From: Sedimentitalea nanhaiensis DSM 24252
Lineage (GTDB): Bacteria; Pseudomonadota; Alphaproteobacteria; Rhodobacterales; Rhodobacteraceae
Assembly (NCBI RefSeq): GCF_000473225.1
Contig: NZ_KI421509.1
Coordinates: forward strand, 2,577,741 to 2,641,740
Reading direction: 5' to 3'
DNA: 64,000 nucleotides
Shown: one piece after another, positions 1 through 64,000 of the stretch
Layout of the letters: each line of letters opens with the position of its first letter
Numbering within the stretch: position 1 is the first letter of the stretch
Made by a program: the position numbers and the translations under genes
The notes under the pieces: generated by a model
The model's database searches: none
Seen by the model: the letters and a program-made list of their open reading frames with translations, nothing else
What the model was told of the DNA's origin: nothing

Positions 1-591
1 GACACGCCGCAGATGCCGCTGAATGCCTATGGTGCCAGCAAACGGGCGATCGAGGATATTCTGCGCGATTTCGAGGCGGCATATGGGTTGCGCAGCGTGA
101 TCTTTCGCTATTTCAACGTGGCCGGCGCCGACCCCGAGGGCGAAGTGGGCGAATTCCACCGCCCGGAAACCCATCTGGTGCCGCTGATGCTGGATGCAAT
201 CGACGGCAAGCGCGATGCGCTGACGGTGTTCGGCACCGATTACGACACGCCCGACGGCACCTGCATCCGCGATTATGTGCATGTCTGCGATCTGGTGGAC
301 GCGCATGTTCTGGGGTTGAAATGGCTGCGGGATGGCAAGGGCAGTCGGGTGTTCAACCTGGGCACCGGCAGCGGGTTTTCGGTGCGCGAGGTGATCGACC
401 AGTCCCGCAGCGTAACCAATCGCGAGGTGCCCTTTGTGATCGGGCCGCGCCGGGGCGGGGATTGTACAAAGCTGGTATCGGGTTCGGTCCGGGCAGAACG
501 CGAACTGGGCTGGTCGCCGTCGCGTTCGACGCTGGGCCGGATGATCGCTGATGCCTGGCGCTGGCATCAGTCGGGGCATTACGAAAGCTGA
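1..591 (+). CDS. galE: UDP-glucose 4-epimerase, 3' part (start lies before the window)
   Basis: The frame is already open at base 1, so this is the C-terminal ~196 residues of a protein normally about 330 long. GalE interconverts UDP-glucose and UDP-galactose in the cytoplasm and feeds surface polysaccharide synthesis. The short-chain dehydrogenase catalytic pair is visible in YGASK (Tyr and Lys about 10 and 14 residues into the fragment). Downstream are FRYFNVAGAD, a GalE-typical substrate-loop motif, and RDYVHVCDL. The glycosyltransferase genes start only 4 bases after its stop, so it probably heads or belongs to that polysaccharide operon. A related UDP-hexose epimerase cannot be excluded without the N-terminus. 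Confidence 0.9.
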   Translation, partial: DTPQMPLNAYGASKRAIEDILRDFEAAYGLRSVIFRYFNVAGADPEGEVGEFHRPETHLVPLMLDAIDGKRDALTVFGTDYDTPDGTCIRDYVHVCDLVDAHVLGLKWLRDGKGSRVFNLGTGSGFSVREVIDQSRSVTNREVPFVIGPRRGGDCTKLVSGSVRAERELGWSPSRSTLGRMIADAWRWHQSGHYES

Positions 592-595
592 CGGG

Positions 596-1636
596 ATGAT
601 GCCACAGCCCGCCGCCGCGATGCCGTCGCTGACCGCCTGGGAGGCCTACCGGATGCGGTGGAAACGGCGGCGGCTGTTGTGGCGGTCCTGGCGCGGCCGC
701 CATCAGCTGCGTGCGGTGACGGACCGGACCGATCGGATTGGGCCGGGCGATATTCTGGCGGTGTCGGTGATGCGCAACGAGATCGGCCGCTTGCTATTTT
801 TCCTGTCGCACTACCGCCGTATTGGCGTCGGGCACTTCCTGATCGTGGACAATGACAGCGACGATGGCAGCGCTGAGTTGCTGGCCGCGCAGCCGGATGT
901 TTCGGTGTGGCACACGCCGCACAGTTATCGCGATGCGCGGTTCGGGCTGGACTGGCTGACATGGTTGCAGATGCGATACGCCCACGATCATTGGTGCCTG
1001 ATGACCGATGCGGACGAGCTGTTGATCTATGCGCATCATGACAGTCGCGGGTTGGGAGCGCTGACAGATTGGCTGCAGGCGCAGGGGCAGGATAGTTTTG
1101 GCGCGATAATGCTGGACCTGTTTCCCAAGGGGCGGCTGGGGGCTGCGACCCATGTGCCGGGGCAAAACCCGGTCGAGAGCCTGAACTGGTTCGATCCGGG
1201 TCCGTACCGCGCCCAGCGGCAACGCCCGATGGGCAATCTGTGGCTGCAGGGCGGCACGCGGGAGCGGGTATTCTTTGCCGATCAGCCGCAGCGCGCACCG
1301 ACCCTGAACAAGTTGCCTCTGGTGCGGTGGAACCGGCGGTACGCCTATGTCAATTCCAGCCATGCGCTGCTGCCGCCGCAGCTGAACCAGACCTATGACG
1401 GGCCTGGGGGGACGCAGCCTTCGGGTGTGCTGTTGCACAGCAAGTTTCTGCCCGAGGCCGTCGACAGGGCCGTGATTGAAAAGCAGCGCCAACAGCACTT
1501 CCACAACCCGCCCCGGTTTGACGACTATTACGACAAGCTGGCGAATGACCCCGACCTTTGGCATCCGGGCGCGCAGCGGTTGCGGGATTGGCGACAACTG
1601 GTGGCGTTGGGGCTGATGAAAACCGGCGCGTGGTAA
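596..1636 (+). CDS. Family-2-like glycosyltransferase (first of a tandem pair)
   Basis: 346 residues from the ATG 4 bases after galE. A frame-open ATG at 551 would lie inside galE, and a third ATG at 620 is possible. The motifs are those of the GT-A 'glycosyl transferase family 2' group: SVMRNE near the start of the fold, then VDNDSDDGS, then the metal/nucleotide-binding DADEL. It should move a sugar from a nucleotide sugar onto a surface glycan; donor and acceptor are unknown. The N-terminus is strongly basic (RMRWKRRRLLWRSWR), which could hold it to the membrane. It is a clear paralogue of the next gene: same order, length and motifs, including the shared WGTSR-free region around GNLW(L/I)QGG and LPLVRW/IPLVKW. 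No signal peptide. Confidence 0.8.
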   Translation: MMPQPAAAMPSLTAWEAYRMRWKRRRLLWRSWRGRHQLRAVTDRTDRIGPGDILAVSVMRNEIGRLLFFLSHYRRIGVGHFLIVDNDSDDGSAELLAAQPDVSVWHTPHSYRDARFGLDWLTWLQMRYAHDHWCLMTDADELLIYAHHDSRGLGALTDWLQAQGQDSFGAIMLDLFPKGRLGAATHVPGQNPVESLNWFDPGPYRAQRQRPMGNLWLQGGTRERVFFADQPQRAPTLNKLPLVRWNRRYAYVNSSHALLPPQLNQTYDGPGGTQPSGVLLHSKFLPEAVDRAVIEKQRQQHFHNPPRFDDYYDKLANDPDLWHPGAQRLRDWRQLVALGLMKTGAW

Positions 1637-1818
1637 AGGCAACAGGCCAGAACCCGGTAACAATTCCCCCTTGCCTTGTAACGCTTTCTAAATTTTATGC
1701 TTTGTACAAGGGGCGGGTGCCATTTTGTGCATCACGGTTGCGGGTGCTTTGACAGCCGCACCAAAATACAGCGGCGTACAATTTTCTATGTGGCCTTATC
1801 TGGCGGGGTTAGTGCGAG

Positions 1819-2829
1819 TTGAGCCTTTGGGAGTCTTATCAGATGCGGGTGCGGCGGCGGCGCCGTCTGTTGCGTGCCGCGTGGAAATCCAGAGAGCTGC
1901 AGGCAGTGCAAGACCGCACCGGACGGATCCGACCCGGTGATGTTCTGTTGTTCAGCACGGTGCGGAACGAGCATATCCGACTACCCTATTTCCTGAATTA
2001 CTATCGCGATCTGGGCGTCGATCACTTTCTGTTCGTGGACAATGGCAGCGACGATGGCACCGGCGATTTTCTGGCCCAGCAGACGGATGTGTCGTTGTGG
2101 CAAACCGATGGCAGCTATGCGGGCGCGACCTTTGGCGTGGATTGGCAGAACGGATTGCTGCGCAGATATGGCAACGGCCACTGGACGCTGATGGTCGATC
2201 CGGATGAATTTCTGGTCTATCCGTTCTGTGATACCCGACCGATCCGGGCCTTGACCGACTGGCTGGACGATTCCGCGCTTCGCAGTTTCAGTGCCATGCT
2301 GCTGGATATGTATCCCAGGGGGCGCCTCGACGAACATCCCTATGCAACCGGGCAGGATCCGTTCGAAATCGCCGCGTGGTTCGACAGCGGCAACTATACG
2401 CTGAAGAAGAACCCGGTTTATGGCAATTTGTGGATTCAGGGTGGTCCGCGCGGTCGGATGTTCTTTGCCGACAGCCCGGAAAAAGCCCCGGCTTTGAACA
2501 AGATTCCGCTGGTGAAATGGCACTGGCGGTATGCCTATGTCAGCTCGACCCATGCGCTGCTGCCGCGCGGGCTGAACCATGTCTTTGAAGACTGGGGCGG
2601 GGAGAAGGCCAGCGGTGTGCTGCTGCATGCCAAGTTTCTGGATACATTTGCGCAAAAGGCGACCGAAGAGCTGGAGCGCAACGCGCATTATGCCGAATCT
2701 TCAGAGTATCAGGCCTATGCCAGCCGACTGAAAGCGCATCCCGATCTGTGGTGCAAATGGAGCGAAAAATACCGCAACTGGCATCAGCTTGAGGATCTGG
2801 GGCTGATCTCTAAAGGGAACTGGGCATGA
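1819..2829 (+). CDS. Family-2-like glycosyltransferase (second of a tandem pair)
   Basis: 336 residues if it starts at TTG 1819. The next in-frame ATG is at 1843 (eight residues in), and both leave the fold intact. The motifs match the preceding paralogue position for position: STVRNE, VDNGSDDGT, DPDEF, GNLWIQGG, YVSSTHALLP. The 182-bp gap before it is relatively AT-rich and has no ORF, so it may hold a separate promoter. Its stop overlaps the next gene as ATGA, indicating coupled translation. Probable role: transfer of a sugar in synthesis of an extracellular or LPS-linked glycan. The pair most simply reflects a tandem duplication followed by change of specificity; the sequence does not reveal the substrate. 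Confidence 0.8.
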   Translation: MSLWESYQMRVRRRRRLLRAAWKSRELQAVQDRTGRIRPGDVLLFSTVRNEHIRLPYFLNYYRDLGVDHFLFVDNGSDDGTGDFLAQQTDVSLWQTDGSYAGATFGVDWQNGLLRRYGNGHWTLMVDPDEFLVYPFCDTRPIRALTDWLDDSALRSFSAMLLDMYPRGRLDEHPYATGQDPFEIAAWFDSGNYTLKKNPVYGNLWIQGGPRGRMFFADSPEKAPALNKIPLVKWHWRYAYVSSTHALLPRGLNHVFEDWGGEKASGVLLHAKFLDTFAQKATEELERNAHYAESSEYQAYASRLKAHPDLWCKWSEKYRNWHQLEDLGLISKGNWA

Positions 2830-4523
2830 GCGTCGGAATTGCCATGCTGGTGCATCGCGATCTGGAACGCGCCGAGCAGGTGGCGCGGCACTGGACCGCG
2901 GGCGGTTGCCCGGTGGTGCTGCATGTGGACAGCAATGTGCCGCGCGCACAATTTCAGGCTTTTCACGATACGCTTGCCGACGATCCGCTGGTGCGGTTCT
3001 GCGAACGGCATCGCTGTGAGTGGGGCACCTGGGGAATTGTTGCGGCCTCGCAGTCGGCTTCGGCGATGATGTTGGACAGCTTTGCCGGCGTGCATCACGT
3101 CTATCTGGCCTCGGGGTCCTGTCTGCCGCTGCGTCCGGTACGGGAGCTGGTCGCGTATCTGGCTGCACGTCCGCGCACCGATTTTATTGAGAGCGCAACG
3201 ACATCGGATGTTTCGTGGACGGTGGGCGGGCTGGACATCGAACGGTTCACCTTGCGGTTTCCTTTTTCGTGGAAGAAGAACCGCCGCCTGTTTGACCGTT
3301 ATGTTCAGCTGCAACGCCGCCTTCGGGTGCGGCGGCGGATTCCCGAAGAGTTGGTGCCGCATATGGGCAGCCAGTGGTGGTGTCTGACCCGCCAGACCCT
3401 GTCGGCGATCCTGCAGGACCCGGAACGCAGCCGGTATGAGCGTTACTTTCGACGCGTTTGGATTCCGGATGAAAGCTATTACCAGACTCTGGCGCGGCGC
3501 TATTCCAGCAATATTGAAAGCCGGTCTCTGACCCTGTCCAAGTTCGATCATCAGGGCAAGCCGCATGTGTTCTATGACGATCACCTGCAATTGCTGCGGC
3601 GGTCGGACTGTTTCGTGGCGCGCAAGATCTGGCCCGGCGCAGGCCGGTTGTACGAGGCGTTCCTGACCGGCAGGGCGGGCGCGATGACACCGGCCGAACC
3701 GATGCCGGGCAAGATCGACCGCGTTTTTGCTAGAGCTGCCGAGCGGCGCACGCGCGGGCGACCGGGCCTGTACATGCACAGCCGGATGCCGCGTCCGGGG
3801 CGCGAGCATGGCGTGACCGCAGGCCCATATTCGGTGTTTCAGGGTTTTGTGGATCTGTTTGCCGATTTCGAACGCTGGCTGGCCAAGGGAACCAAGGCCC
3901 GGGTGCATGGGCATCTGTTTGCGCCGGAAGGTGCGGCATTTTCAGGGCGCGAGGCGGTGTTTACCGGCGGGCTGTGTGCAGGGGCGATGCAGCGCGATTA
4001 CGCGCCGCAATCCTTTCTGACCAATCTGATCTGGAATACCCGCGGCGAGCGGCAATGTTTCCAGTTCGGCCCTGCTGACAATCAGGGGATCGCCGGCCTG
4101 ATGGCGCGGGATCCGAATGCACAGATTTCGGTCATTTCAGGTGCCTGGGCGGTGCCGTTGTTTCGGTCCAACCGAAATTTTGCCGATCTTCGCAAAGAGG
4201 CCGCGCGCCTGCAGAAGATCGAGCGCAGACATCTTGCGCTCTTGCGGGCCGCTGAAACCAAAGCCAGGGTTCGCATCTGGACGCTGGCCGAATTCATCGA
4301 GGCGCCGATGGAGCATCTGCAGCAGATCACCGATGAGATCTGTCCCGAACGTCGGAAAGGGCTGGCGGAGGCGCCGACAATGAATGATCTGGCGGGATTC
4401 GGCCAATTTCTGCAAAACCTCAAGAACCAGGGAATGCATCCGCATCTGATGGGCGATTTCCCGACCAAGACGGTGCCGGTCAATCCTCCGACAGCGGTTC
4501 GCAAACCCTATCTGGTGCGGTAG
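2826..4523 (+). CDS. Core-2/I-branching-type beta-1,6-N-acetylglucosaminyltransferase with C-terminal extension
   Basis: 565 residues. The first ~290 resemble GT14 (Core-2/I-branching) enzymes: GIAMLVHRD at the start, the acceptor-loop motif YLASGSCLPLRP, MGSQWWCLTR and the late RRVWIPDESYYQTL. In this family the Ser/Cys-rich 'SG.(C/D).PL' loop and the W-(I/V)-PDE segment form the active site. From ~residue 290 to the end is a second region of no function I know; I believe Roseobacter homologues carry a domain called DUF5928 here, but I could not check. The start is coupled to the gene before it by ATGA, and the sulfotransferase follows after 6 bases. Expected to branch or extend a glycan; specificity is inferred only from the family. 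Confidence 0.7.
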   Translation: MSVGIAMLVHRDLERAEQVARHWTAGGCPVVLHVDSNVPRAQFQAFHDTLADDPLVRFCERHRCEWGTWGIVAASQSASAMMLDSFAGVHHVYLASGSCLPLRPVRELVAYLAARPRTDFIESATTSDVSWTVGGLDIERFTLRFPFSWKKNRRLFDRYVQLQRRLRVRRRIPEELVPHMGSQWWCLTRQTLSAILQDPERSRYERYFRRVWIPDESYYQTLARRYSSNIESRSLTLSKFDHQGKPHVFYDDHLQLLRRSDCFVARKIWPGAGRLYEAFLTGRAGAMTPAEPMPGKIDRVFARAAERRTRGRPGLYMHSRMPRPGREHGVTAGPYSVFQGFVDLFADFERWLAKGTKARVHGHLFAPEGAAFSGREAVFTGGLCAGAMQRDYAPQSFLTNLIWNTRGERQCFQFGPADNQGIAGLMARDPNAQISVISGAWAVPLFRSNRNFADLRKEAARLQKIERRHLALLRAAETKARVRIWTLAEFIEAPMEHLQQITDEICPERRKGLAEAPTMNDLAGFGQFLQNLKNQGMHPHLMGDFPTKTVPVNPPTAVRKPYLVR

Positions 4524-4529
4524 GCGGGG

Positions 4530-5963
4530 ATGTCCGGGCCTTTCGATTATTTCGTACTGTTCGCCGAGATGCGCACCGGGTCGAATTTTCTTGAATCCAA
4601 CCTGAATGCGCTGGGCGATGTGGCCTGTTTTGGAGAAGCGTTCAATCCGCATTTCATCGGCTATCCCAACCGGGCCGAAATCCTGGGCATCACCCGCGAA
4701 GAACGCGACGCAGCGCCTGAAAAACTGATCGCGGCGATTCGGGATGTGCCCGGCACGCTTGGCGGATTTCGGTACTTTCACGATCATGACCCGCGGGTGC
4801 TGGACCGGGTGCTGAACGATCCGCGCTGCGGCAAGATCGTCCTGACCAGAAACCCGCTCGACAGCTATGTGTCGTGGAACATCGCCAGGGCCACGGGGCA
4901 ATGGAAGCTGACCAATGTCAAGCGCCGCAAGGATGCAAGGGTCGCGTTCGACCCGATTGAATTTTCCCGGCATGTGCAGGACTTGCAGGCGTTTCAGGTC
5001 ACGCTTCTGAACCGTTTGCAGCGTAGCGGGCAGACGGGCTTTTATGTCGCATACGAAGACCTGCAGGATGTCGCCGTGATGAACGGGCTGGCCCGTTGGC
5101 TGGGCGCGGTCGATCGGCTTGAGCGATTGGACACGTCGCTGAAGCGGCAGAATCCGGGTGCCATCGGGGATAAGGTGTCGAACCCGGAAGAGATGGCCGC
5201 GGCGCTGGGCGGGTTGGACCGGTTCAACCTGACACGCACGCCCAGCTTTGAACCCCGGCGCGGGGCGGCGATACCTTTTCAAGTGGCAGCGGCGCAGACG
5301 CCGCTGTTGTACATGCCGGTGCGCGGCGGACCAGAAGCCGCGATTGCGCGTTGGCTGGCCGCGCTGGATGGCGGGTCGGTGGCGGATCTGACGACGGGCA
5401 TGAACCAGAAACGGCTGCGCCAATGGAAGCGCAAACACCCCAACCACCGCAGCTTTACCGTATTGCGCCACCCTTTGGCGCGGGCGCATGCGGTGTTCTG
5501 TTCCTGTATCCTGAGCACTGAAAAGGTCGAATTTTCCCAGATCCGTGAAACCCTGCGGAGCCGGTTCAGGCTGAAGATTCCGAAAGGCGATGTGGGCACC
5601 GGATACACTGTGCAGCAGCACCGCGCCGCGTTCGAGGCCTTTCTGGAGTTCGCGCGAGCCAGCATATCCGGGCAGACCGCGATTCGGTTGAATGCGGCCT
5701 GGGCGACGCAATCGTCCGCATTGGCCGGATTCTCCGGTTTTGCGCAGCCTGACTTTGTTCTGCGCGAGGAGGAACTACCCGAGATGGTACAGGTTTTGGC
5801 GCGCCTGGTGGGGCGGGACGTGGCGCCACCCGTTCCCGAAACGCCGCAGGATACGCCATTTGCCCTGAGCGATATCCATGATCAGGCGCTCGAAGCGCTG
5901 GTGGCGGATGTCTATCAGCGCGATTACATGATGTTCGGATTCGGCCCGTGGCGGGCAGCCTGA
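4530..5963 (+). CDS. Double-domain sulfotransferase family protein (NodH/Stf0-like)
   Basis: 477 residues. The N-terminal half has both PAPS-binding motifs of sulfotransferases: EMRTGSNFLESNL at residues 13-25 (5'-phosphosulfate loop) and KIVLTRNPLDSYVSW at 102-116 (3'-phosphate binding Arg/Ser). The C-terminal half (~270-477) repeats the plan weakly: a PLLYMPV strand and VLRHPLARAHAVF near 312 look like a second, degenerate 3'-phosphate motif without an obvious 5' loop. That C-terminal plan is typical of sulfotransferase-family/DUF sequences in Roseobacters. It is last in the glycosyltransferase series, so sulfation of the same glycan is the simplest reading. Which domain is active cannot be told from sequence. 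Confidence 0.75.
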   Translation: MSGPFDYFVLFAEMRTGSNFLESNLNALGDVACFGEAFNPHFIGYPNRAEILGITREERDAAPEKLIAAIRDVPGTLGGFRYFHDHDPRVLDRVLNDPRCGKIVLTRNPLDSYVSWNIARATGQWKLTNVKRRKDARVAFDPIEFSRHVQDLQAFQVTLLNRLQRSGQTGFYVAYEDLQDVAVMNGLARWLGAVDRLERLDTSLKRQNPGAIGDKVSNPEEMAAALGGLDRFNLTRTPSFEPRRGAAIPFQVAAAQTPLLYMPVRGGPEAAIARWLAALDGGSVADLTTGMNQKRLRQWKRKHPNHRSFTVLRHPLARAHAVFCSCILSTEKVEFSQIRETLRSRFRLKIPKGDVGTGYTVQQHRAAFEAFLEFARASISGQTAIRLNAAWATQSSALAGFSGFAQPDFVLREEELPEMVQVLARLVGRDVAPPVPETPQDTPFALSDIHDQALEALVADVYQRDYMMFGFGPWRAA

Positions 5964-6044
5964 CGCGTTTTGACCTGAAGCTGACGCACTTGTCGCTTCC
6001 ACACGCCGTTGGCTCGAACGTGAATTGCGATGTTTGACGCTCCG

Positions 6045-6070
6045 GGCCAAAGCCGAAACGCTTTAGGGCC
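6045..6070. terminator. Weak hairpin between two convergent genes
   Basis: GGCC-AAAGC, loop CGAAAC, GCTTT then a two-base bulge and GGCC. It lies in the 116-bp gap between the sulfotransferase and ptsN, which end toward each other. There is no T run, so termination is only suggested by position. Confidence 0.25.
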
Positions 6071-6079
6071 GCAAGTGGC

Positions 6080-6544
6080 TCAGGCGGCCTGAGTCGATTG
6101 TGCTTCGGTTAGGAGCGCATACAGGGTTGTCGGTTCGGGATTGGCGCGCAGTTTCGAACACAGTGCGGGCTCGCGCAGGGTGCGCGAGACCAGGGCCAGA
6201 GCCTTGAGATGCTCGACTCCGGCGTCCTCGGGGGCAAACAGCGCAAAGGCGATATCCACCGGCTGACGGTCCACCGAGCCAAAGTCGATGGGTTTCTCAA
6301 GCATGATGAACACACCGACCACGCGCTCGAGCCCGTCGAGACGGGCATGGGGCAGGGCGACACCATGCCCGACGCCCGTCGGTCCCAGGCTTTCGCGTTC
6401 AAGCAGGGCCTCGACAGTGGCGGAAGCGTCCAGCCCATAGGTGCTGTGTGCGACATCGCCCAGCTCCTGAAACAGGCGCTTTTTGCTGGACGCGGCCGCG
6501 AACACCTTTACCGCTGCGGGCTTGAGGATTCTGGATAGCTCCAT
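6080..6544 (-). CDS. ptsN: Nitrogen-PTS enzyme IIA (PtsN, EIIA-Ntr)
   Basis: 154 residues, the family's normal length. PtsN accepts phosphate from NPr/PtsO and, according to its phosphorylation state, regulates potassium transport, carbon/nitrogen balance and other targets; it does not itself transport sugar. The phosphorylated histidine is His66 in GVALPHARLDGL, in the standard PTS EIIA type-2 context. A good ribosome site (GGAGAG) precedes the ATG. It sits 53 bases downstream of hpf on the same strand, the common proteobacterial order hpf-ptsN. The usual rapZ gene is not next to it; the following gene is convergent. Confidence 0.93.
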   Translation of the reverse strand: MELSRILKPAAVKVFAAASSKKRLFQELGDVAHSTYGLDASATVEALLERESLGPTGVGHGVALPHARLDGLERVVGVFIMLEKPIDFGSVDRQPVDIAFALFAPEDAGVEHLKALALVSRTLREPALCSKLRANPEPTTLYALLTEAQSTQAA

Positions 6545-6597
6545 CTTCGCTCTCTCCTCTGGGGCACCTGACGATGCACAGGATCAATCTGCGGCGA

Positions 6598-7161
6598 TCA
6601 GGGGTCGATCCATCCGATGTTGCCATCGTCGCGGCGGTACACCACGTTCACCCCATTCTTGCCTTCGTTGCGAAAAACCAGGACAGGTGCGCCCGCCAGC
6701 TCCATTTGCATCACCGCTTCGCCCACAGACAACGAAGGTATCTGTGTTTCCATCTCGGCGACGATGATGGGTTGCAGCGAGGCAGGCTCGGCATCCTCGG
6801 CCTGTTCTTCCGAGGCGAGGATATACGAGGACGCTCCGAAGAGTTCAACCGGTTCCGCGCGGTCTTTGTGATGATCTTTCAACCTGCGCTTGTAGCGGCG
6901 CAGTTGCTTTTCCATCTTTTCGGCACAGTTCTCGAACGCGGCATAGATTTCATGCGCATGCGCCCTGGCGGTTGCGTTCAGGCCTGTGGACAGATGAATG
7001 GTTGCCTCGCAGACATATTCGCTGGCCGAGCGGGAAAAGATCACGTTGGCGTCAGTCGGACGCTCCGCGTATTTTTGAACAACAGCGTTCAGTTCGGTTT
7101 GGACATGTGTTTGCAGGGCCTCGCCGATGTCGATCTGTTTTCCGCTGATTTGGTAACGCAT
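6598..7161 (-). CDS. hpf: Ribosome hibernation-promoting factor, long form
   Basis: 187 residues. The N-terminal ~100 residues are the S30AE/YfiA domain that binds the decoding site of idle 30S subunits (MRYQISGKQIDIGEAL start, then ATIHLSTGLNATARAHA). A variable acidic linker follows, then a ~55-residue C-terminal domain (PIIVAEMETQIPSLSVGEAV...NVVYRRDDGNIGWIDP) that dimerises ribosomes into 100S particles. Only the long form has both parts. A strong AGGAG precedes the ATG. It should act in stationary phase or starvation. The 244-bp upstream gap gives it its own promoter (see the dyad at 7334-7354) rather than pure read-through from lptB. Confidence 0.93.
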   Translation of the reverse strand: MRYQISGKQIDIGEALQTHVQTELNAVVQKYAERPTDANVIFSRSASEYVCEATIHLSTGLNATARAHAHEIYAAFENCAEKMEKQLRRYKRRLKDHHKDRAEPVELFGASSYILASEEQAEDAEPASLQPIIVAEMETQIPSLSVGEAVMQMELAGAPVLVFRNEGKNGVNVVYRRDDGNIGWIDP

Positions 7162-7333
7162 ATGTTCTCCTTCACTTGTGTCACCCGGCGCCTTGGCGGG
7201 TCTAGTCCGCGTGGGGTCAACGTCGGATGAGGAAAATTGGCAATGCCCGATGTTGCGTATGGTCCTGGCCTACGCCGAAGGGTCGATCCGAGACTGCATC
7301 AGACGGTGCATGTGCCATGACCCCATTTGAGGC

Positions 7334-7354
7334 GACAGTCAGGGCAACTGTCAA
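7334..7354 (-). promoter_or_regulatory. Dyad overlapping a consensus -35 hexamer upstream of hpf
   Basis: GACAGT, a 7-base spacer, then ACTGTC form a dyad in the 244-bp gap between lptB and hpf. Read on the minus strand it begins with TTGACA (7354-7349), a perfect sigma-70 -35 hexamer pointing at hpf; the -10 region (CTCAAA, 17 bases on) is poor. The start codon is about 190 bases downstream, so the leader would be long. This may be an hpf promoter with an operator over it; this is inference from pattern only. Confidence 0.3.
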
Positions 7355-7405
7355 TGCAAAGCAACGTCATTTTTTTGATTCCGGATGTGTGGGCGGCATG
7401 TCGGC

Positions 7406-8164
7406 TCAGGAAATGCGGAAGTTCTCGCCCAGATAGACGCGGCGCACGTTTTCGTTTTCCACCACTTCGGCCGGAGTTCCGGACATCAGCACCTGGCCAT
7501 CGTGCAGGATATAGGCGCGGTCGACGATTTCCAGTGTTTCGCGCACGTTGTGATCGGTGATCAGCACCCCGATGCCGCGCTTTTTCAGGTCGGCCACCAG
7601 ATGGCGGATATCGCCAACCGAAATCGGATCGACCCCGGCAAAGGGTTCGTCCAACAGCAGATATTTCGGGTCCGCGGCCAGGCAGCGGGCGATTTCCACC
7701 CGGCGGCGTTCGCCGCCCGACAGGGCAAGGGCCGGAGCGCGGCGCAGATGTTCGATCGAGAAATCCGACAGCAGCTCTTCGAGCCGTTCGCGGCGTTTGT
7801 GGTGATCGCGGTGGGTGATGTCGAGAACCGCAGAGATATTGTCTTCGACGCTCAGGCCCCGGAATATCGACATTTCCTGCGGCAGATAGCCGATTCCAAG
7901 CCGCGCGCGGCGATACATCGGCAGCGTGGTTACCGGCTGCCCGTCGATGGTGACGCTGCCGGCTTCGGGAAAAACCAGCCCGGCGATGGCATAGAATGTC
8001 GTGGTCTTGCCCGACCCGTTCGGCCCCAGCAGGGCGGCGACCTGGCCGCGCTCGACCGACATGGTGACATCGCGAATCACCACTTTCTTGCGAAAGGACT
8101 TGCGCAGATGTTCCATGCGCAGGCCGGATGATCCGGTGGTGACGGTCAGGTCGGGCGTATTCAT
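7406..8164 (-). CDS. lptB: LPS export ABC transporter ATPase LptB
   Basis: 252 residues. The motifs are those of an ABC ATPase: Walker A GPNGSGKTTT, signature LSGGERRRVEIAR, Walker B LLLDEPFAGVDPIS and the switch histidine in LITDHNVRETLEI. LptB2 with LptF/LptG extracts LPS from the inner membrane and drives it along the LptC-LptA bridge to LptD/LptE (lptE is at 53541-54026 in this window). The start codon overlaps the lptA stop as ATGA. In many proteobacteria rpoN follows directly; here 244 bp without a gene follow instead. Confidence 0.96.
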   Translation of the reverse strand: MNTPDLTVTTGSSGLRMEHLRKSFRKKVVIRDVTMSVERGQVAALLGPNGSGKTTTFYAIAGLVFPEAGSVTIDGQPVTTLPMYRRARLGIGYLPQEMSIFRGLSVEDNISAVLDITHRDHHKRRERLEELLSDFSIEHLRRAPALALSGGERRRVEIARCLAADPKYLLLDEPFAGVDPISVGDIRHLVADLKKRGIGVLITDHNVRETLEIVDRAYILHDGQVLMSGTPAEVVENENVRRVYLGENFRIS

Positions 8165-8655
8165 TCGTTGTCGTCCGCCTGCAGGATGGTCTTGACCCGG
8201 CCAGCCATATTGGCGGTGCCGGTAGTCAGGTTCACCGTCATCTTGTCAGAGGTCAGCGCGTTTGGACCCTGGGTCAGCAGCACATCGCCCGTCATCACGA
8301 TCACACCGCTGCCGATGCTGTAATCGGCGCGTTCGGCCTGGGCTGCGTCGGGCCCGTTGACCAGGACCACGTCGCCGACAGCCTCGAGCCGTTCGACACC
8401 GCTGTTGTCCTGATTGTAGATCACCAGCACCCGTTTTGCAGACAGGCGCATTTCGCCCTGCCCCACCAGAACATTGCCTTTGAATTCAGCCGAGCCGTCG
8501 GATTGGTTGACATCCAGCGTGTCTGCCGTGACTTCGACCGGAAGAGTCGGGTCGGCCTTGATCGCGCCAAAGGCCACCTTGGTGCCTGTCGCCTGCGCCG
8601 CTGCCACGCCGGGGGCAAGCAGAAGGCACAGGGCAAGGGCGCTAATACGGTTCAC
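8161..8655 (-). CDS. lptA: LPS transport periplasmic bridge protein LptA
   Basis: 164 residues starting at GTG, with a classic signal peptide (MNRISALALCLLLAPGVAAA, cleavage after Ala-x-Ala). The OstA/LptA-fold body has the typical alternation 'ADTLDVNQSDGSAEFKGNVLVGQGEMRLSA' split over short strands. In the periplasm LptA polymerises head to tail to carry LPS from LptC to LptD. It is coupled to lptB by ATGA and lies 3 bases after lptC, so the three genes form one unit. Confidence 0.9.
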   Translation of the reverse strand: MNRISALALCLLLAPGVAAAQATGTKVAFGAIKADPTLPVEVTADTLDVNQSDGSAEFKGNVLVGQGEMRLSAKRVLVIYNQDNSGVERLEAVGDVVLVNGPDAAQAERADYSIGSGVIVMTGDVLLTQGPNALTSDKMTVNLTTGTANMAGRVKTILQADDNE

Positions 8656-8658
8656 TTA

Positions 8659-9258
8659 TTATCTTTCGGACTGTTTCGGATCGTATATCAGCTTAACGCC
8701 ATTCTTGAAAAGCATGTGCAGGTCACCATCCCCGCTTTTTGCAGTGATTTGCATCTTTCCTGCGGTCAGATCGCCAATCGGCCCGGTGGCGGTGACCGTT
8801 CCGGGGCTCTCGACCTCGATCCCGCTGAGCGCGGCATTCAGGGTATCGGTCAGCACCACCAGCCCCGTGGTGGTGTTGAGGCGCACATTGCCGTCGAAGG
8901 TTGCGGTGTCCATGAGCGGATTGAGCGTGCCGCTGTCGGATTTCAAATGGATCTGGCGCCCATCGGCGAGTTTGATCCGGGCCGTCAGGTTGCTGGCGCT
9001 GCCGGGCCTGCCCGCTCCGCCGGGCTGAGCGGCATCCGCAGTGACGATGATTTCTTCGCCCTTGGCGGTGGTGCCGGAAAAGAACGGTTTGGTGACCTGT
9101 TGGTCCCGCATCCGGTTGGTCAGGTCGGTCTCGGCAAACGGAATGGTGGTGCTGATGTCCTGGCTGCGCGACAGTAGAAACAGCGTCGCCAGAATCGCCA
9201 GCGCGGCCAATGGCAGCAGCACCTTGAAAAAGGCCACTGCGCGGGAATATGGGTCCAT
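8659..9258 (-). CDS. lptC: LPS export protein LptC
   Basis: 199 residues with a single N-terminal membrane segment (AVAFFKVLLPLAALAILATLFLL, about residues 8-30) and a periplasmic LptC/OstA-like beta-jellyroll. It docks on LptB2FG and passes LPS to LptA. The family is poorly conserved in sequence; assignment rests on topology, domain style (GTLNPLMDTATFDGNVRLNT) and position directly before lptA. Alphaproteobacterial proteins of this type are often annotated only as 'LPS export ABC transporter periplasmic protein'. Confidence 0.88.
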   Translation of the reverse strand: MDPYSRAVAFFKVLLPLAALAILATLFLLSRSQDISTTIPFAETDLTNRMRDQQVTKPFFSGTTAKGEEIIVTADAAQPGGAGRPGSASNLTARIKLADGRQIHLKSDSGTLNPLMDTATFDGNVRLNTTTGLVVLTDTLNAALSGIEVESPGTVTATGPIGDLTAGKMQITAKSGDGDLHMLFKNGVKLIYDPKQSER

Positions 9259-9272
9259 CGCCGCGCTCCGGT

Positions 9273-10235
9273 TCAGCCCAGACCGACGCGCAGGCAGTCA
9301 TGGATATGCAAGAGTCCCAAAGGCTGCCCCGCGCCGTCCGGGTCCAGCACGAACAGGCAGGTGATCTTGCGCTGGTTCATGATCGCGACCGCCTCTTCGG
9401 CCAGCGCGTCTGGGCCGATGGTGGTCGGCCCGGCGGTCATTACCTCGTCAGCGGTATGTGACAGCAACCCGTCCATCTTGCGCCGCAAATCGCCGTCGGT
9501 GATGATTCCGGCCAGCGACCCGTCGGGCTTGCAGACTCCGGCCACGCCAAATCCCTTCTGGCTGATTTCAATCAGCGTGTCGCTCATGGGTGCGGATTGC
9601 GGCACCAGCGGCAACGCCGAACCGGTATGCATCAGGTCACGTACCTTGGACAGTCGCGCGCCCAGCTTGCCGCCGGGGTGGAAATCGCGGAAATGTTCGG
9701 GGGTAAAGGCGCGGTGCTCCATCAGCGCGACCGCCAGCGCATCGCCCAGCGCCAGGGTCATGGTGGTCGAACTGGTCGGCACGATGCCGGTGCCGCAGGC
9801 CTCGGCTGCCTGGGGCAGAACCAGCGCGACATCGGACTGTTTGAGCAGGGTCGAGTCGGGGCGGCTGGCGACACCGATCAACGGAATGCCGAAGCGGCGG
9901 GTATAGGCGACGACATCCGCCAGTTCCGGGGTTTCGCCGGAATTGGACAGCACCAATGCCACGTCGCCCTGAGCCATCATGCCCAGATCGCCGTGGCTGG
10001 CCTCGGCCGGATGGACGAAATGCGCCGGGGTGCCGGTGCTGGCAAAGGTCGCGGCGATCTTGCGTGCGATATGGCCCGACTTGCCCATTCCACTGATGAT
10101 GACCCGGCCCTTGGCGGCCAGCAACAGTTCGATTGCGCGGTCGAATTCGCTGTTCAGGCTGTTTTCAAGCTGGGTCAGCGCCTCGGCTTCGGTGCGGATG
10201 ACCCGGCGGCCGGTGGTTTGGAATGTACTGGTCAT
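9273..10235 (-). CDS. kdsD: D-arabinose-5-phosphate isomerase (KdsD/KpsF family)
   Basis: 320 residues from the ATG at 10235, which overlaps the rnd stop as ATGA. A longer open frame upstream is just the rnd region out of frame. The enzyme converts ribulose 5-phosphate to arabinose 5-phosphate, the first step to Kdo for LPS core. An N-terminal SIS domain (SGMGKSGHIARKIAATF, SHGDLGMM, LSNSGETPEL) carries the active site. Two CBS repeats (~200-320: VRDLMHTG..., ADEVMTAG...) follow, as in the full-length family. Its place before lptC matches the E. coli kdsD-kdsC-lptC order, but kdsC is not present here. Confidence 0.94.
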   Translation of the reverse strand: MTSTFQTTGRRVIRTEAEALTQLENSLNSEFDRAIELLLAAKGRVIISGMGKSGHIARKIAATFASTGTPAHFVHPAEASHGDLGMMAQGDVALVLSNSGETPELADVVAYTRRFGIPLIGVASRPDSTLLKQSDVALVLPQAAEACGTGIVPTSSTTMTLALGDALAVALMEHRAFTPEHFRDFHPGGKLGARLSKVRDLMHTGSALPLVPQSAPMSDTLIEISQKGFGVAGVCKPDGSLAGIITDGDLRRKMDGLLSHTADEVMTAGPTTIGPDALAEEAVAIMNQRKITCLFVLDPDGAGQPLGLLHIHDCLRVGLG

Positions 10236-10867
10236 GAGTGCGCAAATATGTCGATTTCGGGCCAGCCGGCCAGATCCAGCCGGGCGCGCGTGGGCAGAAA
10301 GTCGAAACAGGCACGGGCCATGTCGCTGCGGCCCTCGCGGGTCAGCCGTTTGTCCAGTTCCTCGCGCAGGCGGTGCAGGTACAGAACATCGGACGCGGCA
10401 TAGTCGAGCTGTGCCGCCGTCAGTTCGGATGCGCCCCAGTCGCTCATCTGTTGCTGCTTGCTGATGTCGACGCCGATCAGCTCCTGGGTCAGGTTTTTCA
10501 GCCCGTGCCGGTCGGTATAGGTGCGGATCAGCCGGGACGCGATCTTGGTGCAATAGACCGGCGCCGCGAGGGCACCAAAGGCGTTGTACATCGCAGCGAT
10601 GTCGAACCGGCCAAAGTGGAACAGTTTCAGCACATCGGGATCTTCCAGCATCGCGCAGAGGTTCGGGGCCTCGGTCTGACCGATGGCGACCTGCACGATA
10701 TGCGCATTGCCGTCGCCGCCGGACATCTGAATCACGCACAGCCGGTCACGGTGCGGGTTCAGCCCCATGGTTTCACAGTCGATGGCGACGACCGGTCCCA
10801 GATCCAGCCCGTCAGGCAGGTCGTTTTGGTAAAGGTGATTGGCCAAGGGGGCATCCTCTGTCTGCAT
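10232..10867 (-). CDS. rnd: Ribonuclease D, short exonuclease-only form
   Basis: 211 residues, about half of E. coli RNase D, because the HRDC domains are absent; this short form is usual in alphaproteobacteria. The DEDDy catalytic residues are visible: Asp and Glu in VVAIDCETMGL, Asp in FHFGRFDIAAM, and Tyr/Asp in DYAASDVLYL. It should trim 3' ends of tRNA and other structured RNAs in the cytoplasm. It is the first gene of the rnd-kdsD-lptC-lptA-lptB unit and overlaps kdsD by four bases. Its promoter must lie in the 134-bp gap shared with the divergent acyl-CoA dehydrogenase. Confidence 0.92.
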   Translation of the reverse strand: MQTEDAPLANHLYQNDLPDGLDLGPVVAIDCETMGLNPHRDRLCVIQMSGGDGNAHIVQVAIGQTEAPNLCAMLEDPDVLKLFHFGRFDIAAMYNAFGALAAPVYCTKIASRLIRTYTDRHGLKNLTQELIGVDISKQQQMSDWGASELTAAQLDYAASDVLYLHRLREELDKRLTREGRSDMARACFDFLPTRARLDLAGWPEIDIFAHS

Positions 10868-11001
10868 GGGGCGAGTGGGTTCAGGTCGAGATAGGCGCTT
10901 TGGCGTGCAAACTCAACTGCCGCAGGGTCACGGGCGGCAACAACTGGCGTCCGTTCAAAGATGGCGGTTAAAGTGGCGTTGACAAACCGGGGAGGGATGC
11001 C

Positions 11002-12732
11002 ATGCGCGCCTATGATCGTGAGGATTTGCAGTTTCAGCTGTGGGACGTCGCCGGGCTGGGCGATCTGATTGCCGGCAGCGATCTGGACCGGGACGCGGTC
11101 AACGGCATTCTCGATACGGCGGATCAGATTGGCAGCGACTTCTTCCTGCCTATCGGACGCGAGATAGATGAAAACGAACCGCAGTTTGTCGACGGTCGGG
11201 CGGTGCTGCCCGATGTGGTGAAACCTGCGGTGGACGCCTTTGTGCGGGCCGGGTTCATTGGTGCCGGATTTCAGCCGGAACATGGCGGCATGGGCCTGCC
11301 GGAAACCGTGCATCAGGCGGCGGCGTTTGTATTGGCGGCCTCGAACGTGTCGCTTTCGGGATATGGCATGCTGACGGTGGGCGCGGGGCGGCTGATTCAG
11401 AGTTTCGGCACCGATAGGCAGAAGCGGACCTATCTGGAGCCCATGGTCGAGGGGCGGTTTTTTGGCACCATGTGCCTGAGCGAGCCGCAGGCAGGATCGT
11501 CGCTGTCTGACATCGCCACCCGTGCCGAGCCGATGGAGGATGGGCGATATCAGATCATCGGTCGCAAGATGTGGATCTCGGCCGGTGCGCACGAGCTGAG
11601 CGAAAACATCGTGCATCTGGTGTTGGCCAAGATCCCGGGCGGGCCGCCCGGCGTCAAGGGGATTTCGTTGTTCATTGTGCCCAGGCTGCGCGACGATGGT
11701 GCAACCAATGATGTGACGCTGGCCGGGCTGAACCATAAGATGGGTTATCGCGCCACCACCAATTGCGCGTTGAATTTCGGCGAGGCGGGCGGATGTATCG
11801 GAGAACTGCTGGGCGAGCCGCACAACGGGCTGTCCTATATGTTCCAGATGATGAACGAAGCCCGGATCGGGGTCGGCATGGGGGCCACGGCGCTGGGGCA
11901 GGCCGGGTATCAGGCATCGCTGGCCTATGCGCGGGACCGCCCGCAGGGGCGCGCGCCGACGGCCAAGGATCCGACGGCCAAACAGGTGGCGATCATCGAT
12001 CATGCCGATGTGCGCCGGTTGCTTCTGGCGCAGAAAGCTGCGGTTGAACCGGCGCTGGCGCTGGCGATTATGTGTGCGACGCTGGTGGATCGCGAGCGGG
12101 CCGGGGATGTGAAAGCGAAAGCGTTGCTGGGCCTGCTGACGCCGGTGGCCAAATCCTGGCCTTCGGAATTCTGTCTGGAAGCCAATAAACACGCGATTCA
12201 GGTGTTGGGAGGGGCCGGGTACACGCGGGATTATCCGGTGGAACGGTATTACCGCGACAACCGGCTGAATCCGATCCACGAGGGGACACATGGGATTCAA
12301 GGGATGGATCTGCTGGGCCGCAAAGTGCTGATCGACGGCGGCGCCGGGTTTGGCGCGCTGGCGGATCGGATCCGAATGGATATTGCGGAAGGTGGCGAAT
12401 TTGACGCTCCGCTGGAACAGGCGCTGACTCGGCTGGAGCAGGTCACCAGGCATTTGGCTGCACAGGTTGGGGCGGCGCCGGATCGCGGGCTGGCCAATGC
12501 GACATTGTACCTGGATTGTTTTGGCCATGTGATCATGGGATGGATGTGGCTGCGCATCACGCAAGCGGCGCAAAAATGCACCGCGCGGGATGGCGACAGC
12601 GATTTTCTGCGCGGCAAACATCAGGCGGCACGGTATTACTTTGCCCGGGAGTTGCCGCGCACGGAGGGATGGTCCGCGACGTTGCTGGGCAACGATCAGA
12701 CCGCATTCGACATGCAGGCCGACTGGTTTTAA
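11002..12732 (+). CDS. Acyl-CoA dehydrogenase, large (DmdC-like) subfamily
   Basis: 576 residues, longer than classical ~380-residue acyl-CoA dehydrogenases. The extra C-terminal domain (from ~470) is the type seen in DmdC/AidB-side families. FAD/substrate motifs include GTMCLSEPQAGSS and KMWISAG. The probable catalytic base is the Glu of NPIHEGTHGIQGMD near residue 425. The enzyme would oxidise an acyl-CoA to the enoyl-CoA, passing electrons to ETF. In Roseobacters this subfamily includes methylmercaptopropionyl-CoA dehydrogenases of DMSP breakdown, but several paralogues with other substrates exist and no dmd gene is beside it. The RBS is GGGGAGGG. The gene stands alone, ending 7 bases before the end of fliI. 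Confidence 0.8.
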   Translation: MRAYDREDLQFQLWDVAGLGDLIAGSDLDRDAVNGILDTADQIGSDFFLPIGREIDENEPQFVDGRAVLPDVVKPAVDAFVRAGFIGAGFQPEHGGMGLPETVHQAAAFVLAASNVSLSGYGMLTVGAGRLIQSFGTDRQKRTYLEPMVEGRFFGTMCLSEPQAGSSLSDIATRAEPMEDGRYQIIGRKMWISAGAHELSENIVHLVLAKIPGGPPGVKGISLFIVPRLRDDGATNDVTLAGLNHKMGYRATTNCALNFGEAGGCIGELLGEPHNGLSYMFQMMNEARIGVGMGATALGQAGYQASLAYARDRPQGRAPTAKDPTAKQVAIIDHADVRRLLLAQKAAVEPALALAIMCATLVDRERAGDVKAKALLGLLTPVAKSWPSEFCLEANKHAIQVLGGAGYTRDYPVERYYRDNRLNPIHEGTHGIQGMDLLGRKVLIDGGAGFGALADRIRMDIAEGGEFDAPLEQALTRLEQVTRHLAAQVGAAPDRGLANATLYLDCFGHVIMGWMWLRITQAAQKCTARDGDSDFLRGKHQAARYYFARELPRTEGWSATLLGNDQTAFDMQADWF

Positions 12733-12739
12733 GCCGCGC

Positions 12740-14083
12740 CTAACGCCTGCGTCGGTCTGACGTTCCAGCAGATCGGCGCAGAATCAGGCCCAGATTGTCA
12801 AAGCTGTTGCGGATGCTGTCCGGTTCCGGTCTGGCAAAAAAGGCGTCGAGGTCGGGCCAAGCGCGGATGGCCTGATCGACAACCGGGTCGGCACCTTCGG
12901 TATAGAGGCCGGCCTTGATCATCACCTCGGATTGTTCATAGGCGCCCAGCAACCTGCGTACCTCCGAGATCATCGCGTTCTCGGCATCGCTGGCGGCGTC
13001 GGGCAGGCTGCGCGAGACCGATTTGCTGACATCCACGGCAGGGAATCGTCCCCGTTCCGCGATGTCGCGGCTGAGCACGATATGTCCGTCCAGTACTCCG
13101 CGCAGAATATCGGCGATGGGTTCGTCCATGTCCGACCCGGCCACCAGAACGCTGAAGACGGCTGTGATATGCCCGTGCCCCGCGCATCCGGGGCCTGCGC
13201 GCTCGCAAAGTGCGGTGATCAGGGGCGTGACCGAGGGGGGAAAGCCGCGCAGGGCGGGTGCCTCGCCGCCAGCCACGGCGATTTCACGATGCGCTTCGGC
13301 AAAGCGGGTCACCGAATCGGCGAGAAACAGAACGTTTAGCCCCTGGTCGCGGAAAAATTCGGCCACGGTCATCGCCGCCCAGGCACATCGCCGCCGGGTT
13401 AGCGCCGATTGATCCGAGGTTGCGGCCACAACCACCGCGCGTTGCATGCCCTGCGGGCCAAGGACCCGGTCGACAAAATCGTTCACCTCGCGACCCCGCT
13501 CGCCGATCAATGCGATCACCACGACATCGGCCATCATGTTGCGGGCAAGCTGCGCCAACAGGCTGGATTTTCCGACACCCGAGCCTGCAAACAGCCCAAT
13601 GCGCTGACCCTGCACGATGGGCAGCATGGTGTTCAGCACCGACAGCCCGGTACCTACCCTTTCGCCGAGCGGCTGGCGTTCGACGGCCGGCGGTGGCGAT
13701 GCCATCAGATCCTTGGCGTCGGGACCGCGCAACAACGGTTTACCATCCAGCGCCGCACCGAACGGGTCCACCACCCGCCCGATCCAGTGATCGCCCGGTG
13801 CAAATCGGCGAGTTCGGTGTAGAATTGCCCGGTCGCCGATCGCAACCCCGTCGGGGGCGGAATCCGGCAACATATGTATAGTGCCTTGTTCGATCTGCAG
13901 AACCTCACCCGCCAACGGAGTGCCGGATTTGCGTTTGAGCACGAGATGATCGCCGATATGGGCGTCATCGGCGAGGCCGGAAATCTGCACCGATCCGCCC
14001 CGCACACTTGCGACACGTCCCATCGGCCGCACCAACCGGGCATCGGCAATTTCGCTGCCCAGAATTTTCAGATCGACGTTCAC
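12740..14083 (-). CDS. fliI: Flagellar type III export ATPase FliI
   Basis: 447 residues from a GTG at 14083 preceded by AAAGGAG; upstream reading would run into the divergent flgB and is not used. FliI is the hexameric ATPase energising export of flagellar rod, hook and filament subunits. Visible are the Walker A GLFAGSGVGKSSL, Walker B VLFLADSVTRFAEAHRE, and the F1-beta-like RGFPPSVTPLI region. A Cys-rich stretch CERAGPGCAGHGHIT replaces the usual ER(A/S)G...GSIT loop. It is alone on its strand and divergent from flgB across an 88-bp intergenic region holding a CtrA-like site. Confidence 0.95.
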   Translation of the reverse strand: MNVDLKILGSEIADARLVRPMGRVASVRGGSVQISGLADDAHIGDHLVLKRKSGTPLAGEVLQIEQGTIHMLPDSAPDGVAIGDRAILHRTRRFAPGDHWIGRVVDPFGAALDGKPLLRGPDAKDLMASPPPAVERQPLGERVGTGLSVLNTMLPIVQGQRIGLFAGSGVGKSSLLAQLARNMMADVVVIALIGERGREVNDFVDRVLGPQGMQRAVVVAATSDQSALTRRRCAWAAMTVAEFFRDQGLNVLFLADSVTRFAEAHREIAVAGGEAPALRGFPPSVTPLITALCERAGPGCAGHGHITAVFSVLVAGSDMDEPIADILRGVLDGHIVLSRDIAERGRFPAVDVSKSVSRSLPDAASDAENAMISEVRRLLGAYEQSEVMIKAGLYTEGADPVVDQAIRAWPDLDAFFARPEPDSIRNSFDNLGLILRRSAGTSDRRRR

Positions 14084-14133
14084 GGCCCTGATCTCCTTTG
14101 GTTCCCTGACAACCCTTTCTAAAGGAATCGGGG

Positions 14134-14148
14134 TTAAGCCTTGGTTGA
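14134..14148 (+). promoter_or_regulatory. CtrA-type binding site candidate between fliI and flgB
   Basis: TTAA, seven bases, TTGA: one mismatch from the CtrA consensus TTAA-N7-TTAA. It lies 24 bases before the flgB start and 51 before the fliI start. CtrA is the known activator of flagellar genes in Rhodobacteraceae. A second near-match sits in the other divergent flagellar gap (29319-29333). Confidence 0.45.
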
Positions 14149-14171
14149 AATTGATCGAGGGAGAAGCCCCG

Positions 14172-14558
14172 ATGTTCCAAGGATTGAACGTCTTTAAGAC
14201 TGCGCACGCGATGGCAACACATGCCGGACAACGCCAGGCGATTGTCGCGCAGAACGTCGCGAACGCCGACACGCCGGATTACAAGGCGCGCGATATCAAA
14301 CCCTTTGCCGAGGTGTTCCAAGGCGACGCTTCTGCCGGAATGCGGGCCAGCCGCGCCGGGCACCTTGGCGGTGCGGCCGTGTCGGGCGGCGCTTGGCAGA
14401 CTTTTACGTCGGAGGAACAGACCGACCCTAACGGAAATTCCGTCTCGGTCGAGCTCGAGTTGCTGAAAGGAGTCGAAATCAAACGCCAGCATGACCGCGC
14501 GCTGGCGATCTATAAATCTTCGCTGTCGATTCTGCGTACCAGCCTGGGCCGAGGTTAG
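14172..14558 (+). CDS. flgB: Flagellar basal-body rod protein FlgB
   Basis: 128 residues from ATG 14172 (GGGAGA eight bases upstream); a TTG at 14145 would add nine residues and overlap the CtrA-like box. FlgB is a proximal rod subunit. The rod-protein signature is clear: AIVAQNVANADTPDYKARDI near the N-terminus (Asn-Val-Ala-Asn-x-x-Thr-Pro) and a C-terminal amphipathic helix. Exported by the flagellar T3SS without cleavage. First gene of the flgBC-fliEQ-flgFGAH unit. Confidence 0.93.
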   Translation: MFQGLNVFKTAHAMATHAGQRQAIVAQNVANADTPDYKARDIKPFAEVFQGDASAGMRASRAGHLGGAAVSGGAWQTFTSEEQTDPNGNSVSVELELLKGVEIKRQHDRALAIYKSSLSILRTSLGRG

Positions 14559-14568
14559 GGATAGGGAG

Positions 14569-14958
14569 ATGAGCGAATTTTCAAAGGCCCTTTCGGTTTC
14601 CGCCAGCGCCCTCAAGGCTCAGGCCACGCGTTTGCGCCATGTGTCGGAGAATATCTCGAACGCGGACACACCGGGGTATCGGCGCAAGACCGTGTCATTC
14701 GAAGCCACGCGCGGACTGTCCGATACCGATGCGGTCACCGTGGGCCGGGTTCAGCTGGATCAGACGGATTTGGACAGGGTGTACGATCCATCCCATCCGC
14801 TGGCCGATGATACGGGTCATTTTGACGGCTCCAACGTCGATCTGATGATCGAAATCGCTGACGCCCGAGAAGCTCAGCGCAGCTATGAGGCCAATCTGAA
14901 AATGTTCGACCAGTCCCGGCAGATGTCTGCCGGCCTGATGGATTTGTTGCGAAAATAA
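14569..14958 (+). CDS. flgC: Flagellar basal-body rod protein FlgC
   Basis: 129 residues from ATG 14569 with RBS ATAGGGAG; an in-frame start at 14491 lies inside flgB and is rejected. Proximal rod subunit. N-terminal rod motif RLRHVSENISNADTPGYRRK, and the C-terminal FlgC-typical NVDLMIEIADAREAQRSYEANLKMF split around Glu/Ala-rich helix. Ten bases separate it from flgB and 12 from fliE, so the three are cotranscribed. Confidence 0.94.
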   Translation: MSEFSKALSVSASALKAQATRLRHVSENISNADTPGYRRKTVSFEATRGLSDTDAVTVGRVQLDQTDLDRVYDPSHPLADDTGHFDGSNVDLMIEIADAREAQRSYEANLKMFDQSRQMSAGLMDLLRK

Positions 14959-14970
14959 AGGAGATCCAGA

Positions 14971-15261
14971 ATGGATGTTCGCTCACTCTCTGCCGTTCAA
15001 AACTATGGTGCGGCCAAACCCGCGACCCAGCCAGACCCCGAATCCGGGGGCGCTGGGGCGCAGATCAAGACCGCCTTTCAGGATTTTGCCGCCACGTTGC
15101 AGCGCGGCGAGGAAACCGCGATGGCGGCGATGACCGGCGATGCCGACCCCCATGCGCTGGTGCAGGCGCTGGCACAGACCGAACTGGCCGTGGAAACCGC
15201 GATCACGGTCCGAAACAAGGTCGTCGAAGCCTATCAGGAAATCCTGCGGATGCCGGTCTGA
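14971..15261 (+). CDS. fliE: Flagellar hook-basal body complex protein FliE
   Basis: 96 residues, normal for FliE, which joins the MS ring to the proximal rod. It is preceded by a strong AAAGGAGA. Recognisable features are the Gly/Ala-rich N-terminus, IKTAFQDFAATLQRGEE and the conserved C-terminal helix LAQTELAVETAITVRNKVVEAYQEILRMPV (read as consecutive shorter motifs TELAVETA, RNKVVEAYQEI). Sits between flgC and fliQ, an order common in Roseobacter flagellar clusters. Confidence 0.92.
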   Translation: MDVRSLSAVQNYGAAKPATQPDPESGGAGAQIKTAFQDFAATLQRGEETAMAAMTGDADPHALVQALAQTELAVETAITVRNKVVEAYQEILRMPV

Positions 15262-15263
15262 CT

Positions 15264-15536
15264 ATGCTGAACGAGGGTGTCTTTTTCGATACTATGCGCC
15301 AGGGTCTGTGGGTTGCGGTGAGCATATCGATCCCGATCCTGACTGTGGCGCTGGTGACCGGCCTGGTGATCGGCCTGTTTCAGGCCTTGACGTCGATCCA
15401 GGAAATGACACTGACATTTGTGCCGAAATTGGCAGCCATCGTCATCGTGTTCTGGTTGTCCATGGGCTTTATGACCCAATCGCTGGTGTCGTTCTTTGAT
15501 GGCCATATCATCCCCTTGATTGTTGGAGGTTCGTAA
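15264..15536 (+). CDS. fliQ: Flagellar export-gate protein FliQ
   Basis: 90 residues with two membrane helices (about 15-37 and 53-75). FliQ, with FliP and FliR, forms the export gate of the flagellar type III apparatus. Typical features are ISIPILTVALVTGLVIGLFQALTSIQE and the short charged loop EMTLTFVPKL. It starts 2 bases after fliE and its stop overlaps the flgF start by one base (TAATG). fliP (31900) and fliR (20774) are elsewhere in the same cluster, so all gate parts are present. Confidence 0.95.
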   Translation: MLNEGVFFDTMRQGLWVAVSISIPILTVALVTGLVIGLFQALTSIQEMTLTFVPKLAAIVIVFWLSMGFMTQSLVSFFDGHIIPLIVGGS

Positions 15537-16249
15537 TGGACGCAGCCAGCTATGTTACCCTGTCCCGCCAATCCGGTTTGATGCGCGAAATGCGTATCGT
15601 TGCCAATAATATCGCCAATGCGGCCACGACCGGCTATCGGCAGGAAGGGTTGATTTTTTCGGAGTTTGTCGAATCCGCCCCGGACCAGTCCTCGCTGTCG
15701 ATGAGTCAGGCACGGGTGCGTAACACGTCGATGGCGCAAGGGGCGCTGACCCAGACCAACGGCACATTCGATTTCGCCATTGAAGGCGACGGATTCTTTA
15801 TGGTCGAAACGGAGGCAGGCGAGCGCCTGACCCGCGCCGGGAGTTTTTCCTCGAATGCGGATGGCGATCTGGTCACCATGAACGGACAGCGAGTGCTGGA
15901 TGCCGGCGGCGCGCCTGTTTTTGTACCGCCTGGCGTTGCGGGTATCAGTGTCGCGGCAGATGGCACTCTCAGCGCCGACGGGCAGTTGTTGGGCCAGATC
16001 GGTCTTTTCCAACCCATAGACCCGCTAGGCATGGTGCGCGAGGACGGGGTGATGTTCCGTGCCGACGCAGGCGTCGATCCGGCCGAGAACGCCACGGTCC
16101 TTCAGGGATTTGTCGAGGGATCGAACGTGAATCCAATTCTGCAGGTGTCGCGCATGATCGAAATTCAGCGGGCCTATGAAATGGGCCAGAGTTTTCTGGA
16201 AACCGAAGACCAGCGCATCCGCAACGCAGTCAAAACCCTGATCAAGTGA
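15536..16249 (+). CDS. flgF: Flagellar basal-body rod protein FlgF
   Basis: 237 residues. FlgF is the junction protein between proximal and distal rod. N-terminal rod motif MRIVANNIANAATTGYRQEG, central FDFAIEGDGFFMVET typical of FlgF/FlgG/FlgE, and a C-terminal ...MIEIQRAYEMGQSFLE helix. Translation is coupled to fliQ by a one-base overlap. The product is a T3SS substrate without signal peptide. Confidence 0.93.
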   Translation: MDAASYVTLSRQSGLMREMRIVANNIANAATTGYRQEGLIFSEFVESAPDQSSLSMSQARVRNTSMAQGALTQTNGTFDFAIEGDGFFMVETEAGERLTRAGSFSSNADGDLVTMNGQRVLDAGGAPVFVPPGVAGISVAADGTLSADGQLLGQIGLFQPIDPLGMVREDGVMFRADAGVDPAENATVLQGFVEGSNVNPILQVSRMIEIQRAYEMGQSFLETEDQRIRNAVKTLIK

Positions 16250-16269
16250 CCTGAGCAAAGGAGAATCCT

Positions 16270-17055
16270 ATGCGTGCCCTGAAGATAGCAGCCACCGGGA
16301 TGAGTGCGCAGCAAATGCGCGTCGAGACGATTTCCAACAACCTGGCGAACATGAACACGACCGGGTATAACGCCCGGCGGGCCGAGTTTTCGGATCTGCA
16401 TTATCAGCAGGTTAGTCGCGCAGGCACGGTCAGCGCTTCGGACGGTACGGTATTGCCGACCGGTGTTCAGCTGGGCCTGGGTGTTCGCCCGAGTTCGGTC
16501 ACGGTCAATCTCGCGCAGGGTGCACTGGGCGAAACCGGCAACGATCTGGATGTCGCCATCGAGGGCAAGGGCTATCTGGAACTGACGTTGCCATCGGGCC
16601 AGTCGGCCTACACTCGCGACGGTAGCCTAAAGCGCTCTGCCGAAGGGTTGATTGTGACCTCGGACGGCCATGCGGTTGAACCCGAAATTGTCATCCCCAC
16701 AGATGCACGCAGCATTTCAATCAATTCGGCGGGTGAAGTCTGGGCCTATTTCGACGATACCGCAGAAGGTCAGTTGCTGGGGGAGTTCACGCTGGCGGAT
16801 TTCACCAATGCAAAGGGTCTGGAGGCGATCGGCAGCAACCTGTTCGTGGAAACCGAAGCGTCTGGTCCGGCTCTGGTCGCCACACCGGGTGAGGATGGGC
16901 TGGGAACCTTGCGACAGGGATATCTGGAGGCCAGTTCGGTTGATGCTGTACGTGAGGTCACCGAACTGATCGAAGCGCAGCGTGGCTATGAAATGAACGC
17001 CAAGGTGATTTCGGCCGTCGATCAAATGATGAGCGCCACGACGCAGGTGCGCTGA
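16270..17055 (+). CDS. flgG: Flagellar distal rod protein FlgG
   Basis: 261 residues, the standard length. It forms the distal rod that passes through the P and L rings. Features: MRALKIAATGMSAQQMR start, ISNNLANMNTTGYNARR rod motif, LDVAIEGKGYLEL and the C-terminal VTELIEAQRGYEMNAKV. RBS AAAGGAGA precedes it. The last base overlaps the start of flgA. Confidence 0.96.
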   Translation: MRALKIAATGMSAQQMRVETISNNLANMNTTGYNARRAEFSDLHYQQVSRAGTVSASDGTVLPTGVQLGLGVRPSSVTVNLAQGALGETGNDLDVAIEGKGYLELTLPSGQSAYTRDGSLKRSAEGLIVTSDGHAVEPEIVIPTDARSISINSAGEVWAYFDDTAEGQLLGEFTLADFTNAKGLEAIGSNLFVETEASGPALVATPGEDGLGTLRQGYLEASSVDAVREVTELIEAQRGYEMNAKVISAVDQMMSATTQVR

Positions 17056-17474
17056 TGAAACGTTTGCTGACCATTGCCTTGATCCTGGCCGCCACGACCG
17101 AGTTGTATGCTGATATCCTGGTACCGATCCGAACCATACGTGCCAAGGAAATCATTGCGGCAGAGGACCTGGCTACGAAGGAGTCCGACGACACCGGGGC
17201 TCTTTCGGACGCGCGCGATCTGATTGGATTTGAGGCCCGGGTGGCGCTGTATCCTGGCCGCCCGGTTCGACCCGGAGATGTCGGCCCGCCCGCCATTGTC
17301 AGTCGCAATGACTTGATTTCTCTGGTGTTTATCCAGGGCGGATTGCGCATTGTGACCGAAGGTCGTTCCCTTGGCCGCGGTGCGGTTGGCGAAACCATTC
17401 GCGCCATGAACATGTCCTCGCGTACAACAATCAGCGGCCGCATTCTAAGTGACGGCTCCATCGAGGTAAGATGA
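17055..17474 (+). CDS. flgA: P-ring assembly chaperone FlgA (short form)
   Basis: 139 residues with a signal peptide (MKRLLTIALILAATTELYA). FlgA is a periplasmic chaperone needed to polymerise FlgI into the P ring. Only the SAF-like core and C-terminal domain are present (IRAKEIIAAEDLATKE; YPGRPVRPGDVGPP; VTEGRSLGRGAVGE), as in the short alphaproteobacterial forms; E. coli FlgA is ~219. It overlaps flgG by one base and flgH by four. flgI itself is not in the window. Confidence 0.9.
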   Translation: MKRLLTIALILAATTELYADILVPIRTIRAKEIIAAEDLATKESDDTGALSDARDLIGFEARVALYPGRPVRPGDVGPPAIVSRNDLISLVFIQGGLRIVTEGRSLGRGAVGETIRAMNMSSRTTISGRILSDGSIEVR

Positions 17475-18214
17475 TGAAATACATCCGTTCCACAATCACC
17501 CTGTCATTGGCCGGGACGCTCGCCCTTTCGGCGTGTGGTCGGTTGGACCACTTGGGCAAACCGCCGACGTTCAGCTCGAACACCGAGACGTCGGAACATG
17601 TGGCAATGTTGATGCCGGGTCTGCCGATGCAGACCCAACCGCAGCGTACTGTCGACCAATCCTCGTTGTGGAGCGGTACGCGCCAGTCACTGCTGGGCGA
17701 TCGCCGTGCGATGACCAAGGGCGATATCCTGACGGTTGTTATCGAAATCGATGAAGAGGCTGAAATATCCAACGACACCGCCAGATCACGCAGCGGTTCG
17801 GAAAGCATGGAGCTGCCTGAATTCTTCGGATTGCCACAACGGATCGACGACAAGCTTCCTGCCGGAGCATCGATGGCGGATGCGGTCGATCTGGGGTCGA
17901 AAAGTTCCAGTTCTGGGAAAGGATCGGTCAAGCGCAATGAAAAGCTTACCCTGCGCGTGGCGGTCACCATTGTTGATGTCCTGCCAAACGGGGTGCTCGC
18001 AATCTCGGGCTCGCAGGAGTTGCGGGTCAATTTCGAACTGCGCGAATTGTTGGTTACGGGTTACGTGCGTCCTGAGGACATCTCGCGCCAGAACGAGGTC
18101 ACCTATGACAAAATCGCATCGGCGCGTGTTTCCTATGGCGGGCGTGGACAGATCACGGATGTGCAGCAGCCACGCTATGGGCAGCAAATACTCGACACCG
18201 TATTGCCGTTCTGA
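17471..18214 (+). CDS. flgH: Flagellar L-ring lipoprotein FlgH
   Basis: 247 residues. Lipoprotein signal with lipobox LSAC (SLAGTLALSACGRL). FlgH forms the outer-membrane L ring. Family motifs: LWSGTRQSLLGDRRAMTKGD (residues ~55-75), a KGDILTVVIEIDE strand, the Ser-rich middle, NGVLAISGSQELRVNFE and the C-terminal VSYGGRGQITDVQQPRYGQQ region. Coupled to flgA by ATGA; the FliL-like gene follows after 9 bases. Confidence 0.95.
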   Translation: MMKYIRSTITLSLAGTLALSACGRLDHLGKPPTFSSNTETSEHVAMLMPGLPMQTQPQRTVDQSSLWSGTRQSLLGDRRAMTKGDILTVVIEIDEEAEISNDTARSRSGSESMELPEFFGLPQRIDDKLPAGASMADAVDLGSKSSSSGKGSVKRNEKLTLRVAVTIVDVLPNGVLAISGSQELRVNFELRELLVTGYVRPEDISRQNEVTYDKIASARVSYGGRGQITDVQQPRYGQQILDTVLPF

Positions 18215-18223
18215 GGATATTTG

Positions 18224-18706
18224 ATGTTGTCAAAACTCATTCCGCTCGTCTTTCTGCTTTTGGGTATCGGCGCGGGTGTCGGGGCCGGGATGTTCATGGC
18301 GCCGTCCGACGACTCCAAGACCCAAGATGCGCCACAGGTGGAAAAGATCGCGGAGGATCGAGCCGAGCCTGTGGATGTCGCGAGCAGCGAGTTCGTCAAG
18401 CTGAACAATCAGTTCGTCGTTCCGATCATTCGAAACGAACGGGTCGCGTCGCTGGTCGTTGTCTCCCTGAGCATTGAAGTCGAGGCGGGAATGAATGACC
18501 GGGTCCGTGAGCGCGAACCAAAGCTGCGCGATTCCTTTCTGCGGGTGCTGTTTGACCATTCCAATATTGGGGGGTTTGACGGAGCGTTTATCAAGCCGGA
18601 CACGCTTGACGTTTTGCGTCGCTCTCTTAGGGAGGTCGCCCAAAAGAATCTAGGTGAATATGCTATCGATGTGCTGATCACGGACATCGCCCGTCAAGAC
18701 AATTGA
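18224..18706 (+). CDS. FliL-like membrane protein (first of two in the window)
   Basis: 160 residues from ATG 18224 (a TTG three bases earlier is possible). A single N-terminal membrane helix (LIPLVFLLLGIGAGVGAGMFM) is followed by a periplasmic FliL-type domain: FVKLNNQFVVPIIRNERVASLVVVSLSIEV, ...RDSFLRVLFDHS..., LREVAQKNLGEYAIDVLITDI, each recognisable in short stretches. FliL proteins form a ring around stators and raise motor torque. The conventional fliL is at 28784-29305, so this is a divergent second member attached to the flgH operon. It ends the plus-strand operon. Function beyond family resemblance is inference. Confidence 0.65.
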   Translation: MLSKLIPLVFLLLGIGAGVGAGMFMAPSDDSKTQDAPQVEKIAEDRAEPVDVASSEFVKLNNQFVVPIIRNERVASLVVVSLSIEVEAGMNDRVREREPKLRDSFLRVLFDHSNIGGFDGAFIKPDTLDVLRRSLREVAQKNLGEYAIDVLITDIARQDN

Positions 18707-19278
18707 TGTCCGCACAGGCATCTCGGCCGTTTGTGAAATCGCCGCTGAGGGGCTGGAATCTCTAAGCCCGTAACCGTCCACGAAACCGGGGGAACTCCAC
18801 ATGGTAAACGGCTTTTGGGATTGTGAAACACCATAGTTACCATCAAATGATTGCCAGCGACCCCGCTATCCCATACCCACCGGTTTGACCTTGCGCATAG
18901 GTTTGACTTGGCATTTTTCGTGCTTTGGGCCGCAACCGGCGCTGGCATCGGCAGATCCGCCAAACGGCTTGGATTTTCTTGAGATTATTGCTTTGGAAGA
19001 CAGGGAAAGATACGAAATAATTTAAATGCGTTCCCGGCCAATTTGCATCGATTCCCGGTCGGTCATAAATCTTTCGGCCTATGGCAACCTGCTCAGGAGA
19101 ACTGCCGGACCCGTGTCACCACCGATCCGGTCGCCATTGTACTGGCACCATCGGCGCTCTCAGCAGAGCGCAGGCCATTATACAGTAGAAATCAAACGGC
19201 GTCCAAGCTTAGGGCAATTCCATCCAATCCGGCGTTTCACAGTGCTGGGGTCAGATCGCGGATGCGGTCCATTTTGTT
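18707..19278. other. 572-bp convergent gap in the flagellar cluster, no gene recognised
   Basis: It lies between the end of the flgB operon (+) and the end of fliJ (-). All frames are short and none has a plausible RBS plus coding pattern. A sigma-54-like sequence lies at 18908-18925 (TTGGCA, then TGC with the correct 10-base GG-GC spacing), pointing toward no gene. AT-rich DNA around 19010-19030 is the only other visible feature. No clear terminator. Confidence 0.5.
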
Positions 19279-19689
19279 TCACGGCATAAGAGAACCGGTG
19301 AGCAACGCCTCCAGTGCCCGTTCCCGTTCCCGGGTTTTCAAACCTGCCTGAGACCGATCATACATGCACTGCACAGCGTTTTGGCGGCCAAAGGCTTTAC
19401 GCACTGTTCCGATCGCTACGAGCTTCTTTGCCATTACCTGCGATAATTCGATGTTGAGTTGCCGCTGGGTTCGGTTCAACCAGCCCTGCCACAGCAGATC
19501 GGCACCAAGCGAGCGCATCGGAAGATCATCGGATAACTGACGTTGCGCTTCTTGTGACTGGTCCTGCAATCGGGCCAGTTCTCCGCGCAGCCGCGCCTCT
19601 TCGGCCAGGATTTCCTGCACCTTTCCGAGTTCGTTCAGATAGAGGACTTCGGTGACCTTGGTCATTTGGTCCAGCTTGTCCAGTTTCAT
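19279..19689 (-). CDS. FliJ-like flagellar export coiled-coil protein
   Basis: 136 residues from the ATG at 19689, which overlaps the flhB stop by one base; the longer frame upstream lies inside flhB. A small, charged, mostly helical protein: a long predicted coiled coil from ~10 to 60 (LNELGKVQEILAEEARLRGELARLQDQ) and again in RERERALEALL. FliJ proteins are such coiled coils, act as the stalk of the FliI ATPase and recycle chaperones. Sequence similarity in this family is very low, so the call rests on size, coiled coil and position at the end of flhA-fliR-flhB. Other possibilities are a general flagellar chaperone. Confidence 0.5.
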   Translation of the reverse strand: MKLDKLDQMTKVTEVLYLNELGKVQEILAEEARLRGELARLQDQSQEAQRQLSDDLPMRSLGADLLWQGWLNRTQRQLNIELSQVMAKKLVAIGTVRKAFGRQNAVQCMYDRSQAGLKTRERERALEALLTGSLMP

Positions 19690-20777
19690 CAGACTTGTCC
19701 TTTGGCGCGTTTGCGCATGCGTTCCGCAAACCGTATTGCGGCCGCCACCGCGAGATATTGTTCTTCCAGAATTTCCTGACCCAGCTCGACCGTGGCGTGC
19801 AGGGCTCGTGCTGTTGGGGGGTCGTGGTGGATCGGGACGCCGGCCAGGTTGGCGGCATTTCGGATCGAGGCGGCGATTTCGTCGACGCCCTTGGCGACGC
19901 AGATCGGCGCCGCGCCGGGCGTGCGGCTCCATTTCAACGCGACTGCGTAGTGTGTCGGGTTGACAACAATGACATCGGCATTTGGAACTTCGGCCATCAT
20001 CTGGTTCATCGCAATCTCTTGCCCCCGCTGGCGGCGCTTCTGTTTGAAATGGGGATCGCCCTCGGCCTCCTTGGACTCGTCGGTGACCTCCTTGCGGGAC
20101 ATCATGTTTTTGCGCAGATGTTCCTTGTGCTGCCAAACGGCGTCAATTCCGCCAATCACAGTGGCGATCAGCAATACAAGAAAGAGAAACTCGATGCACA
20201 TCCGGGCCAGTTGCGACGCTACCAGCATCGGGCTGGATCCGATCAGGGCAACAACATCGGGGAGGCGAATTTTCAGGAACAGCCCCAGGCAGATCGAATA
20301 GAGCAGCAGTTTGACAAAGCTCTTGGCAAATTCGAACAAGCCAGAGCGCCCGAACTTGTTCTTGGCGTTGGAAATCAGAGAGATCCGCGACAGCTTTGGC
20401 TGGATCTTTGACGGGGCCACGACAAAGGCGCGCTGCGCCAGAATGGAGAGCAACACCGCCAGCGCTGGAATAACGAACCATGGAGCAAGCGATCTGGCCA
20501 CGGCATTCAACAACGCTCCGACCGGCGCGCTGGCGGGACCGGTCAAGATTAGATCCGACAGGGATTCGGGTTGGTCCAGTAACACCGTGAGGGTCGTTCC
20601 CAGCTGGCGCACGGATTCGGCTCCGGCTGCCAGGGCCGCCAGCAGCAATCCGCCATAGGATGCCGCAACTGAAAGGTCTGTGGATTTGGCAACTTCACCC
20701 TTTTCTCGGGCTTTCAGAAGCTTTTGAGGTGTCGCCTCATGGGACTTTTCAGATTCGTCCTGTGCGCCCTCACTCAT
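19689..20777 (-). CDS. flhB: Flagellar export apparatus protein FlhB
   Basis: 362 residues with four membrane segments and a cytoplasmic C-terminal domain. The self-cleavage motif NPTH is intact in VIVVNPTHYAVALKW (about residue 265), so the substrate-specificity switch from rod/hook to filament export should work. N-terminal EKSHEATPQKLLKAREKGEV is the family hallmark. It starts four bases inside fliR's end. Confidence 0.96.
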   Translation of the reverse strand: MSEGAQDESEKSHEATPQKLLKAREKGEVAKSTDLSVAASYGGLLLAALAAGAESVRQLGTTLTVLLDQPESLSDLILTGPASAPVGALLNAVARSLAPWFVIPALAVLLSILAQRAFVVAPSKIQPKLSRISLISNAKNKFGRSGLFEFAKSFVKLLLYSICLGLFLKIRLPDVVALIGSSPMLVASQLARMCIEFLFLVLLIATVIGGIDAVWQHKEHLRKNMMSRKEVTDESKEAEGDPHFKQKRRQRGQEIAMNQMMAEVPNADVIVVNPTHYAVALKWSRTPGAAPICVAKGVDEIAASIRNAANLAGVPIHHDPPTARALHATVELGQEILEEQYLAVAAAIRFAERMRKRAKGQV

Positions 20778-21547
20778 CTTGGCGGTGCCATGGGATCTTG
20801 CAGAAAGGACATCATCGCGTCGGTCCAGACCGTTAGAATGTAGGGCGCGCAGAGGAACAACAGAACCATGCCGCCCAAGGTTATGACCGGCGCACCGACA
20901 AAGGCGACCATCAGTTGGGGCATTGCCCGATTGATGACGCCCAGAGTGAGGTTGTAGAGAACGGATGTTACGACAAAAGGTGCCGCGAGCAGAAAGGCCA
21001 AAGAAAAGGCACTGGCAACGCGTCCAACGCCCCAGCTTGATAGCTCTCGCCCGGACGGAAAGCCACCGGCTGGAAATACCTGATAGGAATAGATCATCAA
21101 TTCGGCCGCGCGGACATGCAAGCCGGCCATGACTGCCAACGCCAGACCGCCCACGACCAGAACATATCCCATCGCCGGAATCGGTTCGACCGCCGCTCCG
21201 CCAAGGATCTGGGACAGAGAAGTCGATTGTGCAGCCATCGATCCGGCTGTCTGAAGGGCCAGAACAAACAGCCGGATACCAATCCCCAAGGCCAGTCCGA
21301 CGATCACTTCGGTGATGGCAAATGTCGAAAATGCCAGCGGAGACGTGGGAGGCGCGAGGGTGGGAACCGCAGGCAGGATGATAAGACTGAAGGCAATGGC
21401 CACGCCCAGCTTTACCCGCATCGGAACAGCCCGCTCACCAAATGCGGGCATGACCGAAACCAGCGCGGAAACGCGCAAGAATACAGTGATGCCATGCCAC
21501 AGACCGGCCGACAGCAGCGACAGGACATCCTGTGGCAGGGCAATCAT
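20774..21547 (-). CDS. fliR: Flagellar export-gate protein FliR
   Basis: 257 residues with about six membrane helices. FliR forms the export gate with FliP5 and FliQ4. Recognisable segments: VFLRVSALVSVMPAFGERAVPMRVKL near the N-terminus, VIVGLALGIGIRLFVLALQTAG and the C-terminal VGAPVITLGGMVLLFL. Both ends overlap neighbours by ATGA (flhA upstream, flhB downstream), so the three are translationally coupled. Confidence 0.95.
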   Translation of the reverse strand: MIALPQDVLSLLSAGLWHGITVFLRVSALVSVMPAFGERAVPMRVKLGVAIAFSLIILPAVPTLAPPTSPLAFSTFAITEVIVGLALGIGIRLFVLALQTAGSMAAQSTSLSQILGGAAVEPIPAMGYVLVVGGLALAVMAGLHVRAAELMIYSYQVFPAGGFPSGRELSSWGVGRVASAFSLAFLLAAPFVVTSVLYNLTLGVINRAMPQLMVAFVGAPVITLGGMVLLFLCAPYILTVWTDAMMSFLQDPMAPPR

Positions 21548-23625
21548 GCCGCGACCATCCCTACCAGCGCCGGTCGCGCCTCGAGGCCGATTTCTTCGAA
21601 GGATAATACTGGATTCGGAATGCCCCGCGCCCGCAGGATGGTGCGTAGAAAGCGGCGGCGTCGGGTCGAGGTGACGACAGCGGGGTACAGTCCTTGTTGA
21701 GCCGTTTGGTTCAGTCTTTCCGAGACGCCATCCGCGAGCCGGTTGAACAGATCTGGCGGCAAAGCGATGTCAAAGCCGCCTTGTTTGGTTTCGATCTGAT
21801 AGGTCGCGAATGTGTCTTCCCATTCCGGTGCCAGCTGGACCAGCGGGATGCTGCCGTCCTGGCGTTTCAACTCTGAAATAAGTTGGAACCCCATGCGCTG
21901 GCGCACATGTTCGCATATGCTTTCGGGTTGTGTCGTCGTCAAACGGGCTTCGGCGATCGATTCAAGTATCAGCGGCATGTTGCGGATCGAGACCCGTTCT
22001 TCCAGAAGCAGACGCAGAACGCTGTGCAGCGTGTCGATCGGCACCTTGTCGGGAATCAGCTCATCCAGAAGTTTGCGGTTGGCTTCGGCTCTGCCGGGGT
22101 CCGACAGCTGGGTCATTTCCGACAGCAGCCTGCGCAGCGATTTTAACGTCAGAAGGCGCGCGAAATTCTGCTTGATCATCTCCAGAAGATGCGTCGCCAG
22201 GATTTCCGGAGGTGTGACGATCGTCGCACCGACAAGGGCAGCGGATTCCTGATCTCGGGGGGTGATCCAACGGGCAGGCGCGCCATAGACCGGTTCCGTA
22301 ACATCGGTTCCGGATGGCAGCGACTCTTGGTTTTCGGGCATCAGTGCCAGCACGAGGTCCGGGTGCAGCGTACCGCGGACCTGCTCGACTCCCTGAACGC
22401 GGATAATATAGGTTCCTGTCTGCAATTCCGGTTGGTCCGTCAGACGGATATCGGGCAGGATCAATCCGAACACCGTTGCCACATGGGTCCGCATGTTGGC
22501 GATTCTGGCATCTAGGCCCGTGCCGGGGTCCAGGATCATGCTGACCAGATCGGGTGCAAATTCCAGGTGCACATCATCGAGATCCAGAACGTCTCCCAAC
22601 GCCTTGCGAACGGGAATGTTGGTCTGTTCCGCGTCCGGGATATCGGCAGTAGCAACGCTGCGCTTCTTCATCATATATGCGGCGGATCCCAACACTGCGC
22701 CACCCAGCATGAAAGGCAGCAGCGGTAATCCGGGCACCAGGCCGAACATCGCCATCAGCACCGCCACCGTGGCCAGGGCGGCCGGATACTTGCCCAGTTG
22801 ATCCAACAGGGCCAGATCGGTTGCGCCGCGGGTTCCGCCACGCGCCAGCAGCAGGGCCGACGCGATCGAGATGATGACGGCGGGAATCTGTGTCACCAGA
22901 CCGTCGCCTACGGTGAGGATGGCATAGGTTTCAAAGGCTGCACTGAGAGGCATCTCGTGGACGACAACCCCCATCACCAGCCCCACGATGAGGTTGAGAA
23001 GGGTGATCAGCAATCCAGCGACTGCGTCACCTTTTACGAATTTTGACGCTCCGTCCAGCGAGCCAAAGAACGTGGTTTCCTGTTGTTCCGTCTCGCGGCG
23101 TTCCTTGGCCTGAGTGTGATCTATGGCACCTGCCGACATGTCGCTGTCGATCGCCATCTGTTTGCCGGGCATCCCGTCCAAAGCGAACCGGGCCCCGACT
23201 TCCGCCATGCGTGCAGCGCCCTTCGTGATTACCATGAAATTCACGATCAGAAGAACGCCAAAAACTACCAAGCCTAGAAAAACACTACCGCCCATAACGA
23301 ATTGGGCGAAGCCCTCGATGACATCGCCAGCCGCGTTTGGGCCTGTGTGGCCCTGCCCGATGATTAGTTTTGTCGAGGAAACGTTCAGTGACAGGCGCAA
23401 CATCAAGGACGCTAGAAGGATTGTTGGAAAGGCGGAGAAATCCAGTGGGCGCTCGATGAACAGGGTGACTGTGAAAATCAGGATCGCGAGGCCAAATGAT
23501 GCAGCCAACCCCATGTCCAGCACCCACGAAGGCATCGGTAAGATCATCATGACAATGACCGCCATGAGTGCGAGCGCCAGCAGGACGGTTGGACTGAAGA
23601 TCTCTCGAATGGTGAGTCTCGGCAT
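21544..23625 (-). CDS. flhA: Flagellar export apparatus protein FlhA
   Basis: 693 residues, the usual length. The N-terminal half has eight membrane segments and the FHIPEP-type conserved cytoplasmic loop (VITKGAARMAEVGARFALDGMPGKQMAIDSDMSAG in pieces: GARFALDGMPGKQMAID). The C-terminal ~330 residues form the cytoplasmic ring that docks chaperone-substrate complexes. FlhA couples proton flow to export. It is preceded by the lytic transglycosylase gene after 9 bases and followed by fliR with ATGA. Confidence 0.96.
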   Translation of the reverse strand: MPRLTIREIFSPTVLLALALMAVIVMMILPMPSWVLDMGLAASFGLAILIFTVTLFIERPLDFSAFPTILLASLMLRLSLNVSSTKLIIGQGHTGPNAAGDVIEGFAQFVMGGSVFLGLVVFGVLLIVNFMVITKGAARMAEVGARFALDGMPGKQMAIDSDMSAGAIDHTQAKERRETEQQETTFFGSLDGASKFVKGDAVAGLLITLLNLIVGLVMGVVVHEMPLSAAFETYAILTVGDGLVTQIPAVIISIASALLLARGGTRGATDLALLDQLGKYPAALATVAVLMAMFGLVPGLPLLPFMLGGAVLGSAAYMMKKRSVATADIPDAEQTNIPVRKALGDVLDLDDVHLEFAPDLVSMILDPGTGLDARIANMRTHVATVFGLILPDIRLTDQPELQTGTYIIRVQGVEQVRGTLHPDLVLALMPENQESLPSGTDVTEPVYGAPARWITPRDQESAALVGATIVTPPEILATHLLEMIKQNFARLLTLKSLRRLLSEMTQLSDPGRAEANRKLLDELIPDKVPIDTLHSVLRLLLEERVSIRNMPLILESIAEARLTTTQPESICEHVRQRMGFQLISELKRQDGSIPLVQLAPEWEDTFATYQIETKQGGFDIALPPDLFNRLADGVSERLNQTAQQGLYPAVVTSTRRRRFLRTILRARGIPNPVLSFEEIGLEARPALVGMVAA

Positions 23626-23634
23626 TTCGCTTCC

Positions 23635-24423
23635 TCAGTTCAGCAGGACAAAGGCTGTTGACGTGCCGCTGTCCCTCGGCTGAACCGGAACCAGCGAACC
23701 CAGCCGCTTTGAACCCTGCCTCAGCAACGGTGAAGGTGTACGGAATGCAAGGATTCCGCCGCCCGGGCGATCATTTGCTTGGCCGGCCGCTTTGGAGGGC
23801 AAAACAGCAATGTCACTGTCGCCACTCATCAAGCCGCGGATTTTGTCAAATCGGGCGGAGTAGGATCGGGCGTAAGTTGGGGTGCGTGAATGGTATGCAC
23901 CCGCCGCCGCTGACCAGTCACCGAATTCATCGTAGAGGCCGCGCAGGAAGCGCGCGGCGTAATCCGCATTCAACATCGGATCGAACATTTCGTCTATCGA
24001 TCGAAAAGCGGTCCCGTGCCACTTGTAGTTGACTTGGAAACAACCGACATCAAAGCTTCGTGCGCCGCGTTTGAAGTGTTTGAACACATAGGCCCGCGCC
24101 TCATCTTCGGAATTGAACCACTTACCGGTACCTTCCATGTTCACGGTCCAGGGCCACGGGCGCAATCCACCCTTGCCCCCACGTCCGGTTTCAGCCCGCG
24201 AAATCGCGCGTAAAACATCGTAAGGAACGTCGCGGGCCTGTGCCGCCGCCCGGGCTGCACGATCGCACAGGTGCGACATGGTGCCCCCGTCCATCGAGGC
24301 GGACGCCGGAATGCCGCCGAAGGCAAAATGGGATGCAATGAAAAGAATCGTCAACAGGGTGCTGAACGTGGCACTCTTGGAGCGCCGGTTGGCCCGAGGA
24401 TAGGTGTTCGATCTGTAAGGCAT
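23635..24423 (-). CDS. Flagellum-associated lytic transglycosylase (SLT domain)
   Basis: 262 residues with an N-terminal export signal/membrane helix (TLLTILFIASHFAFGGIPASA). An SLT lysozyme-like domain runs from ~55 to ~185: VPYDVLRAISRAETGR with the catalytic Glu, FDVGCFQVNYKWHG (the GxxQ-type motif), NADYAARFLRGLYDEFGDW and AAGAYHSR. Such enzymes cut glycan strands so the rod can cross the wall; Rhodobacter sphaeroides uses SltF, a separate protein, because its FlgJ lacks a muramidase. The position between flhA and the motor genes supports the same job here. The ~75 residues after the domain are low-complexity and may bind rod proteins. Confidence 0.82.
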   Translation of the reverse strand: MPYRSNTYPRANRRSKSATFSTLLTILFIASHFAFGGIPASASMDGGTMSHLCDRAARAAAQARDVPYDVLRAISRAETGRGGKGGLRPWPWTVNMEGTGKWFNSEDEARAYVFKHFKRGARSFDVGCFQVNYKWHGTAFRSIDEMFDPMLNADYAARFLRGLYDEFGDWSAAAGAYHSRTPTYARSYSARFDKIRGLMSGDSDIAVLPSKAAGQANDRPGGGILAFRTPSPLLRQGSKRLGSLVPVQPRDSGTSTAFVLLN

Positions 24424-24557
24424 TCTGCCGGTTCCAAACCCTGTTTCTAGGTTTCAGCGACGTTAGGCGTGGCCGGTTGAGATTCGGTTATCAGGCTGGC
24501 GGGTATCGAGAAATTTTGGATCCCTGATGTTCAGGCAAACGGTAGGCCCCCGATCCA

Positions 24558-26813
24558 CTATTCTATTTCTTTGCCAGTGTAATTGAGCAGTTCATCAATC
24601 CGCGCTCGGGTGATTTGACTGTCATCCAGGAGAGCACGCGCCTCGGCCAAGGGAGTCTCGGGTAGAGTCCCTGGGGATTCGTCTCTTAGCTGCAGAGATA
24701 CGTTGGCCATTTTTCCATAGAGCGAATCCTGGTTTTCACTGATGGTGCCCCAGTCTTCGCCCAACCAGAATCCGCGCGTTGCATCGCCAGCCATGTCCGC
24801 CTCCATAAGAACTTGTCCGGCAAGTTGATGATCGCCATTCCGTGCCATCGCCTCGGCCCGGAGGCGCGCCGCCTCGGGTCCCGCCACGCTGAGCAGTTCC
24901 ACGAGGGCTCGATGGGGCAGGCTCATCGCGAGTGCGGCTTCAGCTCGCATCAATTTTCTCTCGGGGCGTGCAGGTTGGGCACCTGACGCGGACAGCAGCG
25001 ACATGGCCGGTTCGGCAAAACCAAGGTCCAGCATTCGACGTGCCATTTTATCCTCAAGGTCGGTGGGAATATCGGTTGCGGGGTCGCTGGCCAGAGACAA
25101 CCCATGTTTTAGAAAGGTTACATCGTCAGCGTTTTCGACGAGAAGGTACAGCAATGGTGGCAATGCCTGCCTTGCGCTTGTTGGACCGTCGCGCCTCGTC
25201 AAATCGGCGTAGGCCTCAAATGCGGGGTCAAAGGCGTTCGACAGGCCGAGCGCAATGGAATGGGACCGCCGCAAATCCGGTCCTAGGTCAGTTTTGCGGT
25301 ATTCGGCCGCATAGGCTGCAGCCAAAAGAGGCAGATCCGCAGGAATCGGCATGCGTTTGCGCCAATGAGTATCCACAAGTTCCACCAGGGCTTGGGGAGA
25401 AAATTCTGAATCGGTTTCGAGAACCTCGGTCATTTTTTCTGCAGCGATTTCTGCCTCGCCCCGTGATTTTTGAATTGCCGCAGTCGCAAATTCCTGATCA
25501 GGTCCGGGCTCGTCTTCGGCAAGATTGATTTTACGCAGCAGTGTTGCGGCCAATTCCAATTCGTCCACAGCAGCAAAAATACGACTTAGCCGAGGGCCCA
25601 GATGAGTCCTCAAGTGCAGGGGTAAACGCGCAAAGGTCTGCGCAACTGCCTCTGTATTAGCGTCCCAGGCCAGATCTGGACGCGACAGGACGGCCCACAT
25701 GGCGGCATCATTGTCACAATTCTGTTGCCCGGAAAAAGGCAGGTTCGTCAGTCTTTTGTGGTTGTCCAGAACATCGGCCAGAGCCAACATCACTTCGGCG
25801 TTCTCTATTTTGTCCGGTGCCAGAAGAACTGCCTCACGCGCCTCGGCGCCAAAGCCATAGTGCAGATAGGTCTTTGCAAGATTTGCCGCAGTTACCGGGT
25901 CGAGGCGATCAAATTCCTTGTAAAGATCGGTTCGCAGCTTGCCGATCCGGATCGAGAACTCTTCGTCCCCGCCCCAGTCCTGGAGTGCGAACAGACCTGA
26001 AGGCAGGCATTCTCGGTTTTGTTCCATTCGTGTCAACGCATCCGAGACGCGGGACATGTCTCGGTCAATTACCGTTACGGCAGCGATATTGACGGATGGG
26101 CGATCCGGAACGGGTTGGGTTTGTAACGGCGTAGGATCAGTTTCTGATTTCTTTCTTTCAGGCACCGGGGGCACGGGTTGTAGTGGGGCAAGCAAGCCTT
26201 GATCGGCGGCGCGCCCGATCTGTTCCAGAAGTCGCTGCTCTGAAATGTTCACTCCGGGTTTGATGGTCCGGCGCTTTTCGGGCCTGGCTACTTGCATGTC
26301 TGTTTTGGCTGACGGGTCTACTAAGTTGGGTTTCCCAATGGTGACGGGCAGTTTCAGGCCCTGGAAACCCTGAAAACTTGGCGAAGTGCCGAATTGATAT
26401 ATATACTCGCCCAGCTGAAACGACCGTGCTTTTGGCTCTGCATTGGCCTTGGTTTCGTCTTTAATGTCCACAACCAGCATTGTGCTAGAGTGGTTAAAGC
26501 CAACCACACTGCAATCGCACGCCAGCTCAAGATTTAAAACACCGCCTTCATTTTCTGGTTGGCTCAGGTCGGCGAGCCGCGTTCTGCGGATGCGCTGGAA
26601 AACCTGACGTGTGTTGAATTTGGCGTCTGGCATGGAAAGACGTACCGACGCTTCTCGACCAATCTGCTCAATCGACCATTTCACAGAGGACGGGACACGC
26701 ATCACCAGGCGGGTAAAGGTATCGTGTTCTCCTGAACGCACAGAGATTGATTGAGAGGTCGCCATCGTTGCTTGCACGGCCAGAAGCATGAAAATGGAAA
26801 ATGCAATCTTCAT
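24558..26813 (-). CDS. Large secreted protein of the flagellar motor operon, function unknown (MotC-like candidate)
   Basis: 751 residues with a signal peptide (MKIAFSIFMLLAVQATMATSQ), so periplasmic. Residues ~22-110 form a beta-rich unit (VRSGEHDTFTRLVMRVPSSV; LELACDCSVVGFNHSSTMLVVDI) that recalls an AMIN-type domain. A Pro-rich linker (~215-250) follows. From ~260 to the end it is helical and Ala/Leu-rich (LAKTYLHYGFGAEAREAVLL; LLSASGAQPARPERKLMRAEAALA), resembling repeat helices of the TPR/SEL type. I do not recognise the family. Translation is coupled to motA by ATGA. In rhizobia a periplasmic protein, MotC, stabilises the stator and needs the chaperone MotE; a MotE-like gene lies just upstream here, so a MotC role is a reasonable but unproved inference. 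Base composition is a little lower in GC than its neighbours. Confidence 0.5.
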   Translation of the reverse strand: MKIAFSIFMLLAVQATMATSQSISVRSGEHDTFTRLVMRVPSSVKWSIEQIGREASVRLSMPDAKFNTRQVFQRIRRTRLADLSQPENEGGVLNLELACDCSVVGFNHSSTMLVVDIKDETKANAEPKARSFQLGEYIYQFGTSPSFQGFQGLKLPVTIGKPNLVDPSAKTDMQVARPEKRRTIKPGVNISEQRLLEQIGRAADQGLLAPLQPVPPVPERKKSETDPTPLQTQPVPDRPSVNIAAVTVIDRDMSRVSDALTRMEQNRECLPSGLFALQDWGGDEEFSIRIGKLRTDLYKEFDRLDPVTAANLAKTYLHYGFGAEAREAVLLAPDKIENAEVMLALADVLDNHKRLTNLPFSGQQNCDNDAAMWAVLSRPDLAWDANTEAVAQTFARLPLHLRTHLGPRLSRIFAAVDELELAATLLRKINLAEDEPGPDQEFATAAIQKSRGEAEIAAEKMTEVLETDSEFSPQALVELVDTHWRKRMPIPADLPLLAAAYAAEYRKTDLGPDLRRSHSIALGLSNAFDPAFEAYADLTRRDGPTSARQALPPLLYLLVENADDVTFLKHGLSLASDPATDIPTDLEDKMARRMLDLGFAEPAMSLLSASGAQPARPERKLMRAEAALAMSLPHRALVELLSVAGPEAARLRAEAMARNGDHQLAGQVLMEADMAGDATRGFWLGEDWGTISENQDSLYGKMANVSLQLRDESPGTLPETPLAEARALLDDSQITRARIDELLNYTGKEIE

Positions 26814-27679
26814 GCGGCGTCCTGTTTGACAGCCTTCAGAGCCTCTTCAAGCTCAGAAAATTTGGGACGATAATGTAGCGGAGTATTCTGGCGCCCGACC
26901 TCAATGCAGATGGCCGCTGCGTGATTGTGAAGGTTTGCGATCAATACTTCGCGTATCAGCAGATAGAAATGGCTGTCCTCTTCAACAACTGCTTTGACTT
27001 TGGCGGCAAAGGGTCCCACCAAACCGTAGGCGAGGAAAACCCCGAGAAAAGTCCCCACCAAGGCGCCACCAATGAGTTTTCCGAGAACTTCGGGGGGTTG
27101 GTCGATCGATCCCATCGTCTTGATTACGCCCAGAACGGCTGCAACGATACCCAGCGCCGGAAGTCCGTCCGCCACGGTTTGCAATGCATGGCTGGAGTGC
27201 AGGGCATGATGGAGCGTGACATCCATTCGCTTGTCCAGAACTTCTTCGACCTGGTGCGGATCGTCATAGTTCATTGCAGCTGAGCGCATGGTATCGCAGA
27301 TCAGATTGACTGCTTCCTGGTCGCTTTGAATTTTTGGATATTTGGAAAACAGTGACGATGTGTCGGGGTCTTCAATGTGCTGCTCGGCCTCGACGGGATT
27401 TTGGCGCGCGATTCGTATCAGGGCAAACAATAAACACAGAAGGTCGCGATAGTCTTCGGGTTTCCATTTAGGTCCCTTGAAAACCTTTCCGATATCCTTG
27501 GCAGTGTGTTTGATCGCCGCCATGTCGTTGCTGATCAGGAACGCGCCAGTTGCGGCGCCGCCAATCATGATCATTTCAAACGGCAAGGTTTTCAGGATAA
27601 TGGCCATCTTGCCGCCGGCCAGCAAATAGCCCCCGAACACCATCCCGAATATTGTGACAATGCCGATTATACCGATCAT
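26810..27679 (-). CDS. motA: Flagellar motor stator protein MotA
   Basis: 289 residues, four membrane helices. MotA5MotB2 is the ion channel that drives rotation. The start MIGIIGIVTIFGMVFGGYLLAGG, the cytoplasmic loop with conserved charges (around residue 90), DGLPALGIVAAVLGVIKTMGSIDQPP and LGVFLAYGLVGPFAAKVK are hallmark motifs. The proline pair essential for coupling is in PALGIVAAVLG/GPFAAK. RBS GGAGA. motB is not adjacent and not in this window. Confidence 0.95.
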   Translation of the reverse strand: MIGIIGIVTIFGMVFGGYLLAGGKMAIILKTLPFEMIMIGGAATGAFLISNDMAAIKHTAKDIGKVFKGPKWKPEDYRDLLCLLFALIRIARQNPVEAEQHIEDPDTSSLFSKYPKIQSDQEAVNLICDTMRSAAMNYDDPHQVEEVLDKRMDVTLHHALHSSHALQTVADGLPALGIVAAVLGVIKTMGSIDQPPEVLGKLIGGALVGTFLGVFLAYGLVGPFAAKVKAVVEEDSHFYLLIREVLIANLHNHAAAICIEVGRQNTPLHYRPKFSELEEALKAVKQDAA

Positions 27680-27755
27680 TCTCCGACTCCGTGTAATTTG
27701 AGTTTGTGGCAGTCTGGCGCGTTCGCCTTAACAAACATTGAGTCTGTTGGCGGAT

Positions 27756-28361
27756 TCAGTCGGTAGGGACAGTTGCATTTCGTCCGGCCAGCACGACGCT
27801 GATCGAATAGGCGGCCATCGGGCTGAGGCCCGCCATGATTCCGGCCGCTGCATCGGGTCGCATGCGTGCCAAAAAGCCGGCCGCAAACTGTGGATCCATT
27901 TCCTCAAACAGGGCCGCCGATTGTTTGGGTTTCATTTTCTCGTACACGTCGGTCAGTGTCGAAAGGTCGTCTTCGGACGCGCTGTCGGCAAGCGAAAGCG
28001 TGGCCGACAATCGCTGTTCTGCACCCTGAAGAGCGGCGAGCCGCTCGTTGATCGCTTGCTCAGCGATTTCAAGGGCTTTCATCCTGTCCTCGATTTGTTG
28101 TTCGCGGGACTTCAGGATGGCCTCTCTTTGCTGGAAAGCAGTAAGCAGAGCCTGAAGTTCGGCTGGAGCGGGCGCGATCGAGGCATCGGGCTGTGTCTGC
28201 GATGCATCATTAGCGCCTTCTGGAGCGGACTCCCGTGCGAAGGCAGGTCCCGCCTGCAATCCAATTCGCAGTGCGGCCGAACTGATCATCAGTATAGAAA
28301 TCACCAAGAGCGCACTGCCGCGCACCTTCGCCTTCTTCACTATAGCTGGTTGTGGGATCAT
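27756..28361 (-). CDS. MotE-like periplasmic/coiled-coil flagellar protein (MgtE-N type domain)
   Basis: 201 residues. There is an N-terminal membrane or signal segment (SALLVISILMISSAALRIGLQAGPAFA), then a Pro-rich stretch and a long coiled coil (~70-125: AFQQREAILKSREQQIEDRMKALEIAEQ). The C-terminal domain (~140-190: VYEKMKPKQSAALFEEMDPQFAAGFLARMRPDAAAGIMAGL in pieces) has the MgtE-N/FliG-like helical-repeat pattern 'L.. M.P..AA.I...M'. This architecture is that of rhizobial MotE, a chaperone for the motor protein MotC, and of related FliK-side proteins. Coupled by ATGA to the gene before; 76 bases precede motA. Confidence 0.65.
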   Translation of the reverse strand: MIPQPAIVKKAKVRGSALLVISILMISSAALRIGLQAGPAFARESAPEGANDASQTQPDASIAPAPAELQALLTAFQQREAILKSREQQIEDRMKALEIAEQAINERLAALQGAEQRLSATLSLADSASEDDLSTLTDVYEKMKPKQSAALFEEMDPQFAAGFLARMRPDAAAGIMAGLSPMAAYSISVVLAGRNATVPTD

Positions 28362-28774
28362 TGCGCGATTCCTTGGTTCGTGCGCTCATGGCGCATGAAC
28401 ATGGGACCAGCGGTTGTGGGTGCGGTCTGCTGCTTCGGCTTTGCTTCAACCGGTTTCGCCGTTTCGGCTTCTGGTTTGGGGTCTTCGGCTTCTGGAATAT
28501 CGTGCATCGATGCCATCAACAGTTCCAGCCTGGCAGCCACCGATTCGGCACGAACCGTCAGATTTGTCAAAGACGCGTTTGAATTGTCTGCTGCATCGCG
28601 TGCAGCAATCAAGGTGCTGTTCAGGTCATCAACCTGTGCGGACAAGACCGCTACCGCGCCACCGACACCTTTCTCAAGGTTATTAAACCGGTTCAGGCGC
28701 CGCGCCAGAATAAAACAATAGAACCCTGCGCCAAGGGCGCCGGCAACCATGAGTATATCCGCAATCAGTTCCAT
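28358..28774 (-). CDS. Small membrane protein of the flagellar operon, function unknown
   Basis: 138 residues. A single N-terminal membrane helix (ADILMVAGALGAGFYCFILARRL) is followed by a predicted coiled coil (~35-85, ...VAVLSAQVDDLNSTLIAARDAADNS) and a Pro/Glu/Lys-rich C-terminus. I do not recognise the family; alphaproteobacterial flagellar operons often have such a gene between fliL and motA, sometimes under DUF names I could not verify. It starts 9 bases after fliL and its stop overlaps the MotE-like gene. A scaffold or stator accessory role is guesswork from context. Confidence 0.45.
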   Translation of the reverse strand: MELIADILMVAGALGAGFYCFILARRLNRFNNLEKGVGGAVAVLSAQVDDLNSTLIAARDAADNSNASLTNLTVRAESVAARLELLMASMHDIPEAEDPKPEAETAKPVEAKPKQQTAPTTAGPMFMRHERTNQGIAQ

Positions 28775-28783
28775 AATTGCCTC

Positions 28784-29305
28784 CTAATTCAGTACAAATT
28801 CCATGATCAGCAAATCACGCACACGCCCGGCACCTGCCACAACCTGTACGCGGCGCAGCATCTGAGCACGCAAGCGGGTCAGGGCCAGAGGGTCCTCGAG
28901 ATCTTCTAAGTCCAGCGCCCTGAGATAGCTGTTGAGAACATCGACGATTCGAGGAAGAATATGTTCAACATCAGCTTGATATGCTTCGGCGACTTCGAGC
29001 TGGGCACGGAAGCGCAGGTGTTGAACATGCTGGCCACCGCTTAGTGAGATCAGAATCGGTTCGATCTCGACAAATGCGATAGCTGGCAACATTTCGACAT
29101 GCTGGGCCGGCCCGGATTTATCGTCCGTATTGCCATGAGACGAAAACATGCCTGAAGACACCGCGTAGAACCCCCCACCAGCCCCAATCGAAGCCAGGAC
29201 CAGGGCCAAAATCATGTTTAGTTTTTTGGACTTGGACGGTTCTATCGGAGCGTCGGCTACAGCATCGGACATGGCGGATCCCATCGTTTCGTTCGAGATC
29301 TTCAT
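28784..29305 (-). CDS. fliL: Flagellar basal-body associated protein FliL
   Basis: 173 residues; ATGs at 29305, 29284 and 29272 are all possible, and 29305 has the best upstream site (GCAGGG). One membrane helix (LNMILALVLASIGAGGGFYAV) and a periplasmic domain with ILISLSGGQHVQHLRFRAQLEV and RAQMLRRVQVVAGAGRVRDLLIMEFVLN (read in short parts). This is the conventional FliL, first gene of the long minus-strand operon. It is divergent from fliF across only 44 bases that contain a CtrA-like site. Confidence 0.88.
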   Translation of the reverse strand: MKISNETMGSAMSDAVADAPIEPSKSKKLNMILALVLASIGAGGGFYAVSSGMFSSHGNTDDKSGPAQHVEMLPAIAFVEIEPILISLSGGQHVQHLRFRAQLEVAEAYQADVEHILPRIVDVLNSYLRALDLEDLEDPLALTRLRAQMLRRVQVVAGAGRVRDLLIMEFVLN

Positions 29306-29318
29306 AACCCTGCAGGAA

Positions 29319-29333
29319 CTAACCGATTGTTAA
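29319..29333 (+). promoter_or_regulatory. CtrA-type binding site candidate between fliL and fliF
   Basis: CTAA, seven bases, TTAA, which reads TTAA-N7-TTAG on the other strand: one mismatch from TTAA-N7-TTAA. It occupies the middle of the 44-bp gap between the two divergent start codons, so one bound regulator could control both operons. The matching site before flgB makes chance less likely. Confidence 0.5.
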
Positions 29334-29349
29334 GGCCAATCGACCAAAC

Positions 29350-31015
29350 ATGGCGGAACGTTGGCAGAACGTCGGCAATTCGGAGAACATCGTGCAGCAG
29401 ATCAAAACCGTGTGGGTCGGACTGGACAGGCGCAAACAGCTGGTGATCGTTTTGGCGGCACTGGCGATGCTTGCGACCCTTGTCGTCATGTCGCGAATGG
29501 CAGCGACCCCTACCATGAAGCTTTTATACGCCGGGCTGGAAAACGGGTCGGCGGGCGAAGTCATACGTGCGCTGGAACAGCGCGGAACGGTTTTTGATGT
29601 GCGCGGCGGATCGATCTATGTCCCGGCGAATCAGCGTGACGAGCTGCGCATGACCTTGGCGAGCGAGGGATTGCCCGCCAACGGAGGTCGTGGATACGAG
29701 CTGCTGGATTCTCTGACCGGGTTTGGAACGACCTCGCAGATGTTTGATGCGGCCTATTGGCGTGCAAAAGAAGGCGAGTTGGCGCGCACGATTGTCGCCA
29801 GTGCGCATGTCGCGCAGGCACGGGTTCATATCGCCAACAATGGATCCAGCCCGTTCCAACGCAGTGTCGAACCCACGGCATCGGTTTCCATCGTGCCAGC
29901 GGGTGCCCCTATCACGCCGACACAGGCAAATGCGTTACGGTTTCTGATTTCTTCGGCCGTGGCCGGGCTAACGGTCGAGAACGTTGCCGTTATCGATGCA
30001 AACGGCAGCTTGGTTGGTCCGTCCGATCCCGCTGCTGGACCCAGCACGGCCGATGACCGGGCGCAAATGCTGAAAGAGCGTATTTTGCGGTTGGTCGAAG
30101 CGCGGGTGGGCGCGGGCAATGCCGTGGTCGAAGTCAGTGTCGACATCGTGACCCAGACAGAATCCATTCGCGAACGCCGGTTCGACCCAGAAGGCCGGGT
30201 CGCAATCAGCACCGACACCGAAGAGCGTACCGATTCGTCCAAGAATGCTGCCGGAGGCGACGTTACAGTTGCCTCGAATTTGCCGGATGGCGACGCCGCA
30301 GAAGGCGAGGGCTCGCAAGCAAAGGCCAGCGAGGTTCGAGAGCGGATCAACTATGAAGTCTCTCAGACAGAGCTCGAGATTACCCGCGTGCCCGGAGCAA
30401 TCAAACGGCTGACTGTCGCGGTCCTCGTGAACGGGCTGAGCACACCCACAGAGGGTGGTGTCCCGACATTTCTGGAGCGCCCTGAAGAGGAACTTTCGGC
30501 GTTGCACGACCTTGTCGCGTCGGCCGTCGGGTTCGATGCCGAACGTGGGTGACGTGATCACCATGAAATCCATGGAGCTGCCTTCCATCGCCCCGCTCGG
30601 AACAGCGGCAGGTCCGACCTTTTTCCAGAGCCTGAACCTGGATGTGATGTCGCTGATCCAGATGGCGGCGCTGGCTGTCGTGGCGATGATTCTAGGTCTG
30701 TTCGTTGTCCGTCCGATCCTGTCCAAGCCAGTTGCCCTGCCGGCACCGGATACGGGGGCGCTGTCCGGAAACGGCGCGGAGTTGTCAGCGCAGTCGGGGC
30801 CGGTGCTGACCGGTGAAATCGCTGACGAATCAGGCGAATACACATCCACTGCCAGATTGGATTCACGGGGGGGGGCCGCGGGCACGGGCGTTGCGGCGCT
30901 CTCGGATGACGGGCCTTCACCGGTTGAACGCCTTCGTTCCATGATCGGTGAACGTCAAGAGGAAACTGTGGAAATTTTGCGAAGCTGGCTCGAAGAAAAT
31001 GAGGAGAATGCATGA
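29350..31015 (+). CDS. fliF: Flagellar MS-ring protein FliF, reading frame broken by a one-base shift
   Basis: The first frame encodes 400 residues (29350-30552) and stops at TGA. The second frame (from GAC at 30551) continues with typical FliF C-terminal sequence for another 154 residues, giving 554 in total, the normal FliF length. The N-part has the first membrane helix (QLVIVLAALAMLATLVVM) and the YscJ/FliF ring-building motifs (LLYAGLE, SRAxV-like ARVHIA, NYEVSQTE). The second part has DVITMKSMEL, the second membrane helix and the FliG-binding end VEILRSWLEENEENA. The break is at CGT GGG TGA C (30544-30553): removing one G restores the frame. A run of nine G (30867-30875) lies at residues ~506-508. 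Either a mutation, a sequencing error, or +1 recoding could explain it. Confidence 0.85.
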
Positions 31016-31614
31016 TGACGATATCGCATTTGCTCGAAGATTTCAGTGTCCCGGACAATGCTATTGAGCCCTTGCAGCTCATGAGCGAGGACGGCCTGGA
31101 AGATCTTCGGCTGGCATCTTTCGAGCAAGGGTATACTGCGGGGTGGGACGATGCGATCCGGGCTCAGGCCAGCGATCAGGCGCGGATCACGGGTGCCTTG
31201 GGTAATAACCTCGAGGATCTGTCCTTTACCTATCAAGAGGCCTTGGTGCAGATGATGACCGCTGTCGAGCCCGTCTTTCGTGGCCTTGTCGAGACAGTGC
31301 TGCCCGAGGCGCTCATGCAAAGCGTCGGAGAACAGATCGTCGAGCAATGCTGTGAAATGGCCATGGGGCAGGTCGCCCAGCCGGTCTCGCTGCTGGTGCC
31401 GCCAGGGGCGGCAAATGCAATTCAGCCGGCCCTACAGCGCAATCTTTCGATGCAGGTGGAGATTGTCGAGAGTGAAGACATGGGACCGGGTCAGGTCTGG
31501 TTGAAAGTCGGCGACCGAGAACGCGAGATCGATTGCGGTCAGCTTCTTACAAACCTGCGCAGTTCAATCGACGCATTCTTCTTCGACACAACAAAGGCGA
31601 CTGTCCATGGATAA
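31012..31614 (+). CDS. fliH: FliH-like regulator of the export ATPase
   Basis: 200 residues (ATG at 31012; a second ATG at 31015). FliH dimers bind FliI and tether it to the C ring. Typical plan: a charged N-terminus, Gly/Ala/Glu pattern in SFEQGYTAGWDDAIRA (the FliH 'FExGYxxG' box), a helical stalk, and a C-terminal VEIVESEDMGPGQVWLKVGDREREIDCG (short parts) domain. Sequence identity in this family is low, so part of the confidence comes from the fliF-fliH-fliN-fliP order. It overlaps the fliF C-terminal stop by four bases, evidence that translation normally reaches that stop. Confidence 0.75.
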   Translation: MMTISHLLEDFSVPDNAIEPLQLMSEDGLEDLRLASFEQGYTAGWDDAIRAQASDQARITGALGNNLEDLSFTYQEALVQMMTAVEPVFRGLVETVLPEALMQSVGEQIVEQCCEMAMGQVAQPVSLLVPPGAANAIQPALQRNLSMQVEIVESEDMGPGQVWLKVGDREREIDCGQLLTNLRSSIDAFFFDTTKATVHG

Positions 31615-31903
31615 GCAATCCGAAACTGGTGCGGCTGCACACGAGCAACCCAATCCGTTCGTTTCCGTCCCGATCGAAATTACGGTGTCCGTCGGCAAGG
31701 CTCGCCCACTGATCCGGGATCTTGTCAATCTTGGTGAAAACGCGGTCCTGACGCTGGACAAGCGGGTCGAGGATCCGGTTGAACTGTTTGTCGGTGATCG
31801 CCTCGTCGCGCGCGGTCAACTGGAGGAACTGAGCGGTGACCAAGCCGGGCAACTCGCGGTCAGGCTGACTGAAATCGCAGATTTTCAGAACGGCCTCGGA
31901 TGA
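31607..31903 (+). CDS. fliN: Flagellar C-ring switch protein FliN (short)
   Basis: 98 residues consisting almost only of the SpoA domain: VPIEITVSVGKARPLIRDL, LTLDKRVEDPVELFVGDRLVARGQL. FliN builds the lower C ring and takes part in the export and switch functions. E. coli FliN is 137 residues; the extra N-terminal region is missing here, which is common in alphaproteobacteria. It overlaps fliH by eight bases and fliP by ATGA. Confidence 0.9.
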   Translation: MDKQSETGAAAHEQPNPFVSVPIEITVSVGKARPLIRDLVNLGENAVLTLDKRVEDPVELFVGDRLVARGQLEELSGDQAGQLAVRLTEIADFQNGLG

Positions 31904-32646
31904 GATCAGGACATCGGATCGCAGTAACGCTGGCGATTGCCGTTGGTGCCGCAGCCTTGCCACACGCGGGCATTGCGCAGGAAATGACGCTGTCTCTGGG
32001 GGATGATGGTTCGATCTCTGCGCGGTCGATTCAGCTGATTATTCTGATCACGGTGCTCAGCATTGCCCCGGGGCTTGCGATCATGATCACCTGTTTCCCC
32101 TTTCTTGTGACGGTTCTGGCTATTCTGCGCCAGGCCATCGGCCTGCAGCAATCGCCACCAAACATGCTGATTGTCAGCCTGGCCCTGTTCCTGACGTATT
32201 TTGTGATGGAGCCCGTGTTCACGCAGGCCTGGGAAACAGGAATACGGCCCCTAATGAACGAGGAAATCGATATTGAAACCGCTATAGGGCTCAGCCTCGA
32301 GCCGTTCCGCGTTTTCATGGCCGCTCGGCTGGATCCGGACACATTCGGGGCGATGGCCGAGCTGCGGCCTGACGCTGAATCGATCCGGTCCGGCCCCGAC
32401 GCCCCCCTGTCGGTTCTGGTGCCCAGTTTCCTGCTGTCCGAAATCGCCCGTGCATTTCAGATCGGGTTTCTGGTTTTTCTGCCATTTCTGATCATCGATC
32501 TCGTTGTGGCCGCAGTTCTGATGTCGATGGGCATGATGATGGTCCCTCCCGCAATCGTTTCGCTACCGTTCAAGCTGGCCTTCTTCGTCGTCGCCGATGG
32601 TTGGAGCCTGATTGCCAGCGCACTTGTGCGGAGTTACTTTCCCTGA
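31900..32646 (+). CDS. fliP: Flagellar export-gate protein FliP
   Basis: 248 residues with a cleavable signal peptide (RIAVTLAIAVGAAALPHAGIA) and four membrane helices. FliP pentamers form the core of the export gate with FliQ and FliR. The family stretches are evident: CFPFLVTVLAILRQAIGLQQSPPNMLIVSLALFLT (as shorter parts), a periplasmic loop, and LLSEIARAFQIGFLVFLPFLIIDLVVA. Last gene of the fliF operon; no clear terminator follows before the LysR gene. Confidence 0.96.
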   Translation: MRSGHRIAVTLAIAVGAAALPHAGIAQEMTLSLGDDGSISARSIQLIILITVLSIAPGLAIMITCFPFLVTVLAILRQAIGLQQSPPNMLIVSLALFLTYFVMEPVFTQAWETGIRPLMNEEIDIETAIGLSLEPFRVFMAARLDPDTFGAMAELRPDAESIRSGPDAPLSVLVPSFLLSEIARAFQIGFLVFLPFLIIDLVVAAVLMSMGMMMVPPAIVSLPFKLAFFVVADGWSLIASALVRSYFP

Positions 32647-32798
32647 TCTTGTTTTTCGGTCTTGCGCGCGCGTCGTGCCATGTTGCGCGCCTTGGGCGAA
32701 TGTGCGATTTCTCTGGAACTGTCTGACTGCGGAACTTAGCCTGCGGGCCAAATGGGCTCGCTTGAGGCCTTTTGACGTGGGACCATTCAGGAGAGGCA

Positions 32799-33677
32799 AT
32801 GTCCGAGATCCGCGACCTGAAGCTTCTGGTTTCCCTGGCGCATCACAAACATTTTTCGCGGGCTGCGGACGATTGCGGTATTTCTCAACCCGCGTTCTCG
32901 GCCCGTATTCGCAAGATGGAACATGAATTTTCCATACCGCTGGTCCGGCGTGGGAACAAGTTTCTTGGCTTCACCCGCGAGGGTGAAGTGGTCCTGAAAT
33001 GGGCGCGTCGGCTGCTCAACGATGCAGAAGGAATGCGGCAGGAGATCGATGCGCTGCGAAACAACATGAGCGGCAAACTCGTGGTCGGAACTATTCCGAC
33101 AGCCTTGCCTTTCGCCGCGTTGGTCTCGTCGCATCTGCGCGCTGCCCATCCGGATTTGTCGCTTGAACTGCAATCGCTGTCTTCCCGGCAGATCGAGATC
33201 CGTCTGAATGACTATTCGCTGGACGCGGGCATCACCTATGTTCAGGGTGCGGGCCCGAACAATATCGAACGCCTTTATGATGAAAGCTATGTGCTGATTG
33301 CGCCAGACCATTTGGCGCCACGGCAATCGGGTCAGGCGACCTGGGCGGAAGCGGCGCAACTGCCGCTTTGTCTGCTGACGCCGGATATGCGAAACCGTCA
33401 ATTTGTCGATGATGTGTTTCGCCGCATCGGCGCCAGTCCGACCGTAGTGATGGAAGCCAATGGATTCACCGCCGTTCTGGTCCAGGTGGCGAGAGGGAAT
33501 GCCGCCACCATTGCGCCGAGAATCGTTGCCGAAACGTATTTTTCAGCGCAGGCTTCGGTCAAACTGGAGTTGATCGAACCGGCCCTTACCCAAGCCATAG
33601 GCTTGCTTATCAAGGAGCAGAACCCGGTCCCACCGGTTATTGCGGCGTTTCGCAAGGCAGTCCGACGGTCTCTGTAA
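32799..33677 (+). CDS. LysR-family regulator next to formate dehydrogenase (FdsR-like)
   Basis: 292 residues from ATG 32799 (RBS CAGGAGAG). N-terminal winged helix-turn-helix (LKLLVSLAHHKHFSRAADDCGISQPAFSARIRKME, read in short parts) and a LysR substrate-binding domain from ~90. It is on the same strand as, and 110 bp upstream of, the formate dehydrogenase genes. That is unlike the usual divergent arrangement of LysR regulators, but the location is that of FdsR/FdhR-type regulators of NAD-linked formate dehydrogenases. Two short palindromes lie in the gap (33706-33715 and 33724-33735). Its ligand is unknown. Confidence 0.8.
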   Translation: MSEIRDLKLLVSLAHHKHFSRAADDCGISQPAFSARIRKMEHEFSIPLVRRGNKFLGFTREGEVVLKWARRLLNDAEGMRQEIDALRNNMSGKLVVGTIPTALPFAALVSSHLRAAHPDLSLELQSLSSRQIEIRLNDYSLDAGITYVQGAGPNNIERLYDESYVLIAPDHLAPRQSGQATWAEAAQLPLCLLTPDMRNRQFVDDVFRRIGASPTVVMEANGFTAVLVQVARGNAATIAPRIVAETYFSAQASVKLELIEPALTQAIGLLIKEQNPVPPVIAAFRKAVRRSL

Positions 33678-33705
33678 GAGGGTCTTGGGTATTCATTATA
33701 AGCAA

Positions 33706-33735
33706 ATCATATGATGCGTTCAAAAATCGCGATTT
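33706..33735 (+). promoter_or_regulatory. Two palindromes upstream of the formate dehydrogenase genes
   Basis: ATCATATGAT (33706-33715) and AAATCGCGATTT (33724-33735) are perfect palindromes in the 110-bp region before the fused beta/gamma gene; the second is 52 bases upstream of its ATG. They could be operator sites for the LysR regulator encoded just upstream. The region is the AT-richest for several kilobases. Confidence 0.35.
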
Positions 33736-33787
33736 GATGCGATGAAGAAATTCTGAAACATGTGCTTAGACAAACGGAGTGTGGCAG

Positions 33788-35479
33788 ATGAACGTATCGA
33801 ACGCGAAACCCGGCATATGGAAGAGTGGTCGCGGGCGTGGTCGTGTTTTTCCGAAGGGTCGTCAGTACGAGGACGATGCGCTTGAGGCGGTTCGGGATTT
33901 GTTGGGGGATTTGCCCCGGCGGCGGGATTTGCTGATTGAGCATCTGCATCTGATTCAGGACCGGTATGGCCATCTGAGCGCGGGGCATCTTCGGGCGCTG
34001 GCCGAGGAGATGCGGCTGAGCCAGGCCGAGATCTATGAGGTGGCGACGTTTTACGCGCATTTCGATGTGGTCAAGGAAGGCGAGGCGCCGCCTCCGGCGC
34101 TGACGATCCGGGTTTGCGACAGCCTGTCGTGCGAGCTGGCCGGGGCGCAGCAGCTGCGCGCGGCGTTGCAGGACGGGCTGGATCCGGCGCAGGTGCGGGT
34201 GTTGCGCGCGCCCTGCATGGGGCGTTGCGACACGGCGCCGGTGCTGGAGATCGGCCACAACCACATCGATTGTGCCACGCCGGACAAGGTCGCGGCGGCG
34301 ATCGCGGCAGACGATACCCATGCCCATGTGCCTGATTACGAGGACCTGGCGGCTTATCGCGCGGGCGGCGGCTATGAGCAGTTGCAAACCCTGCGCGCGG
34401 GCAGCGAGACGCCGGATGCGGTGCAGGAGCGGGTGCTGTCCTCGGGGTTGCGGGGCCTGGGCGGAGCCGGGTTTCCGTCGGGCAAGAAATGGTCCTTTGT
34501 GCGCGCCGAGGCCGGGCCGCGTTACCTGGCGGTCAACGGGGACGAGGGCGAGCCGGGCACCTTCAAGGACCGCTATTACCTGGAACGCACTCCGCATCTG
34601 TTCCTTGAGGGCATGCTGATCGCGGCCTGGGCGGTGCAGGCGGAAACATGCTTTATCTACATGCGCGACGAATATCCCGCCGTGCTGGCGATCCTGGCCC
34701 AGGAGATCGCCGCGCTGGAAGCCGCCGGGCTGGTGCCGGCAGGGTATATCGACCTGCGCCGCGGTGCCGGGGCTTATATCTGCGGCGAAGAAAGCGCGAT
34801 GATCGAAAGCATCGAGGGCAAGCGCGGCATGCCGCGCCATCGCCCGCCGTTTGTGGCGCAGGTGGGGATCTTCGGTCGGCCGACGCTGGTGCATAACGTG
34901 GAAACGCTGCATTGGGTGGCGCGGATCTGCCGCGAGGGCCCCGATGTTCTGGGCGGCACCGAGAAGAACGGGCGCAAGGGTCTGCGGTCGTTTTCGGTTT
35001 CTGGCCGGGTGCGCAATCCGGGGGTGCACCTGCTGCCGGCGGGGTCGACCATCATCGACATCATCGCGGCGGCGGGTGGTATGGCCGAGGGTCATGTGTT
35101 CAAGGCCTATCAGCCGGGCGGGCCGTCGGCGGGGCTGCTGCCGGCCAGCATGGATGACATCCCGATGGATTTCGACACGCTGCAACCGCATGGCAGCTTT
35201 ATCGGCTCGGCCGCGATCGTGATCCTGTCCGACCGGGATCGGGCGCGGGACGCGGCGCTGAACATGTTGCGGTTCTTTGAGGACGAGAGCTGTGGCCAAT
35301 GCACCCCCTGCCGGGCGGGCTGCGAAAAGGCGGTCAAGCTGATGCAGGCCGACACCTGGGACAAACCGTTGCTGGACGAGCTTTGCGCGGTGATGGTCGA
35401 TGCCAGCATCTGCGGGCTGGGGCAGGCGGCGCCCAATCCGATCCTGCTGACGATGAAACATTTTGCCGACGAGGTCTGA
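33788..35479 (+). CDS. fdsB: NAD-dependent formate dehydrogenase, fused gamma/beta subunit
   Basis: 563 residues from ATG 33788 (RBS ACGGAG; a GTG at 33779 would add three). Residues ~25-165 are a NuoE-like domain with a 2Fe-2S cluster: Cys110, Cys115, Cys143, Cys147 in RVCDSLSC and APCMGRC. The rest is NuoF-like: FMN/NAD motif GLRGLGGAGFPSGKKW (~220), NGDEGEPGTFKDR, GAGAYICGEESA, and the 4Fe-4S Cys502, 505, 508 and 542 (SCGQCTPCRAGC, SICGLG). In Rhodobacter capsulatus FdsG and FdsB are separate; the fusion matches Fdh1B-type enzymes. It passes electrons from the alpha subunit to NAD+ in the cytoplasm. Confidence 0.9.
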   Translation: MNVSNAKPGIWKSGRGRGRVFPKGRQYEDDALEAVRDLLGDLPRRRDLLIEHLHLIQDRYGHLSAGHLRALAEEMRLSQAEIYEVATFYAHFDVVKEGEAPPPALTIRVCDSLSCELAGAQQLRAALQDGLDPAQVRVLRAPCMGRCDTAPVLEIGHNHIDCATPDKVAAAIAADDTHAHVPDYEDLAAYRAGGGYEQLQTLRAGSETPDAVQERVLSSGLRGLGGAGFPSGKKWSFVRAEAGPRYLAVNGDEGEPGTFKDRYYLERTPHLFLEGMLIAAWAVQAETCFIYMRDEYPAVLAILAQEIAALEAAGLVPAGYIDLRRGAGAYICGEESAMIESIEGKRGMPRHRPPFVAQVGIFGRPTLVHNVETLHWVARICREGPDVLGGTEKNGRKGLRSFSVSGRVRNPGVHLLPAGSTIIDIIAAAGGMAEGHVFKAYQPGGPSAGLLPASMDDIPMDFDTLQPHGSFIGSAAIVILSDRDRARDAALNMLRFFEDESCGQCTPCRAGCEKAVKLMQADTWDKPLLDELCAVMVDASICGLGQAAPNPILLTMKHFADEV

Positions 35480-35482
35480 GCC

Positions 35483-38266
35483 ATGAGCGAGACAGTCACC
35501 TTTACCCTGGATGGCGCAGAGGTCACCGCCGAGGCGGGCCTGACGATCTGGGAAGTCGCCAACGGGCGCGGTCTCACGATCCCGCACCTGTGCCACAAAC
35601 CGGCCCCCGGCTATCGCCCGGACGGCAATTGCCGCGCCTGCATGGTCGAGATCGAAGGCGAGCGGGTGCTGGCCGCCAGCTGTATCCGCGAACCGGCCCC
35701 CGGCATGGTGGTCAAGACCGCCACGGCGCGGGCCAAAAACGCCCGCAAGATGGTGATGGAACTGCTGGTGGCGGATCAGCCGGAACCGGCGGTGGCGCAT
35801 GACAAATCCAGCCATCTGTGGGACATGGCGGCGCTGAACGGGGTGCAGACCAGCCGCTTTCCCAAGCTGGAAGAGGGGCGGATTCCGCTGTTGGATGACA
35901 GCCACGTGGCGATGTCGGTCAACCTGGATGCCTGCATCCAGTGCGGGCTGTGCGTGCGCGCCTGCCGCGAAGTTCAGGTCAATGACGTGATCGGCATGTC
36001 GGGCCGGGGTCACGATGCCTGGCCGACGTTTGATTTTGCCGACCCGATGGGGCAAAGCACCTGTGTGGCCTGCGGCGAATGCGTTCAGGCCTGCCCGACC
36101 GGCGCGTTGATGCCCGCCAGCGTGGTCGATGCGGACCAGGTCGGCGACAGCGCCGATTACGACGAGGCGGTCAACAGCGTCTGCCCGTTCTGCGGCGTCG
36201 GCTGTCAGGTCAGCCTCAAGGTCAAGGACGGCCGGATCAAATATGTCGAAGGCATCAACGGCCCCGCCAACGAAGGCCGGCTCTGCGTCAAGGGCCGGTT
36301 CGGCTATGATTACATCCACCACCCGCACCGGCTGACCAGGCCGATGATCCGGCGTGCGGATGCGCCGCCCAAGGGTCTGAACGTGGATCCGGGCGACCTG
36401 TCGACCCATTTCCGCGAGGCGAGCTGGGAAGAGGCGCTGGATTTTGCCGCCGGTGGCATGACCCGGCTGGCCCAGGCCCATGGCGGGCGGGCGGTGGCCG
36501 GGTTCGGCAGCGCCAAATGCACCAACGAAGAGGCCTATCTGTTCCAGCGCCTGATCCGCGAGGGGTTCGGGCATAACAATGTCGATCACTGCACCCGGCT
36601 GTGCCACGCCAGCTCGGTGTTTGCGCTGATCGAGAATGTCGGTTCGGGCGGGGTGACGGCGACTTTCAACGAGATCGAAAATGCCGATGTGGCGATCGTG
36701 ATCGGGGCCAACCCGGTCGAGAACCATCCGGTTGCGGCGACCTATTTCAAACAGTTCACCAAGCGCGGCGGCAAGCTGATCGTGATGGATCCGCGCGGGG
36801 TGGGCCTGCGCCGGTTTGCATCGCACATGCTGCAATTCCGCCCCGGCGCGGATGTGGCGATGCTGAACGCGATCATGAACGTGATCGTCACCGAAGGGCT
36901 GTATGACCAGCAATATATCGACGCCTATACCGAGAACTGGGAAGCGGAAAAGGCGCATCTGGCCGATTTTACCCCCGAGGCGATGGCACCGGTCTGTGGC
37001 ATCGACGCGCAGGTGCTGCGCGACGTGGCCCGTACCTTTGCCGGGGCAAAATCGGCGATGATCTTCTGGGGCATGGGGGTGTCGCAGCATATCCATGGCA
37101 CCGACAATTCCCGCTGTCTGATCAGCCTGGCGCTGATGTGTGGCCATATCGGCCGCCCCGGCACCGGATTGCATCCGCTGCGCGGCCAGAACAACGTGCA
37201 GGGGGCGAGCGATGCCGGCCTGATCCCGATGTTTCTGCCCGACTACCAGAGTGTCACCGACGACGGGGTCCGCCGCGCGTTTACCGATGTCTGGGGCAGC
37301 GGCGACTTCAGCAATGAAAAGGGGCTGACCGTCACCGAGATCGTCGACGACATCCATGCCGGGCACACTAAAGCGATGTATATCCTGGGCGAGAACCCGG
37401 CGATGTCGGACCCGGATGTGGACCACGCCCGCGAGGCGTTCGCCAAGCTCGAGCATCTGGTGGTGCAGGATATCTTTCTGACCGAGACGGCGAATTACGC
37501 CGACGTGCTGCTGCCGGCCTCGACGCTGTATGAAAAGACCGGCACCGTGTCCAACACCAACCGGCAGGTGCAGATGGTACGCCCCGCCGTCAGTCCACCG
37601 GGACAGGCGCGCGAGGATTGGTGGATCGAGGTCGAACTGGCCAGGCGCCTGGGGCTGAACTGGACCTTCACCCACCCCGGCGAGATCTATACCGAAATGG
37701 CGCAAAACATGCGCAGCCTGGACAACATCACCTGGCAGCGGCTGGAAACCCAGGCCGTGACCTATCCCAGCCTCAGCCCCGAAGACCCGGGTCAGGCGGT
37801 GGTGTTCGGCGACGGTTTCCCGCGCCCCGAGGGCCGCGCCCGGTTCACCCCGGCCAAGGTGATCGCACCTGACGAGGCCCCGGACGACGACTATCCGATG
37901 ATCATGACCACGGGGCGGCAGCTGGAACATTGGCACACCGGCTCGATGACCCGGCGCGCCAGCGTGCTGGACGCGGTCGAACCCGAAGCCAACGCCTCGC
38001 TGCACCCGGCCACCCTGCGCAGGCTCGGCGTCGCGCCCGGCGACATGATCACCCTGCAAACCCGCCGCGGCAGCATCGACATCATGGCCCGCGCAGACCG
38101 CGCGATCGCCACCGACATGGTCTTCGTCCCCTTCGCCTATGTCGAAGCCGCCGCCAACACCCTCACAAACCCCGCAATCGACCCGTACGGCAAAATCCCA
38201 GAATTCAAATTCGCCGCGTGCAACGTCAGAAAATCGGAAGCGCCGGAAGTGACTGCGGCCGAGTGA
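35483..38266 (+). CDS. fdsA: NAD-dependent formate dehydrogenase, molybdenum catalytic (alpha) subunit
   Basis: 927 residues, the FdsA length. It oxidises formate to CO2 at a bis-MGD molybdenum (or tungsten) site. Order of domains: 2Fe-2S ferredoxin-like N-terminus (CHKPAPG...GNCRACMVEI...LAASC), 4Fe-4S pairs (CIQCGLCVRACREVQ and CVACGECVQACPTGA), the Mo-domain 4Fe-4S (CPFCGVGCQVSL), then the MGD fold. The active-site ligand is Cys374 followed by His375 (HCTRLCHASS); Cys replaces the selenocysteine of E. coli FdhF. It starts 3 bases after the beta gene. No fdsC/fdhD or fdsD follows. Confidence 0.95.
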   Translation: MSETVTFTLDGAEVTAEAGLTIWEVANGRGLTIPHLCHKPAPGYRPDGNCRACMVEIEGERVLAASCIREPAPGMVVKTATARAKNARKMVMELLVADQPEPAVAHDKSSHLWDMAALNGVQTSRFPKLEEGRIPLLDDSHVAMSVNLDACIQCGLCVRACREVQVNDVIGMSGRGHDAWPTFDFADPMGQSTCVACGECVQACPTGALMPASVVDADQVGDSADYDEAVNSVCPFCGVGCQVSLKVKDGRIKYVEGINGPANEGRLCVKGRFGYDYIHHPHRLTRPMIRRADAPPKGLNVDPGDLSTHFREASWEEALDFAAGGMTRLAQAHGGRAVAGFGSAKCTNEEAYLFQRLIREGFGHNNVDHCTRLCHASSVFALIENVGSGGVTATFNEIENADVAIVIGANPVENHPVAATYFKQFTKRGGKLIVMDPRGVGLRRFASHMLQFRPGADVAMLNAIMNVIVTEGLYDQQYIDAYTENWEAEKAHLADFTPEAMAPVCGIDAQVLRDVARTFAGAKSAMIFWGMGVSQHIHGTDNSRCLISLALMCGHIGRPGTGLHPLRGQNNVQGASDAGLIPMFLPDYQSVTDDGVRRAFTDVWGSGDFSNEKGLTVTEIVDDIHAGHTKAMYILGENPAMSDPDVDHAREAFAKLEHLVVQDIFLTETANYADVLLPASTLYEKTGTVSNTNRQVQMVRPAVSPPGQAREDWWIEVELARRLGLNWTFTHPGEIYTEMAQNMRSLDNITWQRLETQAVTYPSLSPEDPGQAVVFGDGFPRPEGRARFTPAKVIAPDEAPDDDYPMIMTTGRQLEHWHTGSMTRRASVLDAVEPEANASLHPATLRRLGVAPGDMITLQTRRGSIDIMARADRAIATDMVFVPFAYVEAAANTLTNPAIDPYGKIPEFKFAACNVRKSEAPEVTAAE

Positions 38267-38371
38267 ACTTGACCCGGCCGTTCCAACCAAGGGGCAGGCT
38301 GGGGCGGACAACCGTTGCATGGCAATCTGCGCTCCTGCATGACTGGCAGACGCAAATGAGGACGGCGACAA

Positions 38372-39070
38372 ATGACTGCAAGCCTGTTTGATATTCCAGT
38401 CGTGCCCGGAATCCGGGTCAACGGCGAGACTGCAACCTATCCCATCGGTCGGATATTCTGTGTTGGGCGCAACTATGCCGCCCACGCTGCCGAGATGGGG
38501 GTCGAGGTCGATCGGGAGAAGCCGTTCTATTTCACCAAATCTCCGGCGGCGGCCGTGTCGAGCGGCGCGCATGTGCCTTATCCGCCGGGTACGGAAAATT
38601 ACCATTATGAGATGGAGTTGGCCCTGGCGATCGGTCGCCCGGTGTTTCGGGCCGACACGGATCAGGCGCGATCTGCAATCTATGGGTATTGCTGTGCACT
38701 GGACATGACGCGCCGCGATCTGCAACTCAGCGAACGGGCGAAGCAACGCCCTTGGTCGCTGGGCAAGGATGTCGAGAATTCCGCCGTTTTTGCGCCAATG
38801 ACCAAGGCTGACGACATGACGCCCATCACCAATCAGCGTATTCACCTTTCGGTCAATGGCGAGATCCGGCAGGATGGGACCTTGGCCGAGCTGATCTGGA
38901 AGCTGGATGAGATCATTGTGCATCTGTCCGGTTTCTATCATTTGCGACCGGGAGATCTGATTTTGACGGGGACACCTGCAGGGGTTGGGCCAGTTGTGGC
39001 GGGTGACGCGATCACCGGCGGCATCGACGGATTGGATCCGATATCTCTGACCCTGACGCGACCGGAATAG
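38372..39070 (+). CDS. Fumarylacetoacetate-hydrolase-family protein (fumarylpyruvate-hydrolase-like)
   Basis: 232 residues, the size of single-domain FAH proteins. Metal ligands are visible in NYHYEMELALAIG (Glu-x-Glu) and the later Asp of CALDMTRRDLQ, plus the C-terminal GDLILTGTPAGVGPV. The start IFCVGRNYAAHAAEMG is typical of fumarylpyruvate/acylpyruvate hydrolases that cleave C-C bonds of diketo acids from aromatic breakdown. The actual substrate cannot be read. It lies 105 bp after fdsA and 223 bp before the TRAP genes, on the same strand, so a link to an organic acid taken up by the transporter is possible. Confidence 0.8.
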   Translation: MTASLFDIPVVPGIRVNGETATYPIGRIFCVGRNYAAHAAEMGVEVDREKPFYFTKSPAAAVSSGAHVPYPPGTENYHYEMELALAIGRPVFRADTDQARSAIYGYCCALDMTRRDLQLSERAKQRPWSLGKDVENSAVFAPMTKADDMTPITNQRIHLSVNGEIRQDGTLAELIWKLDEIIVHLSGFYHLRPGDLILTGTPAGVGPVVAGDAITGGIDGLDPISLTLTRPE

Positions 39071-39252
39071 CCGAAACGCAAACGCCCGGCTGCCTTTCGC
39101 CACATTGGCCGGCACACTGTCTCTCCCGCCACACCGGTTCGAACCGTCGCGCATTGTGCCGCGGATGTGAGCGGGCAGGCGTTCCTGTGCGTATGGAAAC
39201 GGCTGCCGCCATGACCGAGAGCGAGCTGGGCGTTGCTGTTTTTGGCAAAACC

Positions 39253-39268
39253 ATTCTATTAATAGAAT
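39253..39268 (+). promoter_or_regulatory. 16-bp perfect palindrome upstream of the TRAP transporter
   Basis: ATTCTATTAATAGAAT is fully self-complementary and sits 25 bases before the dctP start codon, close to where a promoter would be blocked. It is AT-only in a GC-rich neighbourhood. IclR- and GntR-type repressors use sites of this style. No matching regulator gene is adjacent, so the binding protein is unknown. Confidence 0.5.
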
Positions 39269-39293
39269 AAGTGGTCAGACAGGGAGGAACGAC

Positions 39294-40340
39294 ATGACCT
39301 ATCGGAGAAAGCTCTTGGGCCTGGCGGGGGCGGCAGCGGTTGCCGCGCTGGCCACCGGGTTCATGACAACATCGGCGCTAGCGCAGGAAGTGACGCTGAA
39401 GCTGCATCAGTTTCTGCCAGCCCAGGCCAATGTGCCGAAATTGATCCTGGACGTCTGGGCGGACAATGTCGAAAAGGATTCGCAAGGACGGATCAAGGTG
39501 GATCGCTATCCGTCGATGCAATTGGGAGGACGTCCACCGGAACTGATGGATCAAGTGGTCGATGGTGTCGCTGACATTGTCTGGACGGTTGTCGGTTATA
39601 CACCGGGGCGCTTCCCCAGCACCGAAGTGTTCGAGCTTCCGTTCATGATGACCAATGCGCGCGCAGTCAGTCATGCCTATTGGGATATGTTCGAGAAACA
39701 CTGGAAGGATACAGATTTCAAGGATGTGCATATCCTTGGAACCTGGGTGCATGGCCCGGGCATGATTCACAGCAACAAGCCGGTGGAAAAACCCGAAGAC
39801 CTGCAGGGCATGAAAATCCGTGGTGGATCGCGGTCGATCAACTCGCTGTTGACCGAGTTGGGGGCAACGCCTGTGGGCATGCCCGTGCCAGCGGTTTCCG
39901 AAGGCTTGTCCAAGGGTGTGATCGACGGCACGACCATCCCGTGGGAGGTAACACCGGCGCTGAAGGTTCCGGAGCTTGTGCGCAACCATACCGAATTCAC
40001 CGGCAATGCGCTGTATGTGCTGACATTCGTTCTGGCGATGAATAAGGAAAAATACGAAAGTTTGCCTGACGATCTTAAAAAGGTGATCGATGACAATTCG
40101 GGGCTGGAGTTTTCGGTTTTTGCCGGCGGAACCCAGGCCGACTCGGATGGTCCGGCACGTCAGATCGCAGTCGATCTGGGTAACAATATCATCACCCTGG
40201 ACGCAGAGCAGACAGCGGTCTGGAAAGAAGCCAGCCAGCCGATCTACGATGCCTGGATCGCCGATATGGACAGCAAGGGTATCGACGGTCAGGCATTGAT
40301 CGACGAAGCGCGGATGCTGATCGACAAGTATACCGAATAG
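39294..40340 (+). CDS. dctP: TRAP transporter solute-binding protein DctP
   Basis: 348 residues with a signal peptide (LLGLAGAAAVAALATGFMTTSALA, cleaved before QEVTLKLHQ). The DctP-fold body has KIRGGSRSINSLLTELGATPVGMPVPAVSEGLSKGVIDG (in short parts), a signature region where an Arg usually binds a ligand carboxylate (here KIRGGSRS). RBS GGGAGG. It binds an organic acid in the periplasm for DctQM. The substrate cannot be predicted from sequence; neighbours suggest a carboxylate. Confidence 0.93.
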   Translation: MTYRRKLLGLAGAAAVAALATGFMTTSALAQEVTLKLHQFLPAQANVPKLILDVWADNVEKDSQGRIKVDRYPSMQLGGRPPELMDQVVDGVADIVWTVVGYTPGRFPSTEVFELPFMMTNARAVSHAYWDMFEKHWKDTDFKDVHILGTWVHGPGMIHSNKPVEKPEDLQGMKIRGGSRSINSLLTELGATPVGMPVPAVSEGLSKGVIDGTTIPWEVTPALKVPELVRNHTEFTGNALYVLTFVLAMNKEKYESLPDDLKKVIDDNSGLEFSVFAGGTQADSDGPARQIAVDLGNNIITLDAEQTAVWKEASQPIYDAWIADMDSKGIDGQALIDEARMLIDKYTE

Positions 40341-40418
40341 GTGTCATTCGACAGTGGGGGGCCGTGACGATCCAGTCGTTGCGGCCCTGACGTGCCGGGA
40401 AACAGCCAGGATAGGCCT

Positions 40419-41003
40419 ATGAAGAATTTCATGATGGGGTTGGCGCGATTCATGGCGTTGCTGGGCGGATTTGTCCTGACGCTGCTGATCGTGCTGACCT
40501 GCATTTCCATTCTGGGCCGCTTGCTGAATGGCTTTTTTCACGGGCCGTTGATGGAAACCATGGCGCCCGGATTTGCACGATGGATGATCGATCTGGGTGT
40601 CGGCCCGGTGAACGGCGATTTCGAACTGGTCGAATCCGGCGTCGCCTTTGCCATCTTTGCCTTCATCCCGCTGTGCCAGATCACGGCCGGACATGCTTCG
40701 GTCGATATTCTGACCAACAGGTTTTCCGCAGCTGTGAACAGGTTTCTGCGCATGATCACCGAGATCGTCTTTGCCGCAGTGTTGATCCTGATCGCATGGA
40801 AACTCTATGACGGGATGCTATCCAAGATGCGCTATAATGAAACCAGCTTTTTGCTGCAATTTCCGATTTGGTGGGCTTATGCCGCCAGCCTGTTCGGGGC
40901 CGTGGTTGCGGCGGTTGTCGGTACCTATGTGGCGGCGGTTCGGATCTATGAATTCGGTACAGGCCGCATTGTCATCTGGGACGGCGTGGAAACTGGATCA
41001 TGA
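40419..41003 (+). CDS. dctQ: TRAP transporter small membrane subunit DctQ
   Basis: 194 residues from ATG 40419 (RBS CAGGA; an in-frame GTG at 40392 is less likely). Four membrane helices with the DctQ pattern: FMALLGGFVLTLLIVLTCISILGR, ...AFIPLCQITAGHASVDIL..., and two further helices ending near residue 180. DctQ joins the large subunit in the inner membrane. It is coupled to dctM by ATGA. Confidence 0.9.
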   Translation: MKNFMMGLARFMALLGGFVLTLLIVLTCISILGRLLNGFFHGPLMETMAPGFARWMIDLGVGPVNGDFELVESGVAFAIFAFIPLCQITAGHASVDILTNRFSAAVNRFLRMITEIVFAAVLILIAWKLYDGMLSKMRYNETSFLLQFPIWWAYAASLFGAVVAAVVGTYVAAVRIYEFGTGRIVIWDGVETGS

Positions 41004-42316
41004 GCGCGCTGGAGATTGGAATCGCATCCTTTCCGGCGTTGATGGTGCTGATTTTTCTGCGGGTGCCAATTGGTCTGTCGATGTTTTTGACCGGGCTGGT
41101 TGGGTTGATCATCGTCACCGATGGCACCAACATGGCTTTTTCCCGTCTCAAGAACGAAACTTTCACCACCTTTTCCAGCTATTCGCTGACCATCGTGCCG
41201 ATGTTCCTGCTGATGGGCCATTTTGCGACCCTGGGCGGGATGAGCTCGGCCCTGTTCAAAGCGGCCGAGGGGTTTTTGGGACATCGCAAGGGCGGTGTGG
41301 CCATGGCGGCCATCGGCGCCTGCGCGGGGTTTGGTGCAATCTGCGGCAGCTCGCTTGCAACTGCGGCCACCATGGGGCGGGTCGCGCTGCCCGAGCTTAA
41401 GCAATATGGATATGCTGGCGGATTTTCGACCGCGACTCTGGCCGCCGGGGGGACGCTGGGCATCCTGATCCCACCCTCCGTCGTGTTGGTGATCTATGCC
41501 ATCCTGACCGAGCAGAACATTGCGAAACTGTTCCTCGCGGCTTTCATTCCCGGTCTCTTGGCCGCGCTTGGCTATGTCATTGCGATTTCGATCTATGTGC
41601 GGTTGCATCCCGAAGCCGCAGGAACCCGCCCGCCGGTGCCCATGGCCGAACGGTTCGCGGCCCTCTTTCATGTCTGGCCGGTCCTTCTGGTCTTTCTTCT
41701 GGTCGTCGGTGGCATTTATGCGGGGTGGTTCACCCCAACCGAGGGCGCTGCGGTCGGCGCCGCAGGGACCGGGATCATCGCCCTGCTGAATGGCGGGCTG
41801 ACGTGGTCGACCCTGATGGACAGCTTTTACGTTACAGCGCGATCCACCGCGATGATCTTCTTCATTGTTCTGGGTGCGGGTTTCTACAACGGCTTTCTGG
41901 CGTTGACCCAAGTGCCGCAGGAGCTGTCAAATTATGTTGTCAGCCAAGGGTTCAGCCCCTGGACCGTACTGACGCTGATTCTGGTTTTCTACCTGCTGTT
42001 CGGATGTTTGATGGACAGTCTCAGCATGATCCTGCTGACCATCCCAATCTTCTTTCCGGTGATCAGCGTGCTTGATTTCGGGCTCAGCCCCGAGCATCTG
42101 GCGATCTGGTTCGGGATTCTCGTTCTGATCGTGGTCGAGGTCGGCCTGATCACGCCGCCGGTGGGGATGAACCTGTTTATCATCAATGCGATGGATCGTC
42201 AGACCTCGATGATCGAAACCTACAAGGCGGTCATGTTCTTTGTCGGATCCGATCTGGTCCGGGTGGTCATCCTGGTGCTGTTCCCGGCGATCACATTGTT
42301 TCTGTTACCGGGCTGA
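41000..42316 (+). CDS. dctM: TRAP transporter large membrane subunit DctM
   Basis: 438 residues, about 12 membrane helices, the sodium-coupled translocation subunit. Typical motifs: RVPIGLSMFLTGLVG at the start, FGAICGSSLATAATMGRVALPELK, GTLGILIPPSVVLVIYAI and VEVGLITPPVGMNLFI. Completes a DctPQM set. It ends overlapping the convergent ycaQ-like gene by 12 bases. Confidence 0.95.
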   Translation: MSALEIGIASFPALMVLIFLRVPIGLSMFLTGLVGLIIVTDGTNMAFSRLKNETFTTFSSYSLTIVPMFLLMGHFATLGGMSSALFKAAEGFLGHRKGGVAMAAIGACAGFGAICGSSLATAATMGRVALPELKQYGYAGGFSTATLAAGGTLGILIPPSVVLVIYAILTEQNIAKLFLAAFIPGLLAALGYVIAISIYVRLHPEAAGTRPPVPMAERFAALFHVWPVLLVFLLVVGGIYAGWFTPTEGAAVGAAGTGIIALLNGGLTWSTLMDSFYVTARSTAMIFFIVLGAGFYNGFLALTQVPQELSNYVVSQGFSPWTVLTLILVFYLLFGCLMDSLSMILLTIPIFFPVISVLDFGLSPEHLAIWFGILVLIVVEVGLITPPVGMNLFIINAMDRQTSMIETYKAVMFFVGSDLVRVVILVLFPAITLFLLPG

Positions 42317-43546
42317 GGGCGCTCTGGCCTGCCGGACCGGGTCACGCATCCAGCCATCGGCAAATGTAACCCGCGCCAGGCCGGTGAACCGGGCAACGCG
42401 TTGCAATTCGGCCTCCAACCGGCGGGTGCGTGCCGGTGACCAGCGGACGCCCGGCTCCGGCCAAAGGGCGGTGACCGCCAACCGGTCGGTGTCGCGCTGC
42501 GCTTTCATGTCGATACGCGCGATAAGCCGGTCGCCTTCCAGCAGCGGAAAGACGTAATAGCCATAGGTGCGTTTGGCAGCGGGGACAAAAACTTCGATCC
42601 GATAGTGAAACCCGAACAATCGCTGCGCCCGGTTGCGGTCACGCAGGGCGGGGTCGAACGGGCTGAGCACCCGGATCCGGCCCGGAGGCGGTGCAAGTAA
42701 CCGCGCCTGGTCCCGCACGTCCGGGCGCGCGAAACAGCGCCGCGTCTTGCCATCGGTACAGGCTATATCGACCGGTATGATCCGCCCCGCCGCCAATTCC
42801 GCCGCGCACCAGTCGCGCGCCTCGGTCGGGGTGACCGTAGCCCAGAACGCGGCCAACTCGCCCGATGTGGCAAATCCCAGCCGATCCAGCGCGGCATTGC
42901 AGCACCAGTCGATAGTTTCCGAAGAATCCCGTTGGTCAGTTGACGGTTGCAAGCCGGTTTCGATCACCCGTTCTGTCAGATCATAACGTTTCTGAAAGCC
43001 GTTTCGCCCAATCACGGTCAGGGCGCCGCTGCGCCACAGGTACTCCAGCGCGGTCTTTGAAGGGTGCCAGTCCCACCAGCCGCCGCTGCCCTTCTTCTCG
43101 TCCGTGCCCACGTCCGAAGAACACACGGGTCCGTGATCGCGCACATGGGCCAATACCGTGTCAAACCGGGCCTCGAACCCGTCGCGCCGCCAGTTGGACC
43201 AGCGCGCTTTCAGCCGCTCGGCGTCACGTTGAAACCGCAGATGCCAATGGCGGTAGAACTCCATCGGAATCACCGCCGCATCGTGGGTCCAATGCTCGAA
43301 CAAGGCGCGATCGGACTCATAGAGGCGTTTCAGATTGTCGCTGCGATAGGCGGGCCGCCTTGAGTACAGGATCATGTCATGGGCGCGGGCAACGGTGTTG
43401 ATGCTGTCCAGCTGAACAAAACCCAACCGGTGAATCAGCGCCAACAAATCCTCGCCCCATGCCTGACCAGCCGTAGATTCTGCCAGCGCATGCCGATCCA
43501 TGAACAGCAACCGGGCCTCGCGGTTGGCGAGTTGGGTAACCGCCAC
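42305..43546 (-). CDS. YcaQ/AlkZ-family DNA glycosylase (winged-helix repair protein)
   Basis: 413 residues. The start of the protein carries the family motif Q-L-D in LGFVQLDSINTVARAHDMILYSR (catalytic Gln region 'QxD/QxQ'; E. coli YcaQ has QVD). Other conserved stretches: LYESDRALFEHWTHDAAVIP and the C-terminal AKRTYGYYVFPLLEGDRLIARIDMKA (in short parts). Members unhook interstrand cross-links or azinomycin adducts. It overlaps dctM by 12 bases at the 3' ends and starts 5 bases after the LacI-type regulator, suggesting cotranscription though function is unrelated. Confidence 0.85.
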   Translation of the reverse strand: MAVTQLANREARLLFMDRHALAESTAGQAWGEDLLALIHRLGFVQLDSINTVARAHDMILYSRRPAYRSDNLKRLYESDRALFEHWTHDAAVIPMEFYRHWHLRFQRDAERLKARWSNWRRDGFEARFDTVLAHVRDHGPVCSSDVGTDEKKGSGGWWDWHPSKTALEYLWRSGALTVIGRNGFQKRYDLTERVIETGLQPSTDQRDSSETIDWCCNAALDRLGFATSGELAAFWATVTPTEARDWCAAELAAGRIIPVDIACTDGKTRRCFARPDVRDQARLLAPPPGRIRVLSPFDPALRDRNRAQRLFGFHYRIEVFVPAAKRTYGYYVFPLLEGDRLIARIDMKAQRDTDRLAVTALWPEPGVRWSPARTRRLEAELQRVARFTGLARVTFADGWMRDPVRQARAPSAR

Positions 43547-43551
43547 CCTGT

Positions 43552-44577
43552 TCAGCGCCGCCTCAGGGTGTCGCCAAAGGCAATGGTCGGGGTCAGTGTG
43601 ATTGCTGTTTCTGTGTCTACAGGCGGTTCAGACAGGCGCGCGGCAATGATCTCCGCTGCCTTGCGCCCGATCTCGAGCCGGCAGGCGTCCATCGTGGCCA
43701 GTTTACACGGCAGGCCCTGCAAAAGCTCGACCCCGTTGAACCCGGCGAGCCCGATCTGCCCCGGCACGTCTATGCCCTGGTCCAACAGGAAAAGCAGCCC
43801 GCCGGCACCGATCATGTCATTGGAATAATAAAGGAAATCCAGATCGGGCGAACGTTCCATCATGGCCTGGGTCATTTCACGCCCCTTGGCCAGCGCCGAG
43901 CCACCCGAGTAGAATGCGCGATCCTGGATTTCGACACCGTTCTTGGCCAACACCTCGGTGAACCCTTCAAACCGTTTGCGGGCCCGATGGTCCAGCGGCA
44001 TCTTGGTGCCCATGAATCCGATCTGGCGGTACCCGGCCTTCAGGATCGCCTGAGCCATTTCGCGCCCGGCGCGGCGATGAGAAATTCCCACCATCGAATC
44101 CACCGGTGTGCCGTCGGTGTCCATGATCTCGACCACCGGAATACCGGCGGCCTTGAGCATGGCCCGGCAGGCGTCGGAGTGTTCAAGCCCGGCAATGATC
44201 ACGCCAGAGGGCCGCCAGGACAGCATCTCGTACAGAACTTTTTCCTCTTTCTCGGGCATATAGTCGGTGACGGCGACAATGGGTTGCAGTTCAGTGTCCT
44301 CGAGCACCTGGTTGATCCCGGTCAGAACTTCGGGGAACACCATGTTGGACAGCGACGGGATGACCACCGCAACCAGGTTCACCCGGTTGCTTGCCAGGGC
44401 CCCTGCAATCTTGTTGGGCACGTATCCCAGCGCCTTGGCAGCGGCCAGAACCCGCGCCCGAGTTGCATCCGATACATCGCCCCGGTTGCGCAGTACGCGG
44501 CTGACGGTCATTTCTGAAACCCCCGACGCTTCAGAGACATCGCGCAGGGTCAACGGGCGTTTGGTTTCAAGCTTCAC
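43552..44577 (-). CDS. LacI/GntR-type transcriptional repressor
   Basis: 341 residues. N-terminal helix-turn-helix LTLRDVSEASGVSEMTVSRVLRNRG with hinge LGYVPNKIAGALASNR, then a periplasmic-binding-like effector domain (VNLVAVVIPSLSNMVFPEVL; GFNGVELLQGLP). Closest in style to gluconate-type GntR repressors. Probable ligand is a sugar acid, and the nearby galactose-type operon (45152-48292, same strand) or the TRAP genes are the natural targets. A half-symmetric TGTTATCGCGAACA lies upstream (44609-44622) and resembles a gluconate-repressor operator, possibly for autoregulation. Confidence 0.85.
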   Translation of the reverse strand: MKLETKRPLTLRDVSEASGVSEMTVSRVLRNRGDVSDATRARVLAAAKALGYVPNKIAGALASNRVNLVAVVIPSLSNMVFPEVLTGINQVLEDTELQPIVAVTDYMPEKEEKVLYEMLSWRPSGVIIAGLEHSDACRAMLKAAGIPVVEIMDTDGTPVDSMVGISHRRAGREMAQAILKAGYRQIGFMGTKMPLDHRARKRFEGFTEVLAKNGVEIQDRAFYSGGSALAKGREMTQAMMERSPDLDFLYYSNDMIGAGGLLFLLDQGIDVPGQIGLAGFNGVELLQGLPCKLATMDACRLEIGRKAAEIIAARLSEPPVDTETAITLTPTIAFGDTLRRR

Positions 44578-44608
44578 AGGCTGGGCTTTCCATATAGTGT
44601 TGCAGAGA

Positions 44609-44622
44609 TGTTATCGCGAACA
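44609..44622. promoter_or_regulatory. Possible LacI-family operator upstream of the repressor gene
   Basis: TGTTATCGCGAACA: outer TGTT/AACA arms and a central CG, close to the gluconate-repressor style TGTTACCGGTAACA. It lies 32 bases upstream of the repressor start codon. No equally good copy was seen before the SDR gene or dctP. Confidence 0.3.
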
Positions 44623-44692
44623 ATGGATTGGGATCAACCTTACTGCAATGCTCATGACAATCCGGATTTTCCGGGTTAAGAGAGATCGAGAT

Positions 44693-44769
44693 GGCCCCGT
44701 GGCTCAACTGGATAGAGCAATCCCCTCCTAAGGGATAGGTTGCAGGTTCAAGTCCTGCCGGGGTCACCA
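44693..44769 (+). tRNA. tRNA-Arg (anticodon CCT)
   Basis: 77 bases including encoded CCA. Acceptor GGCCCCG pairs with CGGGGTC (one G-U). D stem GCTC/GAGC, anticodon stem ATCCC/GGGAT with loop CTCCTAA, so anticodon CCT at 44727-44729, reading AGG. T stem GCAGG/CCTGC with loop TTCAAGT. All four arms fold cleanly. Confidence 0.97.
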
Positions 44770-45151
44770 TAAAAACATGGGTGTTTTGGGGCATTCAGAA
44801 TTTCCTCGCCGCCGGTTTTCTGCTTGTGGAAGGTTTGCCAGCCCTCCGGTCAGCATTCCCCGGTCCAAGCACCCGGCATCAGACGCCCGCGCAATAGAAC
44901 CGAAAGGCCAGAACGCGCGGACGCCTCGATTTCGTCCGCCGACCGGGCCGGATGCCCCTCGCACTTGAGCGGTGGCCGATTTTTTAATCCATTGCTTGGA
45001 TCATGCGCAAGGTGGGCGTGCTCGGCCAGCCCCAGCACCTCAGCCGCGATCCATTGCCCGGGCGTCTTGCGATCAAATCGCGCTCGGTCAAAGTTCGAAT
45101 TAGCCACATATGCCCAGTGACATATGCCCAGTGTACGCAGCGTTGGGGGGC
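44770..45151. other. 382-bp gap after the tRNA, no gene recognised; contains a 14-bp tandem repeat
   Basis: Short open frames exist on both strands but none has a convincing start or resembles a known protein; the best (minus, 44850-45107) reads as 85 residues of uncertain nature. Near its end ACATATGCCCAGTG occurs twice in tandem (45106-45119, 45120-45133). No integrase or att-like duplication of the tRNA 3' end was seen. Confidence 0.5.
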
Positions 45152-46000
45152 TCAGAGAATGATCCGATGTTCGCGTTGTCCGACGATACCGGACGCATAT
45201 TCAAAGGTCTGGCCGGCGGGTGGCTGATCCACTCCGACTGCAGCGGTGGTGATGTATAGTGTTGTCAGGTCGGCACCGCCAAAGGCAGGGCAGGAGGTTT
45301 GTGGTGTGGGTACGGTTACGGCAGACAAAAATCGACCATCTGGATCATAGCGCGCGACGCGCCCGGCACCCCATTGGGCGCTCCAAAGGCAACCGTCGGC
45401 GTCCACAACCGCGCCATCGGGACAAAATCGGTCGTTGCGAAAATCCAGGAACACCTGGGCTTCGCCGTCAGGCCAGCCGTCCGCGGCTTGCAATGGCTGG
45501 CGCAGGATCCGGCCATCTGCCGTGTCGGTGAAATAGGCACAACTTTTATCAGGGGCAAAGCAGATCGCATTGCTGATCGTGACCGCATCAACCAATTTGC
45601 GCAATTCGCCCCGATACCAGCGGTAGATGGCCCCGGCCTTCGGTTCAGAGTCATACCCCATGGTCCCGATCCAGAACCCGCCCCAGGGGTCCACGCGCCC
45701 ATCGTTGCTGCGGGTGACAGGATTTTCTGCCTCCAGCGCGATAACAAGGTCGCGATGCCCGGTCTCGATTTCGAAGCGATACAGCCCGGTTTCGCTGGCG
45801 ATCAGCAAGATGTCTCGATCCGCCCAGCCTGCGGCCGAAACGCATTCATCGAATTGCCAATGATGTTCGCCCGCTTGGGTCCGCGTCAGCAGCCGCTTGC
45901 CCAGAATGTCGAACCAGAACAGTTGCTCGCGTTCGGGATGCCAGAGCGGGCCTTCGCCCAGGGCACAGGCCGTATCGCTGAAGGTCTGCGCCTCGGTCAT
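45152..46000 (-). CDS. SMP-30/gluconolactonase-family lactonase
   Basis: 282 residues of a six-bladed propeller. Motifs: ACALGEGPLWHPERE (first metal Glu), NDGRVDPWGGFWIGTM (metal Asn/Asp), ISNAICFAPDKSCAYFTDT and FCPDGAVVDADGCLWSAQWG. Family members hydrolyse sugar lactones in a Ca2+/Zn2+-dependent way. Here it would open the galactono- (or related) lactone made by the dehydrogenase at the head of the operon. It overlaps dgoA by ATGA and is last in the unit. Confidence 0.88.
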   Translation of the reverse strand: MTEAQTFSDTACALGEGPLWHPEREQLFWFDILGKRLLTRTQAGEHHWQFDECVSAAGWADRDILLIASETGLYRFEIETGHRDLVIALEAENPVTRSNDGRVDPWGGFWIGTMGYDSEPKAGAIYRWYRGELRKLVDAVTISNAICFAPDKSCAYFTDTADGRILRQPLQAADGWPDGEAQVFLDFRNDRFCPDGAVVDADGCLWSAQWGAGRVARYDPDGRFLSAVTVPTPQTSCPAFGGADLTTLYITTAAVGVDQPPAGQTFEYASGIVGQREHRIIL

Positions 46001-46602
46001 CCAAAGGCCGCGTCATAGGCAGACGCGATATCGGCAGCGCGGGCGGCAACGTCGCCGGCTGTAAATCCGGGTTTGTAGATACCGGTTCCGATGCCGAACC
46101 CGGTGATTCCGGCCTTGCGCCAGTCGGCAAACCCGTCCGGCCCAACCCCGCCAACCGCATAGGTCTTGGTGTCCGGCGGCAGCACAGCCTTGAGGGCGGA
46201 CAGCCCGTCCAGCCCCACCTTGAAAGCGGGAAAGAGCTTGAGCCCGTCGGCCCCCGCCCGCAGTGCGACAAAGGCCTCGGTCGGGGTCAGCACACCGGGG
46301 TACGACAGCAAGCCCGCAGATTTACTGGCGGCAATGACCTCGGGATTGCAATCTGGCGATACCACCATTTGCGCGCCAATCGCCGCCAGACGCGCGACGT
46401 CCTGGGCGTCGAGAACGGTGCCCGCACCGATCACAGCCCGCCCTTTGGCCTGATCAAGCATCTGCGCGATGCTGTTCAGCGGGTCGGGCGAATTCAACGG
46501 CACCTCGATACGGGTGATCCCGGCGGAGATCAGCGTATCAGCGATGGCGCGGGCCTCGTGCGGCTCGATGCCTCGCAGGATGGCGATGATTTCACGCTTC
46601 AT
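45997..46602 (-). CDS. dgoA: 2-dehydro-3-deoxy-6-phosphogalactonate aldolase
   Basis: 201 residues from ATG 46602, which overlaps the dgoK stop; a longer frame upstream is inside dgoK. KDPG/KDPGal aldolase fold: IIAILRGIEPHEA at the start, a catalytic-acid region near RIEVPLNSPDPL, GAGTVLDAQDVARL, and the Schiff-base Lys in GADGLKLFPA. It splits the phosphorylated keto-deoxy acid into pyruvate and glyceraldehyde 3-phosphate. The adjacent galactonokinase makes the galactonate form more likely than the gluconate form. Confidence 0.9.
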   Translation of the reverse strand: MKREIIAILRGIEPHEARAIADTLISAGITRIEVPLNSPDPLNSIAQMLDQAKGRAVIGAGTVLDAQDVARLAAIGAQMVVSPDCNPEVIAASKSAGLLSYPGVLTPTEAFVALRAGADGLKLFPAFKVGLDGLSALKAVLPPDTKTYAVGGVGPDGFADWRKAGITGFGIGTGIYKPGFTAGDVAARAADIASAYDAAFG

Positions 46603-47525
46603 GGCTTGAATTCTCCAATGTGCGCCCGTGCGGCCCGTAAACCATTCAGGGTCATGTGCTGGCCGGGAACGCTGCGAACCTGGGCTGCCTGAGCGGCAAG
46701 CGCGTTGCAATAGGCCGCTGCGATTCCGCTTTCGCCCAGAACGGCAATATCACGGCCCAGCCAATAGGGCCGCGCCCCGCCCAGTTCCAGGCCCAGCAGC
46801 AGTCCCGACAGGCGCGCGCGTGCCGTATCGGCGGGCATTCCGTTCAACAGCGACTCGGCCCGGATCGAAAACAGGCTGGCCGATACAGCGGCCGGTCGCG
46901 CCATCGCTTCGCCTACGGCGGTCCTGAATGCATCGTCGTCCCAACCGCCGGTCGAAACCGAATGGCGCAATACGGATTGGCCGCTGAGCAAGGCAAACAG
47001 TTCGCCGGTCATGAAAGTGCGGAAGCTGACCACTTCGCCAGCGCTGATATGCGCCCATTTGCAATGGGTGCCGGGCAGGCAGAGAACGCCGTCAAAATCC
47101 GGCTCGGTCGACAGAAATCCGGCGATCTGGGTCTCTTCGCCACGCATCACATCGGCGGGCGATTGCTGTTCCAGACCGGGCAATAGGAAAACCTGCAACC
47201 GCGGATCTCCGGTCGCGACCTGGGTTGCATTGCCGATGGACGGGGGCGCACACGGGGTCCGCACATAGGGCGCTTCTGCCCAACCCTGACGCGACCCGGC
47301 CATGCCGCAGCAGATCACCGGCACGTGGCCGTTTTCTGGCAGGGCATCGCCCAACAAAGCCAACAGCGCGGGCTCGAACCCATCCGGCGACAGGGATGCC
47401 ATGCCCTGATCCGAGGTCCGATGATCGAGGATCTTTCCGGCGGCATCCATCAGCCACAGGCGCAGACGCGATGTGCCCCAATCGACCGCGATCCAGTTCA
47501 AATTTTTGGTCACATCCGCGATCAT
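46599..47525 (-). CDS. dgoK: 2-dehydro-3-deoxygalactonokinase
   Basis: 308 residues. DgoK-family start NWIAVDWGTSRLRLWLMD, then GMAGSRQGWAEAPYV and the carbohydrate-kinase phosphate region around LPGTHCKWAHI. It phosphorylates 2-keto-3-deoxygalactonate. ATGA overlaps on both sides (SDR before, aldolase after) show a tight operon. The pathway needs also a galactonate dehydratase, which is not in this window. Confidence 0.92.
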   Translation of the reverse strand: MIADVTKNLNWIAVDWGTSRLRLWLMDAAGKILDHRTSDQGMASLSPDGFEPALLALLGDALPENGHVPVICCGMAGSRQGWAEAPYVRTPCAPPSIGNATQVATGDPRLQVFLLPGLEQQSPADVMRGEETQIAGFLSTEPDFDGVLCLPGTHCKWAHISAGEVVSFRTFMTGELFALLSGQSVLRHSVSTGGWDDDAFRTAVGEAMARPAAVSASLFSIRAESLLNGMPADTARARLSGLLLGLELGGARPYWLGRDIAVLGESGIAAAYCNALAAQAAQVRSVPGQHMTLNGLRAARAHIGEFKP

Positions 47526-48292
47526 CCTGTTACCACCACGCCGCCATCAATCACCAGCGCCTGTCCGGTCATCATCCGGCTGGTGTTTGAGGCCAAAAAC
47601 AGGACACCATCGACGATATCCTTTGGTTTCAAATGCGCTTTCAGACATTGACGGTCCAGATGCGCGGCCAGTGCCTCGGGGGTAGCCCATTTGTCCAACT
47701 GCTTGTCGGTCAGCACCCAGCCGGGGGCGAGCGCGTTGACGCGAATGCCGTCTGGACCGAATTCACGCGCCAATGCGCGTGTCATGCCGTTCAGCGCGGA
47801 ATTTGCGGCGACATAGGCCGGATACCCGGCGTTTCCCATCATGTAGCTGATCGAGGTGAAATTGATGATTGACCCGCCGCCCGCCTTCGTCATAGCCGGG
47901 ACCACCGACTGGCAGGCAAAAAAATGGGCCTTCAGATTGATATCCTGCGCCCGGTCCCAAAACTCTTCTGTCACTTGCTCGGTGCTGTGGCGCTGGTCGT
48001 TGGCCGCATTATTGACCAGAACCCTGATCGGTCCATGCGCCTGAGATGCCTGTGCGATGGCGACCTTCAGCGCGTCAATATCGGTGATGTCGCATTGGAT
48101 GAACAGCGGGCGCTGGCCGCTCTCCCGCTGCATCCGTTCAACAAATTCAGTGGCGTCCGAGCGTCCGGCAAAGGCCACGCGCGCGCCCTGACGCAAAAAA
48201 CCCTCGGTCAAGGATGCGCCAATGCCCGAGCCTCCGCCAGTGATAAAGACGGAGGCGTCCTGAAGGTCGTGAAACGTGGCTGTTGCACACAT
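47522..48292 (-). CDS. SDR-family sugar dehydrogenase, catalytic lysine replaced by asparagine
   Basis: 256 residues with NAD-binding VFITGGGSGIGASLTEGF, NNAAN and the C-terminal FLASNTSRMMTGQALVIDGG. Position and size fit a D-galactose 1-dehydrogenase of the short-chain type as in rhizobia, making the lactone for the SMP-30 enzyme. The usual Tyr-x-x-x-Lys reads Y-V-A-A-N (AAT) within GYPAYVAANSALNGMTRAL, so the active-site Lys is absent; the catalytic Ser and Tyr are kept. Either activity is lost or altered, or this clade uses Asn. Neighbours (dgoK, dgoA, lactonase) are intact. First gene of the operon; promoter is in the 440-bp gap upstream. Confidence 0.75.
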   Translation of the reverse strand: MCATATFHDLQDASVFITGGGSGIGASLTEGFLRQGARVAFAGRSDATEFVERMQRESGQRPLFIQCDITDIDALKVAIAQASQAHGPIRVLVNNAANDQRHSTEQVTEEFWDRAQDINLKAHFFACQSVVPAMTKAGGGSIINFTSISYMMGNAGYPAYVAANSALNGMTRALAREFGPDGIRVNALAPGWVLTDKQLDKWATPEALAAHLDRQCLKAHLKPKDIVDGVLFLASNTSRMMTGQALVIDGGVVVTG

Positions 48293-48732
48293 CGGTGTCT
48301 ATCCTCTTTAGATATGGCGGCTGTTTCTACCGATCAAAAGTTCGCGACTCAGGGTCAGGTTCCTTCTATCACCCACGCTCGCTCGGGAAAGCCCCGGCGG
48401 GCTTGTCACGTATTCGGATGCGGTCCCCATCGGGCTCAATAGATCGGGCCACAATAGGCGAAAGCGGGGAGGCAATGACGATTTGATCGCGCAGGGGAGC
48501 CAGATTGCCGTCGAAGCGTGCGGTGATCGGGCGTTGCGCGAACGCAGCCCTGTGCCGCTGAGACCTAATGCCCGTGACGCACGGATTTTTTGGCGGTAAA
48601 ATCAATCAGCGCTGCGCGAGTAGCCGCATAAACAGGCACATTTGACGCTTTGCATTTTTGTGTGCGGGGCCTAACGTCGTTCCGTTTCCTCGTGTTTGGA
48701 AGCGGATCCGGCACCGGGGGCATCGATTAGCC
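48293..48732. other. 440-bp divergent gap between the SDR operon and the DUF1513 gene
   Basis: No ORF with coding character. It should hold the promoter of the dgo operon (minus) and that of the DUF1513 gene (plus). No LacI-style operator or terminator was seen in it. An in-frame start for the next gene could be as early as 48658. Confidence 0.5.
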
Positions 48733-49824
48733 ATGTTAGAACCATCCAAGTTCAAAACGGGGCGTCGTGCCTTTTTGTCGGGCCTGTGCGCTGCCGGGTT
48801 TGTGCCTGCGACCGGCTGGGCCAGTGTGGGGTCGCCTCGGTATCTCAGCGCCGCACGGGAGGCTTCGGGGACCTATGTGATTGTTGGTCTGGGCGCGGAT
48901 CTGAGCGAACTGTTTCGGGTTGTGCTGCCCGCGCGCGGGCATGCCGCTGCTGCCCACCCCGACCGGGCCGAAGCGGTGGCCTTTGCCCGTCGTCCAGGTG
49001 TTTATGCACTGGTCATCGACTGCGGTTCGGGTGCGGTTCTGCACCGGTTGAACGCGCCTCAGGGGCGGCATTTTTACGGTCATGGCGCGTTTTCGCGGGA
49101 TGGCAGCCGACTTTACACCACCGAAAACGACTTTGACATGGCGCGAGGATGTATCGGGGTCTGGGATGTGAGCGCGGAGTATCGCCGACTGGGCGAGATC
49201 GACTCGGGCGGGGTCGGTCCGCATGAAATCCGGCGCATGCCCGGTTCGGATGATCTGGTGGTGGCAAATGGCGGAATTGAAACCCATCCGGACAGCGGTC
49301 GGGCCAAGCTGAACCTGCCGACCATGCGCCCGAACCTGACCTATCTTTCGTCCGCGGGGGCGGTGCTGGAGCAGGTGGAATTGCCCGAACTGCGCCGGAA
49401 TTCGATCCGGCATCTCGCAGCACGGCATGACGGGTTGGTGGGATTTGCGATGCAATGGCAGGGCGACGCGACTGTTCATCCGCCGCTGTTGGGGTTGCAT
49501 CGCCGGGGGCAAAACGCCCGCCTGCTCAAGGCGATCCCCCAGGTGCAGCGCAGGTTGCGCGGTTATGGCGGAAGCATCGCCTTTGGCGCCGACAAACAGG
49601 TCGCTCTCACCGCGCCGCGCGGTGGGCTTATGGCGGTGTTTGACACCGATACCGGAAAAATGGTCTCGCTGCTGGACGAGCCGGATATCTGCGGTGTCGC
49701 CGGGGCCGAACAGGGGCTGATCTTTACCACCGGAGCCGGACGTCTCGGCGTGTCCGGCCTGCGTCGGAAGGCAGTGGATCTGCAATTCGACAACCATCTC
49801 ATCGCATTGTCGGCTGACCTTTAG
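48733..49824 (+). CDS. DUF1513 protein with export signal (beta-propeller-like)
   Basis: 363 residues from ATG 48733; an open frame extends 25 residues further upstream. The N-terminus TGRRAFLSGLCAAGFVPATGWA looks like a Tat signal (RR, hydrophobic core). The body is the DUF1513 family: YGHGAFSRDGSRLYTTENDF, GVGPHEIRRMPGSDDLVVANGGIETHP and later Gly/His-rich blades, suggesting a periplasmic propeller. In other genomes DUF1513 genes accompany imelysin and iron-related genes; here it stands alone. Its stop codon overlaps, tail to tail, the stop of the broken minus-strand gene (TTAG at 49821-49824). Confidence 0.75.
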   Translation: MLEPSKFKTGRRAFLSGLCAAGFVPATGWASVGSPRYLSAAREASGTYVIVGLGADLSELFRVVLPARGHAAAAHPDRAEAVAFARRPGVYALVIDCGSGAVLHRLNAPQGRHFYGHGAFSRDGSRLYTTENDFDMARGCIGVWDVSAEYRRLGEIDSGGVGPHEIRRMPGSDDLVVANGGIETHPDSGRAKLNLPTMRPNLTYLSSAGAVLEQVELPELRRNSIRHLAARHDGLVGFAMQWQGDATVHPPLLGLHRRGQNARLLKAIPQVQRRLRGYGGSIAFGADKQVALTAPRGGLMAVFDTDTGKMVSLLDEPDICGVAGAEQGLIFTTGAGRLGVSGLRRKAVDLQFDNHLIALSADL

Positions 49825-50178
49825 CCGGAGATCGCCCACGGACGTCCGTCGTGGGTCAAAACGCCGAAATCCGTTTCATACAGCGATGCCACCGGACGAC
49901 CCGGCAACACCGTATCTGCACGAGCGGTCACAATCAAACCGGGTTCCCTCTTTGATTGTGACCGCTCGTGCAGCGTGCCGGGCCGCAGGAATCAGATCGT
50001 GCATACCACGATTACGGGCTTTCCCAGACCCCAGGCCGGTGTCTCGTCCACCGCCCAGCTCAAGAGCGTCCAGCGTGTCGCGGCAAGGGGGCGCCGTTCC
50101 TGGGCGCAACCGGCTTGCGCTGAAGGACCGCCAGACAATGCCGCTGATCTGTTCGTCCGCAGATCCCGTTCGCTTCAT
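49821..50178 (-). pseudogene. Small unknown gene disrupted by a 34-nt inverted duplication
   Basis: From ATG 50178 the frame reads into AARHAARAVTIKEG and ends at a premature stop near 49876. From ~49951 leftward a second frame reads LIVTARADTVLPGRPVASLY... and ends at TAA 49823-49821, with normal-looking composition. The junction is a perfect inverted repeat (49916-49938 against 49951-49973, 12-nt loop). Deleting 34 nt (one arm plus loop) joins both frames exactly, giving ~107 residues (...RHALIVTARADT...). I do not recognise the protein. Upstream on the same strand another short frame (start about 50333) ends by overlapping this start with ATGA and may be a lost partner. Confidence 0.45.
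49916..49973. repeat. Perfect 23-bp inverted repeat with 12-nt loop
   Basis: Arms 49916-49938 and 49951-49973 are exactly complementary; loop CCGGGTTCCCTC. No T run follows on either strand, so it is not a standard terminator. One arm is part of an apparent coding sequence (see the pseudogene entry), which points to inverted duplication, for example by template switching. Confidence 0.9.
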
Positions 50179-50341
50179 TCTCCGTCCTCACGTTGGGGTT
50201 GGGGTGGACTCAAATCAACGGCGGAGGAAATATCCTGTGGCAGGTCAACGGGCAGATTCAGTCCTGTGGTGCAATCAACATCGAACTTGATCCCGCAGGT
50301 GTGGTCGGGCATGGGATATTGCATACACGACATAGGCAAGA
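50179..50341. other. Remainder of the 517-bp gap after DUF1513
   Basis: Only the short minus-strand frame (start near 50333) and no plus-strand gene were seen here. The minus frame reads PDHTCGIKFDVDCTTGLNL and overlaps the broken gene by ATGA; whether it was ever a gene is unclear. Confidence 0.3.
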
Positions 50342-50677
50342 ATGATGCAATTTGATTTGGAAGGCCAACCGGGAATCGTGCAGCAGGTGGCGAGCCATGC
50401 ACTGCAAGGTTGGAGCCTTGCCAAAGGCTGGCTGCTGAGGCCGGTGGCCTGGATGCAATTCGGGTTGCTGGTCGCCGCCTGTCTTCCGGCTCTGATCGAC
50501 ACCGCGCGCAGGTTCGTGCTGTCCTTTGCGCCGCCGGTCTTGCCGTTGCTCGCCCGTATATTCAGCCCCAAGGCGCTGGTCGCGGTCCGGAACGCGCTCA
50601 AGGACAACGACATCGGGATTCCGTACCCGAATCTTGTGGTCGCACTGAAGGGTGGACTGCCGGGCATCAGCTCATGA
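50342..50677 (+). pseudogene. Probable internally deleted MscS-type mechanosensitive channel gene
   Basis: 111 residues. The N-part (GWSLAKGWLLRPVAWMQFGLLVAACLPALIDTARR) looks like the first membrane segment of long MscS-type channels. The end (AVRNALKDNDIGIPYPNLVV) matches the MscS C-terminal pattern 'L..AL...GI.IP.PQ'. The channel-forming TM3 and beta domain that should lie between are missing, while the frame stays open. The stop overlaps the next gene by ATGA as intact upstream genes do, so the 3' end is probably original. The alternative is a real small membrane protein. Confidence 0.45.
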
Positions 50678-51888
50678 GCCGGCCAACCGCGCTGGTGATC
50701 GGGGGTGGACCCGCCGGGCTGATGGCCGCCGAGGAATTGGTGCGAGCGGGCTGTGCTGTGACCCTGACCGAGGCCAAACCATCCGTCGGGCGCAAGTTTC
50801 TGATGGCAGGAAAGTCCGGGCTGAACCTGACAATGGACGCGCCACGCGATCAGCTGTTGGCGGCCTATGACGAGGCGGCGGATTGGCTGGCACCGATCAT
50901 CGCGGAGTTTGACGCCGAGGCGGTACAGGGCTGGGCGCGTGATCTGGGACAGACTCTGTTTACCGGCAGCACCGGGCGGGTGTTCCCGGAAGAGATGAAG
51001 GCCAGCCCGCTGTTGCGGGCCTGGCTCGAACGGCTGGACGGGCAGGGCCTCACCCGGCATACGCGCTGGCGCTGGACGGGCTGGACGGCCGGCAATGCAC
51101 CGACGTTCGAAACGCTGCACGGCCCGGTTGCGATGCCCGCCGATGTCACCGTGCTGGCCCTGGGCGGGGCCAGTTGGTCGCGGCTGGGATCGGACGGCGC
51201 CTGGGCCAGACTGTTGGCGGAACAGGGCGTAGAGATGACACCGTTCGCGCCCGCCAACGCCGGGCTGCAGGTGAACTGGTCTGATCATATGCAATCGGTT
51301 CTGGGCCAGCCGCTCAAGGGGGTTGCATTGTCAGCAGGCCATCTGCGCACGCGCGGCGAAGCGGTGATATCGCGTCGTGGTCTTGAGGGCGGCGGCGTTT
51401 ATGCCGTGTCCAAAGCGGTGCGGCAAGGTGCTGCGGTGACCTTGGACTTGATGCCCGACCTTAGCGTGCCCGACCTGATCGAGCGCCTGTCCAGACCGCG
51501 CGGCAAGACCAGCTGGTCGAACCATTTGCGCCGTGTACTGAAATTGGGTCCGGCACGCACCGCCATATTGCAGGAATTCGGTCGCCCGTTGCCCGCCGAT
51601 GCGGTCGGGCTGGCCGATGCGATCAAGGCGCTTCCGGTTCGCCACGCCGGGTTGCGCCCACTGGACGAGGCGATTTCTACAGCAGGTGGGGTTTCGCGCG
51701 CGGCGCTGGACGACGGGTTGATGCTGCGCGCCCTTCCCGGAGTATTCTGTGCCGGCGAGATGCTGGATTGGGAGGCGCCAACGGGTGGGTACCTGTTGAC
51801 CGCCTGCCTGGCCACCGGACGTTGGGCGGGGCGCGCAGCCGCCGCCCATTCGCGGGTTATGCAGCCTGGAACTCCCTCACGCGCTTGA
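50674..51888 (+). CDS. HI0933-like flavoprotein (TIGR03862-type FAD oxidoreductase)
   Basis: 404 residues from ATG 50674; earlier starts lie in the preceding remnant. N-terminal Rossmann motif ALVIGGGPAGLMAAEELV with the following acidic residue, KPSVGRKFLMAGKSGLNLT (family box), TGRVFPEEMKASPLLRAWL and the C-terminal FAD motif PGVFCAGEMLDWEAPTGGYLLTACLATGRWAG. Members are of unknown reaction, sometimes linked to flavin-dependent reduction. It overlaps the remnant by four bases and the convergent GST gene by 32. Confidence 0.85.
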   Translation: MSRPTALVIGGGPAGLMAAEELVRAGCAVTLTEAKPSVGRKFLMAGKSGLNLTMDAPRDQLLAAYDEAADWLAPIIAEFDAEAVQGWARDLGQTLFTGSTGRVFPEEMKASPLLRAWLERLDGQGLTRHTRWRWTGWTAGNAPTFETLHGPVAMPADVTVLALGGASWSRLGSDGAWARLLAEQGVEMTPFAPANAGLQVNWSDHMQSVLGQPLKGVALSAGHLRTRGEAVISRRGLEGGGVYAVSKAVRQGAAVTLDLMPDLSVPDLIERLSRPRGKTSWSNHLRRVLKLGPARTAILQEFGRPLPADAVGLADAIKALPVRHAGLRPLDEAISTAGGVSRAALDDGLMLRALPGVFCAGEMLDWEAPTGGYLLTACLATGRWAGRAAAAHSRVMQPGTPSRA

Positions 51889-52450
51889 ACGCCGGGCGGT
51901 CTCGCATCGTGGCGGCATAATCCGAGATCGCTGCGTTTTCGACCGGAAATTTCGCACCGATGGCCCAATTCACACAATGGGTGGCGATGATATCGGCGAT
52001 CGTCATGGTTTCGCCCATCAGGAACGGCCCCTCTATCCGGTCGGCAAGACGGTCCAGATTGCGGGCAAATTCCCATTTCAGGCTATCTTTGACATCCGGT
52101 ACCCGACGTTCCTCGGGCAGCACAAAACTGTGCCGGGCCGCAGTCCACAGAACAGCATCCAGTTCGTCCAGCACCGCGTGGGTCAAACTGTCCTGACGAG
52201 CGCGTTCGATGGTGCCTGCGGAATAGGTGAACCCGCCATGCTTGTCCGCGAGATAGGTCAGGATCGCGGTCGAATCCGTAAGCGCCGCTGTGCCGTCCTG
52301 CAGAACCGGAATCTTGCCCGACGGGTTCAGCGCGATGACAGCGCTGTCGTGCGGTTTGCTGGGGATCAGTTCATAGGTCTGCCCCAGTTCTTCGAGCAAC
52401 CAGAGGACCCGGAACGCCCGGCTGGCGATACCGCCGTATACTTTGTACAT
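51857..52450 (-). CDS. Glutathione S-transferase family protein
   Basis: 197 residues. N-terminal thioredoxin-like domain (YKVYGGIASRAFRVLWLLEELG; NPSGKIPVLQDGTAALTDSTAIL, with the cis-Pro before VL and the Asp-Ser that holds the gamma-glutamyl group), then the all-helical C-domain. It conjugates or reduces with glutathione in the cytoplasm; substrate unknown. Convergent with the flavoprotein gene, with a 32-base overlap of 3' ends. Confidence 0.9.
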   Translation of the reverse strand: MYKVYGGIASRAFRVLWLLEELGQTYELIPSKPHDSAVIALNPSGKIPVLQDGTAALTDSTAILTYLADKHGGFTYSAGTIERARQDSLTHAVLDELDAVLWTAARHSFVLPEERRVPDVKDSLKWEFARNLDRLADRIEGPFLMGETMTIADIIATHCVNWAIGAKFPVENAAISDYAATMRDRPAFKRVREFQAA

Positions 52451-52515
52451 TCATATGCTCCTTTTGCCGTTTTGGCGGGGTGATCGTAATCCTTGTCGTT
52501 CCCGTTCAGACGCTG

Positions 52516-53544
52516 TCAGCGAGCCTTTCCCAGCATCGCCAAGCGGATCAGCGCGCGTTCCATCACGGCCATTGCCGGGGCGGTCTGTCCGGCCGAGCGC
52601 AGTTGCAGGTCAGTGTCGGTCAACAGCGTCAGCGCCTTTTGCAAGCGGTCCGGTCCCCAGGACTGGGCCTGGCGCACGATCTGACCCCGGCGCGCGCCAT
52701 AGACCGGTGGGCGCAGGCGCCCCACCCCCGCCGCCGCGCCGCCGGGATCTGACGCAGCGCTGTAAAGCCTGCGAAAATGCCGGGTCGCACCGATGCAAAG
52801 GCCGACCGCATTGCTGCCCTGCGCCTGCAGGCGGCGGATCAGCGGGCCTATCTCGCCCGCGCGCATGTCCGCCACCACATTCAGCACCTCATCCAGCCCC
52901 GCCTCGGTCGATTGCGGCGCGCAAGCGGCAATATCCTCAAGGGTCATGGGGTTGTTGTCTCCCAGATTGAAAAGAAACAGCTTTTCAACGGTTTGCGTGA
53001 AATCGCCCGGTCCTGTTGCGGCAGCCAGATCCGTCAGCGCGGCCATGCAGTCGTCAGGAATCGCGCGCAACCCGGCCTGTGTCAGGATGCGCTCGACTTC
53101 GGCCCGTCCAGGTGGGTCGTCATACAGCCCCGCGGCATAGGTGTTGCGGTTGGTTTCAAAGATCTTGCGCAGTTTCGAGCTGGCCTTGAGCGCACCTGCG
53201 GTGGCGATGATCTGGGCGTCGCCCGGTTGCCAGTCCTGCAACGCCGCCTGGACTGCCGGGGCGGCCGTATCGGTTGCGCTCTCGACAAAAACCGCGCGCG
53301 GTCCGGGAAAGAACCCCACTGCCTTGACCGCATCCAAAAGCTGCGCGGGATCACTGCGCAAATCGGATCCGGGCATACGGGTCAGGCGCATTTCTTCTTC
53401 GGCGGCAGGACCGAGAAGGGCGGCGATGACCTGTTGGCGCTTCAGGGCCACCCGCATCGCATCGCCACCATAGATCAGCAGACCCGCGCGCTCCGGATCG
53501 GGCTTGGCAAAGTAGCGGTCGGCGTCGCGGGTGGCCAGTTTCAT
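52516..53544 (-). CDS. holA: DNA polymerase III delta subunit HolA
   Basis: 342 residues, AAA+-like clamp-loader subunit that opens the beta ring. The family is weakly conserved: [36 protein letters not shown] at the start (short parts), the Asp/Pro-rich VFVESATDTAAPAVQAAL, and the C-terminal collar region with ARLNAL-like helices. Identification is supported by the leuS-lptE-holA order, standard in alphaproteobacteria and similar to E. coli. It overlaps lptE by ATGA. Confidence 0.92.
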   Translation of the reverse strand: MKLATRDADRYFAKPDPERAGLLIYGGDAMRVALKRQQVIAALLGPAAEEEMRLTRMPGSDLRSDPAQLLDAVKAVGFFPGPRAVFVESATDTAAPAVQAALQDWQPGDAQIIATAGALKASSKLRKIFETNRNTYAAGLYDDPPGRAEVERILTQAGLRAIPDDCMAALTDLAAATGPGDFTQTVEKLFLFNLGDNNPMTLEDIAACAPQSTEAGLDEVLNVVADMRAGEIGPLIRRLQAQGSNAVGLCIGATRHFRRLYSAASDPGGAAAGVGRLRPPVYGARRGQIVRQAQSWGPDRLQKALTLLTDTDLQLRSAGQTAPAMAVMERALIRLAMLGKAR

Positions 53545-54026
53545 TCCGATACATCCGCTGTCATGTACAGGTCGCGGGCGAGCTGGTCGGCCAGGATCAC
53601 CATCAGACGCTCGCGGGCGTCACGCTGAGCGGCCAGTGTTTCGGCGGTGTTGCCAGTGGCGGAGTAGCCGGTGAAATTGTCCACCGATCCCGTGGCAACC
53701 AACTCTTCGGTGTCGATCCGCAGCAGCCGGTACCGGGCGGACCCGAGAACACTGTAAAAGGTGATGTCGCCCGAGGCCGTGATCGCCTGGCCCTGGATCC
53801 CGGTTTCCAGCACGATCGACAGGCGATAATCCGGCACCTGCGCGCGCCCCAGTTGCTCTTCCAGGCGTCGGACCAGCAGATAGGTATTCACGCCTTCGGG
53901 GGCATCCACCCGAATCTTGCCGTATAACGCATTGGCCGCGCCACCCGGAGCATAGACCGGTTCAAACCCGCAGGCGGCCAGCGCCAGCGGCAGGAACAGG
54001 ACAGAGCGGCGGTCAAACAACGACAT
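53541..54026 (-). CDS. lptE: LPS-assembly lipoprotein LptE
   Basis: 161 residues with a lipoprotein signal ([21 protein letters not shown], lipobox LAAC). LptE plugs the LptD barrel in the outer membrane and completes the Lpt bridge whose LptA, LptB and LptC are encoded at 7406-9258. Features such as [17 protein letters not shown] and a beta-rich ~100-residue body fit. It overlaps leuS by 14 bases. Confidence 0.9.
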
Positions 54027-56682
54027 TTACGATCCGGCCGGGCACCACGATCACCTTTTTCGGTGCCGACCCGTTCAGCGCCCTTTGTACCGCATCCATG
54101 CCCAGGACGGATTTTTCGACCTCGTCCTTGGTCATGTCGCGCGGCACGTTGATTTCGGCCCGGCGCTTGCCATTGATCTGGATCGGCAAGGTCACCGAAT
54201 CCTCGACCAGAAACGCTTCGTCTGCCACTGGCCAGGGGGCGGTGGCCACCAGACCCGCATCGCCTTGACGGGCCCAGATGTCCTCGGCCAGGTGGGGGGT
54301 CATCGGTGACATCAGCTGTGCCAGAGTCTTGACAGCCTGTTGTTGCGCTGCCTTTCCGGCCCTGGATTTGGCCAGCGTATTGGCAAAGGCGTAGAGTTTG
54401 GCGATGGCGGCATTAAACCCAAAGCTCTCTATGCCCTGTGTCACGTCAAAGGTCGCCTTGTGCATGGCGCGCAACAGATCGTCGTCTCCGTCGCCCTTTG
54501 CATCGTCGTCCATTTCGGCGATGCGTTCGGACAGCGACCAGACACGGTTCAGATGCTTGAACGCGGCCTCGGCACCTGATGCCGTCCATTCCACATCCCG
54601 CTCGGGGGGGCTGTCGGACAGCACGAACCAGCGCGCGGTGTCCGCGCCATAGGCGCTGATGATATTGATCGGGTCCACCACGTTTTTCTTGGATTTCGAC
54701 ATCTTGGCCGATGGAATCACGGTCACCGGCTTACCGGTCGCGCCCAGTCGCGCGCCGCTTTCGTGCCATTCGATGTCTTCGGGCAGGTGATAGACCGGAC
54801 GATCGCGGTCGTCGCGCGTGACATAGATTTCATGCGTGACCATACCCTGAGTGAACAGGGCATCGAACGGCTCGATCGCCTTTTTCGGCAAATGGCCGGT
54901 GATCTGCATGGCGCGGGCGAAGAACCGCGAATACAGCAGGTGCAGGATCGCGTGTTCGATACCGCCGATATACTGATCCACATTCATCCAGTATTCGGCG
55001 TCCTCCATCCGGGTCGGCGTATCCGCATCCGGGGCGGTAAAGCGGGCGAAATACCACGAACTGTCCACAAAGGTGTCCATGGTGTCGGTTTCGCGTTTTG
55101 CCGCGTTGCCGCAGGACGGGCAGGCGCAGTCGCGCCAGGTGGGGTGCCGGTCCAGCGGATTGCCGGGCACGTCGAACGTCACGTCGTCGGGCAGTCGGAT
55201 CGGCAGGTTCTCTTTCTTTTCCGGCACGACACCGCAGCTGTCGCAATGCACCACCGGAATCGGGCAGCCCCAATAGCGCTGACGGGAAAGCCCCCAGTCG
55301 CGCAGCCGATACTGGGTTTTGCTTTTGCCCCAGCCCTGTTGTTCGGCAAGGTCGATGGTGGTGTCGACAGCCTCTTGACCGGTTGTGGTTCCCAATCCAA
55401 AGGGATTGCTCAGGTAAGCAACTTTTTCTGTCTTTGGGGGCACATACGCAGTGACTGTCACCTTCTGAAATTTCTGTATCTTCTTGTCTTCGTCACCAAA
55501 CCGGTTCTCGTAGTCTGTGAAGACGGGACTATTTTCAAAGAATTCCTCCGAAGGAAAAGAGCTTAGCTCATGGTCCGATTGTTGCCGTGCCCCCAAATCG
55601 CGAAAGGTTTCGATCACCGGTAGGTCGTATTTGCGGCAGAAATCGAGGTCGCGCTGGTCATGGGCGGGGCATGCAAAGATCGCGCCGCTTCCATAATCCA
55701 TGAGGATGAAATTGGCGATCCAGACCGGCAGTTCCCAGTTTGGATCAAGCGGGTGCTTCACCGTCAGACCGGTGTCAAAGCCCAGTTTCTCGGCCTTTTC
55801 CAACGCCTCCTCAGTGGTGGCGCCCTTGCGGCATTTGGCAACGAAATCTGCGACTTCTGGGTTTTGAGCCTCAAGTTGGTGAGCGATAGGGTGGTCGGGC
55901 GATATACCGACGAAAGACGCCCCCATCAATGTATCGGGGCGGGTCGTGTAGACCGTGATTGGATCACCGCCATCGGTACGCTCGAACGAAAACTCCAACC
56001 CGCGCGACTTGCCGATCCAGTTTTCCTGCATCAGCCGCACCTTTGCAGGCCAGTTGTCCAGCCCGTCCAGCGCCTCGAGCAGTTCTTCGGCCATGTCTGA
56101 AATCTTGAAGAACCACTGCGTCAACTCGCGCCGTTCCACATCGGCGCCCGAGCGCCAGCCTTTGCCGTCTATCACCTGTTCATTGGCCAGCACCGTCATG
56201 TCGACCGGATCCCAGTTGACCACCGCGTTCTTGCGATAGACCAGCCCGGCCTGCAGCATGTCCAGGAACAGCGCCTGTTGTTGGCCGTAATATTCCGGGT
56301 CACAGGTGGCGAATTCACGGGACCAGTCGATGGACAGGCCCAGCGGTTTCATCTGCGCGCGCATGTCGGCGATATTATCATAGGTCCAGGTCTTGGGATG
56401 ACCGCCGATGGCCATTGCGGCGTTTTCGGCCGGCATCCCAAAGGCATCCCACCCCATCGGATGCAACACGTTGTGCCCGGTCGCGATCTTGTAGCGTGCG
56501 ATCACGTCGCCCATGGTATAGTTACGCACATGGCCCATGTGAATGCGGCCCGAGGGGTATGGAAACATTTCAAGCACATAGTACTTGGGGCGATCTGCGG
56601 TTCGGGTCGCTTTGAAAATCCCCGCCCGATCCCAGGCGTTCTGCCATTTCGCTTCGATTTCGGCGGCGCTGTATCGCGACAT
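54013..56682 (-). CDS. leuS: Leucyl-tRNA synthetase, with an unusual insert
   Basis: 889 residues from ATG 56682 (AAAGGA upstream; a longer frame starts at 56715). It charges tRNA-Leu. Signature HIGH appears as HMGH in [12 protein letters not shown] (~49) and KMSKS is intact ([10 protein letters not shown]). The CP1 editing domain has TTTEE-like [14 protein letters not shown] and [10 protein letters not shown] with the editing Asp. Immediately after it, residues ~363-405 form a stretch rich in Ser/Glu/Phe/Lys (around QKFQKVTV) with distinctly lower GC (about 55466-55594) than the gene. It seems to be an extra segment relative to typical bacterial LeuRS. 5' region has a hairpin at 56702-56725. 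Confidence 0.96.
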
Positions 56683-56701
56683 GAAAACGGTCCTTTGACT
56701 G

Positions 56702-56725
56702 AAAACGCCGGGCAAGGACCCGGCG
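56702..56725 (-). terminator. Rho-independent terminator after the DUF3576 gene
   Basis: On the minus strand CGCCGGG, loop TCCTTG, CCCGGCG, then TTTT. It lies between the DUF3576 stop (56754) and leuS, 20 bases before the leuS start, so it could also act as an attenuator of leuS if transcription reads through. Confidence 0.65.
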
Positions 56726-56753
56726 CGTATTTGTTATGGTGGCGTCCGGCGTT

Positions 56754-57260
56754 TCAGAGACGGCTGTCGTTGACCCGCATCTGCCGGGCGCGCGACAGAA
56801 TTGCATCCTCGACTGCGCGGGTGGTTCCGGCACTGACCGGGCCGCCCTTGGTTTGCAGCGCGACCGTCAGCGACCGCGCGTCCAGCGCCGGGTCCTTGAT
56901 ATGCACCGTGGCGCGATAACTGCGGCCACCGCCCGGCGGGGTTCCGTATCCTGTGATAATGACGCCGGTGAAAGGATCGACATCCGTTATCGGCAGAAAG
57001 TTGAGCACATCCAGCGAGGCGGCCCAGAGATACCGGTTCACATTGACTGTCTGTTCCGTCTTGTTCGGTCCGAATGCGTCCCAGATCGTCGAGCCGCCTG
57101 CCCCGGTAAAGCCCGCCGATTCGCGGTTGTTGCTTTCGAAATCCGAGAGTGGCGGGCTCACCGGTGCTCCGCCGTCAGCGGAACGCCGATTGCCGCAGGC
57201 CGTCAGCCCCAGACAGATCGATACGACCAGTATAACCTTCAGTCCGTTATGCAGCGCCAT
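56754..57260 (-). CDS. DUF3576-type lipoprotein
   Basis: 168 residues from ATG 57260; a longer frame extends to 57308. Lipoprotein signal VILVVSICLGLTACGN, then a conserved body: WDAFGPNKTEQTVNVNRYLWAASLDVLNFLPITDVDPFTG (in short parts), which is characteristic of the DUF3576 family found next to leuS in alphaproteobacteria. Function unknown; outer-membrane location is inferred from the lipobox. Ends with a terminator before leuS. Confidence 0.8.
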   Translation of the reverse strand: MALHNGLKVILVVSICLGLTACGNRRSADGGAPVSPPLSDFESNNRESAGFTGAGGSTIWDAFGPNKTEQTVNVNRYLWAASLDVLNFLPITDVDPFTGVIITGYGTPPGGGRSYRATVHIKDPALDARSLTVALQTKGGPVSAGTTRAVEDAILSRARQMRVNDSRL

Positions 57261-57549
57261 CACCAAATCCCGATAAACAGTTGCACAGGTTCCTACCCAA
57301 GCAAGCAATGTGGGGCAAGAGCTTAGTCAGACAGGCCTGAGCGGATGCCGGTGCTGCGAGGCGAACCAGGGTCGGGTCGCGGGAAGTTTGGAAAACGGGA
57401 CTGTGGCAAAGCTGCACCAATTTATACGACTTTGCGGCCACCCAACTGCGAGCACTTGCCAAAATGGGCCGGAAAGAGCGAAACCCCTCTCCATACCCAC
57501 GCCGGATTCCCCGGTTTGGGCGTATGATTTGAAAACCGAGGGAAAAACG
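57261..57549. other. 289-bp divergent gap before the porin gene
   Basis: Contains the promoters of the DUF3576 gene and the porin. No ORF. No clear operator was noted. Confidence 0.4.
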
Positions 57550-58662
57550 ATGAAAAAAGTTCTCTTCGCGACGACTGCGCTGATCGCTCTGGGCAGCATG
57601 GCAGCAGCAGACGTTCGCCTGAGCGGTTACGGCCGTTTTGGTTTGGACTTTAACCAAGCCAATGATTCTGACTACAACAATGGCAACAACCCCAACTACA
57701 ACGGGGTCTCTGAAACCAACATCACATCGCGTCTGCGTCTGCAGGTGGATATGTCGACTGAAACCGACGGCGGTGTTGGTTTTAACGCGCGCTTCCGGGC
57801 CCAGGCTGAAAGCCGTGACGGTAGCGCAGGCGGCGCAGTGTTCAACGGCGCACGCTTTGGCGTGACCTATGGCGGCCTGATCGTCAACGTCGGCAACATC
57901 ATCGGCGCGGTTGAAAACGCACCCGGCCTGTACACCACCGGCACCCGTTCGGCCGGCACTGGTATTGACGGCATGGACTTCATGTCGCTGCCGATCAAGG
58001 GTATCAACGTCGACCCGACTTCGAGCAACTTCCTGACACCTGGCACAACGTTCGGCTGGGATGCGTACAGCTCGACTAGCGCTGGTGCAAATGGTGTTGA
58101 AGCACTGTACACTGTCGGTGGGTTCACTGGCCATGTCTCGTTCAGCCAAGACAATGACTACGGCCCCGGCGTTACCGGTGAAGACCGTCTGGCCATCATG
58201 CTGACTTACAGCTTCGGTGACTACTATGTCACCGGTGCGTACCAGTCTGTTGATAACAATCCGCTCGTTTACACCGACGTCAACGGCCGGGCCTATGATC
58301 AAGAAGACGGAATGTACTTCTTGGCTGCTGGTGCTGATTGGGGCCAGTTCGGTGCCAAGCTGGCCTACGGTTCCAACGATGTGGCCGACTCCTGGACGCT
58401 GGAAGGCAACATGGACATTGGTGCCGCCAGCAACCTCCTGGCCTGGGTCAACAGCACTGACGTAGATGGTGCTCTGCTTGATGCAAATAATGAAAGCATT
58501 GTCGGCTTTGCTAATGCCGTGGGACAGGTGGACGGTACCGCGTTCGGCATCAACTATCAGTACGACCTGGGTGGCGGCAGCACATTCGTTGCGGGTTACG
58601 CTCAATCGGCTGCTGACAGCAACAACAGCCAGTTCCAGGCCGGTGTGTACTTCAGCTTCTAA
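57550..58662 (+). CDS. Gram-negative porin
   Basis: 370 residues from ATG 57550. Signal peptide KKVLFATTALIALGSMAAA, then DVRLSGYGRFGLDF, a typical porin first strand, alternating beta strands, and a C-terminal ...FQAGVYFSF ending in aromatic Phe, the outer-membrane sorting signal. Codon use is that of a highly expressed gene (few rare codons, many GGT/CTG/AAC). A strong terminator follows. It should form a general diffusion trimer in the outer membrane. Confidence 0.93.
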   Translation: MKKVLFATTALIALGSMAAADVRLSGYGRFGLDFNQANDSDYNNGNNPNYNGVSETNITSRLRLQVDMSTETDGGVGFNARFRAQAESRDGSAGGAVFNGARFGVTYGGLIVNVGNIIGAVENAPGLYTTGTRSAGTGIDGMDFMSLPIKGINVDPTSSNFLTPGTTFGWDAYSSTSAGANGVEALYTVGGFTGHVSFSQDNDYGPGVTGEDRLAIMLTYSFGDYYVTGAYQSVDNNPLVYTDVNGRAYDQEDGMYFLAAGADWGQFGAKLAYGSNDVADSWTLEGNMDIGAASNLLAWVNSTDVDGALLDANNESIVGFANAVGQVDGTAFGINYQYDLGGGSTFVAGYAQSAADSNNSQFQAGVYFSF

Positions 58663-58688
58663 GCTGAAACACGTTTGACCTGAAATTC

Positions 58689-58720
58689 GGGCGGGCCTTT
58701 GTGGCCCGCCCTTTTCTTTT
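58689..58720 (+). terminator. Strong Rho-independent terminator of the porin gene
   Basis: GGGCGGGCC, loop TTTGT, GGCCCGCCC, followed by TTTTCTTTT; 27 bases after the porin stop. The nine-pair GC stem and T run fit the standard model. Confidence 0.9.
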
Positions 58721-58766
58721 GCGCCGGTCTGGTGTTTCTGGTGCACAAGCTGCCAAAGAGGATCCG

Positions 58767-59429
58767 ATGCCGTTGCAAGACATCCAAACCCGCATTTCTG
58801 CCGCAGAAGCCGCCGCCGGATGTGCCCCCGGCTCGACGGTATTGATCGCGGTATCCAAGGTGCAGCCCAACGACCGGGTTCAGGCGGTCCTGGAACAAGG
58901 GCATCGTTGTTTTGGTGAAAACCGGGTGCAAGAGGCGGCCAGCAAATGGCCGACCTTTCGTCAGCGGTTCGACGGGGTCGCATTGCATCTGATTGGGCCG
59001 CTGCAAACCAACAAGGCCCGCCAGGCGGTTGAACTGTGCGATGCAATCCATACGCTGGACCGTCCAAAACTGGCGAATACGCTGGCCCGGCTGGCGCAAG
59101 AACGCGGCAGCAGCCCCGACCTGTTCATCCAGGTCAACACCGGCGAAGAGGCGCAGAAGGCGGGGGTGTTACCATCCCAGGCCGATGAATTCGTCGCCGA
59201 TTGTCTGGCCCTGGATCTTCCGGTGCGTGGTCTGATGTGTATTCCTCCTGTCGATGAGGAACCGGCGCTGCATTTTGCCCTGCTGGCCAAGATCGCCGAA
59301 CGCAATGGGCTGTCCGGCCTTTCGATGGGCATGAGTTCGGATTTCGAAACCGCGATTGCTTTGGGTGCGACCCATATTCGGGTCGGTTCTGCGATATTTG
59401 GCGAACGAGCCGCGGCTCCGGTGGGCTGA
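58767..59429 (+). CDS. YggS/PLPBP-family pyridoxal-phosphate protein
   Basis: 220 residues from ATG 58767 (RBS AGAGGA; the frame is open from 58701 through the terminator, so earlier starts are rejected). It has the alanine-racemase-like fold without racemase activity: VLIAVSKVQPNDRVQ with the PLP Lys in VSK, CFGENRVQEA, LHLIGPLQTNK, GLSMGMSSDFETAI and THIRVGSAIFG. The family handles free PLP and influences vitamin B6 and branched-chain amino acid balance. Ends 11 bases from a convergent gene. Confidence 0.93.
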   Translation: MPLQDIQTRISAAEAAAGCAPGSTVLIAVSKVQPNDRVQAVLEQGHRCFGENRVQEAASKWPTFRQRFDGVALHLIGPLQTNKARQAVELCDAIHTLDRPKLANTLARLAQERGSSPDLFIQVNTGEEAQKAGVLPSQADEFVADCLALDLPVRGLMCIPPVDEEPALHFALLAKIAERNGLSGLSMGMSSDFETAIALGATHIRVGSAIFGERAAAPVG

Positions 59430-59440
59430 AACGCCGGGGG

Positions 59441-59938
59441 TCAGGACCGGAAAGATATCAGCGGGACGGTGAGACGGGTGCCCGGCGGGGCCAGACGGGC
59501 AATCCGGCGCAAAATCGGGCGGGCCAAGGCGATACAACCCTCGGTCGGATATCCGGGACGGCGCCACTGATGCACGAAGATGGCCGAACCGCGGCCCGGT
59601 TGCGCATCCGGCCAGTTCCAGTCGGTCAGCAGCACCAGATCGTACAGCGGATCGGCGCGCCGCAGGTGCTCGTGGCTGTACCTGTGTGGTGCGTGCACCA
59701 GTTGGTTATAGTACGGATCATCCACATCGTCCGACCACAGGTCCGTAGGCCGAATGGCGCGCGCCCAAGGGGCTGGCTGCGCCAAACGGTCCGGGCGATA
59801 CAGCAAGCCGGTGATGCGATGTGTCCCCGTCGGGGTTGCTCCGTCGCCTTCGGATTTGGTCGCCGATACGCCGCCGCGCCCGATGCTGCAGGGGTACAGC
59901 TGGCCGCGAAATCGCAGGCCGCGCGGCGTCAGAACCAT
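59441..59938 (-). CDS. L,D-transpeptidase (YkuD family)-like protein
   Basis: 165 residues from ATG 59938 (a TTG at 59953 would add five). The catalytic motif is HQWRRPGYPTEGCIALARP, i.e. His...Gly-Cys-(Ile)-Ala, with the nucleophile Cys. No signal peptide is seen, unusual for a periplasmic peptidoglycan cross-linking enzyme. The family includes small proteins of this size (DUF style 'L,D-transpeptidase catalytic domain') that are cytoplasmic-looking in Roseobacters. It begins 11 bases after ribA. Confidence 0.75.
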   Translation of the reverse strand: MVLTPRGLRFRGQLYPCSIGRGGVSATKSEGDGATPTGTHRITGLLYRPDRLAQPAPWARAIRPTDLWSDDVDDPYYNQLVHAPHRYSHEHLRRADPLYDLVLLTDWNWPDAQPGRGSAIFVHQWRRPGYPTEGCIALARPILRRIARLAPPGTRLTVPLISFRS

Positions 59939-59949
59939 GTCTGCTGGGG

Positions 59950-61041
59950 TCAAAGCATATGCCCGGACTTGGCGGCCTTGGTCGCCAGATACCCACGGTT
60001 ATGCGCAGTTTCGCCCACTTTCAGCGGCACACGTTCGGTTACCTGAACGCCGGACTTTTCCATCATTGCGATCTTGGCCGGGTTGTTGGTCAGCAATTTG
60101 ACGGCCGAGAACCCCATCGATTTCAGGATGTCCGCACCCAGCCTGAAATCCCGCTCGTCATCCTCAAAACCCAGACGGTGATTGGCCTGAACCGTGTCAA
60201 ACCCCTGATCCTGCAGGGAATAGGCGCGCATCTTGTTGGCCAGCCCAATTCCGCGCCCTTCCTGGTTCAGATACAGCAACACGCCCGCTCCCTGCTGGCC
60301 CATCTGCGCCAGAGCGGCGCGCAGCTGCGGGCCGCAATCGCATTTCAGGCTGCCGAGAAGATCGCCGGTGAAACAGGCGGAATGCAGTCGCGCCAATACT
60401 GGCTTTTGCCGGTCGGGGCGGCCGATCTCGACCGCATAATGCTCTTCGCCGCCGTCCTCGGGGCGGAACACATGCACCCGGCCTGCTTCTGAGACCTGCA
60501 TTGGCAGACGGGCGCTGACAACTGAAAACAGAGGGCTTCGGTCGGCCAGATGCGGAGCCGCCAGCATCGCATCGATCCGGGTCAGGCCGTGGTCATTGGT
60601 GAAACCCGTACCGTCACGCAGCGCGACGGTAACCACGGCAGGAAGCAGGCGGGCGGCCTTGGTCAGGGCAAGCGCGGTTCTGTGCAACAAGGTTGGGCCA
60701 CCCCGCCGGGTTGCCAGCGGGCCTTTCATCGGCGCAATCAAATCGTTTGCCGGATCGGCAATGGCACGCACCCAGGCCGGGTCGGCATCGCGGGGGATTT
60801 CCACCCGTGCCAGGTCGCCGTCATAGGCTCGCGCCTTGAGCGTTTCAGCCCGGCGCACGGTGATGGCGATCAACGGTGCCGGATCTACCGCTCGAAGATC
60901 GGACAGACGTTCCGCGTTCAGGGTTTCGGCGGCCATGGCCAAGATAGCCCCGTCGGAGTCGGTCAGCACGACAGGAACACCCATCCGCAGATCGGCCCGC
61001 GCCCGGGCCAACAATTCGGTTATGTTCGGCACTAGGCTCAT
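59950..61041 (-). CDS. ribA: GTP cyclohydrolase II (riboflavin synthesis), with degenerate RibB-like N-domain
   Basis: 363 residues. The C-terminal ~190 residues are RibA: SACFTGDLLGSLKCDCGPQL (zinc Cys), LLYLNQEGRGIGLANKMRAY, and LLTNNPAKIAMMEKSGV. The N-terminal ~160 align in shape with RibB (dihydroxybutanone-phosphate synthase), but the RibB active-site acidic residues are not evident (VLTDSDGAILAMAAETLN). It therefore probably makes only the pyrimidine precursor. Divergent from the response-regulator gene. Confidence 0.92.
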   Translation of the reverse strand: MSLVPNITELLARARADLRMGVPVVLTDSDGAILAMAAETLNAERLSDLRAVDPAPLIAITVRRAETLKARAYDGDLARVEIPRDADPAWVRAIADPANDLIAPMKGPLATRRGGPTLLHRTALALTKAARLLPAVVTVALRDGTGFTNDHGLTRIDAMLAAPHLADRSPLFSVVSARLPMQVSEAGRVHVFRPEDGGEEHYAVEIGRPDRQKPVLARLHSACFTGDLLGSLKCDCGPQLRAALAQMGQQGAGVLLYLNQEGRGIGLANKMRAYSLQDQGFDTVQANHRLGFEDDERDFRLGADILKSMGFSAVKLLTNNPAKIAMMEKSGVQVTERVPLKVGETAHNRGYLATKAAKSGHML

Positions 61042-61202
61042 TTTCGTCTTCCTGCTCAGATTTGGCTTCTACCTAAGTGCTCTTTACCGGAATGTGAAAC
61101 ATTTCCCCTGCCGTGGACACGACCGTGTGAACCAATGCAGCATTCCTTGTGCGGACACGATTGCACACACATCTGTGAATGACACGACAGGAGAGTATGC
61201 CC

Positions 61203-61889
61203 ATGGCGCAGTTGAAAAAGATATTGCTGGTTGACGATGACGAGGATCTGCGCGAGGCGCTGAGCGAACAGTTGATCATGACCGAAGATTTTGACGTGTT
61301 CGAGGCCGGTGACGGACAGGGCGCGATGGAGCGTGCGAAAGAGGCACTGTACGATCTGATCATCATGGATGTGGGGCTGCCGGACACAGATGGACGCGAA
61401 TTGTGCCGTCTGATGCGCAAGCAAGGCGTGAAGGCTCCTATCCTTATGCTGACGGGGCAGGACAGCGATGCGGATACCATTCTGGGGCTGGATTCCGGGG
61501 CCAATGATTACGTCACCAAACCGTTCAAGTTCCCGGTTCTTCTGGCCCGGATTCGCGCCCAGCTGCGCCAGCACGAGCAATCCGAAGACGCGGTTTTCGC
61601 CCTTGGACCCTATACATTCAAACCCGCGATGAAGATGTTGATCACCGAGGACGAGCGCAAGATCCGCTTGACCGAAAAGGAAACCAACATTCTCAAGTTC
61701 CTGTACCGTTCGACCGACGGTGTGGTGCCGCGTGACGTTCTGTTGCACGAAGTTTGGGGATACAACGCCGGTGTGACGACCCACACCCTGGAAACCCATA
61801 TCTATCGGTTGCGGCAGAAGATCGAGCCAGATCCGTCCAACGCCCGTCTTTTGGTCACGGAATCCGGAGGCTATCGACTGGTGGCGTGA
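61203..61889 (+). CDS. OmpR/PhoB-type response regulator (CenR-like candidate)
   Basis: 228 residues from ATG 61203 (GGAGAG ten bases upstream; ATG 61197 is in frame). Receiver: acidic pocket Asp11-Asp12, phosphoacceptor Asp56 in IIMDVGLP, Thr84 and Lys106 (NDYVTKPFKF). C-terminal winged helix: RLTEKETNILKFLYRS, VWGYNAGVTTHTLETHIYRLRQKIEPDP. No histidine kinase is adjacent. Highly conserved solitary regulators of this kind in Rhodobacteraceae include the essential cell-envelope regulator CenR; the resemblance is from memory and needs checking. Confidence 0.85.
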   Translation: MAQLKKILLVDDDEDLREALSEQLIMTEDFDVFEAGDGQGAMERAKEALYDLIIMDVGLPDTDGRELCRLMRKQGVKAPILMLTGQDSDADTILGLDSGANDYVTKPFKFPVLLARIRAQLRQHEQSEDAVFALGPYTFKPAMKMLITEDERKIRLTEKETNILKFLYRSTDGVVPRDVLLHEVWGYNAGVTTHTLETHIYRLRQKIEPDPSNARLLVTESGGYRLVA

Positions 61890-61990
61890 AGGTTAAGATT
61901 TACAAGTTAAGCTGCACACGTTATGGTTGATAAAAGTGATCTGAATCGAAGACGTACTCGCGGATTGCCTGAATAATAAACCTACCCCGC

Positions 61991-62056
61991 GTATGTCCGG
62001 GTTATGACATACACCTCCCTGTTGGACTTGGCCGGGCAAATGCCCGGCCTTTTTTT
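61991..62056 (+). ncRNA. Candidate small RNA end or 3' UTR: hairpin plus terminator
   Basis: After the response-regulator stop come GTATGTC with an 8-nt loop and GACATAC (61991-62012), then CCTCCC in single strand, then a terminator GGCCGGGCA/TGCCCGGCC with T7 (62030-62056). This hairpin, C-rich segment and terminator layout is that of small CCUCC-motif RNAs (CcsR-like) of Rhodobacter, some of them 3'-UTR derived. No promoter was identified, so it may only be the mRNA end. Confidence 0.3.
62030..62056 (+). terminator. Rho-independent terminator after the response regulator
   Basis: GGCCGGGCA, two-base loop (AA), TGCCCGGCC, then seven T. It lies about 140 bases after the stop codon of the response-regulator gene. 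Confidence 0.85.
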
Positions 62057-62439
62057 GTCCAAGGTGATTTGACGGTTAATGTTCCGGCGCGCGCCTAGAG
62101 ATTTCAGTGCTGTTTGGCCATTGTTGCACTTGTACACGGGCCGGATCCGAACCGTAGGAGCAGGCACCGATGGCGGGGGTTTGGCGCATAAGCGCGTGCA
62201 GTGGGCATTTCTGGGGCCCGTCTCCGAAGTTTTTGTCCGCAGCGTGTGGATTTCGCTTCCTGGCGTTCCGATAGGGCAACACTGACGAAACCTCGGGCGG
62301 GACAGCGGCCCTGGACCGGCGTCTGTGGCAAGTATGGACAGCCAGCGGATTTCCGAGCCAGAGAAGCGGGAATCGGCTCTGGCAAAGACGCGCGCGCATG
62401 AATAGGGTCGGCGCATCGTCCCAAACCTTTGAGAATGCC
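62057..62439. other. 383-bp region upstream of xthA, no gene recognised
   Basis: No plausible ORF; the xthA frame is open back to 62398 but the ATG at 62440 fits the family start. GC-rich; nothing further seen. Confidence 0.4.
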
Positions 62440-63228
62440 ATGACCTTTTCCCTTGCGACCTGGAACATCAATTCGGTTCGCTTGCGCGAACCCATCGTTC
62501 TGAAGCTGCTGCAGGAACAGACACCCGACGTGCTGTGTTTGCAGGAGTGCAAGTCCCCGGTCGACAAGATTCCGACCGAAGGTTTTGCCGCGCTTGGCTA
62601 TACCCACATGATTGCGCGTGGGCAAAAGGGATACAACGGCGTCGCGATCCTGTCGCGCATGCCTATAGAGGAGGTTGGGTCCGAGGATTTTGCCGCGCTG
62701 GGACATGCCCGCCACATCGCTGGGCGGTTGGACAACGGGGTTACCATCCACAATTTTTACGTACCCGCAGGCGGCGATGTGCCGGACCGGCAAGTCAACG
62801 AAAAATTTGGCCAGAAACTGGATTACCTGACCGAAATGCGCGACTGGTTTCGCGCTGAGCGTCCGCGGAAATCCATCCTTGTGGGCGACTTGAACATTGC
62901 CCCGCGCGAAGACGATGTGTGGAACCACAAGCAACTTCTCAAGATCGTCAGCCATACCCCCACCGAAGTCGCGCATCTGGCCGAAACTCAGGATGCGGGC
63001 GGATGGGTTGACGTCACCCGGCAGGATATTCCCGACGGACCCCTGTTCAGCTGGTGGTCCTATCGTGCGCGGGACTGGTCTGCGGCGGATAAGGGACGGC
63101 GGTTGGACCATGTCTGGGCCACACCTGACATCAGTAACGCGGCGCATTCCAGCCGGGTCTTGCGCGATGCGCGCGGTTGGGAAAAGCCCAGCGATCACGC
63201 TCCGGTCTTTGCCTGCTTTGATCTCTAG
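62440..63228 (+). CDS. xthA: Exonuclease III / AP endonuclease
   Basis: 262 residues from ATG 62440, where the family begins (MTFSLATWNINSVR); an upstream in-frame ATG at 62398 adds an atypical leader. Active-site motifs: WNINSVR, LQECK (metal Glu), GYNGVAILSR, VGDLNIAP (Asp/Asn), RRLDHVWATP and SDHAPVFA. It repairs abasic sites and removes 3' blocks. Stands alone ahead of the thioredoxin-like gene. Confidence 0.95.
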   Translation: MTFSLATWNINSVRLREPIVLKLLQEQTPDVLCLQECKSPVDKIPTEGFAALGYTHMIARGQKGYNGVAILSRMPIEEVGSEDFAALGHARHIAGRLDNGVTIHNFYVPAGGDVPDRQVNEKFGQKLDYLTEMRDWFRAERPRKSILVGDLNIAPREDDVWNHKQLLKIVSHTPTEVAHLAETQDAGGWVDVTRQDIPDGPLFSWWSYRARDWSAADKGRRLDHVWATPDISNAAHSSRVLRDARGWEKPSDHAPVFACFDL

Positions 63229-63308
63229 ATCGGGTTTTCTAAACTCTGCTCTTGGTTTCCGTCGCGTCTGCTTCCATATAGAGCGCCAAGCCGTAAGGAG
63301 ATGACTCG

Positions 63309-64000
63309 ATGATTGAACTGTCCACCGCAACCGCAGTTCCCGCAGACCTGATCAAGGACGCGACAGAGGCCACTTTCATGGCCGACGTTGTCGAGGCTTC
63401 CAACGAGATCCCGGTCATCGTGGATTTCTGGGCGCCGTGGTGCGGCCCGTGCAAGACGCTTGGCCCGATGCTTGAAAAAGCCGTCACGGCGGCCAAGGGC
63501 GCGGTCAGGATGGTCAAGGTCAACATCGACGAGGCACAGATGATCGCGGGTCAGTTGCAGATCCAGTCGATCCCCACGGTCTATGCCTTTTTAAAGGGCC
63601 AGCCGGTGGATGGGTTTCAGGGGGCGCTGCCTGAGTCCGAGATCAAGGCATTTGTAGATCGGGTCATTTCGGCGGCAGGCGGCGATGCACCCGGTGATAC
63701 GTTGAACGATGCCGTTGCGGCCGCCGAAGAGATGCTGAACGAAGGTGCCGCTGTGGACGCGGCTCAGACCTTTGCCGCCATTCTTGCCGAAGATCCGAAT
63801 CATGCCGGGGCCTATGGTGGCCTTGTGCGCTCTCATATTGCGATGGACGATCTGGACCAGGCGGAGGCGATCCTGAATGGTGCCCCCGCTGAAATCTTAA
63901 AAAGCGCAGAACTGGAAGCCGCGCATGCCCAGTTGGAGTTGGCCCGCCAGGCCGCCGATGCCGGTCCGGTGGCCGATCTGATTGCGGCGGTGGACGCTGA
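63309..64000 (+). CDS. Thioredoxin-domain protein with TPR tail (CnoX/YbbN-like), cut by the window end
   Basis: 230 codons are visible and no stop is reached; the rest lies outside. RBS AAGGAG, ATG 63309 (an ATG at 63301 is out of frame). N-terminal thioredoxin domain with WCGPC active site (VDFWAPWCGPCKTLGP), SIPTVYAFLKG with the cis-Pro. From ~125 helical repeats (AAAEEMLNEGAAVDAAQTFAAILAEDPNH in short parts) follow, as in CnoX/YbbN, a redox-linked holdase chaperone. Here CGPC is complete, so oxidoreductase activity may be kept, unlike E. coli CnoX (SQHC). Confidence 0.88.
   Translation, partial: MIELSTATAVPADLIKDATEATFMADVVEASNEIPVIVDFWAPWCGPCKTLGPMLEKAVTAAKGAVRMVKVNIDEAQMIAGQLQIQSIPTVYAFLKGQPVDGFQGALPESEIKAFVDRVISAAGGDAPGDTLNDAVAAAEEMLNEGAAVDAAQTFAAILAEDPNHAGAYGGLVRSHIAMDDLDQAEAILNGAPAEILKSAELEAAHAQLELARQAADAGPVADLIAAVDA

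Follow-up and report, generated by a model that had tools for sequence, protein, structure and literature searches.

The window, i.e. the whole stretch of 64,000 nucleotides analysed here, comes from Sedimentitalea nanhaiensis DSM 24252 (contig NZ_KI421509.1) and carries a fliF gene that is spread over two consecutive open frames among other flagellar genes (Table 1). Read directly, positions 30544-30553 are CGT GGG TGA C; the first frame stops at this TGA and the remainder of fliF follows in the +1 frame. The initial annotation had described a fliF split by one extra base at this place, with 400 residues up to the TGA and a FliF C-terminus of 154 residues in the +1 frame. Both statements are borne out by the list of open reading frames (ORFs) and by the alignment with a congener (G003): the DNA of the present genome has one extra base at the break point, and its 154-codon +1 frame is 73% identical to the C-terminus of the congener FliF over 147 amino acids. 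The total of 554 residues that had been expected agrees with the open frames of 559-565 codons of the four congeners. The frame break as an observation is confirmed, far beyond chance.

The piece of 400 amino acids matches the Pfam families YscJ_FliF (1.9e-45) and YscJ_FliF_C (2.8e-30). The second match ends at position 137 of the 147 of the profile, which places the break near the end of the YscJ_FliF_C domain. Alone, the C-terminal piece (30551-31015) matches no Pfam family; we take it, using the usual domain names, to be the end of RBM3, the second membrane helix and the FliG-binding tail. This piece is embedded in the operon in the normal way, as had been noted from the fliH overlap: the start of the fliH-like gene at 31012 falls inside the end of the +1 frame, whose stop ends at 31015, and this overlap is a normal one.

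Nine ORFs that neighbour fliF (between 21547 and 32643) are all open, and six of them are named by matches above the Pfam cut-off, to FlhA, MotA, FliL, FliN, FliP and a transglycosylase. The earlier remark that the other flagellar genes look intact was checked for these in-window neighbours, and there it holds. When the window is compared with G003, fliF is the only frame change flagged inside it, and one row is flagged for a stop (G000:C4:2587101-2587646). Further along, on the minus strand (33707-39154), an open frame of 1815 codons runs antisense to genes that look by eye like formate dehydrogenase genes; we took it as a by-product of high GC content.

YscJ_FliF has a single match in the whole genome (4.95 Mb, 7 contigs). 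A second copy of fliF that would make the break harmless was considered and rejected, none being found elsewhere in the genome. Among the plasmids of the public collection, which may omit the records closest to this genome, 111 records match FliF, all with less than 60% identity. As a separate observation on plasmids, the 236-kb contig shares a 9.5-kb stretch surrounding repABC (L112, G000:C7:10480-20000) with a plasmid of Sagittula sp. P11 at 100% identity, which suggests recent exchange or common origin.

Table 1. Features of the fliF locus (window positions) and genes with one-base breaks elsewhere in the assembly. G000 is this genome, C4 and C7 are contigs of it, G003 is a congener and L-numbers are loci.
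Feature	Position	Strand	Description and basis
fliL	28784..29305	-	divergent neighbour, open; Pfam
fliF, N-terminal open frame	29350..30552	+	400 codons, ends with TGA 30550-30552; ORF list and Pfam
Break site GGG-TGA-C	30547..30553	+	one base longer than the relatives' frame; sequence, G003 alignment, 80/80 named relatives and 4/4 congeners in one frame
fliF, C-terminal part, +1 frame	30551..31015	+	154 codons; alignment to congeners
GTG codon in the C-terminal frame	30554..30556	+	possible re-initiation codon, one base after the TGA; sequence and inference
Nine consecutive G, C-terminal part of fliF	30867..30875	+	in phase with both flanks
fliH-like gene	31012..31614	+	overlaps the fliF end; without a Pfam match when taken alone, named from position and by the initial annotation
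fliN (FliMN_C)	31607..31903	+	Pfam
fliP	31900..32646	+	Pfam
TssL/DotU-OmpA gene	L177:8990-10418 (G000:C4 about 1986730-1988158)	-	Pfam points to the type VI secretion kind; frame changes at a run of nine G
DctM transporter gene	L181:6147-7446 (G000:C4 about 2063887-2065186)	-	split at a run of nine G
Solute-binding protein gene	L191:9752-10766 (G000:C4 2267492-2268506)		split at a run of four C; Pfam: extracellular solute-binding
Glutaredoxin gene	L146:3603-3936 (G000:C4 2461343-2461676)	-	split at a run of four G
MocR-type GntR/aminotransferase regulator gene	L176:6154-7541 (G000:C4 about 1963894-1965281)	-	one-base deletion by its frame

The initial annotation had suggested an alignment with fliF of close relatives as a check, and no relative examined has the extra base at the site. 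In 4/4 congeners FliF is encoded in one frame and the DNA is uninterrupted across the site; for two of them, G001 and G002, the opposite strand was read. The Arg-Gly-Asp stretch lies in one frame in 80/80 named relatives, encoded by CGN or AGR, GGN and GAY. These 80 are the best of 443 confirmed relatives; loci L012, L014, L016-L019 and L021 are outside this count. Past the site, 79 of the 80 continue for at least 141 codons. The exception is Roseobacter sp. GAI101 (L073), whose fliF has a frame break of its own, about 33 codons further on (near L073 4164-4270). A family-wide search found FliF in 219 of 295 genomes. Among the 150 matches listed from these, the present genome is the only one with a frame below 531 residues (409, with one TGA), the other 149 all having frames of at least 531 residues. 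Six other listed rows have a stop inside the match together with frames of at least 539 residues, and these stops were taken as normal ends.

To assess coding constraint, the parts of fliF before and after the break were aligned separately with the congeners and the codon changes were assigned to lineages. Downstream of the break, the lineage of this genome has 19 silent and 5 replacing changes and the G003 lineage has 13 and 8; upstream of it, the numbers are 48 and 16, versus 43 and 17. Observing at most 5 replacing changes out of 24 has a probability of about 3e-7, assuming a replacing share of 0.72 for unconstrained change. The C-terminal codons are thus still constrained, indicating that this part functioned as coding sequence during most of the lineage's history. 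The break is then either very recent, spurious or bypassed. An old pseudogene was rejected on the same constraint on the downstream codons. What is found at fliF, a break absent from the relatives with constraint still visible downstream, is the pattern of a single-genome indel.

Other one-base breaks are present in the assembly. Set against 0.80 Mb of G003, 1.20 Mb of this genome yielded 5 candidate frame changes among 414 orthologous genes. Inspection left 3 of them, in fliF, in a glutaredoxin gene and in the gene of a solute-binding protein, by our guess of the iron type. Each of the three is a one-base insertion. The 2 other candidates were dropped as N-terminal extensions of mechanical ORFs; all 4 rows flagged for a stop (two ORFs) were also dropped. 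With 1.90 Mb of this genome (442 ortholog pairs) the candidates were 6, i.e. the same 3 breaks, 2 N-terminal cases and 1 undecided (G003 377403-378740). The reverse comparison (416 genes) gave 3 candidates, none of which was kept; they were taken as N-terminal ends of mechanical ORFs (one was aligned in detail), and its 4 stop rows were dropped too. The breaks counted are frame changes, with no claim on nonsense mutations. These stricter counts replace looser first ones, which had flagged many mechanical ORFs, antisense-looking or N-terminally extended.

A reference-free scan of codon usage added three genes: TssL (DotU plus OmpA), DctM and a MocR-type regulator. Of the 381 switches in this genome, 24 counted as candidates. 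We kept TssL, DctM, MocR and the binding protein and regard a resolvase (contig C7) and an ABC permease (C4:2755074) as uncertain; the remaining candidates were judged by eye to be gene ends or mobile elements. fliF and the glutaredoxin gene are outside the 24; the stop of fliF is too close to the switch, and the glutaredoxin piece is, we suppose, too short. The same scan of G003 (0.80 Mb) gave 7 candidates among 202 switches, none of which was kept. In each of the three the Pfam match is split between two frames at matching profile positions: DotU (2-76 and 72-204), DctM (1-328 and 327-411) and, in the MocR-type regulator, the aminotransferase (17-119 and 133-355). The reading by eye of 76 switches also showed a possible damaged ammonium transporter at C4:210131. 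Apart from the one-base breaks, a tandem duplication of 17 bases breaks the frame of a short-chain dehydrogenase-like gene, named by eye (G000:C4 about 2917210-2917290); it looks like a natural mutation.

In total, six breaks in 1.90 Mb (five insertions at G/C runs and one deletion, that of MocR, at no long run) compare with none accepted in 0.80 Mb of G003 (p about 0.12). If fliF, which was the reason for the search, is set aside, the comparison is five versus none (p about 0.17). The breaks were accepted by eye and the sample of this genome includes plasmid stretches; an excess of one-base breaks in this assembly over G003 is suggestive only. G/C runs of at least 8 number 34 in 1.903 Mb here versus 5 in 0.800 Mb of G003 (p = 0.022), a draft in which long runs may be too few on technical grounds. 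For runs of four to seven this genome shows no excess.

We regard the fliF break as a one-base indel private to this genome, for which an assembly error is more likely than a fresh mutation. On balance we lean towards the extra base in this short G-rich stretch being a residual sequencing or assembly error, of the type that leaves one-base length errors at G/C runs; the fliF of the living strain would then probably be unbroken. In favour of an error, the break is seen in this genome alone (4/4 congeners and 80/80 named relatives read through the site, and 149/149 other listed family matches have frames of at least 531 residues), the codons downstream still evolve as coding, and the assembly has further one-base breaks. 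Against it, the run at the break has only three G, which is short for a machine error, the MocR deletion is at no long run, and the 17-base duplication looks like a natural mutation. The choice between error and mutation rests on the other breaks and the run lengths, both suggestive only. The extra base, its absence in relatives, the constraint and the further breaks are observed; that the breaks are errors rather than mutations is what we infer. Real mutations also favour G/C runs.

A real insertion is a serious competitor, somewhat less probable: a recent loss-of-function mutation (or a reversible slippage mutation), perhaps acquired in culture, that would leave a FliF of 400 residues and a non-flagellated strain. 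The base is present in the assembly, the break lies inside the conserved C-terminal domain (Pfam; alignment to Salmonella FliF), and the constraint data allow a very recent event. The fliF of GAI101 shows that such breaks occur in deposited genomes, though it may be an error too. The one-base breaks in other genes, in contrast, are not explained by a selective loss of motility. The nine open neighbouring ORFs also speak against a real insertion, though they would look the same after a fresh mutation. As for phase variation by slippage, a long run or tandem repeat is absent at the break, where only GGG is found; the run of nine G is elsewhere in the gene and in phase.

The domain layout of FliF includes RBM3, a second membrane helix and a FliG-binding tail. 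With a real insertion, translation would stop at a point that aligns with about residue 427 of Salmonella FliF, within the RBM3 region. The resulting protein of 400 residues would be devoid of the second membrane helix and of the FliG-binding tail, and most likely no working ring would form. In PMC8092281, truncation is reported to remove the density assigned to TM2 and to the cytoplasmic region.

The initial annotation had left the choice between mutation and +1 recoding. The indel half of this proposal stands; the recoding half does not, given a site that is not conserved (4/4 congeners, 80/80 named relatives), the lack of an upstream booster and a downstream fold with z = 0.33. Programmed or leaky recoding would consist in a slip from GGG to GGT at a poorly terminating TGA-C, so that some full-length FliF is made; we consider it very improbable. 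The same holds for a slip private to this strain that would occur at a useful rate and still yield full-length FliF. From the sequence, GGG-TGA-C is a candidate slippery codon before a stop, and re-pairing one base on is permitted. TGA-C also resembles the prfB site, and the C-terminal part is still under constraint. A conserved shift site, the main sign of programmed shifts, is nevertheless missing in all the congeners and named relatives, and the break occurs in none of the other family matches listed either. We agree with the initial annotation that the bases just upstream contain, by eye, no SD-like element. Compared with shuffles, the 90 bases that begin with the TGA show no better folding.

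An altered tRNA was considered because the first three breaks (fliF, glutaredoxin and binding protein) all lie in Gly GGG or Pro CCC codons. Classic +1 suppressors of the sufD/sufA/sufB kind need such codons and carry an enlarged anticodon loop. All 45 tRNA matches were read as tRNAs by ARAGORN, and its output gives an ordinary form and the usual length for the three types of Gly (CCC, GCC and TCC) and the three of Pro (GGG, TGG and CGG). The frame of the m1G37 methyltransferase TrmD is open, with 284 codons without a stop. Suppression by a tRNA would moreover need +1 breaks only, whereas the MocR break is a one-base deletion, which argues against a general +1 reader. Recoding by an altered tRNA was thus rejected, the tRNAs being ordinary as reported by ARAGORN and the further breaks including a deletion and long G runs.

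The weakest explanation is a split gene: two separate products, the second started by re-initiation at the GTG just past the stop and in the C-terminal frame, would together give a working MS ring. By eye, this GTG lacks a clear ribosome-binding site. With the break inside the RBM3 region, the halves would have to complement each other within a fold, and no relative examined is split here.

Returning to the private indel, and to an error as its more likely origin, the case calls for caution, since a neat GGG-TGA-C break can pass for a recoding site as long as the relatives and the remaining assembly are left aside. A handful of additional one-base breaks appears to be present in the assembly; consequently a count of broken genes, or a prediction of non-motility, made from it is not trustworthy without the reads.

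Among the records returned for Roseobacter, flagellar, fliF and frameshift nothing bears on this case (one Ochrobactrum paper surfaced), and the titles returned for fliF, frameshift and homopolymer include none on this group. The known +1 programmed frameshift of prfB has, as presented in PMC3711429, the consensus CTT_TGA_C with an upstream SD-type element. The fliF site shares with it the TGA followed by C and the +1 direction, and differs by the lack of an SD element, another slippery codon and the absence of conservation. Within fliF itself, GAI101 offers a likeness, also a single-genome frame break; its different position, further on in the gene, points to an independent event or error. 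Gene-fragmenting indel errors of long-read assemblies, as described in the accounts of Kastor (PMC12007338) and Homopolish (PMC8011154), produce the same frame breaks in otherwise intact genes, with the difference that here long reads are only suggested by the single 4.41-Mb contig. A close likeness is with the singleton frameshifted genes of prokaryotic assemblies: the main text of Antonov et al. 2013 (PMC3711429), in which fliF has 0 occurrences, classes singleton frame transitions as likely indel mutations or sequencing errors. Like them, the fliF break is a transition found in one genome and devoid of a conserved shift site, and nothing essential sets it apart from them.
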